A stretch of 64,000 nt of DNA from positions 13,956,240 through 14,020,239 of the forward strand of contig NC_049983.1 in the NCBI RefSeq assembly GCF_000003815.2, given 5' to 3'. The notes under the pieces are model-generated. The model searched no databases. It was given only the letters and a program-made list of their open reading frames with translations, and was not told the DNA's origin. Both the position numbers and the translations under genes were made by a program. This DNA is from Branchiostoma floridae (taxonomy: Eukaryota > Chordata > Leptocardii > Amphioxiformes > Branchiostomatidae). Below, piece after piece: positions 1 to 64,000 of this stretch; position 1 is the stretch's first letter, and every line of letters begins with the position of its first letter.

Positions 1-116
1 TTCTAATGTGTGAATCCGGTATATAAATTTCCAATCAAGCAGCCCTCACAGAATGCATTCAATTCATTCGATGGAAGCAGTGTGATACAAAATACAGCCT
101 CATGTGATACATATAG

Positions 117-317
117 AATACAACACTGTGTATTCCGTATCACCCGAGGTACCAGCCCGACCGCGGGTCGGATTGCCCGACGGCCGAAGGCCGGAGGGTG
201 ATCCGATCCGCGGGAGGACTGGGACCGAGGGTGGTCCGACCCGCGGAAGGCCGGAGGGTGATCCAACCCGCGGGAGGGCTGGGACCGAGGGTGATGCGGA
301 ATACACCGTGTTGTATT
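117..317. mobile_element. GC-rich inverted-repeat element (MITE-like)
   Basis: The two ends, 117-158 and 276-317, are near-perfect reverse complements over about 42 bases (AATACAACAC at the left, GTGTTGTATT at the right, with a shared CACCC and CCAGCCC further in). The interior is GC-rich and holds short tandem units built on GGCCGGAGGGTGATCC, in sharp contrast to the AT-rich flanks. The open frames through it exist on both strands because the repeat has no stops, so I do not call them genes. Superfamily not assigned. Confidence 0.6.
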
Positions 318-739
318 TTATTTATGTCCTACCCGCCTGAGAAAACCACTGTTTTGATGCGAAATGCGCCAGAAGTTGAACAAATTTGTTGCCCTCGAAA
401 AAAAAGCGTTGCAACAGTAATGTTCCAACGTCCGAATCAGGTATTCGAACTTTCGATGGCGCCGTACTAGGCCCACTCGAAACAGTTCGATTTATTCGAA
501 TGGAGCCCGTGTGATAAGCCCGGGCCGTACGGAAAGTTATCAGCCGGTCCGGAACACCCGTATCGAACATTTTCGCATCACAGGTATGACATAAAGCAAG
601 TTATCACCAGTCTGGCACATCCATATTAAACATTATAGCACTCCAGGTATGACATCAACTATAAGTTGAATGTTTTGTTACATACAAAGGGCTCCAAATA
701 CGTTTTTCTGTCTGCTTGCACTGGTACAGTTTACTTTTG

Positions 740-1663
740 CAGGGCTCGAAATACCACATGCATATGCAAGTTTGTGCAAGTAAAATTGGTGTGGTGCAAG
801 TAAGTTTAGACCAAACTTGCACCAGTGCAAGTTACTTTTGTCCTCTAATACCTGACATTAGAAAAAGCTTACACACACCGAGAATATTGTCATTGTCTGT
901 CATTGAAACGTAAAAGAAAATAACACTGAATAAAAAAAAAAGCCTAAATTTGTTATTTCTAAATTTGGTTAGACATCCAGGGAAACTATTTTTTTTAGAC
1001 AAATCCATCTCTACAATGCTAATGATTCCTATGGTGCTGTTCCTTTCCTTTATTCCTTTATTCCGATACCCTTTAGCCCTATTTAGGGCTAGTCTACCAG
1101 GGTTCATATGAAACAATGAAACATACATAAACAAACGCAAATATATACACAAACATACATGTATATATACAAACAGAGCAGTCTTACCTTGATTTGCATA
1201 TGAGTTACATTTGCATACTAAGTAGTGACTTTAAAATGTTCAACTGGTTTTTCCAGTTATATGTATTGTATTGAGTTGTTCTACCACTTCATTCTGGAGA
1301 GGCTTAAGACTAGTTACTGTGATGGATGTCACTCGAAGAGTCCAGAAGAAATCTATGGATCTTATCGAGTTGTAGACATTGAATTGTCTTTAATTGAGGC
1401 TAAATTCACAGTTTTTATGAAACAGTTTGTACAATTTCAAACCAAAACTAAGATACGCTACGGAAAAACAAATATCCAAACATGTGGTCTTTACCGGTAT
1501 GTATCCCCATTTACTCACGTACATTTGCAAATATTCAGAAGAGGAGATAAGGGGTTAACAGTTCACTATTTTGGGTTGTGCAAGTAAGTTTCTTTTGGTG
1601 CAAGTTACCTTTGGCTTAATTTGCACAGGTGCAAGTTGACTGAAAAGTGTATTTCGAGCCCTG
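740..1663. mobile_element. Non-autonomous DNA transposon with CAGGGCTCGAAATAC ends
   Basis: The left end reads CAGGGCTCGAAATAC and the right end GTATTTCGAGCCCTG, exact reverse complements. The six bases CTTTTG flank both sides (734-739 and 1664-1669), consistent with a target-site duplication. Subterminal GTGCAAGT-type repeats lie just inside both ends. No transposase frame is visible. It appears to sit inside an older relative whose pieces are about 727-739 and 1664-1996. Confidence 0.65.
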
Positions 1664-1996
1664 CTTTTGAAATTACCTGCACCAGAGAAATGTTACCTGC
1701 ACCAGTCAGATATATCCCAAAAGTGGATAAAACAACTTTTTGAACATGCTTTATATACCTGTTTACTAATAAAGTAGAAATGGGATTACTGCCTTGCATA
1801 TAAACAAAATAACAAGTTACCGTTCCATATACTCACAATGATTAGAAACTACATGTATCAGTAATCATCATCACACAATAATGCACAGTGCATAACCTGG
1901 TGCAGGTGTGTGCAGGTAGAGATCAGAAGTACCTACACAGCCCAACTTTTACCTGCACTAACCTGCATATGCAGGTGGTATTTTGAGGTTTGACTG
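1664..1996. mobile_element. Remnant of a related element (TACCTGCACC repeats)
   Basis: This stretch carries the TACCTGCACC and CTGCATATGCAGG subterminal motifs seen in the element at 6964-7291, here in reverse orientation and ending near 1996 in a degraded terminus. Its left part seems to be interrupted by the element at 740-1663. Degenerate copy, no coding capacity. Confidence 0.45.
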
Positions 1997-2717
1997 TACA
2001 TGCTGTATCCCCCCTTCTTTCACTTCACTTAAAGAATCATCATTTTTTTCTCATTTACTCTTATTCTTTTTATTTACAGATGTCTCTCTCTACTACATTT
2101 TGCACTCCCTAGATATCTAATGGGGGCATCTACAATATTTACATATTGATAACATCTGTAAGACATTTGCATGTAAGATACATGGCGATTGGTAAGTAGG
2201 AATTTTTGGGATGAAAACAGGTTTTTCCAGCAAGTCAATGATGGACTGGCTTTCTATCACCTATCTGTATCTATATAGCCGGTATAACCGCCGTTCGGCG
2301 TAACACACCAGCTTCGCAGGCACGCGGTGCGGCAGCAGCTGGTTATAAACATGTCCTAAATACTGTTGTAACCACTAGTAGTACATAAAGCTTTCTTCAA
2401 CAGAAAAAATTAAATGTGTGGATCAAACCAACTATCAGTAAAAAGTACTCTATACGCAGAGGCTTGGCTTCAGTTGGTTTTGTACTTCTGTTTAGGCCTG
2501 TTTCGTTATAATTACCTACCTTAGAAAAACCTGCCGACCCTAGACTTTTTTTGGGTGGGCAGTGGAGTCACATAGCTTCCAGTCAGAATTTTTATTCAGC
2601 CAGCTTCTTATTGAAGTAAAAACAGTTGCTTGTCCTATCTAATGAAGGATAAATGTATGAATTATGCACAAAATTAAAGTTTGGCATTGACAAACAAGTG
2701 AACTGAAAGAACATCAT
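1997..2717. other. Non-coding stretch, no gene seen
   Basis: AT-rich sequence without a convincing exon. A short GC-rich island at about 2275-2345 (GCCGTTCGGCGTAACACACC) looks like part of an interspersed repeat but has no recognisable ends here. Confidence 0.4.
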
Positions 2718-3083
2718 CAGGCCTCGAAATACTTTTTTCAGCCAGGTTGCGCAGGCGGCAACCCGAATCAAAAACCAACTTGCGCCATCAGCATTTCAGA
2801 TTGCGCCACTTCCAAGTTGTTACTATCTCCAAATTTGCTACTTATCCATTATCTGTAAAAGCAGTTCATTTCAGTTGAAGAAATATAGCAAAAAAAAGAT
2901 GCAGGGCAAATTAAGTGCACTTTTCTCAATAAACGTCCAATTTATCAATCTTTTGAAAATAAAGACTGCAACAAAAACAATATCTGAAAGAACCGTGAAA
3001 AAATCACAACCTTTCTGAGCATCTCTCGCACGGAGAAAACTACTGTCGCGGCGAGGGTGCGCAAGTGGTTAATTCGAGCCCTG
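2718..3083. mobile_element. CAGG...CCCTG element with 5-bp target duplication
   Basis: The left end is CAGGCCTCGAAATAC and the right end TTCGAGCCCTG. The flanks carry the 5-bp direct repeat ATCAT at 2713-2717 and 3084-3088. The interior has TTGCGCC/GGCGCAA-type subterminal repeats, so it is a sister family of the elements at 740 and 6964 rather than a copy. No transposase. Confidence 0.65.
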
Positions 3084-4464
3084 ATCATGCGAGTACTGTC
3101 ATCTTGCTCTTGAATATTAATGAGTCGCCTTACATGGCGCCTTTTGACAACACAAAGGCATTTCTCTGATGGGCTGACGGTTAGTAGCCACGCCCCTAAT
3201 ACCCGTTTTCTGCGTCTGAAAAGGCAGGGGTGACATTGTAAGGCATTGCCGCGACAGTCAACCCTGTGTGGGGGGGTGGTTAAATCCTGTAGTTTAGCAG
3301 CACTTTTTATTTTTGCTGGATTTTTCTTTTTTTTTGCGAGTGTTAATTTTGGGGTCACCAGAGGATGTCATCCATAAAATTAAGTCAGTGTGGCCTAACC
3401 ATAGAACAACTGACAACACGCATGCTGAAAGTGGCAGAGGAATCACGCAACATCTGCTTGGTAATATCCAATTATTGCAACGCCTAAAACGTATACCAGG
3501 AAAAAGTTTGTACTAGCTTGTTTTTCATAACACTGGCACTGGCCAATGCAATGCGCTAGCAAGCCAGAGTCAAACATCTGCTTAGGGAACATGCATCATC
3601 GCGCAACTGAGTACAGACGACATGCCAAACTATATACGAATGCAGCAAACGGAACATAGAGATCTTGGTGCGAACACTCAAGACAAATGATAGGCCGACT
3701 ACAATAGTATACAGTTACAGAGTAATAAAAATCCTGAATCCACAGGCATTAGCTGAGTCAGCAGGCATTATTCTTGTAGTAATTAATGCACATTACTATT
3801 TCTAGGAAATAACATTTCAGGTATCTAAAATGACTTACTTTTGTAAAGACCGGTCAACAGTACCATTTCAGGGGTACCTAAGCCCTTACACAAATTTTCC
3901 CGAAATTACTATGCGATAAGGGACAAATGTTATTAAAAATACGCAAGACTATTATGAAAAATGCATTAACTTTGATAAAGCACTATCATATACAAACCTT
4001 ATGAAAAATGAAATCTTTTTATGCAAATCAGTATTGAGAGATGCTACTCAGTGTTTCTACCCATGATATTTTTTACAGCGTTAAAAAGTGGAAATATTCT
4101 GGATAAGGCAATCTGTATGATACTGACATCTACTGCATTGTATTCTCACATTCACATCATAATTTCATACTTCTAAGGGTCTAAGGGTAAGGGGGCCTTA
4201 TTCAGATTATGTCCACTTTCAATGACCTAATATTGCTTAGGTTGACTTTAAAGCTAAAGCAGTAGGCTCGTCCTCATTGAAATGTCAAAAATGCTGTCGC
4301 CTGACTTTACGACTTGATATTGAGCAAATTATAGACAGCATGACTGGTCCCTTTGTTTTTCTACAACCCCTGTAATGTTTAACAAAAGATGCACCACGAC
4401 ATTCATATTGGTTCATGGCTTTGAAGGTTAAATAAATATAGCCTCGGGTTGGATTTCAACCCCA
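3084..4464. other. Non-coding stretch, no gene seen
   Basis: No exon with plausible splice signals and codon pattern was found on either strand. Contains only AT-rich unique-looking sequence. Confidence 0.4.
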
Positions 4465-4465
4465 G

Positions 4466-4556
4466 GGCTCGAAATACTTTTTTTCTGCATACCTGCACTG
4501 GTGCAGGTAACATTGAAAATTACCTGCACCAGACAAATTTTACCTGCACCATTCTG
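4466..4556. mobile_element. Truncated CAGGGCTCGAAATAC element end
   Basis: One terminus, CAGGGCTCGAAATAC, followed by CTGCACTGGTGCAGGTAA and two TACCTGCACC units, as in the full copy at 6964-7291. The opposite end is not visible nearby, so this is a solo or truncated end. Confidence 0.5.
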
Positions 4557-5331
4557 AATTTAGGAAGTATGGATCATACTAAAATTGTTCAGGAAACATT
4601 GCTATTTTTTCTGTGGGAGGCTGTGTGAGGAGGTTTATGCATGTTGCCAAATTCGACAACAAACGTTACCACCATGAGTTTGATAACTGCCCTGTAATGC
4701 ATTATTACCTTCGCCTACCAATAGGACCGAAAATAATAAGTTGACATTATTTTGGCTATGGTTCAAAGAGGAATTTTCCTAAACAACCCAGCTCAAACAA
4801 CCAGGTAATTTTCAGTGAAAATAAAGTTATTTATTTTTTTATCAAAGTGATCAGAGTGAGTATCGAATAGACATATATAATAGCCCATGAGCTATTCTTT
4901 TGTTTATTTCTTATGCACAACATCGTCTTCTCCTGTTGCCACAGCTCAATGCTGCTATCTTTTATCTCCAAGTTCCTGTGACTCGTGCAGTGGTTTTCCA
5001 ATTTGCACAAAATTCGTATAATTTTACAAAAAATTACTTTAATATGCAACATTTTTGAGAATCCTGATTTGCATTATCAGTATTCAATTATGTACATCAT
5101 AACTTAAACTATCTACAAACTAAAAACTAGAGTTCCACGAACACATACCTTTGCCAAATAAACCAGGTTTGTTATGTAGAATGATGTCTGTAGACATAAA
5201 TGTGTTACTCATTACATTTTATTTTATATGCCCGGAGTTGGTTCATAACATTTCGCCATTGCTTATACAAATTAGATCCCTATTTACATAATGATATTAA
5301 ATTGTATCAAGCATTACTTAAGCTATCAGCA

Positions 5332-6490
5332 TACCAAAAATCATGATGATCCTTTCATCCCTTCTTGACTTATTCTCTTTCAAAGTTGGAAACTAAACCG
5401 GCTCCTGCAGTTCAAGAAAAGATGTTACTGGACCCAAACATACACCTCTTAGTCTCTGCCATCTTTCTCAGTTCCATATGTGTCAAGTTTGAAAGTCCTA
5501 TCACGGAATGCAGTGGATTTATCAACTTTCTGCATTAATTATGCAAATTGTTGATTTATATAATTAGTATCTCATTATGTAAGTTTTTACTTAGGATATC
5601 TACATACCAAAAATCATGACGATCCGTCAACATGTTCATATTTTGCCATTAATTATGCAAATGAGATCATCATCTGCATAATTAATATGTATAAATATTT
5701 CTTTCCTTCTCAGCTACAAATGTGACAAGTTTGAAAGTCCTATAAAGGAATGCAGTGGATTTACAAACTTTCCTCATTAATTATGCAAATTAGCTGTCGA
5801 TTTGCATAATTTGAATTCCATCATGTAAGTCTTCCCATTGGCTATCTACATACCAAAAATCATGACGATCCGTCAACACGTTTATATATTCTCATTAATC
5901 ATGCAAATGAGGTCGTCATTTGCATAATTAATATGGATTGATTTTTCTCTCTTTCTCAGCTATATATGTGACAAGTTTGAAAGTCGTATTATGAAATGTA
6001 GCGGATTTATAAACTTTCCTCATTAATTATGCAAATTAGTTGCTGATTTGCATAATTAGTATTCCATCATGTACATTGTTACTTGGGCTATCTACATACC
6101 AAAAATCGTAACGATCCATCAACACGTTCTCGAGTTATTCTCGTCCAAAGTTTGAAAGGAAATCGGCGACTGCAGTTCCAAACAAGCCACTAGGGGGTCC
6201 AAACCTACCGCACTTACTCTCTGCCCCAAGGGCTATCCACCACTCAAATATCATAACCACAGCATGTCCAGAACACGAGATATCAAAAATTGAGGTTCTG
6301 CTGCAGTACCTTAGCAAGCCGCTAGGGGGCCCATTATCGAACTTGACCTTCATTTTCCCGACCCCTACCCACCTACCAAATATTATCTGGATCCATTCAA
6401 GGCTTCTCGAGTTATGCTGTTAACAGACACACAGACACACACACAGACAGACTCACAAGCCCAAAACATAACCTTAGCCATTCTGGCAAA
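5332..6490. repeat. Tandem repeat of about 246 bp with CA-rich tail
   Basis: The phrase TACCAAAAATCATGACGATC recurs at 5605 and 5851 and, with changes, at 5332 and 6097. The last three are spaced exactly 246 bases apart. Each unit contains paired ATTATGCAAAT and ATTTGCATAAT blocks. The array ends in a GACAGACACACAGACACAC tract near 6425-6450. No reading frame persists through the units. Confidence 0.7.
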
Positions 6491-6497
6491 GGTAATT

Positions 6498-6830
6498 ATG
6501 ACGATCCATCAAATTCTGAAACAAGATTAGACCCTGCAGTTCTGAAAAAAGCCACTAAAAGGGCCCAAACCTACACCACTTTTCTCTACCCCAGAAGATA
6601 TCCATCACTCAAAAATAGCACAACCACTGCATATTCAGAACACAAGATATCAAAACTGAAAGTTCCGCTGCAATACCCAGGAAAGCTGCTAGGAAGCTAA
6701 TTATTGAACTTGACCTTTATTTTCTTGACCCCATTCCTCCTAATAAATATCATAAGGACCCATCAAACACCTCGAGTTATGCTGTTGACAGACAGACACA
6801 CAGACATGCAAATAGCACCAAAACATTCCT
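6498..6830. repeat. Diverged second copy of the repeat tail
   Basis: It repeats the order seen at about 6105-6490: ACGATCCATCAA, a CTGCAGTTC block, a GGGCCCAAACCTAC-like block, ATTGAACTTGACCTT, and a terminal GACAGACACACAGACA tract. It is a degenerate duplicate of the 3' part of the preceding array. Confidence 0.55.
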
Positions 6831-6963
6831 ATTGACAAGGGTACTCATGAAAGTAAAGACATTTGACAGAAATTGGCCATGGGCCCTAATTCCCAGCTGG
6901 CTGAATAAAAGTGAATGATGCTGAAGTTCACTATGTTTACATTATCTCATCTGTATATACAGC

Positions 6964-7291
6964 CAGGGCTCGAAATACCACCTGCATATGCAGGTTAGTG
7001 CAGGTAAAATTGGAGCTGTGCAGGCATTTCAGGTGTCTACCTGCACCTAATCTGCACTGGTCCATGTACTGGGTTTTATACATAAATCATAAATGTCATA
7101 TGATGTACTACAATGTAGGATTATGTGGTTATTAGCTGTATTAAATGTTAGGACGAGGAAATGTTACCACCTATAAAGTTGAAAAGAAAAAAATAGCAAT
7201 TTTAGTATGATCCAAAATTTCTAAATTGAGAAGGTGCAGGTAAAATTTGTCTGGTGCGGGTAACTTTAAAAAAAAAGTATTTCAAGCCGTG
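6964..7291. mobile_element. CAGGGCTCGAAATAC element with 5-bp target duplication
   Basis: It starts CAGGGCTCGAAATACCACC and ends GTATTTCAAGCCGTG. The 5-bp repeat ACAGC flanks it at 6959-6963 and 7292-7296. Subterminal TGCAGGTAAAA units face each other from both ends. Non-autonomous, 328 bp. Confidence 0.65.
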
Positions 7292-7777
7292 ACAGCACTT
7301 CAGACAGTGACAAAGCCAGATACAGCAAAAATCCATCTGGTTCTCATTAACTGGGGTTGGTGCTTTTAACCTTTGCCTCGTAAACTCTGCCTAGGTGTCT
7401 ACAAACCAACTCTATTACTAGGATTCCAATTACTATTAGTATTAGGGGATAGAAGTCTTGCGTCTGAGAACAAATGAAACCCAAGTAAGGTTGTACATAA
7501 TTTTGATAACTAACTTGTGTATTTCTCATTAACAACCCCATTCAGCTATTTTGATGACTGTTCCACTTAACCACTTATGTGGTAATACAGTGCAAAGTGG
7601 CCAAAGAATTTTTATCATTCAAATATAGAAGAGCTGCTAATGTAAGAATCAAAACTGCAATGCTGTCAGATATATCATATTTTTACTTTGCTAAATGCTA
7701 CAAATACAAGTTGCATTAACTGCAAGCAAGCACAGTTACTAACATTATAGTTGCACTTGCACTTGCAAATGATAATA

Positions 7778-7970
7778 CTGTAAATGCAGAAATGTTCGCG
7801 GTGGATTAATGTTCCCAGTTTAAACCACCGCAAACTTAAACTTAAAACCACCGCAAACATTTTTCTATTATGGTATTAGACTGCAGTTACGCAAACTTAA
7901 ATCTACCGCGAAAAGTCCTTTTTCCCGCTACCGCGAAATTAAATACCAGCGAACTTAAATGCATTTACAG
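7778..7970. mobile_element. TA-flanked MITE, CTGTAAATGCA ends (copy 1)
   Basis: It begins CTGTAAATGCAG and ends TGCATTTACAG, with TA on each side (7776-7777 and 7971-7972), as expected for a Tc1/mariner-type target. The interior has repeated ACCGCAAAC/TTCGCGGT blocks. A second copy lies at 43111-43333 inside TSR1 intron 1. Confidence 0.7.
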
Positions 7971-8197
7971 TAATTGATATAATGTATACAATAAGAGCAG
8001 AGCCAGCAGACTAACACAGTACTAAGACTAACTCCAACGGTTCAAATTGCAAATACATTTCCCCTTTAATTTTTAGAGGACGACCGGGTATATCTTCTAC
8101 CAGAGTCCTAATTGGGCAGAGAACTCAAAACTCAAAAGAGATATCAAAGCCCCATCATTTGGATGGTATTGAGTTTCTGTCCATTTGATCACAGCAT

Positions 8198-8796
8198 CAG
8201 GGGTGCATAAGCATTTGCACGAACCCTATGAAATCCGTACGGATATTATGTGATACACACGAATCACTATGCGAAAACGCACGAATATTATGAAAATTGC
8301 ACGAATCACTATGCAAAAACGCACGAATATTGTGACATTCGCACGAATCACTATGGATTCACACGAACCTTATGAGATNNNNNNNNNNNNNNNNNNNNNN
8401 NNNNNNNNNNNNNNNNNNNNNNNNNNNNNNNNNNNNNNNNNNNNNNNNNNNNNNNNNNNNNNNNNNNNNNNNNNNNNNACTGTTTTGCTTCATTTCGGCC
8501 TGTTACATTGTATTTTCCGCCGCACGCCGATCGAAGCCGCCATCTTGAAAATCTCGCTCCGTCTGTCACGTGACCCCGGCAGTGGTTGTGCAATTTCGCA
8601 TAAGGTTTGTGCAAATCTCATAAGGTTCGTGTGCATCACATAGTGATTCGTGCGAATTTCATAATATTCGTGCGTTTTTGCATAGTGATTCGTGCGAATT
8701 TCATAATATTCGTGCGTTTTCGCATAGTGATTCGTGTGTATCACATAATATTCGTACGAATTTCATAGGGTTCGTGCAAATGCTTAGGCACCCCTG
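8198..8796. mobile_element. Fold-back element with GCACGAAT/ATTCGTGC arrays, spans a gap
   Basis: The left end is CAGGGGTGCATAAGCA and the right end TGCTTAGGCACCCCTG. A 5-bp direct repeat AGCAT flanks it (8193-8197 and 8797-8801). Inside are alternating units of CGCACGAATATTATG and GCACGAATCACTATG on the left and their reverse complements on the right. The centre includes GC-rich sequence at about 8500-8580 and an assembly gap (8379-8478), so true length is unknown. Long arms like these often break assemblies. Confidence 0.65.
8379..8478. other. Assembly gap (100 N)
   Basis: One hundred N bases, inside the fold-back element. Confidence 0.95.
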
Positions 8797-8973
8797 AGCA
8801 TTCCAACTCACAGTCAGAATGTACATGAATGATAAACCCTATTGAATTTGTACTAAATTACATATACAATTGTACACACAATACCTTACCTGCTATTATA
8901 AATATATTGCTAAGTAGGATTTCACATATCAATTCTGGACCTTTCATTCTTGACCTATATTGGGTAGACTTCT

Positions 8974-9412
8974 AGATCCCGTTTACACTAAAAAAAGTGA
9001 GTTTAACATCGAAATGGATCAGAAGTTTAATTCTATCAAACTAGATAACTGCATTCAGACTCGTTTTTAGACAATTGGATTAAACCCAAACTTGCAATCA
9101 TGACCACCCCGAATTGGGACGATCCAAAATGTTGCTAAAGATGACCGCATCATTTTGAAGCGGGTGGCAACATCGATTTTTCATGGTAACTGGCAGAAAA
9201 TAACAGTAAAATCGGCCATATTGGGTTAGGTTTTGACTCGATTACAGTCGGCAAGATACTGAAGACCATGGCGCTCATGAGGTCATACAGGTCATTGGGA
9301 TACTCATAGTCTACTATAATGGGGGTCACACTACAAAAATTGATTACAATCGTGTCATGCTAATCAGATTTAATGTTTAATCCAATTCATTTTTTGAGTG
9401 TGAATGGGGTCC
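8974..9412. mobile_element. Probable MITE with degraded inverted ends
   Basis: AGATCCCGTTTACACT at the left matches the reverse complement of AGTGTGAATGGGGTCC at the right with a few mismatches, and A/T runs follow on both inner sides. No target duplication could be recognised and there is no coding frame. Confidence 0.45.
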
Positions 9413-10562
9413 TTTACAGGTCTAGACTGGTGTCAACAACTTGTCAATACCAGAAACCAGTGCTGTGACACTCACAAATACATAAATTGTAGAACTTGGG
9501 CACCAAAGGGATGAGCTTTTGTGGATGTGAAAATTTTGCACATGGAAAACTAATGCATGAAAATATCACTATATCATATACATGTATGCACATTAGCTGA
9601 TTCCCAAGGGATTCAAAAACTTTTTGCAGTTTTAGAAACTTGAAAGCAAAATGGAATTAAGTATCATATTGTTGCATTCTAGAGAATCTTTTTCTATCAA
9701 TATTTTCAAGTGTTCTTTAAATGTTGAGTTTTCACTTGCAAAAAAGTTTCAAATTTTGTGTGAGACCATCTGGTTGAGAAAATAGAGAAAAGCCTCAAGT
9801 TGTTACAAATTACAATGTAAAACTTTACACTAGTGACTTTTCAATGTATTCTTATCAAATTTGAGTAATTTTGAAATGTTCACGATATGCAAATAAGCCT
9901 ATTCCCAAGGGACATAAAAATCAAGAGTTCTTAGATTAAAAAAATAAGGTGACAGAAAATTATACCGCGCAAATTTTTCACATGCAGAAAAAACATTTCT
10001 GCATCAAAACTGCAAGTATTCTAAATTTTAAACCCTCCATTCAGACACAGGGAAACACCTGCAACACTCAAAGTCTCACATGACCGAAGAATGATGAAAT
10101 GTCTAGCCAATTACATTGGCTCTATATAAAAATGTATAAATTATCTGTCCTCCTACACACATGCAATATCAACAAAGACAGGTCCTATTGACATGCTAGC
10201 CTGTCAATAAGAACCTTTACTTGCTATTGACATGCTAAGCATGTCAATAAGAACCCCCCTGCTATTTGAAGGCTATAAAGAACCCCCCCCCCCCGACTAT
10301 TCACAGGTAAGTCTGAGCCTGCAGTAAATATTTAACACTATAGTACAAAGACTGATAAAGTTAATTGCATCTTGAAATTGAATGTTATTCATAGTCAATC
10401 TTTTTTTCCGATAAAACATTAATTCAACTCTCGATCATTCACAACTTCCAGATAAATTTTATGTAACGCGTTACAAGAAATTTGCATAAAAACAACACCA
10501 CCTCAGACACACCTCACAAAATATCAACAAACATTCGTCAAGTCTGCATAGATAAGTCTTAC
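9413..10562. other. Non-coding stretch with a duplicated small palindrome
   Basis: No gene seen beyond the edge of the minus-strand exon that ends at 10563. At 10186-10255 a unit around CTATTGACATGCT...TGTCAATAAGAAC occurs twice; the second copy (10225-10247) is a perfect palindrome ATTGACATGCT/AGCATGTCAAT. A run of C bases follows at about 10281-10292. Confidence 0.45.
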
Positions 10563-11004
10563 CTTTCTGTACCGATCTCTTCCTTGGAATGGTGAAGCTC
10601 TTCATAGCCTCGAAAATCCTGGCAGGGTCTTCTTGTGGTACGGTCGGAGTTTCTCCCTCTTCTTCAAACAACGTTTCCTCCTCGCCCTCCCCCATGCTTC
10701 CTTCGTCCTCCATGTTGTTTTCCGACTGCCGCGAAGTGTCAGAATCGACGCTCGTGTTTTCCCCACTGTCATGGTTTCCTTTATCACCCGTCCCATCCTT
10801 ATCGTTCCCTGAACTATCACTGTCCTGGTCATGTCGTGGTAAGGACAGCTTCTCGAATAAGTTAGCCATTTTTGGCCAATCTTCTGTGATCACCTCATAT
10901 TTTTTCTCACCTGCATGCTTGCAGAAGACGGCCGTCCAATGTGGACCAATCGCCACGCTCCTAATGAAATTCAAGTCACGCACAGGGCGAAACGTATACC
11001 GCAC
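10563..11004 (-). CDS. First coding exon of an unidentified acidic protein
   Basis: The exon encodes 147 residues plus one base of the next codon. It begins with an ATG at 11004 (protein start MRYTFRPVRDL) and ends at a good donor (CAGAAAG/GTAAGA on the minus strand). The first 55 or so residues look folded (FIRSVAIGPHWTAVFCKH, then YEVITEDWPKMANLFEKL). The rest is a long Asp/Glu/Ser-rich low-complexity tail with runs such as EGEEE, ending in the basic stretch PRKRSVQK. I do not recognise the family, and the following exons were not found in the window to the left. It is transcribed away from a possible plus-strand unit, so 11005-11150 may be a shared promoter. The conserved-looking N-terminus plus a clean donor argue for a real gene; an acidic repeat artefact is the alternative. 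Confidence 0.5.
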
Positions 11005-11710
11005 GTTGATTGGACAAGATGAAAACGGTCAAGGGTCAAATCCTTACAGTTCAAAGGTTACCTTCTGTAAAAGTGGCGGAAAGTTATAAATTTTGAGTAT
11101 TTTTGAGTTTTTGAAGGCTTGGTCGCCGCTGTCACAGCCGCCGCTGGAAAGGCTGTTTCTGTTGCCCATGAACGGGTTGCGCATGGATGTTTGGAAACAC
11201 TCACGATTGCACTAACAAGGTAATAACTAAGATAAGCTTTTTATCTTATATTTTGCCAACTTCAAAGTTATTTTTATGACGTAATGCTGCATGCATTATT
11301 TCCTCTGTACGCAGCTCAGCTACGTAATTTTATCATCATGTATATGATGTAGGTTGTATCGATAAGTGGTATTTAATTAAGCCACTTTTCTCCTGAAATC
11401 GCAGAACCCACAAATTTTAGAAAATGTGGGCCTTTTCGTCTCCCTCTGCTTCCAAAAAAAGAAGTCAAACCCAACCTGTTTAGAAATAGCCAACACTAGT
11501 ATTAGATGAGAATATTGTTTATGACTGTCCATTTTCACTATGTGTATACCATGTACTTGCAATTAGCCCTCGGGCACGAACTTGCAAATAAACTTCTTCT
11601 ATTTAATGCAAAATTTTGTTTGATATCTAACATTATGAAGGTCATAGAGACTATTTGACCTTTAATCATTAGTAAATATTTGATTTTTAGTGATCAGCAA
11701 AAAATATATG

Positions 11711-11952
11711 CTCTTTTGCAGAATTCACTACGCATGTGCAGGTGACAGGAATTTTTTAGTAATATATCAAAGATGAAGGTCCCATAAACGTAACATTATG
11801 CCATTTTGATGGCACCATCAGTTCTGGACAGTGTTGCGCAAATCGAAACAATGGTCAAGACAAGACTGTTTACATCTGACAGGCCTTCACCTTTGACATA
11901 TTACCCAGGATTCCTGTCGCCTGCACATGTGTAGTGAACTCTGCAAAAGAGC
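11711..11952. mobile_element. MITE with about 75-bp terminal inverted repeats
   Basis: The left arm starts GCTCTTTTGCAGAATTCACT and the right arm ends with its reverse complement (AGTGAACTCTGCAAAAGAGC) with one change. Similarity continues inward for about 75 bases, through CATGTGCAGG, GACAGGAAT and AAGATGAAGG-like blocks. No target duplication was recognised. Confidence 0.65.
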
Positions 11953-13000
11953 TTGCCGGTATTCGCACTGGTGTACTGTATTAGTAGTTTTCTTTTCAAG
12001 AAAATCATGACAAGAATATACTCACTCACAGGTGATAATTACTATACAACATGCTGAAGAGACACAACCTGATGTGTGTTACAGGTGACATGGGTAGGTG
12101 TCTCACTTCTAATATTACTACTTAACCCAATGATTACTTTGTGAAACTAAAGCATGTAATCGTATAGTCTATAGAATATCCTTTGAATGTTTGAGTTTGA
12201 AAACAATGAAATGGCAATTATAAAAGTTGCATATTGAAAAGAAACTTATAGTAACCTTTGATGATTATGTTTTCCTGTTCCTTTAATAGGTGTGCTTGTG
12301 CATGTACATTGTATTAGTATTGTCATTAAAGTACAGGAAAAGTAACAGTAGCTTTGGAGGGCAGAAAAAATATGAAGCCATAGAATAGCTTATCCAATGA
12401 CAGTAGTTTTTTAAAAACAAGGTTTATGACAAAACCCTGGACATCAAGAATGATAAATGTCAGCAGTGAGTTATGTATGTTGTCATTGTGCTCGAAACTT
12501 TATGTCTTCAATAGGACTTCATCAGTTCATAAAAAAATTCCTGACCTTATTGGCTTTAATTTTTCATCGGTATTGACCTGCCCTCCAGGCTTTGCTGCTT
12601 TTCCTAACAACCAATGATGGAGTTCGTTGCCAGCAACAGACTAATGGCCATTGAGCCACCTGGTGGTAAGAATACTGCTTTACTTATCTTTCTCATCCAA
12701 TCTGAACATTCTTTCAATTGGGGATATTATAAGGTGTCTCAATGTGAGCACTTTTTCAGAACATATACAATCTGCAAACATCAAGTTTTTTTTGTAAATC
12801 AATTATTGTCCAGAGACTGCTAAATAAACTTGAAGTCACTTTCATTCAAACGGAGCACTCAGAATACTCTATTTCTTTCATATGATATTGTGGATTTCAT
12901 ATTATGTAGGTCAAAGGTCAGAGTTAGAGCTGTACATGTGTATCATCTATATATGAAGTGGGAGGGTATGTATGGTGGACACAATCACTGATGCCTTTAG
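11953..13000. other. Mostly non-coding, one doubtful exon at 12591-12664
   Basis: A segment at about 12591-12664 has a plausible acceptor (CCCTCCAG) and a donor (GTG/GTAAGA) around a short ATG frame beginning MMEFVASNRLMAIEPP. Its reading phase does not join the next candidate exon at 13001, so I do not annotate it as coding. The rest shows no gene. Confidence 0.35.
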
Positions 13001-13938
13001 TTCTATAAAAATATGGCAAGGGATTTGGCAAACTTAAACAGGACAGAAGATATTCAGGAAGCCATTCGATGGTTGGTGGATCTGAGGGACATAGCAGGAA
13101 CTGCAAGTAGGACACGTTTGAATATCTGTTTATTGATTTTTTTGGATACATGTATTTGTTGCCCCAGAAGCTGGGTAGTTTGTTGTACATGTAATAACAT
13201 TTATGACTTTATCTATGCTAACATCTACTTGTTTTCTTTGTTTGTATGGAACAGAATAGTTAGGCAACATTTTTTGTGTGCTCAGTAACGGTGTTAGCTT
13301 GAAACCATGTCTTATATCTAGATGTTTTCCTGCTACAGTAAGGTCTATAGCAACAAATAAGTGCAATAAAATGGAATGCAATTAAAAGTCAGTCTTCCAA
13401 TGTACTTAACATAATCGTATAATCGTTATTGTCAGTTATGTATAAGGGAATTTCTTCCCATGTAACCTGCAGTGCTATATTTATAAGTACATGTATATGA
13501 AACATTCTACCTACTTCTTCTCTGGTGGTATATTGCAAACAAATATGGTACATTATTTACCACCAACAAGCCGAAGAATCAGAACAAAAGCTAATGTACC
13601 CTGTAATACTGTGTGTTACAGTATTTTGTACAATGCTCCTCCATGTGATAAGTCAAATGTTTTGTCAATACCACAGATTATTACTGTATCATGTTATCAT
13701 CATGCACATAGAGGTCAACTATGTCAAAACTGCTTTAGTATTCTATATCGTACAAATATTCTTTGCATCTGGCTGTAGTAGTGTATTATAGTACTATTAG
13801 TAGACTGTATCACAGTCAGGATCTCTTAATGCATGTGCGTAGATGAAAAGTGTAGTCCAGATTGCTATGGAAACTATGCTGCTGCACCAGAGTGAACATG
13901 TGAGAAATGCTGGCACTCTTCCTGCTGATGTCATGATG
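13001..13938 (+). CDS. Two linked candidate exons of an unidentified gene
   Basis: Exon 13001-13106 (acceptor CCTTTAG, donor CAA/GTAGGA) and exon 13856-13938 (acceptor GTGTAG, donor ATG/GTAAGC) join in phase across the intron to give one uninterrupted helical-looking stretch of about 63 residues: LNRTEDIQEAIRWLVDLRD, then IQIAMETMLLHQSEH and NAGTLPADVMM. Phase agreement and the amphipathic character support a real protein. I do not recognise the family and cannot fix the first or last exon. Two later segments are phase-compatible continuations: 15569-15620 (PQMALRLDGQDADLMFL, donor GG/GTATGT) and 17229-17301. The gene could begin near 11100-11218, where a donor ACAAG/GTAATA follows the divergent promoter. 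Confidence 0.4.
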
Positions 13939-14950
13939 GTAAGCTGAGTATCGGGATTCTCAAATTAACTAGACTTAATATTTTGATGTCATATTGTTAT
14001 TCTTTGTTTTGATATGATTTTAGGAAGGAGGATAATCTGATATGTAGTAACATGATCTATATAATAGAACCTGTTAATGTTATGGTACATGAATGGAAAA
14101 TTGAACACATTACACATGCATACAGCTGGTTGGGATATACATGTATGTGACTCTTTAAGCCCTGTATTTCCCCAGCCTATTATTATTATTAGTCTTTTCA
14201 TACATAATCTAATAATGTAACAATAATTATTGTATTAGTTTGCACAAATGAGAAGCAGCATCACATTTCTGAAATTATATTATTAATTTTGTATTACATT
14301 TGTCTCACTGTACATGGAATATGCTGAATATGTACCTGTTATTCCTTTACATGCAAAACCTGCACCTTCCAATTCCCCCTTTTTTCAGCCCTGTGATCAT
14401 ATCATCCCCAAAGTAACCAGACCAGTGTTTTCATATATCACCTGGGTCATTTTGTTAGCTGTTGAGTTTAAGTTGCTGAGCTTGCATTAGATAGACAGTG
14501 ATCACAAGCTCAGAATGTGGAAATTTGGTGTCTTTGCCAGCATGAGCTTTTAACAGTGCTGAATCTTCATAAATGAATTGGTAGCACTAGGTTAACTTTT
14601 GTGAAAAAATTCTCAGTTGCTTGCTGCCCTTTCCTTTCTTTTGTAGGGAATGGTAACATTTAGAACTGTATTCTTGTTGTAGGTTAAGAGATCTTTTATT
14701 TTCCTCTATCATTAACTGTGTAATGTTTGTATTAAAGACCTATGCACTAGAACCTTAAGAAAATTGTGACATTCAGGAACCCAGTACCCACCTATTGCAA
14801 ATTTACTCAAGGTCACTAGGGGGCATTGCTCCAAAATACAGTAGTCTGATTTTTGCAGTTTGCCCTAGAGAGCTTGTTGACCTTCATTCTTCCATGGCCC
14901 TTTGGCCTTAGACAAAATGTCAGATCATACTACTGATTTAAACACAAGAG
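13939..14950. other. Intron-like sequence, nothing identified
   Basis: AT-rich, with no exon that I can support and no repeat with recognisable ends. Confidence 0.35.
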
Positions 14951-15107
14951 ATGTTTGCAGCCCTGACTGTATTTCTTGAAGTTCTACTTGTCGGCATCTC
15001 TATTGCTTTTGTCATCCTGAGTTTTCACTGGTATTTCATGGTTGTCTACAAGCTTGATAATGCAGGATGGGCCCGTGCCCCACATGCACAACAGAAGAAT
15101 GGAACAG
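14951..15107 (+). CDS. Possible membrane-anchor exon (doubtful)
   Basis: An ATG frame of 52 codons ends at a moderate donor (AACAG/GTTTGT). It starts MFAALTVFLEVLLVGISIA and continues with a hydrophobic run to a HWYFMVVYKL edge, a typical N-terminal transmembrane anchor. The layout faintly recalls the N-terminus of ceramide glucosyltransferase (a membrane helix ending in an H-F/W...Y-x-R/K-L edge). The conserved catalytic exons of that enzyme were not found downstream, so I do not assign it. The sequence before the ATG lacks a good acceptor, so if real it is a first coding exon. Confidence 0.25.
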
Positions 15108-15568
15108 GTTTGTTATGGTTTTATTCCTGGATGCATACCAGTATATGATACCTTGGCACTAGCACAATCAAGGTTTTAAAGTTGCTAGCACTCAGATCAA
15201 GTTGCCAGTTAGTTTTTTAGATTTTGCAAATCTAGAGTGATAGACAATATCTTTGCAAATATGGATGGTTGATTGCACATGTACAGGATTGATTGTCAAT
15301 TTGTGTACAATTTTCACTCTAGATCTTTTTTTAGAATGTTTGACCTTAGGTCCAGGGCTATACCATGGATCGGTTTTAAGGGGACAAAATGTTCCAAAAT
15401 TACATAGAGATATGATCTTTAACTGTTTTGTGAACATTTTCTTTTGTCATCCTAAAGTCTTTTGCCACAGAAGTTGATAATATTGTTTCTTTGTAAGGTT
15501 ATAATTCTTTGATGATTACATGATTGCACTGTCCCTCTATGAAAGTGAGACACTACATTGTTTTCAAG

Positions 15569-15620
15569 CCACAAATGGCTTTACGACTTGATGGACAGGA
15601 TGCTGACCTAATGTTTCTGG
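15569..15620 (+). CDS. Candidate short exon, unidentified
   Basis: Acceptor TTTTCAAG and donor CTGG/GTATGT enclose 52 bases reading PQMALRLDGQDADLMFL. It is in phase with the exon ending at 13938 and could be its continuation. Too short to identify. Confidence 0.3.
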
Positions 15621-15969
15621 GTATGTGTCACTTTACTTTTTGTACAAGTCTATAGAACAAGTTTGTACAAATATACAGTAGCTCATAAAGTCCATGAGCT
15701 TCCTGCACACGGAGCTTTTATTACTATAAATACTGGTTTACATACAATCCAAACTGACATAATTCCATAGTTGTATTAAAAATAGCCGTATGGAGGTTAT
15801 GAGGTCTCCAAACAATTCAACAGCCTATGATCTACAAAAGGGATACTACATGTATATGTAGGCACTACAAATTACATAACATTTAACACATGTGGTGTGT
15901 TATATACCACCATCAGTACCACCATAAACTTTTAAACCTCCTTGATGAAACACAATGTACAATGTTGAT

Positions 15970-16110
15970 ATTCCCTGCAGTTGAAATGGTACAGTCCACT
16001 TCTCAGCCAATCACAGGCTGTGTTTTGCCAGCTGGCCTTTTAAGAGCATTTTCAAGATGGCTGCCTGACAGACATTTTTACTTCGGCTTGCTGAAAATCT
16101 TCTGATATAT
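15970..16110 (+). promoter_or_regulatory. Possible promoter with CCAAT and AAGATGGC motifs
   Basis: CAGCCAATCACAGG at about 16002-16015 is a classic CCAAT-box context. TTCAAGATGGCTGCC at about 16050-16064 matches a YY1-type initiator motif often found at start sites of housekeeping genes. It lies about 0.5 kb before the small membrane ORF at 16593. A purely coincidental match is possible. Confidence 0.3.
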
Positions 16111-16592
16111 TTCCCCTGCTTTGCTGGTCCATCATTTATACAACAGGAGTTCACTCTTGGAAGGATAGGAGTTGGAGATAGGAGAGTGTCGACTGCAGTA
16201 CAGCCAGTAGGTACCAGGGACAGAAGAGAAACAGGATCACATCTGCCTGGACACAGCAGTAGCTACCTCCACTTCTAGAAGCTTCTTCCCACCCACCAAG
16301 AAGAAAGCAGTCAAAATCTACAGCCTTTCTGAGTGGATTGTGAACTCACAGCTTGTCCAACTCAGTTCAACTTTATGCATGTTGGTTTAAAGTGTGGCAT
16401 TTATTCCTGGGGCTGGGAATATTGATTTGACCTTGATAAAGTGCCGCACTACATGTTCTGGAGATATTCTCTTCTTAAGTTCTTTTACCTTGTCATTGAA
16501 GATTGTCTCAACTTGACACTGACTTCACGGTAGCACGGAAGTACGGAAGGATAATTTGCAGCTTGTCTTGTTATCATCCTTACACAATCAAG

Positions 16593-16814
16593 ATGCTGGA
16601 GAGCCTTTTCCAGTCCACAGTGTGGTACTACATCTCCCTGCTGTCTGTGATCATCCCAGTGGTGTACCTGTTATACCTCTTCACAGCCATAACCTTAGAG
16701 TACACCAACACTCGCATGAACCGCCAGTGGAACCAGTGGAAAAGGATGTTCCCAGAAAAACTTAAGGAAAGCCCGAAGGAAAATTCCTGTGGAGAGTTTG
16801 ACAAGCTAGACTGA
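16593..16814 (+). CDS. Small single-pass membrane protein ORF, unidentified
   Basis: A 73-residue frame starts MLESLFQSTVWYYIS, has one strong membrane helix (about residues 11-33, rich in I, V, L and Y), and then a polar, basic tail with MNRQWNQWKRMFPEKLKE and an acidic end (EFDKLD, stop TGA). The composition is that of a small integral membrane protein with a cytosolic tail. The codons look used rather than random and the frame ends cleanly. It could be a single-exon gene starting at the CCAAT region near 16000, or a terminal exon joined at the AATCAAG acceptor just before the ATG. I do not recognise the family. Confidence 0.35.
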   Translation: MLESLFQSTVWYYISLLSVIIPVVYLLYLFTAITLEYTNTRMNRQWNQWKRMFPEKLKESPKENSCGEFDKLD

Positions 16815-17228
16815 CAGCTGCTTTTGTGCAATTGAAGAGAGTTTTTACATTATATACTTCCATATGTGTAAATTTGTTCCTACCAGGATGTCAGTATTTT
16901 ATCCGTAACAAGGCAAAACTGCATGTTGTGCTCATTGATATTGAGGCAATTAGAATAATGATTCTACCTTGTTTTGAAGGTTTATCCAAGGATACATAAA
17001 GAAATTTAGATTATACCCTGCATCAAATTAGTATGCCGATTGTTACACATAGAAGCAGGCAAGAATATTGTATAAGGGCATCAAATACATACATTGTATT
17101 GTCCCAGTGACTGTTTGGCATGCTGCCAAACCTCTAGATAGGGGCATGTACAAGATACTAGTAGCCATGTACATGTAGCCATTAAAGGCTCCCATTCCCC
17201 TGTATCTTTACCAACCATGTGGCTCCAG

Positions 17229-17301
17229 CCCACCTTACCAGAGGATGTACAGGTAGAACGACTAAGACGATTTACGGCATCAATTGGTGACTATGCTAGA
17301 G
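17229..17301 (+). CDS. Candidate exon, unidentified
   Basis: Acceptor GGCTCCAG and donor AGAG/GTAGGT enclose an open frame PTLPEDVQVERLRRFTAS followed by IGDYAR, a charged helix-like stretch. The frame also extends upstream to an ATG at 17217 that could be a start. It is phase-compatible with the exon ending at 13938. No further exon was found before the ASB13-like gene. Confidence 0.3.
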
Positions 17302-20300
17302 GTAGGTTCAAGCCTTATCCAGGAACTTTCTGTATTTCTGTTTGATTTGCAGGAAGAAAAATATGCATGCACTTATTTATACTGGAAACTGAAGTCTCTC
17401 CAGGAAACTTGATGATCTTACGGTTGATATTTTTCGTATGTAAATGCATCACTGTGTGTAGATTGGAAAAATAATTACATTCTTATGCACACAAACTGGT
17501 TTCAGGCAAAGTTGCACATCGTTGCTATGTAGAAACTGTCATAAGCTACAGTGTGCTAAGTTGAGAATTCACATGTATTGTGTAGTAAATATTTGTTGCA
17601 AAGGTTGAAGCAATAAACATTATTTCAGAATCTTTCTAGTTACCCATGTTGTTGACTTGGCCTTCTCCCAATATGCAATCTGATCAGGACGTCCAGATTA
17701 GGATACATCTGAGTCTGTCAATCATCCTTGCTGATCATCAGCTGTGCAGAGGGAAGAATTTCAACATTGCTGCCCTTTCCCAGTTGCATCATTTGTTTTT
17801 ATCCTTCTTTAAGTAATACCAAAAATATGCACAAGACATGTTTATTTTCCTAATGTTAATTTTAGTTTTGCTAGATTTTTGTGCAGTAAATTTATACAAG
17901 TAGCATGAAAGATTAGCCTAATTTACTGTAGATTCTAAGTAATATTAGTCTGGTCCCATGCTACATGCCTGTGACATAAGGGATGAAGACCAAATATCGA
18001 GATGAAATATCATACTGACAGTGGCACGGGGCATGCACATGCATACATTTGCATATTGACATCTTTGTTGATGCCCAAGCTAGGTGGTAGGAGCTCCTTG
18101 GTGGTATCAAGGCTAGCAAAGCCTTGTTTACATGGAGAATTTTCTGGAGCAAATCTTTGGGTTCCTCCCTCGTGGTGATCTCTACCTGAGAAGGGGGAGG
18201 GGCTGTGATCTGGACACAGACGTTGGTTGGTACTACATGTATATGTATTATACTTACTAGACATTTATATGCAGAAGTATGTGTATCTGTACATGTATAT
18301 GGCTATTCCACTATCGATACATTTTACACACAGTCAGTTGAATGTACTATTCAAGAGTTAAAAATACATTTAATTCCTTTATTCAAGGAGATCTTGTCTC
18401 ACCAATAGCATTCCTGTAGACAGGTTTTAACCATATCTTTCAAATATGAAAATAAATCATCTGTCTTAATTCATTGTTATATTCTTGGTCAAGGTACTGA
18501 GGACAAGGTCTTTTGAAATAACTTATGATTTTATATTTAGTGCAAGACGAAATTCGTACTTGTTGTGGGTAGTTTTACTTATAAGTTGTGTACAGTATAT
18601 ATTTAGAAACTGACCTTGGCACTGTTTGCCTGGAGATGGTTAGCCAACTGCCATAAAAGTATGTCTTCATCTCTGGTGTAAACATTTGAATAGACGATCA
18701 TGTTTCTTTACACCAGCCAGGGATTTTTTTCTGTTTACTGTTGTGCTGACAAAGTTGACTCATTCTCTCACCCGTTAGCAAAGTCAGGATGACTTTGTTC
18801 TTTCACACATCTTGTTTGGTGCGAGCACTGGCTGTCCCAGGTTTGTATTATATATGCTTGTTTTCTAGATGATCCTAGATCCTAGTTCATTGTTGGTGGA
18901 AATGTTGGGTCTATAGTGTTGAAGTGATATCTACTTGATAACATGCTGAAGTTGGTTGTGGGTGAATAAGCCATCTACCCCCATGTGGAAACTGTTTTTT
19001 CTACTAGGAGTAGACAACAGGATATGTGAAATTTTTATCCATCAACAAATGCTTGATACAATGTAGTTATTTTAGAGGATTCAACCCTTTGGCAGATACT
19101 TAATTCAGTGAATTGTTCCCAGTTTTGTCCATCTGAGAGCAAAACAGTTCATTGATCGACTGGCATTGATGATTCTTTCTTTTTATTAACCATAACCATA
19201 ACAGAAATCGCCCAAGGGTCTGAGGGTGCCTTGGAGCAAGTCAAAAGGTTTTTTTTGCTCAGGGCTCGTGATATGCAGTTTTGACATAAATCAGTAGAGG
19301 GAGCTTCAGAGTAAAGCTGTTCCAAACGCGTTGATATTTTCAAGCAGATATTTGGAAAAAGTGTTGTAACGTTCTTGCTTTCCCATCATCTCTGACAGCC
19401 ATTCACAAATTGTCTTGTTGCACCTCCTTGTGATCATGCCACTTCTGCAAATAGCCATGGGTAATATTTTACAAGCGATGTTTACACTGGGTGTCCGAGT
19501 GCTTTCAGACCTCTTTCAGGGTTGCCGGCGGACTTACTGTGGTACGTGCTCCAGACGATTGGCAATCAATAGCCGTTAGACATGTATCTGTTGATTTTTG
19601 GTGGAATGGCTGCACAAGCTGGCAGCATTAAAGAAAACGTTACGATCTTACATCAAACATCTTTTTTTAGAAGCTTTGAGATCAGGCCAGCTCCATTGAC
19701 CTTAAGAGTCCCGAAGGGGCCAGGGCCGGGACTTTTTTTCAAAGGGACTTTGGTCAGTGTAAGGCTGCAAGCTATCAAAAAGTCATCAAACATTGCATCA
19801 GCCGCCCGGTGTTTTTCTCTCTTCTTTTCTTTAGAGATAACGTTATAGAAAAGTTATAACCTTGATTATTTTATTATTAAATCATTGTCTGACACGATGA
19901 TTTTGTAAGAAAGGAGTAGTTTTTATTCAACAGCTCAAAAAGTAGTGTTAAACATCAAAATTCCAAAAAAAAGTTACATTTGAAATGTTGTTAAGTTAAG
20001 TAGAATGGTCAAACAAAGTGTATTTCATGGACACATCACGTAAAGTTGTTGCGCCAAGGCACTTTTGGACAGACGATTTGATTACATTTTTAAGGTAACG
20101 TGTTAATAAACTTCCTTACATTACGTTAGTTTTGTTATTACACTACTCTTCCTTTTCGAAGAGGGGGAGTAACTTTGAGAAGTGCGTCCATTCAAGTTGG
20201 GTATTCTGCAGAAAGGGATCAATTTCTGGATCTCGCAACTATCCACTACCCCTTTTGTAAAGTGGACGATGCTCTTTAAGGACGTTGACCTTTGCTCTGT

Positions 20301-20425
20301 TACGACATGGAATTTTCCAACATGCGGTGCGGACGGGGGCGCACGGCGTCCGGCTAGACGTCTAGACGTGCGCGAGCTGTCAGAGTGGAAAGTTAGAATA
20401 TAAATATACTGTCCGAATATATTCC
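17302..20425. other. Long non-coding stretch
   Basis: No supported exon, RNA gene or repeat with defined ends on either strand. A more CpG-rich patch at about 19480-19580 and again at 20300-20425 precedes the ASB13-like start codon and probably includes its promoter. Confidence 0.4.
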
Positions 20426-23400
20426 ATGACGGCTGTCATCGCTGGAGATATGGGACCAGACCAAGATGTCTGCGATCGGGACACGTCTCCGAAGATGTTA
20501 ACATGTCTCATAGACGCTCCGGATGATTTGTACTTAAAGAAACGAAATCACTTCCGGTGTTATCAAGGTAACAACTTAAGAGTTAGAGTAGAGTAGAGTA
20601 GAGTCTTCGGTTAGGTAGGAGTCTTGCTCCAGTTGAAACCGCTCCTCATTCTGTTCGGTCAGCATAACGTTAAATCTTTATCAAAGCTTAGAAGATAGTC
20701 GTTGTGTTAAATCGTATTGAAGAAGTTGGCGCCAGTTCGGAGGCATTGAAAAACCTGTTTCTTTTTTTCTTGGTGTGCCGGCAACGTTGTACTGTAGTAA
20801 CGTTAGTAGTAACGTTATGTTGATATAACCATTGAAGGACGTTAACGTTATATCTTCATTTCACAGCTACGAAATGTTGCATCATCAAGGATCTTGACCT
20901 TTGACATACTATATACACGCTAACGTTGTATAGTAAACGTGCGTTTTAAGACACTTCGATATGACGATAACCATTAAAATGCGAGGTGAACTGCACTGTC
21001 AACTTGAAATCACTTGCTTTTATTAGCCCCGGTGACTGCATGTTTGTAGGGTTTCTTTGTCTTCCTTGCAGTCATGTACATTAACCCTAAAAACGGCAAA
21101 CGTGAAATACAGTAGGGAAGAGAAACCCGGGTCTGACTAAATACCGCAAACCAGCGCAAACCAGCGCAAACCAGCGCAAACGGGTCTATTATGCAGTATT
21201 CATGGGACAATGGCCTTGTTTAATGCTCTAAATACACTGTCTGTGCAATGAGAGATTAAAAAACACGGCAAATTATAAGTTTTTACCAGTTTTTTTTTAG
21301 TTATTCCGCTTGTTTCAAGTTCGAAAGGATTTCTGGCCGCCATCTTGGATCATCCGTGTTAGGGGTCTAGATGGGGAAATTGTCGTTAACCTTATTTACT
21401 TAGAAAGTACCTTCATGGCTTGGCGCAGGCGCTTTTGACAGCTATAACATGTCAAAAATCCACGGTGGCATGATTCCAATGCCCATCACTCGTCTACGCG
21501 TACGGCTAGCACTCGCTTTCACGGGGGGCTGGAGCCGGGCATGCCGCCGCGGATTTTTGACATTTTTTAGCTAGGGTTGGGGTTGACTCGACACTCGCGC
21601 TTCGCGCTCGGTCTCGCAACCCATAACCCTAGCTAAAAAATGTCAAAAACCGCGGCTACGTCATCAGAGCTATCGCTCTTCATCTCCCTAATTTTGAAGA
21701 TAATCTCATTCACTTTTGACTCAAAAGATAGTGCCAAAGTGCAATTTTCCCATCCAGACCCCTAACACGGAAGATCCAAGATGGCGGCCAGAAATCCCTT
21801 CGAACTTGAAACAAGCGGAATAACTATTAAAAAAAGGGGTAAATACTTATAATTTGCCGTGTTTTTTATTAAATATCGCACAGACAATGTGCTTATAGTG
21901 TATTTAGAGCGTCAAACAAGGCCATTGTCCCATGAATACTGCATAATAGACTCGTTTGCGCTGGTTTGCGCTGGTTTGCACTCGTTTGCGGTGTTTAGGC
22001 ATACCGGAGAAACCCTACAGACAGTCGGCGGCTGCTCTTGTGCTTGGGTCGACCCCATTTGGACTGTAAGGTTTGTCTCCAAGTAGATGTTGGGAGGGAA
22101 TATTGTGACTTATTTTCTGTTTTAAAGGGGCTTGTTTTCTGACCCACAAACTCTATCCACTCGAGTGGTATCAGAAATGCCAACTTTCCCAAATCTAGTT
22201 CATTGAAATGAGGCCCCTGGTGACCTCAAAGTCACACTATACTTTGTCGTGTAATGGGGACATCTAACATTGCACTTTACTATAATAAACCAAAGGTTTT
22301 ATCAGTTATACAAAGCAAGATTTGAAGATCTTCTTTCAAGCTTCTGTGAATATTTAAGGCAAAGAGGTTAACATCCATTGGCATAATACCGGCAGGTTTA
22401 CTGCAATTTCTCAAGCAATACTAATTTGGCAAATGATCAACGCATCATTTTCTCCAGTTACATGTTGCTGTTACAGCTTACCTTTGCCACTTCTACCGTG
22501 TATCTTTTTTTTGTCTCTCTTGTCCTGCTAAAAACATAATATCGTAATTGGAACACACCGCGGAATTGCACGGAGAACGGGCGCGTGGTTGGAAGGGGGT
22601 GCAATAATACTGGCAGAACGAAACTCGGCACAATTAACTGCCGCTATGTAACTTTATACATCCTCTGTTGTTCCTTCCTTTCCTGTTAGTTGCACAAAAC
22701 AAAAATCTGCGTGAGCAGACCGAAAGTCATGAGAAAATGGGCGTGTACTATCAAGAACTTTCATTTAATTTTGGTCCGTCACAACCGTTATGACGTAAAA
22801 CTTTACTGCTGGTGTAGCATTAAAAATGGCGGGAAAATGACGGCGTACGTTCAATTTGACCCATTCAGCCGTAGATCCGGGCGATAATGCAACGGTTCTT
22901 CACACTGTTACACGAGTTGTTGGTCACCAAAAGAAATTCAAGATTGCTGTTGAATCATGCTCATCTTGTGCCGTGAGCACGTGTGATTATTATCTACAAA
23001 TCTTGCGATGAACGTGATAGTGTGTTCGTCCCACGACGAGCTCGCCTGCCCCGAAAATGACCTGAAAACTTTTGGCCTTGTTGTCTTCGAATACACTGTT
23101 ATCGAAGCCTTTTTGAAAATGTGTGAAATACGTGGGTGTCTGAAGTGTGCATACCTCGGAAATTACTGTTGCTGCGCTAGTGGATCACCGAAAATTTATC
23201 GTCTATGTCATTTGCCGGTATAAGTATTACTGCCGGTATTATGCCAATGGATGTTATATATATAAACTCCTTGTTAAAGGTAGTTAAAAATAGACATCTT
23301 AGCTACGGCCGCGTGGCGCGTTGGTACACCCGATCCCTCGATCTCGGAAGTGGACCCTTCCAGCCGAACGCCATATCGAACAAATAGAACCCCCTATTCT

Positions 23401-26400
23401 ATTTAGAATACTCGGTCAAAACCAGCCCTAGTGGGACAGGAATGGGCAAAGAAAAATGCTATGCCTTTTTTTGTTGAAGGCTATGCCGACCGAGTATTGT
23501 TGTTTTGGGAAGGGTAGGCGCTACATAGCATTACTTCCTTCCTGGACAGAATGCGCATGTAAAGCAATGTTCGCAGAAGAGACGGGACTCCGCACTAGCG
23601 GACTTTGTAGTAGGGTCTTATATTTGACACGTGGTACAAGCTCCCTCTCCGCGAGTGACCGAGCTACTTTCTTCTTAATTTGGTTTTTCTCCTGAGTATG
23701 TATGCACATGCCATGCATGCAACAAACGCGGTAGAAAACCTGTCACATATATACGTACCCAGCTTTACACCTGCATCGACTGCATGTCAAAAACCAGGCA
23801 CTCCTGCCCACTAACAAGGTAATATTATGGAGCGCCTCCCGCTTCTGCTTTGACTGAAATTATATCGCCCTTACCGCAACTATATACGCCCCCTCCTCAA
23901 ACGACTACTCAGTGGATGTAGCCTTTCACAAAGAATGCATAGCATTTTTCTGTCGCCTGTTCTGAGAGGATTTTAAGGCCCCAAAAGCTAAACCTAAGTC
24001 AGTCGGTATCCTCAGCCTAATAGCGGCGGCGGCCATGTTTTTGCAACTCGCGCCGTTTTTGACCGAGGTTTTGAAATAGAACCCGAGATCAAACAGGGGG
24101 CGGGCCTTTTGGTGTTCGGCTGGAAGGGTCCATTAAGCAACGCGCGGTCCGGACAGTGCTTGGATGGGGGACCAACCAAGGACGTCCGGATTGCTGTAGC
24201 CTCAAGAAGCTTTCCACGAAATCGTCTTCCGGGAGGGACGTAAAACGGGGGTCCCGTGCTCGAGGAGGTGCCTCGACCACATTATTCAGCCTCATTACTC
24301 AGCACATTGGGTACCTGCCTATGACACTGGCTGCAAATACACCCGATATTATTATTATTAACTTAAGTGAGTCCAATTTTTGTGTTGGAAATTACAGTTC
24401 AACTATTTCAAGGTAGACATTTTAAGTTAATACTGCATAAATCTGCAGAAATATTGATAGTTCAGGTAGTGTATAGCTCTGGCTTTAAATTTTTTCAGTT
24501 CCACTCATTGTTTGGAAGCCCATGTTGTTGAATGTCCACATTAATATTCTAAGTTTCCAGTCATGAAGCTAAGATTTTGGGGACAATTTTTTTTCATTTC
24601 AACCAGCAAGTTTCTGTCCCGGGACGGAGAGACAGGTTCTGGAGACATCATATGGAAAGAGGGGTCATGTGTACAGTGTACAGTACTTACAAAAATAATT
24701 AAGTTCAACAATACTACTGTCTAGCTTCTTAGCTAGTGTAAGGATCTCGTTAGGAAACAAAGTCCTTGGACATGACATTACCTTGTTCCTGATAGGAAAT
24801 TATTGCAGAGTTTTCCACTTTGCAATTGAGGTCATTGTTAAGTCATCACACAGAAATCGTATGCTTCCTCTTCTTTTTCATCACTGTGGTTGTTGCAAAG
24901 ATACTCAGCAGGTTATTGCCCAGGGTGAAACTTTCTTCCTAGGCAAACTCACTTCCACAGCAAACTTGCTGTCCTGGTATTAGATAAACCTTGAAAGTAA
25001 AAGCCAAGTCTGCTCAAAGTCAGCAAAGGAGGCTAGTTATCACTGTGTTATACAGTGTGAACTCTAGTGACTTATGTTGACATTGTTGTTCTCAGGGTCA
25101 TGGGCTGACCGCTCACCTCTGCACGACGCTGCGTGTTACGGCCGTGTCCTGGCGCTGAAGACCCTGCTGGACCAGGGAGCGTGTGCTAACCTCAGCACCA
25201 TTGACTCGGTCACTCCGCTACACGAGGCATGTTTGGGCGGACATGCAGTCTGTGCCAAAATGCTCATCTCTGCAGGAGCTCAGGTAAGGATGGACGGGTT
25301 GAAATTTTTGTCCCAACCAAATTTCTGTCCTGTCTACCTGTGCTTAATGTTTATGTACTAGGGGTGGGTACTAGTACCGGTACAGAAAATTCAGGTCCAA
25401 AGCAAAGGATCAGGTCCAGGTCCGGACCTGAACCTGGACCTAATTCAGTATGACTCATACCAATGGTCCATTTCACTACAAAGAAATCTGTTTGGTGGAG
25501 TATTAGACTTACAATGGCATTTTAAAATCATACAATGCTAACTGCACCTGTATGATTGGCTGTAAAACTTGGTAGAAATGACTATAAACTCTACTCTATT
25601 TCACTCTTGTTATTTTCTTCCACCTGCAAGCGCCAAAATGTGTGAATGTCTGATAAAATAATCTGTTAATTTTCTTATCGGTCCAACATCCGGTCCAATA
25701 AGTAAAACCGGTTTTGTACCGGTACGCTGTACAGATACCCAGCCCTGTTATATACAGTTTCATGCTTTGTTGCCACTTGTATGAATATACATTCTTGGAA
25801 ACTTGGAATGTCAAAATATGTACAATTGTATTCTGCTGTAGGTAAATGCCAGAAACATAGACGGCAGTACGCCGCTGTGTGATGCGTGCTCACGTGGAAG
25901 TGTTTCCTGTATCAACCTGCTGCTGTCTCACGGTGCTGAAGTCAACCCGAGTCTCATCACTGCATCACCACTACATGAGGCTGTGCTCAGAGGTATTAAG
26001 CCTCTGCAATTCAGAGAGAGAAAAGAGAAGAAGAAATAATACTTACAATTTAGAGAGAGAAATAGAGAGGAAATATTAAATACTTGTAGAAGTCTAAATG
26101 CAGAGTACATATCTATTGAGTACAATCATGTACATGTACATTTTGTACTTGGAATTGCATCATAAAATAGACAAGTCTTTGGTCTTCTGTGCCATATGAA
26201 GGGTTTAAACAAGACAGACTTGTAAGTTAACGTTATTTGATTTTGACCACATGTACTTTGTTAGAGAGATTTCAGTGCTGCACAAGCACTTAAGATGTGG
26301 AGTTGATTGTAAAAACAAACTTGGCAACACAATTACCTCTACATGTCCAAGGGAAGGTTCGTCTGTACATGTGTTTCAATTTTGCTGGATATTTTCTTGT

Positions 26401-27740
26401 ACAGGACACCAGGAATGTGTAGACATCCTCATAGAGAATGGCGCCAGGATAGAGCACACCGACTGTCACCATGGTACACCTCTACATGTAGCATGTGTCA
26501 GGGGTCACGTGGATTGTGCCAAGTCTCTTCTTCTAGCAGGTACGTTTTGGATCAAAATAACCAATTAAATCATGCTTATAGCGGCTTGCCCAACTCTGGC
26601 TGCACCACTGTTCAGAACAGCCTTTTTTAGCCACAAACACTGTTTGCCTCGATAAAAGCCATACTGGTTTGATTATATGTACATGTATGACATTGTCTGG
26701 CTCTGAGCACCCCAAGACAAAACAATTTGATGAATGCATGGACATCATCACACATGTAATTAAATCAGTATGGATGGCTTAACTGCAGAAACATATGTAA
26801 ATGAACATAAAGGGTAAATTTACTGTGCAAAGATTTCTGGGTATAATGTACCTGCTTGCATCTATATACCTGCAAGACAATTGTTGAATGTCTCTTTATC
26901 AAATATCAATTGTAACTTATTGTTTATCTTTGTTAACTGCCAAGTAGCAGATAATCACACGCATGGATCTTTCTCCTACTAGGTGCTAACCCCAATGCCA
27001 CAAAGAACCATGAAACTCCACTGCACTATGCAGCACAGAATAACTACACTGCTGTGATCCAAGTCCTAGTGGAACATGGTGCCAATATCACAGCACTGAA
27101 TCAGAATGGCAAGAGAGCTCTTCACCTTACTGCAGAGGACAGTGAAGCCAGACAACTTCTGTTTTATGTTGAAGGTAAGACTGTGCAACAGTGCCACCTA
27201 GTGAGCCTGTGTCAAAGTGCAGTTGCCATGGGCTACATAATGATTGTGCAATGTTACCCTTGTAATCTGTATATGCTATCCTATTTCTGTCAGAGAAAAA
27301 GATTTTTGATGGCAATGGGCGGAGGCATAAGCAGTCGCAAGGGACGTCCAGAGAAAAATTTGAAATTTTGACCATCTGAACTTCATTTCCTGCATTTGAG
27401 GGGCACATTTTGCTTGTATTTACTACGAGGGCCCATAAGGCCACTTTTTTTCCGATGGATAGCTAAAAAAAATTTAGATGGCCCTCCAAAAATTTTGGCC
27501 CTCCCCCAGGCCAAAAAATTTTTCAATGGCCCTTCCCCAGTGCACCAGCCCTCCCCGGTAAATGTCATCAAGTCCCTAACCTACATGACATGTATGTTCT
27601 CTGTCTGCCTAGGCCATGTAGAGAGCCTGAAGCAGCTGTGCAGACTGACCATCAGGCAGAGTGTTGGAGCAGGCAGGCTCGAGTATCTCAGCTCACTCAA
27701 GCTACCGGACCTCATGCTAAACTTTCTGTGTCACAGATAG
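20426..27740 (+). CDS. ASB13: Ankyrin-repeat SOCS-box protein, ASB13-like, complete
   Basis: Six coding exons join without frame breaks: 20426-20567, 25096-25283, 25842-25992, 26405-26539, 26983-27174 and 27613-27740 (936 nt, 311 residues). All introns are GT/AG. The first 47 residues form a non-repeat head. From SWADRSPLHDAA onward ankyrin repeats follow with clear TPLHEACLGGH, STPLCDACSRG, SPLHEAVLRG, TPLHVACVRGH and TPLHYAAQNN cores. The last about 38 residues are a SOCS box with an elongin BC-box (SLKQLCRLTI) and the terminal LPDLMLNFL block. Family knowledge: ASB proteins are substrate receptors of cullin-5/elongin BC ubiquitin ligases. The NIDGSTPLCDAC and HGTPLHVAC segments resemble vertebrate ASB13 best; the DRSPLH and LHEACLGGH segments also resemble ASB5/9/11, so it may be the pro-ortholog of that group. 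Substrate unknown. Confidence 0.9.
21045..22019. mobile_element. Long fold-back element, about 300-bp arms, in ASB13-like intron 1
   Basis: The sequence from TGTAGGGTTTCT (left) is mirrored by AGAAACCCTACA (right). The arms match over roughly 300 bases with small differences, including CGCAAACCAG units repeated three times, a TTATGCAGTATTCATGGGAC block and a GGCCGCCATCTTGGATC block. The centre carries its own nested palindrome (21547-21655). No transposase frame. Confidence 0.7.
21547..21655. repeat. Nested palindrome inside the fold-back element
   Basis: CCGCGGATTTTTGACATTTT with TTTAGCTAGGGTT on the left is matched by AACCCTAGCTAAA, AAATGTCAAAAACCGCGG on the right, around a CpG-rich loop (CTCGCGCTTCGCGCTCGG). 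Confidence 0.7.
23300..23350 (+). repeat. 5S-rRNA-derived SINE, 5' half
   Basis: AGCTACGGCCGCGTGGCGCG followed by ACACCCGATCCCTCGATCTC and GGAAG follows the 5' half of 5S rRNA (CTACGGCC..., CCCGATCTCGTCTGATCTCGGAAG). It stops abruptly where the inserted element at 23351 starts. Confidence 0.6.
23351..24132. mobile_element. TIR element inserted into the 5S-derived SINE
   Basis: The ends TGGACCCTTCCAGCCGAAC (left) and GTTCGGCTGGAAGGGTCCA (right) are exact reverse complements. Weaker inverted similarity continues inward (AACTCGGTCAAAA-like and TTTTGACCGAGG, TAGAACC blocks). It splits a 5S-like sequence exactly between GATCTCGGAAG and TTAAGCA. No clear target duplication, no transposase frame. 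Confidence 0.6.
24133..24361 (+). repeat. 5S-rRNA-derived SINE, 3' part with ATT tail
   Basis: TTAAGCA...GCGGTC and AGTGCTTGGATGGGGGACC match the 5S rRNA box A and box C regions (AAGCAGG..., AGTACTTGGATGGGAGACC) in the order expected to follow the segment ending at 23350. A further about 180 bases of SINE body end in an ATTATTATTATTA tail. Together with 23300-23350 this is one SINE3-type element carrying the RNA polymerase III internal promoter. Confidence 0.6.
25358..25747. mobile_element. TIR element in ASB13-like intron 2
   Basis: The left end CTAGGGGTGGGTACTAGTAC and the right end GTAC...GATACCCAGCCCTG are inverted repeats with mismatches, both followed inward by ACCGGTAC. The flanks TTATGTA and TTATATA are a possible imperfect 7-bp target duplication. 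The interior holds CAGGTCCAGGTCCGGACCTG, a palindromic tract. Confidence 0.55.
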
Positions 27741-28984
27741 CCAGTATAGTACACTGAAATACCCATTAAGAATACATTTGTATATACTAGTACCTGTAAC
27801 AAGTCATGTACAAGATAGAATCGGATGTTTTTCCACCTTGGGCCACAGCAAGTAAATTTTATGAATGACATCCTCAGTAGACCCCAAGTTGAATGTGGGC
27901 AGGTGAAAAAAAGTTGACAAAAGAAGCAAGATGTTTTCAAATTTAGACACCATATAGATAGACTTGACTTGAAGCAATGGGACATGGTATCACAATCAAC
28001 AAGAAATTGCTGTATTCAATAATACAGTGACACTGAGTGATGTCAGCAGTAAACTTATTCTTGTTTTTCTTTTTTTCGAAATCATGCAAAAATCAATACA
28101 TGTGTATCCATAAAATTACTTGCTGTGGCTCTAGGTAATATGACACACACCCATGTTGAGGTGATGATGCAAAATATATTACATGTAGTTGCAATTCTGA
28201 GGGTATATTGGATAACTCACTCTGTAGTAGAAGTTAAAATCAATGTACCTTTCAGCAAAATTGATGAAAAAGCCACTGTTGGAAGTGCTTGTAATTAAGC
28301 CAGAAATGCTGTCTAAAAATGAAGAGCATTTCGATGCAGTGCTGATGGTCTTATCATGTTGTTTTGTTTTATATGTCAATACCTCAGTTTTCAGAGCCGT
28401 CTAGGAAGTATACATGTATGTAACAGTTATGTGTGTGTGATGTATCTTGATAGCCAGTGCAAAAAGTTACAAAATGTTCATTAAACCTAATTATTTGTGA
28501 CAAATATAGATTATTTGCAAATTTTCTTGAAATATTGCTGTAATATGTTGTGAAGAAGATCATATGCTTAAGATTTTAGGTGCTGAAACACAGCAACGAG
28601 CAAAGTTTTATACCTGTAACCTGGGTTTGTGTTGGGTCTTACACCATGGTTGAACTGGACCCAATTTGAATAACTGCCAAACATTATCTTGAATAGATAA
28701 GACATGTTGTAATTGATAAAAAAGTTTATGTCCAGGTAGGATACTTGCCACATTTCTTAGTGTAAACAGAAGCCACCCTAGCCCTTCTTTGTACATGTAG
28801 TGATGTACATATTGCAGCACACCATGTGGTGCTATGGCAGTGAGATTTAGAGCAGGAACATTTCTTTTTGTTTTGAAGTTTATACTTTTGCCAGTATGAA
28901 AAACAATAGATTTACAGAATGTACATGCAAGCCATATTAAGCTCATAATATTATTGATCACTCTATCATAAAGGAAAGTAAACA
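27741..28984. other. 3' flank of the ASB13-like gene
   Basis: Contains the presumed 3' untranslated region of the ASB13-like gene. I cannot fix the cleavage site. No other gene seen. Confidence 0.4.
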
Positions 28985-28993
28985 GTGTTGTGG

Positions 28994-29177
28994 TAGTCTC
29001 CAAGCAGACCCAACGGTGCCTTAGAGATACATGTAGTATCAAAGCTGGCCAGGGACTTAGTACGGCACCCGTGCCCGTTTGACTCCCTTAGCCGGCTATC
29101 TCCCTTTGGCCGGCTATATTCCTTTGCCAGCTTTAATATATTATCTCTAAGGCACCGATGGGTCTGCTTGGAGACTA
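28994..29177. mobile_element. MITE with 9-bp target duplication (Mutator-type length)
   Basis: The 36-base ends TAGTCTCCAAGCAGACCC... and ...GGGTCTGCTTGGAGACTA are inverted with a single mismatch. The exact 9-bp repeat GTGTTGTGG flanks the element (28985-28993 and 29178-29186). The interior repeats TAGCCGGCTAT/GGCCGGCTATAT. Nine-base duplications are typical of MULE/MuDR elements. Confidence 0.7.
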
Positions 29178-29186
29178 GTGTTGTGG

Positions 29187-29980
29187 GGGATATTGTGGCT
29201 TAGGTCATTCTTTTCTATGCCTTACATACATTTTTATTACACAAACGTTGTTATGGAATTAAATATCATTGAATGGTAATTGGTTAACACATACGCATCT
29301 ATCAATAGTAAACGGTATCACGCTGCAATAATTTAAGCAACAAGACCTAAAACATATTCTGATATCATTCAATGTTTCCCGACGTTGAAGGTTGCCATAC
29401 GTACACGTATAAGTTCTGAACTGATAAACGTCACATGATTCATCACTTGAGTGAGTTCCCATCGCGTCATATCCTTATCGGAAGGCCCTTATCTGGAAAC
29501 ATGCCAAAAGTGCGATAAAGAATAATTTATTACTGATATAAACTGTAGTTTTGACGAAATTCTCATGAAGAATTTTGTCTTAAGCAATGTATATATAGTA
29601 AGAAAATGCTCCTGCGAATTTTTTATTCCAATAGCCCAATGAAGATTACAGACGTTTCACCAACATCAACTTATTGACATATCTTAATGTACACGTCTCA
29701 TACATGGCGTATCTATCTGTAACTAGGACCTGGGAAGGATGGGGAGAACAAAACCAAAGGTCCTACCCACAGGTCTTCCTGACAACACAATCGAGAAATA
29801 TTGAACATGGAAACATTTGAAACTTGCTGAGTCATTTTTACGTTTATTGCTAGTGCGCACGTGGTTACCTTGACCTAATATCTGATAATATTGGTATCCA
29901 ATGAGCACAAATTGATTTAACAACTTCAAAATCCGTTGTCATAGCCTGGGCCTGGCCTTATCAATGATGTCCCCAGTCTT
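29187..29980. other. Upstream region of the first amylase gene
   Basis: No coding exon seen. Ends at the TATA box at 29982. Distal regulatory elements may lie here but none is recognisable by eye. Confidence 0.4.
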
Positions 29981-30059
29981 GTATAAATAGACCCCCGCGT
30001 TTGTAAGCCGGCAGCAGTTGAAGACTAGCTGTTCACGTGGAAAAGCCTTGGTCAGAAAG
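29981..30059 (+). promoter_or_regulatory. Core promoter and leader exon of amylase gene 1
   Basis: A TATA box (TATAAATA) lies at 29982-29989, so transcription should start about 30 bases downstream near 30012. The leader exon would end at 30059 (CAGAAAG/GTGAAC). The next acceptor (TTCCCCAG) is at 30418, nine bases before the ATG. The second amylase gene has the same architecture. Confidence 0.65.
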
Positions 30060-30427
30060 GTGAACACAGTTTCTTTATTTCTATGAAAACATATGGTTCA
30101 ACAATATAATATAAAATTTGTACATGTACATATTCGTTTTCAAGCACAAAAAATACTTTTCATTAGGCGAAGGCTGCGAATATGCTGACAATTTACACCA
30201 CTTGCCGATCTCCTGGTAGACTGATCGTGGAAAAATTTTCGGCAAGTTTTGTCCTCACAACTTTTTATTTGCAATAAGCTATTAGGAACATATTCTCAGA
30301 CCAAGTCATCAAACATTTTGGGGTTTGACTCACTGTATATATTGGGAGGCTTTATTGGAGACAGCAGATACTACCTTAAGAACTATGATCGCACTGATTA
30401 TGTTGCTGATTTCCCCAGATTATTACT

Positions 30428-34839
<4,412 letters not shown>

Positions 34840-34877
34840 ATCTAGAATGGAGATCATGTTTAAATACACTCTGGGGT

Positions 34878-34883
34878 AATAAA
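34878..34883 (+). terminator. Polyadenylation signal of amylase gene 1
   Basis: AATAAA 39 bases after the TAA stop codon, a compact 3' end matching that of the twin gene. Confidence 0.7.
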
Positions 34884-36110
34884 TCCATTCTTATTGCAAA
34901 GAAAAAAATAAAAGAAATTGGTATGATTAACTAGTTGCAGAATGTTTTTATTTCCCTGTTTCACCTTCCTTGATCGCATCGATAGCCTTACTGTTGTCAA
35001 ATGTTTTTTTCACTTACTAACTCACTCACTCGCTCAGTCACTCACTACCAATGTCTCCTGTACGGAATGGCACGTTTCAGACACGTGCACATTATCGTCT
35101 GACCTTCTTAGAACAGTCACATGCTTCAGCACCTGCAGGATTTCTCACCACGTCATAAAAACATCGGAAGACTCTGTCGAATATTCATATTTACCCACAA
35201 ATTTTACAGAGATAAAATGACATTTATGTAACACTAATGTTTACAAGTTAACCCATTACTTACCACAGTAATCGATTTATGGTAAATTGTATTAATCGAC
35301 GAAAAGCATATTTTCGCGATACACAAAGGTCGGTTTTCTGTCCAAGACACCTTCGCCCTTTTGTTCCTAGGCGATATCTTTGTTTTACAACAAATTTCCC
35401 AACTTACATTTTCACTTCTTTTTAAAGAAAGCCCAGTCTCTTGAATAATATTTTCATTGCTTTAACGTTGCTTTCTATATGCATGTTATGTCATGACGTT
35501 AGCACAAAGTACACAGCGAAATGACCTGAAGGACGAAATGATCTGCAGGACGTTAGGTGCGCACGCGTAGCCTCATTCATTGACTCCTTGAGTGCGGCAA
35601 AGCTTCCTTTCACAGCATAGAGTACCTTAGCCCATATGCATGTTGAATATCGCGGCGCTCCCCAAAAATAAACGCCGCCACCCCAGAGTCTACGAGGGAG
35701 GCTAGCGCACGCACATGTGTCACAGATGCACATGTTGTCGTTTTTTTCGTTAATTCAAATGTAGGGCCAATTGGTTGTCGGATCATTAGTGGCGATCCCA
35801 TGGCCAAATAGAGTAAGGGATAGATGAGAGCTAAATAGACAATAGTAGAAATAGTGATGATGCACTCAAGTTTACAAGTCTTATGTTGACTCGACCTTGT
35901 TCGTCGTTTACTTGACTTGTGGCACTCCAGTTAACTTAAAAGGACATGTGACCATAAGTTGATGACATTGCTACAAATATAGACTGGAAGTTAACATACA
36001 ATTAACATATTCAAACAACGTCTACCAATCGGAACCGCCAGAACTTGAAGGACTACGTGCGTTGTCACCCCCATTTTGGTCGGCCTTATCTTTTGTTTCC
36101 TCCAAAATTG
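34884..36110. other. Spacer between the amylase genes
   Basis: No exon or recognisable repeat. Holds the upstream control region of amylase gene 2. It shows no obvious similarity to the sequence upstream of gene 1 apart from the core promoter layout. Confidence 0.45.
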
Positions 36111-36185
36111 GTATAAAAGAACGTCTCGCTCGTATGAGCCTCTCTGACTGACCGCAGTTCATTTGGCCGAGACTTTGGTAGCCAG
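36111..36185 (+). promoter_or_regulatory. Core promoter and leader exon of amylase gene 2
   Basis: TATA box TATAAAAG at 36112-36119. The predicted start is near 36142 and the leader exon ends at 36185 (TAGCCAG/GTGAGC). The acceptor TTACACAG at 36538 is followed by a nine-base 5' untranslated piece and the ATG at 36548. Confidence 0.65.
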
Positions 36186-36547
36186 GTGAGCGAATGTTTA
36201 TATATATGGTAGAAACCTGACCCTGATGTACAACGCTTTTGTCGCGTTATGGCGAGAAAATATTCTATGACCTTTTCGTAACAGAATAAAGGTGTCTTTT
36301 TGGGTAGTATAACACTTAAAAGAACATTTGAATTCATTGACAACGTTTACTTGATTTTAGAGTCTTTGTTTTCTATCTTGATCGAAAGTTCCTAACCAGC
36401 TGTTAAACATTGTCTTCACAATTTTACTGACGATCACGTATTTCGTTTTACATAGAACATTTGTCTCTTCACTTTTGAAGAGAACCCTTTTGGGTTTCGA
36501 CGTTATAGTATTACCAATGATACCGCAACTTTACACAGAACATCAAC

Positions 36548-41122
<4,575 letters not shown>

Positions 41123-41196
41123 AATTACATGGTCCCGAATAACAATGCATTTGCATCACAAATGATTGCAACGCATGAGTCTCAGTCTTGAAGTAA

Positions 41197-41202
41197 AATA
41201 AA
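41197..41202 (+). terminator. Polyadenylation signal of amylase gene 2
   Basis: AATAAA 75 bases after the TAG stop codon. Confidence 0.65.
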
Positions 41203-41680
41203 TCATGGACATGAAATCGTCATAGCATGTCTCTCTGTGTGTGCGTGTTTGCTTGAAGCTTTACAATGTCATTTACACTACTTGATTGATAACTAATGAA
41301 TTAATTGATAATCAATAAATAACTATGAACATATATATAATTGATAAATACTCAATCTATTCAATAGATTAATACTATTAATCAATTTGGAAGAGTGTCC
41401 CTATCACTGGAGACTGCAATCTATAAATGAAGACGAGGCTCAAGTTAACAGATATGGCTGTTCGAAGTGAAAAGTGTATTCTAACATGTAGGCTAATCTT
41501 GAAGCTGTCAGCTGAAAACCGTTGTCAAATATCGAGGTTTGTAAGTGAGATATGAGAATTTAAAGTTTGACCCCATGGCCAAGTAACACTAAAGTTTATA
41601 TAGGGTAGTGACAAGTGTAGGGCAACTTTGGTATCATTCGAAAAGTCTCTTCGCACGTACTTTGTTGGCGAGGTATATTC
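41203..41680. other. Intergenic stretch after amylase gene 2
   Basis: Very AT-rich at 41280-41390, with a run of ATTGATAAATA-like repeats. No gene seen. Confidence 0.4.
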
Positions 41681-42065
41681 AAAGTTGAAAACTCATATCT
41701 TGTGAAGAAAACAGTTTTGAAAACGGTTTTCAGATTACAAATTCTTACCAAACGATATTTTTGATGATACAATTTACAAAGTTTCACCTACTATAACACA
41801 CTTTAGCCACGACTAACCCTAACCCTAACCTTAACCCTAACCTAACCCTAACCCTAACCCCAACCCTAACCCCAACCCCAACCCCAACCCCAACCCCAAC
41901 CCCAACCCTAACCCTAACCCTAACCCCAACCCCAACCCTAACCCTAACCCTAACCTCAACCCTAACCCTAACCCTAACCTTTTTGCATGGTCAGTTTGGC
42001 GGCGCTTGAACCCTCATATCTCGAGAAGAAAACACAAGGCTTGAAAACGGTTTTCAGATTACAAC
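41681..42065. repeat. Direct repeats flanking a telomere-like array
   Basis: A block of about 60 bases at 41681-41740 (CTCATATCTTG, AAGAAAACA, then TTGAAAACGGTTTTCAGATT) recurs in the same orientation at about 42005-42065 (CTCATATCTCG, AAGAAAACA, TTGAAAACGGTTTTCAGATT). The telomere-like array lies between them, which suggests a tandemly repeated unit containing the array. Confidence 0.6.
41813..41980. repeat. Interstitial telomere-like array (CCCTAA)n
   Basis: About 28 units of CCCTAA with frequent CCCCAA variants, i.e. TTAGGG and TTGGGG on the other strand. No large chromosome-end sign: genes continue on both sides. Confidence 0.9.
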
Positions 42066-42347
42066 TACTAAACTACCCGAAAGACGTCGACCTTTTCAAT
42101 GATAGTAACATTGTGATGGAGGAAAGGTCCCTCTACTTTTTCTGTAGCCATAGGCGTGACGAAATCACCTTTTTTTTAACGGAATCTTCACACCAGCGTA
42201 TTGAGATGGACGAAACGACATACTTGCCAAATGTATGCATAAATACGAGTTTTATCCAGTAACTAATGCTTAAAAGTTAAAGTTAATTCTGCTGACATAA
42301 TTTTTGTAGATGCTAAATGAGTTGTCATATCAGGGCGTTTTCAGCTA

Positions 42348-42470
42348 CTCTCCAAACAGAGGTTGGTGGAAAAAATCGTCACCTTTCCACCAACGTCGGT
42401 CGATAAAAAACGGATGAAAGGAAAAGGTCACGAAACTCACGATTTTTTCCACCAACCTCTGCTTGGAGAG
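42348..42470. mobile_element. TA-flanked MITE just upstream of TSR1
   Basis: CTCTCCAAACAGAGGTTGG with TGGAAAAAATCGT at the left is mirrored by ACGATTTTTTCCACC and AACCTCTGCTTGGAGAG at the right. TA dinucleotides flank it (42346-42347 and 42471-42472). It sits 90 bases before the TSR1 start codon and so overlaps the promoter or 5' untranslated region. Confidence 0.65.
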
Positions 42471-42560
42471 TATAAAACTTTTCAGCACCAAGAGCCGAGA
42501 GATCCTGCAGTAATCAATCAAACCGTTAGAGGGCGCTGTTTTAATATTGAGCAATCCATC

Positions 42561-45500
42561 ATGGCACCCATGGAACACAGACATCGCCCCGGTCCGCTGA
42601 AACAGGACAACAAATCTCACAAAACCGGGCGTCACCGCACCAAGGGGCAGATAGACAAGGAGTATAAAGGTAAAAATAATTTCCCTAAGTGTCTATTAGT
42701 CTAATATCTTTCACAAGATAGCGTTTGTTGGAGTGTAGGAGGTGTTGCTGCAAGTGCGGGCACGTGGATGTGGGAGGGGGGCATGTCTAGCCAAGCAAAA
42801 ATATAGTTATCCATCAAATCATCTAATATCATGGCACCCAATTATAAATTCTCGTGGGGAACCGTAACTTGTACAATTGAAGAGTAGACATCTAAGAGTA
42901 CAATACATTATGGATTTCTCGTGTGGTATGAAGAGAGCAAATCATACCTTATGAAATTTTAACGTTATAAATAACGTTATCAGCCCCACCTTCACACTTT
43001 TTTGTTAGTAAAAGAAATCAATAAACGTTGAGGGTAACCTCATAAGATTGGCTCTCTTTGAGCTTGATTAGAAGCACTGCAGTGTGTTGTTGATCCCCAG
43101 TATATGTATACTGTAAATGCAGAAACTTTCGTGGTGGTTTAATGTTCGCGGTTTTTCGCTGCGAACTTAAAACCACTTAACAGTTACTGCGAAATTAAAA
43201 CCACTGCAAACGTTTTTCCATGGCAGTAAGAGACTACAGTGCATGGTGCTTCCGCGAGCCTACAAGCGCAGCAAAAAGTTCTTTTTCCCACTTCCGCGAA
43301 ATTAAATCCCCACGAACTTAAATGCATTTACAGTATACAGTATCCTCTCCCTCCCTCTCTACACAAACGTAAAGGGCCACCACATCAAAACAAAACAAAA
43401 AGCGACCACCTCGTCTTTAACCAAAGTAACCATGACCCAAATCCGCGTCAGAGCCTCCAGCCAAATGAAGTTGACACGTATGTGGAAGAAGAAGATACGA
43501 GCGATTGTGATGATGTCACAGTGATAGCAGTAGGCAAAAAGCAGGCGTTTGGCAAAATATTGATTTACATATTAACCAGTAATTTCATCTGCTAATATAA
43601 AATATCAATTTTTAATCCAATATTTTCTGCATTTTTATTACGAAGTACCCAGCATTTGGGAATGAGTATGAACACGGATACTATCACCCAACTAGTGTGA
43701 TTGTGTGGCACAAGGGCAGTTGGATAATGCCCTATGCACCATTCCGAAATAACTTCCATATACATGATACCAGTCATTTTTAATGACACTAATCATATGT
43801 CAGTCTAGCTGTATACATCTTCTATAAGTATAACCAGGAAATGCAATTACTACTTAATGCTGACTTTTCTGTACTTGCAGGTCGTGTACCAGTAAAGGCA
43901 GGGACAAAAAGAGTGAAACGGGAGAAGACCAAGGCAGACAAGAGACATCATGTGAGTTTCAGTACCTGAAATCAACTTACTAGTACATCAATAGAACAGT
44001 TATTTTGGTGTAGCTACTGTGGCACATAGTACAAATGGGGGTTTGCATGCCACTTTTCTACAAGGTAAAGCAAGCTATTTTGATTTCTCGGAGTTCGTAT
44101 GGAAAGCCGTCTTATTCATATAATTCCTACTGCAGTGAGTAAGTGACCAATTTTTTTTTGGCCTTCTTTTAATTTAGTATAATACTAAGTAATGTAGGGC
44201 CTTCTGAATTCAGCATGTTGTCATCAGGACCTCCTCTGCAGAATTGCCACGTAATATTGTATATTCACCCCTCTGCAAAGGTTGTATCATATTCATATTT
44301 CTATCACAAGTTGTAACCAATAAAGAATCTCTGCATGACATACTAGTAATATCCAGCATGTGGAGAGTTAGCAGAAATTTTGTTATTGTTTACTGTTTTT
44401 GATGCATTGTTTTGTGCTTTATTTTTCCTTACCCATTGCAGGCAATGCAAAAGCGTCAGAAAAGTAGGGAAGAGGTATTCATGCAGAAAAGAACTCTGGG
44501 AGGAGCCACAGGGCCACCACATACTGTGGTAAGTGTATACCACTATGAAACAAGGTATGCTCATGAAAAATAGCTATTTTGACCATTAGGGTACACCAAT
44601 TTAATTTGTTGGTTCCCAGTTTCGCATTCAGTGGAAACGGGGTGTAAGTTCATTCACAAGAGAAATGAATGTTTTGAACAGTTTGCAAGGCTGTAATTTG
44701 AGTTTTCTGTCTATCCATCCATCCAGGTGATTGTCCCCCTGTGTGATGATGTGAGTTCTGAGGAGGCGTTAACAGAGCTGCTGGGGTGTGATGACACAGC
44801 AGTGGTGTACACAACACAAGACAACAAGATTGTCAACATGTCCGTACCACGACATAAACACAGATTCACCTTCCTCACTCCCCCCAGGAACAACATTGGA
44901 GCAATACTGGATGCTGCTAAGGTTGGATTTCAATTCAAGCTGAACTCTTTGTGCTTAGCCTGAGTACAGTTTTTTGAAAAATATGCAGATAATATTAGCA
45001 TTATTTCCTTTGTAAAGATATAAAGATGTTGGTCTTCCATGATACCATATGGAGATGTTTTTATGATGAAACGCAATAAATTCAGAAAAAAAAGAGGAAA
45101 TGGTGATTTTACAACAACAGCTGTCACTAACTCTTCTTTGCTGCTTATCACATGTCCAATACATTTCAGTGCCAGTATTGCCTCACTAGTTGAAAAGTTA
45201 ATCTTTAGCGCAATGAAGTAACCGTGAAGATAGACTTACACATGACAGAGAGTTCACACAGAGCATTGCCAGAGAGCTGGGTATTGAAAACTTATCTATT
45301 AGGAAGACAACCAGGCTTGGAAGCATAAGCCCAGGCAAAAATCGTCTACTACTGGTTACATTGTATGATACATCAGATAGATACCATCTGTTAAAGGAAG
45401 CCAAGCTCCTGAACCACAGTGAACAATATTCCAACATCTTCATAGCACCTGACTTGTCACGCAAAGAAAGAGAAACAAGTCGGAGACAGCGGGAAGAACG

Positions 45501-48500
45501 ACGTCAGAGTAAAACCAACCACATAGGGGGTAACAACACGCATCTTATGTGACAACGTGAAGAGGTTGGGCTGAATATCACACATGACGACAAACAAGAT
45601 AACACACATGATGGCAATAGTGATAATACACATGATGACATAGGAAATAACGCACATGGCGGGGGACAACCGTGGAAAAGTAAAGCAGGTCCATTAAAAG
45701 TGCTGTACACCAACACAGACCAATTCCCAAACAAGAGGGAGGAACTCAGGTTCATGGTGGCCAGCGATCCAGTGGACTTGATCGCCCTGACCGAGGTTAT
45801 CCCCAAGGCACAGATAAATCCGTTAAAGATATGTACACTAGATATGGAAGGCTACGAGGCCTTTACAAACTTCAACCCGGATGAAAGAAACCTTGGGAAG
45901 AGTGGCACAAGGGGTATTGTCATTTTTGTAAAGAAGTCACTGAACTTGAGTGTACAGGAACTGGACTTTAGTGCAGCCGGATTTCATGAGCAGTTATTTC
46001 TGAAATGTGAACTAGGCAACAAAGAATCACTCATTGTGGGGTGTATATATAGAAGCCCAACCTCTGATCCAACAGACAGTACGACCAGATTATGTGAACT
46101 TTTGTCAAATGTTTGTAAAGAGAAGGCTAAGCACATGGTAATAATGGGAGACTTTAATCTAAAGGAAATTGACTGGGAAGGGAGGACTACAGTTGATGGC
46201 GCACACCCCCATTGCCAGCATTTCCTGGATTGTCTTGATGACAATTTTCTAACCCAGCATGTTGAAGAACCCACCCGACACAGGGTCAACCAGACCCCAT
46301 CCGTACTTGACTTAATCATCACAAATGAACAGCATACAGTTGGGGAACTGCAGTACCTGCCAGGGCTAGGGAAAGGTGACCACTGCTGTCTGAACTTCGT
46401 CATAAACTGCAGTAGGGAGAAACCTCCTAGACCGGAGGCAAGGCGTAATTATAACAAGGGCAATTACCAGAAGGCCAAAGAGGACCTGGGTGGGATTGAC
46501 TGGGATACTGAGATAAGTCACATGGAGGTCTCTCAGGCATGGACAAGGTTCTGCGAACTACTCAATAAGGTGGTGGATGAGTGTATCCCATTGACTAGAG
46601 GAGTCCAAAGACCTAATAAGCTTTACTTGAACAAGCAAGCAATGGAAGTAAAAAACAAGAAAAGGAAGATGTGGTCAAAATGGAAAAGCTCTGGTAGTCT
46701 TGCAGACTTCAGAAGGTATGCAGCAGTAAGAAACTCACTTAGAAGTCTAACACGACAGCTGTGCAGTGAATACGAGCACAGGCTGGTGAGGGATCTTAAG
46801 GACAATCCCAAAAACTTCTGGAGGTACACGAAGTCCCGTCTCAGTACAAGGCCCAAAATAGGTAGTCTGGTCAAACCAGATGGTTCAATGGCACTGACAG
46901 ACTTAGACAAAGCGGAGGTCCTGAACAACTTCTTTGCTAGTGTATTCACGGACGAGAATACATCTAGCATACCCAGAGCTAACGCCAAAACAGTGACTTC
47001 AGTTCTTGACAATTTCGAGATAAGTAGGGAAACTGTAGAAAGGAAGTTATCAGAACTCAACCCAACAAAGTCAGCTGGACCAGACGGTCTTCACTCAAGA
47101 CTTCTGAAGGAACTCGCAAGTGAGCTGTCGTACCCAGTATCAGTTATTTTCAAGAAGTCGCTGGAGGCGGGATGCGTACCAGCCGACTGGAAGACAGCAC
47201 ATATAACTCCGATCCACAAGAAGGGTAGCAGACAAGACCCAGGAAACTACAGACCTGTAAGCTTAACCTCCGTGGTTGTCAAGACACTTGAGTCCATCAT
47301 TAGAGATGCACTCGTCGACCATCTTATGGCAAACGAGTTATTTACAGACGCTCAACATGGGTTCGTACCCAAAAGATCTTGTACCACTCAGCTACTGGTA
47401 GTCATGAACGATTGGTCACAGTGTCTAGAGAGGGGGGAACCAGTGGACAGCATCTACTTAGACTTCAAAAAAGCTTTTGATTCAGTTCCCCACAAGAGGT
47501 TACTCGTCAAGCTGCACTCATATGGGATAAGGGGCCATACACTTAAGTGGATACAGGACTTTCTCAGCAACAGGAGGCAGAAAGTAGTTATCAATGGAGC
47601 GCACTCCTCCTGGCGTAACGTCAAGAGTGGAATCCCGCAGGGAAGTGTTCTGGGTCCTACGTTATTTGTTGTTTTTATAAACGACCTGCCGGAGGTTGTG
47701 ACCAGTGCAGTGAAGATCTTTGCTGACGATAGCAAAATCTACAGACCGATCCTATGCAAGGAGGATCAGGAAGCGCTTCAGCGTGACCTCCAAGCTGTGG
47801 AAAAGTGGTCGGAGGTGTGGCAACTCCCCTTCAACGCTGGGAAATGCAAAGTACTCCACTTGGGAAGAGGCAACCAAAGAGCAGAGTACAGACTGGGTGG
47901 GCTAATTCTGGAAGAAACCAAAGTCGAGAAAGACCTCGGGGTGTCTGTCGACGAGCAGTTAAAGTTCCACGTTAACACCACAGTCTCAGCGCAAAAGGCA
48001 AACCAAATATTAGGCTTGGTAAAAAGAACCTTCAGTAACTTGGATGAAGTAACAGTGCCCCTCCTCTACAAATCGATGGTTCGCCCCCATTTAGAGTATG
48101 CGAACGCTGTTTGGGGGCCGCATTTCAAAGTCGACCAGAACACTGTGGAAAAAGTACAACGTAGAGCAACAAGGCTGGTCCCAACACTCAAGTCCTTTCC
48201 GTATAGTGTTAGGCTGGAGAGTTTGAAGCTACCATCACTCCACTATAGAAGAGCCAGAGGGGATATGATACAAGTCTTTAAGTTCCTCACGGGAAGGGAG
48301 AGGGTTAGTGCACAGAGTTTCTTCACCGAGAGTCAACATCAATCAACTAGAGGGCATCGCTTCAAACTTACGGTGCCACTGGCAAAGTCCTTGGTACGTC
48401 GCCAGTCGTTTGCGGTTCGAGTAGTACAAAATTGGAACTCGCTGCCGGCTGAGGTCGTAGAGGCAGAGTCTGTTAACGCGTTTAAAACGAGGTTGGACTT

Positions 48501-51500
48501 ATGTTGGAGTAAGAAGAGATACCACGATCGTCAGGAGGGTGACTACACAGGCGCAGCCTACTTCACCTAGACATCATCAAGGTATCATCAAGGTAGCTGT
48601 TTGGCTACCAGTTTTCCATGCGTTATAGGGTTAGGCAGCAAGGAGAAGCTTAGATATACCTTTATAGAGGAAAATGTTTCTATACATGTTCTAAAGAAAA
48701 AGCGAGACAGGTAAGATATTTAGAGATGATAAGTTTCTCTCAAACTAAACAACGAAACTAAATATGTCTTCTCATCCCAAGAGGACAGTCTGAGACTAAT
48801 AAGACATTTCTGTTTTGTTGCCCACAGGCTGCTGATACCCTGTTGTTACTTCTCTCCCCGACCCGAGCAACTGATGAGTTAGGGGAGCACTGTCTGACCT
48901 GCCTGTTTGCACAAGGACTCCCTACACCTGTCTTAGTCACACGGGTCTGTTTGTAGCCTCTTTAAAAAAAGCATAAAAGCACAGTCACATTCGTCATAGG
49001 CTTTTCGAGCAGGCTGTGACAGAACAGTCCAACAAGGATCTATAACAGCTTTTCCTAACAATACATCTAAATGTTGTTTGACATATGCACAGTGTCCAAG
49101 AATGCATACATATACTATAGTACCCTCAGTTTTTTTAAGAATGATGACCCCAATTCATTATAGTTTGCTTAACATTTGTCATACGATACCATTTAATGCT
49201 GTACTTAGGACACTTTTAGAACTCTGTAATGTAAGGCAGTACCATAAGATACCAAAGGATAACATTGTGTGATATTGCAACTTAGGTATTTTCTTACCAT
49301 TGCGATAGATATAGAGAAGTTTTGTTTACATACTTGTGTGTTACTCCACAGGGAATTAATAACTTGCCTGTGAAGAAGAGAAATGATGCTAAGAGAAGTG
49401 TTAACAAGGCCATGGAGAGAAGATTTCCTGACGAAAAAGTTCACACACTAGATTCTCAACAGGTAAGGTAACGAAGAAATGAAGGAAAAAGCAAATCAAA
49501 TCAAGATTTTACACATATATTATTCAGAATGAGGCCAAATGTTATTTTCAGAAACACAGTCTTGAGGCTAATATAATGTAGTACATACAAAGATGTTGAA
49601 TTTGACTTTGTAGAATGGAAACAACCAGACCTGACTGGTGTACAGATAGGAGTTTTTCATCTGATCTTTCACAACTTTGGCTTGCCAGGATGCAGCTTTG
49701 GTACTGAGACATGTGACCAATCAGAAGCAGCGTAGACTGAAGCTGCGTGACCACCGGCCGTACCTGCTGGCTCAGAATGTCAGTTACCAAGAGGAAGAGG
49801 AGGTATGCTGGAGTGGAAAAAATAGTATATAACTACACAGTAATAATCAAGAAAAAGCTTCAGAATGTAGTGTAATTGCTATGGCTTCAGCTAACCATCT
49901 AGTTAAAAGTTGACAGTCCATTTGTAACAGATACTTAGGGGTGGCGCCCATCTCCATTTCTGTGACCTTGGGCCACGCATTTGTGCAAGCCACTACGGCA
50001 GGGGCCTAGTCCACTGGTAGTGATGTGTGTTTAACATACTCTTCCTCATTAGTGCTGAGTGCTAAGCAGACAAAGCAGCATGTACAATTTTTAAAGTCTT
50101 TGATGTGACTAGGCCGGGGATCAAACTCCATACCTACTAGTATCGAATACAAGACGAAACCCACTTGGCCATCCAATTAGAATCTGTTGAAATTATATAT
50201 ATTAGAGAACTAACAGAAGTCTTGCAAAAGATTCTATATGTATATGTTGACATACATGGTTACTTTAAAAAATAAAAATAATTTTTTTTATACATTTGTT
50301 CCCCTCTACAGTCCCCTACACATGGGACACTGAAGCTGACAGGCTACTTGAGAGGCTGCCCCCTCTCTGTGAATGGACTGGTCCATCTTCCTGGTTATGG
50401 TGACTTCCAGATGACCCAGATTGACCTTACCCCTGACCCTCACCCCTTGCAGAAACAGACAGACAAGAAGAAGCAAAAAGATGCCATGGTACATACAGAT
50501 AGGTGTTGGCTCAGATGTAGCAACCAGCGGTGTGTGTACATTATACACTGATGTATGAATAGACAACATTACTAGCCTGAGGGCCATCCTCCATAGTGAC
50601 TGCTGGCTCAATCCTTTACTTGGTAACAGGGCTCGAAGTTAACTATGTCCCGATGTCCCGGGGCCACTAAAATTTAGGCCGGGACAACTGAAAAATCTTT
50701 TTGGGACACTTTTGGGACAATAGGAAAATAATCAACGAATCAACATCGGACATTATGTCCGATCTCCCCGCGGCAGGCTTTTAGCTAGCAATGCGTACAG
50801 CCGTACAATATACGGCCTTCGCTAAAAAAATCGCAAAATGTACGCCCTGTTTTTTGGATATACGCCTTTGGTACGCCCTTATTTTCCCCCGGAAACTTCG
50901 CTCAAAGTTCAAAATTCGCCGATTCCGGACGCACCGAGCCGCCATTTTGGGTGATTCTACCTCAAGTCTCGCGCAATCTCGCACTCACTCACATCTCGCG
51001 AATTGCGAGAGTCGCACCCGATTGGCCATTTCGGCGTGACATAGCACGCCCAGGCGCCATTATTGGTGGAATATCTGATATCCCCGCTGTTTTTGCGGGA
51101 AAAATCACGCAGGAAAGCGTAAAAACTTTGATTTGTTTACGAAAACTCGTCGAATGCCTGAAGTCATTGGTGATAAGTACATGTATAGGATTGTTTTGGA
51201 GGTTTTTTTTGCTTGTTTGTCAGTGGAATGTGGGAAAAACAACAGCTAATGTGACGATGACATACTGGGGAGGGGGGCGGTGTCGGCATTGAATTCTTAG
51301 AAAATGTTGAACGGAGGTCGCGATTTTTTCACGGTAACTTGAGATAGTACTTTTGTTGCAGTCTTTATTTCTAAAATATTGATAAATGGATGTTGTTTGT
51401 TGAGAAAATTTCGCTTAATTTGCCCTTGGAACACATCTTTTCTGCTATATATTTTCAATGAATTAAATGTTTGTACACATTTTTCTGTACTGTGTAAAGT

Positions 51501-54500
51501 TAAAACAGTGATGTTACAGGCTACAAGTAACTTTTCAGTGCATTTATTTTCAGCTATGTTCTTAACAGGGTAGATACACAAAAGAAATATAAGATGTACC
51601 TGGCAGTCCTGGCTACACTTTCTCCTCTGTTGGTTTGCAGATTTTCTTGTAGACTTCTTTAGCTTGCTGTTGTTATATATGTAACAGTCAAGTTTCACCT
51701 TTAGGAGTAAGGTTAATTTACTCTCCCTGATTGTATGTATTAACTCATGAAACATTATATTGTAAGGAATCAGTGTTATATTACTTGAAAATTACCTCAT
51801 GTATTCTTTAAGCCATACCCACCTCAAATCAAGAACACATACCTCCCATTCTCAGGACAAAAGTAGTGTTGCAGCAAAGACAAAAATTTGGCTATATTCT
51901 ACTTCAAAATGCAGGAAATAGCATTTCAGAGGCTTTAAATTTCAAAATTTACCGGGGGAGGATACCCCCGGACCCCCCTACAATGCTCGTGCCTTCGGCG
52001 CTCGTTGCGCGGCTCCGCCGCTGAGTGCGGAGAGTACAACACATTACAGATGTACACCCTAAAAAAAATTCCTAGCTAAAAGCCTGCCTCGCGGTTGTCA
52101 GGTGTGCGTACTCTGACTTACAGTTGTTGTAATACATAATTTCTGAAAATAGGGTTGGGACAGTCCATCCTCACTTCGGGACAGTTGAAATTTATTTTTG
52201 GGACAATGCTGGGACAGTAGGGAAAAAAGGTAATTTTGAGGCCTGGGTAACCACAGAGTTAGCAAGCGAAAGGACTGACCCAGTGACCACTGCGGAGGAC
52301 GGTACTCAGGCTACAACATTACTGCTATCAGTACTGTAAGAGCCAGTTCTAGAGTGCTGCAGTTCGTCAACAAGATTAACTGTACAAATCACTGTGGAAT
52401 GGTTTAACTCATGGAAAAATGTTTTTTTCTTGCTTTGGTGTCTTTAGACAGCCATTTATAGAAAACACCTCTCTTTTATTGGTGACATGTTTATTTACAG
52501 TTACTTTAGTATTTTGTTTATGGTAAAACCAAATGTTTTCCATGCCTACTGTAGGACACAGAGTCCCCATCCTCCACATGTATGGAGCAGGATGTGCAGG
52601 TCCTCGCCAGGGCTGACCCCAGCAGACAGGAGTCCCTGCAGGCTGAGGTGGTGCCTGACCCCATGGAGGGGGAACAGACATGGCCCACAGAGGAGGAGAT
52701 CAGGGAAGCTGAGGGTACGGCTGCGCCATCTTCCATTTCTTTAGTATCTCTTTCCTTCTTTCTTTCTTTTCTCCTTTCCTTCTTTTTCTCTAGCTTTGTA
52801 CCATTCTTTCTTTCTTTTTCTTCCTTAGTATCAGTCCATCTTTTTTTACTTTCATCCTCTCATCCCATCCTTGTTTATCAGCTTCATGTTAACATTCCAC
52901 TCCACACCTGCCCATGATGTAACTTAGTTAGCTATGAGAGTCTGTGATTTCAGCTCTTGCCAGTATCATTACCTGAGGCAGCTTTCTGGTCTACATGAAT
53001 TTGATCTGCCTTGCACTTGTACATGAGATCCCACGTTCCCTGTAACTTGTTGACCTTGAACCCTACAGCTGCCTTGAAAGAGAAGATCAAGACGGTGAAG
53101 AAAGTTCCCAAGGGAACCTCAGACTACCAGGCTGCCTGGATTGTGGATAGTGAAGATGAGGGAGACAATGCAGAGGTAGGGTCATGTATGAAGGGACATC
53201 TCATCTTGTTATGATAACAGCATTTATGGTATCTCAAGTACAATTATCAGTCGATAAGATATCAAGTTTTTATTCGTGTTCACACAAACATTTTACACCT
53301 GCCCATGATGTAACTTAGTTAGCTATGAGAGTTTGTGATTTCAACTCTTGCCAGTATCATTTCCTGAGGCAGGTTTCAGGTCTACTTTGATCTATGTATT
53401 CCCATGCTTGTTAATGATCGCTTTATGATTCTTTCAGCTTGTATAGTTTCTGCTATCCTTTCTGTGGATATGATAGATGACTTGGAAAAGAAGTTTGAGA
53501 TTTGATTTTGATGAAAAATCTATACAGGAGGAGTCAGACTCAGACTCAGATGATGATGCCATGATGGAGGCTGTGGAAGAAGAGGAAGATGAAGAGGAGG
53601 CTGGGAGTATTGCTGCTACTGAGGACTATGAGGAGGTGAGTGAGGGAGAAAAGAAAATACAGGGATAGGGGGTAGGTAGGAAATCCAGGAATGATGGTAT
53701 CTTGTAGTCATAACATTTTTTGCATTCAATGCTGAGCTATCCAGAAACTACATGTAAAATCAAATCTGTAAAGTGACCACCTCTACCTATGGATACCCTG
53801 GCCAATGTGACAACTCTTTGGTTGCCCCATAGATAATTCTTCCCATTCACAGGAGCATTAAGAATCCACCTGCCCACATATATAGAGCAGATTTCATTGG
53901 TCTCTTGAGTGGTCTTCTTGGTCTGAGTTTTGACTGTCCATGATATTACTGCTTACATTATTTGATGCCTTAGAAAACTGTTGTAAATTTAAATGTGTTA
54001 AGGCGAATGCCATCAACAAATGCTGTCGATAGCAACAAAAACTGGTAGAAGCTCTGGATGTGTTAGTGTTTGTGATTCCCATTGACACATTTGACACCAT
54101 GACTGTAATGCTGTACCAGATGAGCCTGGCTGGAGAAGACAGAGATGCCAAGTACGATGCAGGGTTTGATGCTGAGGAGGAGGAGGAGATGCTGCAGAAG
54201 TACAAGGACGAGCGGCAGGACCAGATGTTCCCAGATGAGGTGGACACGCCCATGGACGCCTTAGCTAGGATCAGGTTCCAGAAGTAAGCTTTAAGAACTT
54301 AATGGGAAACATTTAGCCTAAATGTTTTTGTTTTATGATTACCACTTTATCACATTGTGTATTGTGTAAAGCTTCTGATGGCAATCATTCCATTTGTCTT
54401 AATATAAAGCCACCTGCCCATGATGTAACTTAGTTAGCTATGAGAGTCTGTGATTTCAGCTCTTGCCAGTATCATTCACTGAGGCAGGTTTTAGGTCTAC

Positions 54501-57500
54501 TATTATTTAGTATGACAGTTTTGTTACAGTCCACTCAGCCAATCTGTGCTCTTATCACATACAGTCATTTTGGTCGTTTTTGTTGCTGTATGAAGTTATT
54601 TCTCTGTTAAATATACATTGTTTGCAGTAGTATGCTTTAAGTGTAGATGCTTTTCTATTCGCCAATACAGAAACCATTTATCTTTCACTTTGATAGGTAC
54701 AGAGGCCTGAAGAGTTTCCGTACGTCCCCCTGGGACCCCAAGGAGAACCTTCCGCTAGACTTCGCCAGGATTTTCCAGTTTGAAAGCTTTAAGCGGACAG
54801 CCAAACGGGTCCTGACTGCAGACAGAGATGACACTGATGCTGCCATGGTAGGGCATGTCATATCATTTTAAATTGCGTCGATGTAGATTAGACATCCAGG
54901 TAATTATAAAAAGATACACCAAAAAGCAGTTACTCAAGCAGCTGGATTCCAAAATCATACCCAGTCGCTTGAGTAACTGCTTCTTGGTGCATTTCACGTT
55001 GTGAAATGTATGTTTTTTGTAGATGTAAAATTTTTGACCTGTTTGGATGTTTGGTTTTACAATCCTGTATTTTCCTCTGTCCGTCACAGCCTGGCTGGTA
55101 CATCACTATTCATGTAGCAAATGTGCCAAAGACATTCATAGGTGAGTCCAAACATTTCCGATGAAAATCTTGGATGATGGGAAGTTATTAAACTGCCTCA
55201 TACTGTGGTTTTATTACATGAAATAATGTGTATTTCTTAGAATTGGCTAAATGCAGCTTTATTACACAATTCATTACCATGTTGTACAGCATAGGGTTGT
55301 TTTAAAACCATGAAACTTAACTTTCCCCATTGTTGTTTTAGAGAGCTACAGCCCCTCCCACCCCCTGGTTGTGTATGGTCTACTGCAGCATGAACAGAAG
55401 GTGGGCACATGTTACAGGTTCTGCTTATATCGTTTATGTTAAATGACATTTGTTTTCTGATCGCACAGTTGTTTGGTTGAACTTACTGTTTAAAATCTCC
55501 TGCAGATGTCAGTGGTGCACTTCCTTGTCAAGAGGCATTCTGGGAACACAGAGCCAATCAAGTCTAAGGTAAGGCATGTTATTTATGTTTTAGCAAGGAA
55601 AGTACATTTCCATGTTTAATATATATGAATGAATGAATGAAGAAGACCTTTATTGTACAGTTTTGCCCAACCGAGCTAAGTATAGGTCACAACAAGTCAA
55701 GATATATACATATAAAAGTATCACAAATCTAGTCTAACACAAAAGTTCAGCTTCTTCTTGCTTCTTGGTAATGGTGAAAATGTAGGACTGTATGGGTTTA
55801 GCTATTGTTGGTTTGTCAAAACGCATGAGAAATATAAACTTGTCAGTTCTACTCATGTGTCTAAAATGAGGGAATCTACATAAAGTTGTAAATCGTAAGA
55901 AGGTTTTTAGCTGTTACAGATATTTCTCCTGTGCAATATCTAATGAAAGGCAACAACACAGGGTTTTGTTTATTTTGTCTTATTTCTGTCTTTATGTTCC
56001 CAATAGGAGAGAATGATCTTCCATGTGGGTTACCGCAGGTTTGCAGCCTGTCCTGTTTACTCCCAACACACTCTGGGCAACAAACACAAGGTATGAACTA
56101 TTCTCTTAGCTCATGTGTGCATGTTAACGATATGAACCTAGTGTGTAGAAACTACATTTAAGCTTAGAATGAAAGCTTGTCTGTGTTAGTATGTTTAAGA
56201 CTGAAAGTTTACTTAAGAAGTAATGTACAGTTGTTGTCTTTTTACCTCATTAAATTTGATAGTAATCTTATCTTACAGATCATTGAAAGCCAGTCAATGC
56301 TGTACAAAACCAAATCTACTTAAAGTCTTGTTGATGTTACACTCTGATAAAGGGAGACTTTCTGTGTATGTTTCAGTTTGAGCGTTTCCTGCGGAGTGAG
56401 GGGACGTCCGTTGCCACGGTGTACGCGCCCATCATGTTCCCTCCTGCCTCCGTCCTCATGTTTAAGGAGTACCCTGATGGTAGGAGACTTCGTCTGTATT
56501 CTGGATACAAATCATGACAGGGCTGTCTCCAGTTTTAGATTTCTGCCCTAATCATTGTTTGGGAGCCCATGTTGTTGATTTTCCTCATTAAACATGTCAA
56601 TTTAAGCTTATGAAAATAGATTTTCAACTGTTTCATGTTAGATTTTGAGGATGGATGGGATAATATTTTTTCTTTCCCAACAAGCAAATTTCCTGGAGAC
56701 AGCATTTGTACCTACCCCAGAAGTTTAGTTTTTTACAATTTGTAAAACAACTCTGGGTCAATGCCAGCTCTAAAGAGTATACTTTTTCGCCTCACATCTG
56801 TCCATTGCAAACTCCTGCCATAGCTTGTTTTGGCATAATTTGGTTTGGTTTAAATGTATTCTTTATCATCTTAAGATGATGGAATGGCCAATCCTTTGGT
56901 AAATCCCAGCTGAACAAAACTCTGACAAAGTATTGAATGCTGGCTAGAATCTTGTGACAACCCTAGCTGTGCAGTGTTGTAAAGCATTTCCGATAAAGCA
57001 ACACTCTTGTCCAAAGATAGTATATTGTACATGTATGTTGAAGTTGAAGTTCTAACACCCAGTGTTATGACATGTCCTGACCTGTTGAAGGTTCCCAGTC
57101 TCTGGTGGCGACAGGTTCCCTCCTGAGTGTTAACCCAGACCGTGTGGTCGCCAAGCGGATCGTACTGAGCGGCCATCCCTTCAAGATCAACAGGAGGCTG
57201 GCAGTGGTTAGATACATGTTCTTCAACAGAGGTAAGTTTCACAATCAACATCAAAACTACATGAAGTTTATCATCAACTTCCGTGCAGAGTTTGTGTGTT
57301 AGGCACTAGTAGTGTACTGTTTTAGATGGATGAAAGGTAATGGCAATTTTTTATTAAATGACAAGTCAATTATTTTTCTGCCATGATGACACAGTTAAAA
57401 GGAACAGGAAATTCAAACTGCACTTTAGTTTATGGGTAAAAGATTTTTTTCTTGAAGCTACTGGTACAAATGCTGTCACTTCTACTCTATATGGCACTCT

Positions 57501-58018
57501 TTCCTTTATGTCCTCTGTTTGTAAATGTCTGTACATGTTTCTTCTTCTGCTTCCCAGAGGATATCATGTGGTTTAAGCCAGTGGAGTTGAGGACCAAGTG
57601 GGGAAGAAGAGGGCATATCAAAGAGCCTATTGGTGAGTAACATTACAGATCTTATTTTATAATAGAGAGAACCCAACATGCTTAATGATAAGAGTAGGGG
57701 AGACATAGTCTGCATGGTTATAAACACAAGCCATGGCCAAGTACTAATGAAAAATGAACAAGCATCATGCTGTGTATCATGCTGAGTTCACCTACTGTAC
57801 CTTTTTCCTTGACTTTACTTTTGATCCCGTTTTTTCTAGGTACTCATGGGCACATGAAGTGCTTTTTTGACGGCCAGTTGAAGTCCCAGGACACTGTGCT
57901 GATGAACCTGTACAAACGTGTGTACCCCAAGTGGACCTATGACCCAGAGGTCAACATGCCTCCACCTGAGCAACCTCTGACCTCAGAGGTCACCAGTGTG
58001 GAGGAAGAAATGGGATAA
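42561..58018 (+). CDS. TSR1: TSR1, 40S ribosome maturation factor, complete
   Basis: Twenty-one exons join in frame to 808 residues (human about 804): 42561-42669, 43881-43951, 44442-44528, 44727-44921, 48828-48944, 49352-49462, 49689-49802, 50312-50488, 52555-52714, 53069-53175, 53528-53635, 54120-54283, 54697-54847, 55090-55141, 55342-55400, 55506-55568, 56007-56090, 56377-56479, 57091-57231, 57558-57632, 57840-58018. Diagnostic blocks include [19 protein letters not shown] at the start, [93 protein letters not shown] and [18 protein letters not shown]1 is a GTPase-like protein without a working nucleotide site that holds late pre-40S particles. The acidic region ([10 protein letters not shown]) is encoded by exon 11. 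The ATG at 42561 is chosen because homology starts there; an upstream open frame is only the MITE. Introns carry a LINE, a DNA element and three snoRNAs. Confidence 0.95.
43111..43333. mobile_element. TA-flanked MITE, CTGTAAATGCA ends (copy 2), TSR1 intron 1
   Basis: Same ends (CTGTAAATGCAGAAA, TTAAATGCATTTACAG), same TA flanks (43109-43110, 43334-43335) and same interior blocks (TTCGCGG, GCGAACTTAAA, CCGCGAAATTAAAT) as the copy at 7778-7970. Confidence 0.7.
43360..43595 (+). other. Exon-like open frame in TSR1 intron 1, unassigned
   Basis: The frame reads [20 protein letters not shown] before a lysine/glutamine end, and has the composition of a coding piece rather than random intron. It does not match any TSR1 segment and has no good splice pair, so it may be a fragment of a retroelement polyprotein or a chance frame. 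Confidence 0.2.
45215..45552 (+). pseudogene. LINE ORF1 C-terminal fragment
   Basis: An open frame from about 45215 to a TGA at 45550-45552 has the pattern of the RNA-binding ORF1 protein of CR1/L2-like LINEs: [11 protein letters not shown], a RLG turn, [20 protein letters not shown], and [16 protein letters not shown] with a basic tail. The N-terminal part is missing through 5' truncation. The frame is the same as that of ORF2, which continues immediately after the single TGA. Confidence 0.6.
45700..48570 (+). CDS. LINE ORF2: APE endonuclease and reverse transcriptase, open
   Basis: The frame is open over 956 codons from 45700 and in fact from 45553, with no internal stop or frameshift. The endonuclease part (about residues 1-235) shows LTEV (E32), GCIYRSP, GDFN (D151), LDLIITN near 204 and GDH (H228). 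The reverse transcriptase part (about 420-720) shows [58 protein letters not shown] (D588), [13 protein letters not shown] and FADD (D676, D677). The C-terminal region ([35 protein letters not shown]) is typical of CR1-group elements. No ATG stands at 45700; the frame there begins with GTG, so the natural start is probably further 5' or depends on read-through or reinitiation after the TGA. With all catalytic residues present this is a young copy. Confidence 0.85.
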   Translation: MLYTNTDQFPNKREELRFMVASDPVDLIALTEVIPKAQINPLKICTLDMEGYEAFTNFNPDERNLGKSGTRGIVIFVKKSLNLSVQELDFSAAGFHEQLFLKCELGNKESLIVGCIYRSPTSDPTDSTTRLCELLSNVCKEKAKHMVIMGDFNLKEIDWEGRTTVDGAHPHCQHFLDCLDDNFLTQHVEEPTRHRVNQTPSVLDLIITNEQHTVGELQYLPGLGKGDHCCLNFVINCSREKPPRPEARRNYNKGNYQKAKEDLGGIDWDTEISHMEVSQAWTRFCELLNKVVDECIPLTRGVQRPNKLYLNKQAMEVKNKKRKMWSKWKSSGSLADFRRYAAVRNSLRSLTRQLCSEYEHRLVRDLKDNPKNFWRYTKSRLSTRPKIGSLVKPDGSMALTDLDKAEVLNNFFASVFTDENTSSIPRANAKTVTSVLDNFEISRETVERKLSELNPTKSAGPDGLHSRLLKELASELSYPVSVIFKKSLEAGCVPADWKTAHITPIHKKGSRQDPGNYRPVSLTSVVVKTLESIIRDALVDHLMANELFTDAQHGFVPKRSCTTQLLVVMNDWSQCLERGEPVDSIYLDFKKAFDSVPHKRLLVKLHSYGIRGHTLKWIQDFLSNRRQKVVINGAHSSWRNVKSGIPQGSVLGPTLFVVFINDLPEVVTSAVKIFADDSKIYRPILCKEDQEALQRDLQAVEKWSEVWQLPFNAGKCKVLHLGRGNQRAEYRLGGLILEETKVEKDLGVSVDEQLKFHVNTTVSAQKANQILGLVKRTFSNLDEVTVPLLYKSMVRPHLEYANAVWGPHFKVDQNTVEKVQRRATRLVPTLKSFPYSVRLESLKLPSLHYRRARGDMIQVFKFLTGRERVSAQSFFTESQHQSTRGHRFKLTVPLAKSLVRRQSFAVRVVQNWNSLPAEVVEAESVNAFKTRLDLCWSKKRYHDRQEGDYTGAAYFT
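48601..48827 (+). other. Remainder of TSR1 intron 4
   Basis: Ordinary intron sequence between the LINE 3' end and the exon acceptor CCCACAG at 48827. Confidence 0.5.
50627..52245. mobile_element. 1.6-kb CAGGGCTCGAAG element in TSR1 intron 8
   Basis: The left end CAGGGCTCGAAGTTAACT and the right end ...TTTTGAGGCCTG resemble the ends of the elements at 740, 2718 and 6964. The exact 5-bp repeat GGTAA flanks it (50622-50626 and 52246-52250). Subterminal GGGACA units occur on both sides. An inner inverted repeat GGCAGGCTTTTAGCTAG / CTAGCTAAAAGCCTGCC lies at about 50773-50789 and 52071-52087. Near the right end is a CpG-rich block (ACCCCCGGACCCCCCTA, then GCTCGTTGCGCGGCTC). The open frame at 50791-51292 has no recognisable domain, so I regard the element as non-autonomous. 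Confidence 0.7.
52741..52860 (+). repeat. Pyrimidine-rich CTTT microsatellite in TSR1 intron 9
   Basis: Interrupted TTTCTTTC/TTCCTTCT units on the sense strand. Confidence 0.6.
52906..52983 (+). ncRNA. Box C/D snoRNA, copy 1 (TSR1 intron 9), SNORD91-like
   Basis: Box C (ATGATGT) at 52914-52920 and box D (CTGA) at 52973-52976 are enclosed by a short terminal stem ACCTGCC/GGCAG. A possible internal C' (TATGAGAG) lies between. The segment before box D, CTTGCCAGTATCATT, is conserved in all three copies and would be the rRNA guide. Human TSR1 introns host SNORD91A and SNORD91B, so position supports the same family. Confidence 0.75.
53297..53374 (+). ncRNA. Box C/D snoRNA, copy 2 (TSR1 intron 10), SNORD91-like
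   Basis: Terminal stem ACCTGCC (53297-53303) pairs perfectly with GGCAGGT (53368-53374). Box C ATGATGT at 53305-53311 and box D CTGA at 53364-53367 lie just inside. Differs from copy 1 at a handful of bases, mostly outside the guide. Confidence 0.75.
54412..54489 (+). ncRNA. Box C/D snoRNA, copy 3 (TSR1 intron 12), SNORD91-like
   Basis: Terminal stem ACCTGCC (54412-54418) and GGCAGGT (54483-54489), box C ATGATGT at 54420-54426, box D CTGA at 54479-54482. The guide block CTTGCCAGTATCATT is unchanged; the bases directly before box D differ (CA here, AC and TC in the others). Confidence 0.75.
54917..54989. repeat. Hairpin-forming inverted repeat in TSR1 intron 13
   Basis: Left arm 54917-54939 (CACCAAAAAGCAGTTACTCA...) pairs with 54967-54989 with one mismatch over 23 bases; the loop includes a further GCTGG/CCAG pairing. 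Probably a small MITE. Confidence 0.6.
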
Positions 58019-60145
58019 GGAAGTCAGACGTGTCAAAAGTCATATTTTTGACCTCCAGTTTTCAATCTTTAATCAGACAAAAATGTTTCTAATTGTGTTC
58101 CTATACCTAGACAAAGAGTATACATGCATGTTCATGTATGATGATGATAATGACATCAAAGGTCAAAAGATGTCCCCTACGTGAAACACTTGGTTCAGAA
58201 ATAGCATGATGTACTAAAAGAGTATTTGAAAGAAACATGTATATCAGAGAGCAATAAGAGGAGCAATATTGTAATAGGAAAAGAATGAATGTGATTGTCC
58301 ATATTCTTGATGCAGTTAAATCATGGAGCTTACTTGATGTGTAAGGCTATGTAAGGATATTATATCTCAGTCTATAGTGGATGAACTAACACCATGATTG
58401 GAACATTTCAAGAGATAGAAGAGTTGGTCAACTTTGGTGGTAAATCCACAGAAACAAAGTATTAACCAATGTTAGTGTTAATATTAACTTACTAACCAAC
58501 TTGTAATTGGTTCCTTATATAAGATATTGCTTGTGATGAAACTGGTTTCCAGTTGATGTTAAGAATTAGAAAGCTAAGATCTGTAGGTATGACCACAAGG
58601 TTCTGGTTAATATTAACTCGCTAACCTACCCGCTTCTGTGGGGCAACAAAATCAACGTCTTCCATTTTGCTCGCACACCAGACATGTTGAGGTTGCCTAG
58701 GCAACTGTTGCCATGGATGCATGCTCCTGGTTGTGTGAGTTAAGAGTGTTACACTTGACAAAGTTAGTCAAGACTTTAAGGGGTTGGAAGGGGAGAAGGG
58801 TTGTACATATGGGTATATAGAGATAGGAATCAGGATAGGGGAGGATAAGTGATGAGGTTAGTTGACCAATGTTGTTAGAAATACAGTATCAGAATGCGAG
58901 GTAGTAGTGGAATCTTCATCATTACCAAGTACTGTAGGAAATGATGATCATGAACTGATAATTTTTCAGTGAGACTTGAATATATTAAGTCCCATATTTG
59001 GACAATTTTTAAAAATTTTTATTTTGTTAGTATATAATTTGGGAGTATTCAAAGGGGGGAGATGTTCGGTGGTTGTTCAAAATGGCGCGTAAGAGACGGT
59101 GATGGGCGAAGAGCTGGTTCTGGGACGTCCTGGTTCTCTCAGTTTGTTCGAGATCTGGGGTTCTCTCTCTAGTTCTCGCCAGATCTCGCAGTGGTCATCA
59201 CGTGGTTTGCCCACAATTCCCACGTATGACGTCATCTCGTCATACGCCCATCACAATTTTTTTAAATTTTTATTTTATTCACTGTTTTGCCCTACCAGCA
59301 TTGATGCTGGTTTCAGTGATTGATAAAAAAAAACTTTATTGGCTCTGACAACAGGAAGAAGTGTTACTGACTGTACTTTAGATTCATGTGCCACAGTACA
59401 AATTGCCAAACTGCAAATAATTCCATTCAGTAGATCTGTGGTATATTTTATGACCTGTATGCTGTAGCTATTACAAATGGGATGTCCTTCCTACAACAAG
59501 ATAGGCATAAGCATGTGGTTAGCCTTGTAGCTAAGTTGTAAACACCATTGGTATTGTTTCAGTTGCTGATGTTTCATCATTTTATCAGTTGATATATTCT
59601 TGAAATATGCAGCATTCCCACATCGACTAGTTTTTGCAAATGTGTAACTACATGTATGATATTATATTTTGAAATTGAAGTCAAGAAAGGGAATATCACA
59701 GAATAGTTTCCATGCCACTTGAGGATCATCTCTTTGTTGAAATGCAAGTATTGAGGGAAAAAAAACAGACAAAACATACTGTACAGAAGTGAAAACTTGT
59801 CATTAACATACAGAAGAAACTGTTTGACAATGTATCTTGTAAGAAGTTTTGTTGTGGCAGTAGATATGTAGTAATTATTAAACTGTGCATTGAATGTAAG
59901 ACGTTCAGATAGAATTTTGCAATGACTTCTGTACCAATGAAGAAGGGATAGGTTTATATAAGGGCAGTCATCTGCGTTTGCATTGTCCATTTGTATAAAA
60001 AGCAAAACTGTGCACCACTGTTGTTGGTTTCTTTTCTCATGATTTTCTTGGTTAAGTTGTTCATGGTACATATTGTGCTACAGAACTAAACGCATGTATC
60101 AACTCTTCATGTCCAATTTGCCATATTTCCATATACATGTATATT
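58019..60145. other. 3' flank of TSR1, no further gene
   Basis: Holds the TSR1 3' untranslated region, whose end I cannot fix. At about 59045-59250 a CpG-rich segment (AAAATGGCGCG, TGACGTCATCTCGTCA) sits between two similar AAATTTTTATTTT tracts (about 59015 and 59262), which may mark an old insertion. On the minus strand AATAAA at 59340-59335 could end the 3' untranslated region of the bHLH gene. Confidence 0.4.
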
Positions 60146-60153
60146 GATAATAC

Positions 60154-60188
60154 CAAGGAGCTTTTATCAGTCTGATAAAAGCTCCTTG
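60154..60188. repeat. Hairpin flanked by a 9-bp direct repeat
   Basis: CAAGGAGCTTTTATCAG and CTGATAAAAGCTCCTTG are perfect inverted arms around one T. GATAATACC occurs on both sides (60146-60154 and 60188-60196). Confidence 0.7.
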
Positions 60189-60196
60189 ATAATACC

Positions 60197-62147
60197 AACT
60201 CATGATTCTACCTGGTGCAATGATACTGCCACATTAAAAAAATCATTGTTGCAGAGGCCTTCTCAAATTGAATTGAACTCCTAAATATCTAACGTGTATA
60301 AACTTTAGGACTGCTGCATTGCACATCTCATTTTAAATTAATGAATTTTGAATTCCTGTATTTTTTCTCATGTTGTGATCTGGCATCTGGGGGAATTATA
60401 GGGAGTTAATCTTTTGTCGGCCTGATTAATAATGAATTGATTTGAGAAACATTTTTCGATCAGTTAGAGATGCAGCTATTACTAGCTATACTTTGCAACA
60501 TACGACAACAAAAACATCATGTTCGCATAATTATAATCTTCCCATTTATTCATTGAAAATAGTATCAACTGTTCTCAAAAATAGTGAGCATCCACAGATC
60601 TGTACAACACATAAAGAGAATAGATCTCATCCGTAGACGTTCCTGCGAAACGTCTACTGTGCAACATCTACTGATGGTACACTTTATAAGTATCTTTGAC
60701 AACATCATATCATTGTTTTAAATTTCTTGAATATTGGAACATATAACAAGGCCTTTTTCATCTTTTTATAATTTTTCTAACACCAATCTGGGATTGTGAG
60801 ATAAAATCCTCAATCTTAGATTGGCATTTTTTTTCTTATCATATCTTTCTGTTATAACATAACATTAAAATATTCACCAATGCACTTCAAATTTCTACTT
60901 AACAGAACACTGCATTTTTCTTTCCACTGCCATCATATAGAAACTTTAAAGCATAAGATTTTAAGACCTATAACAGATACATGATATTAACATGAATGTT
61001 AACATTTAAAAAAAAAACATGTCAATGGATCATCAACAAGGTAGAATGATCAAGTAACAAGCTTGGAATTATCTTCCTGGCTCAGAAATCATTAAACATA
61101 AAATATGCCAAGTGTATGAAGCACAAGCATTCATTCTACTGCGTTACATATTCATGTTCATACCGTTTAACATAAACAAAATGTATTATACAAATCAATT
61201 TGGTCTTGGAACAACATAGGCAAGTATAAAGTTCAAGAACATTGCAAGCAGTGCATCACTGCATAAAGCCGAGTTTTCGCACCTGTAGAAATGCTTTGCC
61301 CAACACAAAAGGCAACATTAATTTCCAAGTAATAACCTCTCTTCCCTTCATTTTTATACGGCTCTTTGGGGCTTTTTCCAAAATTGATCCACTTACCACA
61401 GAAAATATGAAACTCTACCAGAACATCGTTTGCTTCTCTTAATGCTAGTTTCCATTAAGAAATAAAAGAGAAAAACCTAACACAGCATTGGCACCAGACA
61501 ACAGTCACCCGTTGCTCAACCTTAGTATTTGAGGGTTGACAGGTTCAAAAGCCAAACATATAGAAATAAAGGATGACAGATAAATGAAGTCTACTGTGCC
61601 TGGCTTGTAAGTTTTGTCATATGAACAACAATGTATGTTAGTACAAAACTGTCCAAATCATTAGTAATACACCTCTAAACTTTTAGGGCATGTCAAGCTG
61701 CAGCAATCTGCTGCAGTCTGTACTACAAATCTTCTTGTCAAATATCATATACAAAAAGTTTTACTATAGATAGAAAATCCTGATTAATAGTAATTTGTAT
61801 TCTTTCTGTTATGAAGTCAATAGTATGGAAGTCCTTGGAAAAGGAATTCCATTTTCTTTCTGGTGTAACATAACATTCCATACAGAATTCACTTTGTCTT
61901 CACAGGTAACACTGCTCAATAGAACCATATATAATATAGCTGCTTGACAATGGCAGGAGGAATCCACAGTGTCTTAACCAGAGCAAAGCATGTCCTGACT
62001 GCACTATCTACATATATATCTAAATCTTTCCCATTATGCTAAATCCTGGTACTTAACACCACAAAGTATACAAAACTTTCCCATGAAACATAATGACTTG
62101 AACAACACACAATGTTGTACAATAGAGCTGTGTGTTTTGACCTTAAT
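60197..62147. other. Probable 3' untranslated or flanking region of the bHLH gene
   Basis: AT-rich, no coding exon on either strand. Includes a perfect short hairpin at 60633-60657 (GTAGACGTT/AACGTCTAC). Confidence 0.4.
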
Positions 62148-63620
62148 TTAAGGGGACATAGCGTGGCCATGTTGGGGACTGACATTCTGCCAGTTGTGGC
62201 TATGTCTGTACACAGTGTGGGGGAGGTCCGGAGACCTGGACATGCCTTCTGGACAGGCGACGTTTCTCGTGCTCAGGTTGAGGGGATCGTTTGACGCCAC
62301 CTGGTGATGGTTTCGCATGTGGGAGCTGGGATTGGGGTGCTGGTGCTGTTCCTCCCTGGGGGTCGTTGTGGGGGATTCGTCAGACGAGGTGTGGGGAGAG
62401 AGCGGCTGGTATGGGGTCATGACTGGGATCCCGCTGATGCGTCTGCCACCAGAGCTGGCCATGCTGGTTGGCGGATACACCCCCGGGTACATGGGAGCGG
62501 GGAACATCATAGGGGAGGGGCAGACCCATGTCTGTCCAGGCTGACCCNNNNNNNNNNNNNNNNNNNNNNNNNNNNNNNNNNNNNNNNNNNNNNNNNNNNN
62601 NNNNNNNNNNNNNNNNNNNNNNNNNNNNNNNNNNNNNNNNNNNNNNNTGGGGATGAAGGGGGCAGGTGGAAAGCAGAGTAGGGGAGTGGTGTGTGGGGCG
62701 GCTGGGAATCACGCGAGGGACTTCTGTCACGTGGGGGCTCGCTCATGGGGGACCGGCGCGATTCCTCTACGGCAGCCTGATGCGACTGATGAGCTGTCTG
62801 TGGTGATGGTGTCTGTTGGGAGGCGTCAGTCATGTGAGGAGGGTGTTGGGGTGGCTGTGGCTCCTCAGGCATTGGTCTGTCCTGGGGCATCTAAAATGAT
62901 ATACATAGACTTCAGATTAAAAGAAGAACACACTGGAAACTTGAATAAACACAGCATCACAATAAGCAATATCTTCTTGCTCATAGACCAGTCTACCACT
63001 TTTAAAAATGCAAGCACTGTCATAAGTTCGAAAATGCTATTTCTATCCATCTGCTCCTTTACTTGTGTGATCTCACCTGTTGTTCTGGCTGTGGTGAGAT
63101 GCTCTCCCGAACCAATCCGCTAGGAGTCTCTTCTGTGTCAGGGAAGCCCTGATAAGGAGACAAGCGTTGGCAGTGTCTCCGGAGATGGGACTCAATTTTC
63201 TCACAGCTAACGCCATCAACAGGACTCTGAAAATAGACAGATCAGAAATTTAAACCAACGAGATAAAATGTGAACAAAGTGTAACAAACAGTTGCGATGC
63301 CATGCACAAGTTCTTTTCTCTGAACCAAGCAACGTTTAAAAAAAAATCACCATTGTCCAAAAAAAATTCCAGTACAAAAAAACACAGGCAGGTTCACACT
63401 GGGTTGTGTTAATGCCACATTTCTGACTAACGTTACATACCTGTGACATATATCTGATCGCTTCGCCAAGGCATTCCCGGTACCCGGCTAGGAAGTCCCC
63501 CTGGCGGATGACCGGTGTTGCTGCAGGAGGAGTCTTGCCCTGCTCGTACGCCTGCACCTGTTTCTGCAGGTGCTTCATGTGCATCAGGGTGAGCTCGAGG
63601 ATCTCGGCTTTTCCACAGGA
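62148..63620 (-). CDS. bHLH-Orange transcription factor, last three exons, partial
   Basis: Three exons on the minus strand, listed in order: 63620-63441, 63226-63077 and 62891-62148 (stop at 62148-62150). The first two are in phase 0 and join to KAEILELTLMHMKHLQKQV (second helix of a bHLH) and an Orange domain (GYRECLGEAIRYMSQ, CEKIESHLRRHCQRLSPY). The last exon is Pro/Ser/His-rich, with DPLNLSTRN, a PLNLS match to the CtBP-binding motif, and it ends AMSP. There is no WRPW/YRPW terminus, so HES and HEY are less likely than the DEC/clockwork-orange type (BHLHE40/41). The basic region and first helix lie beyond the right edge. A 100-N gap (62548-62647) interrupts the last exon, so its length and frame across the gap are unknown. 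Confidence 0.75.
62548..62647. other. Assembly gap (100 N) in the bHLH last exon
   Basis: One hundred N bases; gap size is probably nominal. Confidence 0.95.
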
Positions 63621-63945
63621 CTGCATAACAAAAGAAGAAATACAGGTTAAGTAGGCTAATTCGGTTTAGTACCGATACGTCTAGAAGAACGTGCGCCAAG
63701 ATTGATACTGTGGTATTGCGGTACTCTCCAAGTCAGAGGTTATGCCTTGTTAAAAGTCATCTTGACAATGAACAAAGAACATAAACAACACCACGCCATC
63801 CCCTCCCAATATCATCATCAGGTGCGCCGACAATCGTTCGACAGGAAAATTGCCTGACACAGTAGGTTTTGGGATAGTCGAAGCCCTACCCGTGCCTTCA
63901 AGGTACGACTTCTTTCATTTCTCACCTTTGTACATATTTTTACTC
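63621..63945 (-). other. Intron of the bHLH gene
   Basis: Upstream intron sequence ending (minus strand) at the acceptor TTATGCAG before 63620. No further exon is visible before the terminal N run. Confidence 0.5.
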
Positions 63946-64000
63946 NNNNNNNNNNNNNNNNNNNNNNNNNNNNNNNNNNNNNNNNNNNNNNNNNNNNNNN
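63946..64000. other. Assembly gap at window end
   Basis: N bases to the end of the window. Confidence 0.95.

Follow-up and report, generated by a model that had tools for sequence, protein, structure and literature searches.

The TSR1 gene of the lancelet Branchiostoma floridae carries one short sequence in three of its introns, and the question raised by this locus is what kind of element the three copies represent and whether they belong to the SNORD91 family of box C/D snoRNAs, a name that had been given to them on account of the host gene. The window considered here is the whole stretch of DNA that was analyzed, 64,000 nucleotides of contig NC_049983.1, and all positions refer to it (Table 1).

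The host gene and the intron numbers 9, 10, and 12 given in the preliminary description are borne out by a hand-built model of 21 coding exons, in which all 20 introns are of the GT-AG type and the frame is open. The protein model of 808 amino acids matches human TSR1 with an E value of 1.5e-291 over model residues 7-803, and it contains the Pfam domains RIBIOP_C, Tsr1_G-like, and AARP2CN. Intron 4 of the gene holds a stop-free frame of 1005 amino acids (45553-48570, + strand, the sense direction of the host) with the Pfam domains RVT_1, Exo_endo_phos_2, and Exo_endo_phos (reverse transcriptase and endonuclease), that is, a LINE-like element. Intron 8 has inverted 45-nt arms (50573-50617 and 52269-52313, 76% complementary and 1651 nt apart), which enclose a further inverted pair at 50766-50792 and 52068-52094 and perhaps belong to an inserted mobile element. 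Upstream of TSR1, at 41814-41979 on the + strand, there are CCCTAA-like and CCCCAA-like units that look like telomere repeats by eye.

Table 1. Positions of TSR1 and of the features of its three intronic copies in the window.
Feature	Position	Strand	Basis
TSR1 coding part, 21 exons, 808 aa	42561..58018	+	hand-built exon model
TSR1 intron 9, holds copy 1	52715..53068	+	exon model
TSR1 intron 10, holds copy 2	53176..53527	+	exon model
TSR1 intron 12, holds copy 3	54284..54696	+	exon model
Repeat copies	copy 1 52905-53003; copy 2 53296-53394; copy 3 54411-54509	+	repeat search
Copy 1, C/D snoRNA-like element	52906..52983	+	repeat search, box/stem filter
Copy 2, C/D snoRNA-like element	53297..53374	+	repeat search, box/stem filter
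Copy 3, C/D snoRNA-like element	54412..54489	+	repeat search, box/stem filter
Box C	copy 1 52914..52920; copy 2 53305-53311; copy 3 54420-54426	+	box/stem filter
Box D CTGA	copy 1 52973..52976; copy 2 53364-53367; copy 3 54479-54482	+	box/stem filter
Copy 1 D'-like ATGA, weak	52934..52937	+	reading of sequence
Copy 1 C'-like GTGATTT, weak	52944..52950	+	reading of sequence
Copy 1 putative guide region before box D	52951..52972	+	sequence
Shared 3' extension TTT..GGTCTAC, adjoining the stem	copy 1 52983-52994; copy 2 53374-53385; copy 3 54489-54500	+	intron alignment

A repeat search of the region 50000-56500 yields one family of three direct copies of 99 nt, with 90% and 92% identity between the outer copies and the middle copy. 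In an ungapped comparison of the 74-nt core, each outer copy agrees with the middle copy at 70/74 positions, and a fourth copy is absent from the whole 64-kb window, in which the next best place reaches 38/74 on the + strand and 35/74 on the − strand. The pairwise differences over 94 nt number 8, 9, and 7, all of them substitutions with zero indels, and the three copies are equally long. Positions 38, 49, 67, and 68 distinguish the copies from one another. Outside the copies, the identity is 22-27% in the 60 bases upstream and 23-37% in the 60 bases downstream of the 94-nt block. Alignment of the three introns shows that the common block runs from CACCTGCCC to GGTCTAC and that its surroundings align poorly; its 5' limit is the 5' side of the terminal stem described below, and its 3' limit lies about 12 nt beyond the 3' side of that stem. 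The three copies share these roughly 12 nt beside the stem but not the flanks. The repeat search and the exon model thus agree with the earlier proposal of three copies of one element, each in the sense direction and one per intron.

Each copy contains a box C, a box D, and a terminal stem, as had been read from the letters and as a box/stem filter finds in 3/3 copies. Box C is ATGATGT in all three, with one mismatch to RTGATGA (RUGAUGA), and the terminal stem measures 7 bp in two copies (2 and 3) and 5 bp in copy 1, whose sixth pair is lost to a C at position 78 (52982). Box C, the CTGA of box D, the stem, and the sense intronic placement, which are among the marks of a C/D snoRNA, are present in every copy. 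In the middle of the copies, ATGA and GTGATTT could be boxes D' and C', both of them weak. The folding energies of copies 1, 2, and 3 are ordinary (z of −0.02, −0.99, and −1.42, respectively), a point that tells little against a C/D snoRNA.

The filter tolerates a single mismatch in box C, provided that TGAT is kept, and requires a CTGA and a stem of at least 5 bp. In the window it matches three places on the + strand, namely the copies, and 0 on the − strand, and among the 20 TSR1 introns it gives one match each in introns 9, 10, and 12 and none in the other 17. First-order Markov sequences give a mean of 1.35 matches per strand (range 0-4 in 20 runs), with three or more matches in 3/20 runs, so that the motif count alone is unremarkable. 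What goes beyond chance is that one sequence of 74-94 nt is found three times, each time in the sense direction within a TSR1 intron. The ease with which such matches arise, about 1.35 per strand per window, would suit a dispersed repeat that has acquired its boxes by chance and is no RNA gene. Such an origin is nevertheless highly improbable, because within the window the copies are found only in TSR1 introns and only in the sense direction, with none other in the 64 kb.

The preliminary description had proposed a covariance search with the SNORD91 family, and no Rfam model reaches its gathering score anywhere in the window. Up to an E value of 10, 12 of the 18 listed matches overlap a copy (10 on copy 2, 2 on copy 3, and 0 on copy 1), and 11 of these 12 are to C/D snoRNA models; the matches on the copies have E values of 0.38 and up, all of them below gathering. 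The models of SNORD70, SNORD72, SNORD47, SNORD12, SNORD24, and SNORD29 match copy 2 weakly, with 19.2-23.7 bits, that of SNORD72 matching copy 3 weakly as well, and the gathering scores of these six families, 41-50, lie far above the bits of the copies. Among the matches listed up to an E value of 10, none bears the name SNORD91. Rfam models, by whatever name, do detect human SNORD91A and SNORD91B according to one paper.

As judged from their sequence, the copies are very probably intron-encoded box C/D guide RNAs. This prediction draws on the three boxed and stemmed copies that lie sense in TSR1 introns, on the limits of the common block near the stem, on the restriction of the filter matches to introns 9, 10, and 12 among 20, and on the dominance of C/D models among the weak Rfam matches. 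It draws also on the host, since ribosome-biogenesis genes are the usual hosts of snoRNAs. A C/D pair in chicken TSR1, listed in the survey cited below, points in the same direction. Counted against the prediction are the lack of a gathering-score Rfam match, the lack of an antisense match above shuffles in the scans described below, the weakness of D' and C', and the remoteness of box D from the splice site in two of the copies. The distance from box D to the 3' splice site is 92 nt in copy 1, 160 nt in copy 2, and 214 nt in copy 3, and the last two values exceed the spacing that is usual for mammalian intronic C/D snoRNAs.

Established snoRNA biology suggests how such RNAs would be made and used. 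Exonucleases would trim the spliced TSR1 introns back to the terminal stem of each copy, and the trimmed RNAs would assemble with the C/D proteins SNU13, NOP56, NOP58, and fibrillarin and guide the 2'-O-methylation of one target base, the one that pairs with the A five before box D. By the box-D-plus-five rule, the methylated base is the partner of the fifth one before box D, which is an A in 3/3 copies. As there are no indels and the fifth base is the same, all three copies point to the same base, a U. It had been suggested that the varied bases before box D might shift or weaken the methylated position in one copy. Substitutions do exist there (positions 67-68 are AC, TC, and CA in copies 1, 2, and 3, respectively) and may weaken the duplex at its edge, but the predicted position cannot shift between copies of equal length. 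If all three copies guide the same base, their repetition may serve dosage or backup, as we propose.

The guides were compared with approximate human rRNA and snRNA sequences, the 28S being without most of the expansion segments. A rough check, which extends to the 18S and 28S, is their agreement of 69-90% with fetched eukaryote rRNA in the aligned stretches (rows longer than 100 nt); the 5.8S and snRNAs give no aligned row of that length. In a scan anchored on the boxes, the D' side scores 17.5, which 15/60 shuffles reach, and the D sides of copies 1-3 score 14.0, 17.0, and 16.5, which are reached by 58/60, 33/60, and 38/60 shuffles. The same test gives 24 for SNORD70, 24.5 for SNORD72, 24 for SNORD24, and 25.5 for SNORD28 (0/60 shuffles each) and 22.5 for SNORD47 (1/60), controls that are flattered by box positions preselected for an earlier good score. 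Four of six Rfam consensus guides reach 22.5-24.5 on the approximate human rRNA, compared to 14.0-17.5 for the guides of the copies, and the other two, SNORD12 and SNORD29, score 19.5 and 16.5, which means that the scan can miss a true guide. The complementarity to rRNA before box D that the preliminary description anticipated does not rise above shuffles in the approximate human rRNA, in a scan that missed or scored low two of its six controls.

Unanchored scans of the approximate human sequences give best scores of 24.0, 20.5, and 19.5 for the whole copies 1-3. The 24.0 of copy 1 comes from a pairing with the 28S stretch GATCTTGGTGGTAGT that spans box D and the stem, and it was rejected. The interiors (positions 11-70) score 19.5, 20.0, and 19.5, values that are reached by 40/40, 37/40, and 40/40 shuffles of the interior of copy 1, the average of these shuffles being 23.0. 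The unanchored scan of fetched rRNA covered 14 stretches of contigs L001-L005, L007, and L008, with L006 and L009-L011 left out. A pairing with positions 1366-1389 of the large-subunit rRNA of L001, the region of the GATCTTGGTGGTAGT stretch, scores 26.0-27.5 for all three copies; it ends five bases before box D and was discarded, 4/8, 4/8, and 5/8 shuffles reaching the scores. In the anchored scan of fetched rRNA, the D' side scores 17.0 and the D sides 22.5, 18.5, and 18.5 (copies 1-3), the controls SNORD70, SNORD72, SNORD47, and SNORD24 giving 23.0, 25.5, 18.5, and 24. The 22.5 of copy 1, a raw score, is due to positions 20-31 of the small-subunit rRNA of L001, a divergent gene with the lowest of the four full small-subunit scores, and was set aside.

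When a bulge is allowed, the D' side pairs with 18S GCTAACTAGTTAC through 13 pairs, 12 of them standard, and one bulge, with a score of 20.5 that 3/40 shuffles reach. Two bases of this pairing belong to box C, and when they are left out a different site takes the lead, at 17.5 (11/40 shuffles), so that we regard the pairing as a lead only. The D side of copy 1 favours an 18S site at 18.0 (12/40 shuffles). The 28S 3' end GGAACGATACGGCAG, paired with the D side through one bulge and one mismatch, scores 18.0 in copy 2 and 17.5 in copy 3, and this is not evidence, as 17/40 and 25/40 shuffles do as well; the controls SNORD24 and SNORD47 score 24 and 22.5 in this test, with 1/40 shuffles each. Two further candidates were rejected, namely the ungapped 18S pairing of the D' side with GTTGATTAAGT (17.5, reached by 15/60 shuffles) and a pairing with U6 of the human SNORD91A fragment discussed below, a partial sequence (19.5, reached by 16/60).

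The lack of an rRNA target in the scans of approximate human rRNA would be expected if the copies acted mainly in cis on the splicing of TSR1, or guided a non-ribosomal RNA, and the conservation of the roughly 12 nt beside the stem would fit with this. A precedent is human SNORD2, which is reported to act on its own host intron. However, the guides pair with the TSR1 pre-mRNA no better than shuffled guides do (the scores are reached by 14/20 shuffles for the D' side and by 14/20, 5/20, and 17/20 for copies 1, 2, and 3), and we consider such a role improbable.

As for the family, a chicken survey (PMC2653536) places two copies of HBII-296 (SNORD91) in introns 8 and 11 of TSR1 and gives them a 5' guide of 14 nt against 28S G4073, and human SNORD91A/B are listed for 28S Gm4618 (PMC5597630). 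The copies resemble vertebrate SNORD91A/B (HBII-296) in the TSR1 host, in the presence of more than one copy in different introns, and in the box C/D kind, and they differ in number, three in B. floridae versus two in chicken. The human 28S stretch around Gm4618 was taken in its presumed form. On this human-form site, from which that of B. floridae may differ, the D and D' sides of the copies reach anchored scores of 5-7.5 at best, compared to 24.5 for the control, the Rfam consensus of SNORD72, which is listed for the neighbouring Um4620. To the extent that the human-form site allows a test, the guide therefore speaks against membership in SNORD91. Positions 34-47 of the copies do pair with the Gm4618 site, with scores of 17 (copies 1 and 3) and 15.5 (copy 2) and, by reading, 13/14 pairs in copy 1, four of them G-U; this pairing was rejected, as it overlaps the C' element and is not followed by a box D or D'. 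The sequence itself gives no better support for the name: a 32-nt fragment of human SNORD91A printed in PMC9404758 gives a score of 9 with every copy, within the range of 6-13 that it gives with six other C/D families, so that this part of the RNA is no closer to the copies than to unrelated C/D snoRNAs. The name SNORD91 is thus not upheld. Regarding the proposed conservation of the host-guest link, the shared TSR1 host and the use of several of its introns, in chicken as well, find support, and a conserved guest does not.

The copies might still be true orthologues of SNORD91, with descent and host conserved and with a guide that drifted or was re-aimed, or a 28S site that changed too. The same host and the separate introns, as reported for chicken, are consistent with such descent, and so is the variability of the target: only one of seven fetched eukaryote loci, contig L005, is near the presumed human form of the Gm4618 stretch (35/37), the others reaching 20-23/37 at best, which indicates that its letters can vary freely. 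The mark is common to chicken and human, and the lancelet probably has the human-form site. Neither guide side fits that site, however, and the copies show no excess similarity to the SNORD91A fragment, which amounts to 32 nt only; we judge orthology to be rather unlikely. An independent arrival, in which an unrelated C/D snoRNA entered TSR1 in the lineage of B. floridae and then spread between introns, has close to an even chance. It would account for a guide unlike that of SNORD91 in the tests possible, and the three copies themselves make duplication from intron to intron evident, but a source copy outside TSR1 is lacking within the 64-kb window. Our best reading is that the copies form an unnamed C/D snoRNA family, which shares with SNORD91 the host gene and not a demonstrable guide.

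With agreement in the host but, to the extent tested, not in the guide, naming such an RNA after its host gene alone seems unreliable at this evolutionary distance. A broader scenario, which we regard as rather unlikely, is that TSR1 is a long-standing snoRNA-bearing gene of chordates in which the place in the host was kept and the guide replaced or re-aimed to a site that vertebrates lack, with three redundant copies. A target found in the rRNA of the species itself would show if the guide evolves apart from its host, and if the gain or loss of an rRNA mark took place close to the origin of the vertebrates. A small-RNA study exists for another lancelet, Branchiostoma lanceolatum (PMC6396948). 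Among the literature matches listed, no title or beginning of an abstract deals with snoRNAs of lancelet TSR1, which is no proof of absence.

It is worth mentioning two observations on the fetched contigs. All eight of L001-L008 are filed as bacterial MAGs and carry eukaryote large-subunit rRNA. L011 (NZ_CP050525.1) is filed as an Acinetobacter plasmid and has a length of 1764 nt; it aligns to the approximate human 18S at 1735/1869 positions, contains GCTAACTAG, and looks like eukaryote contamination.
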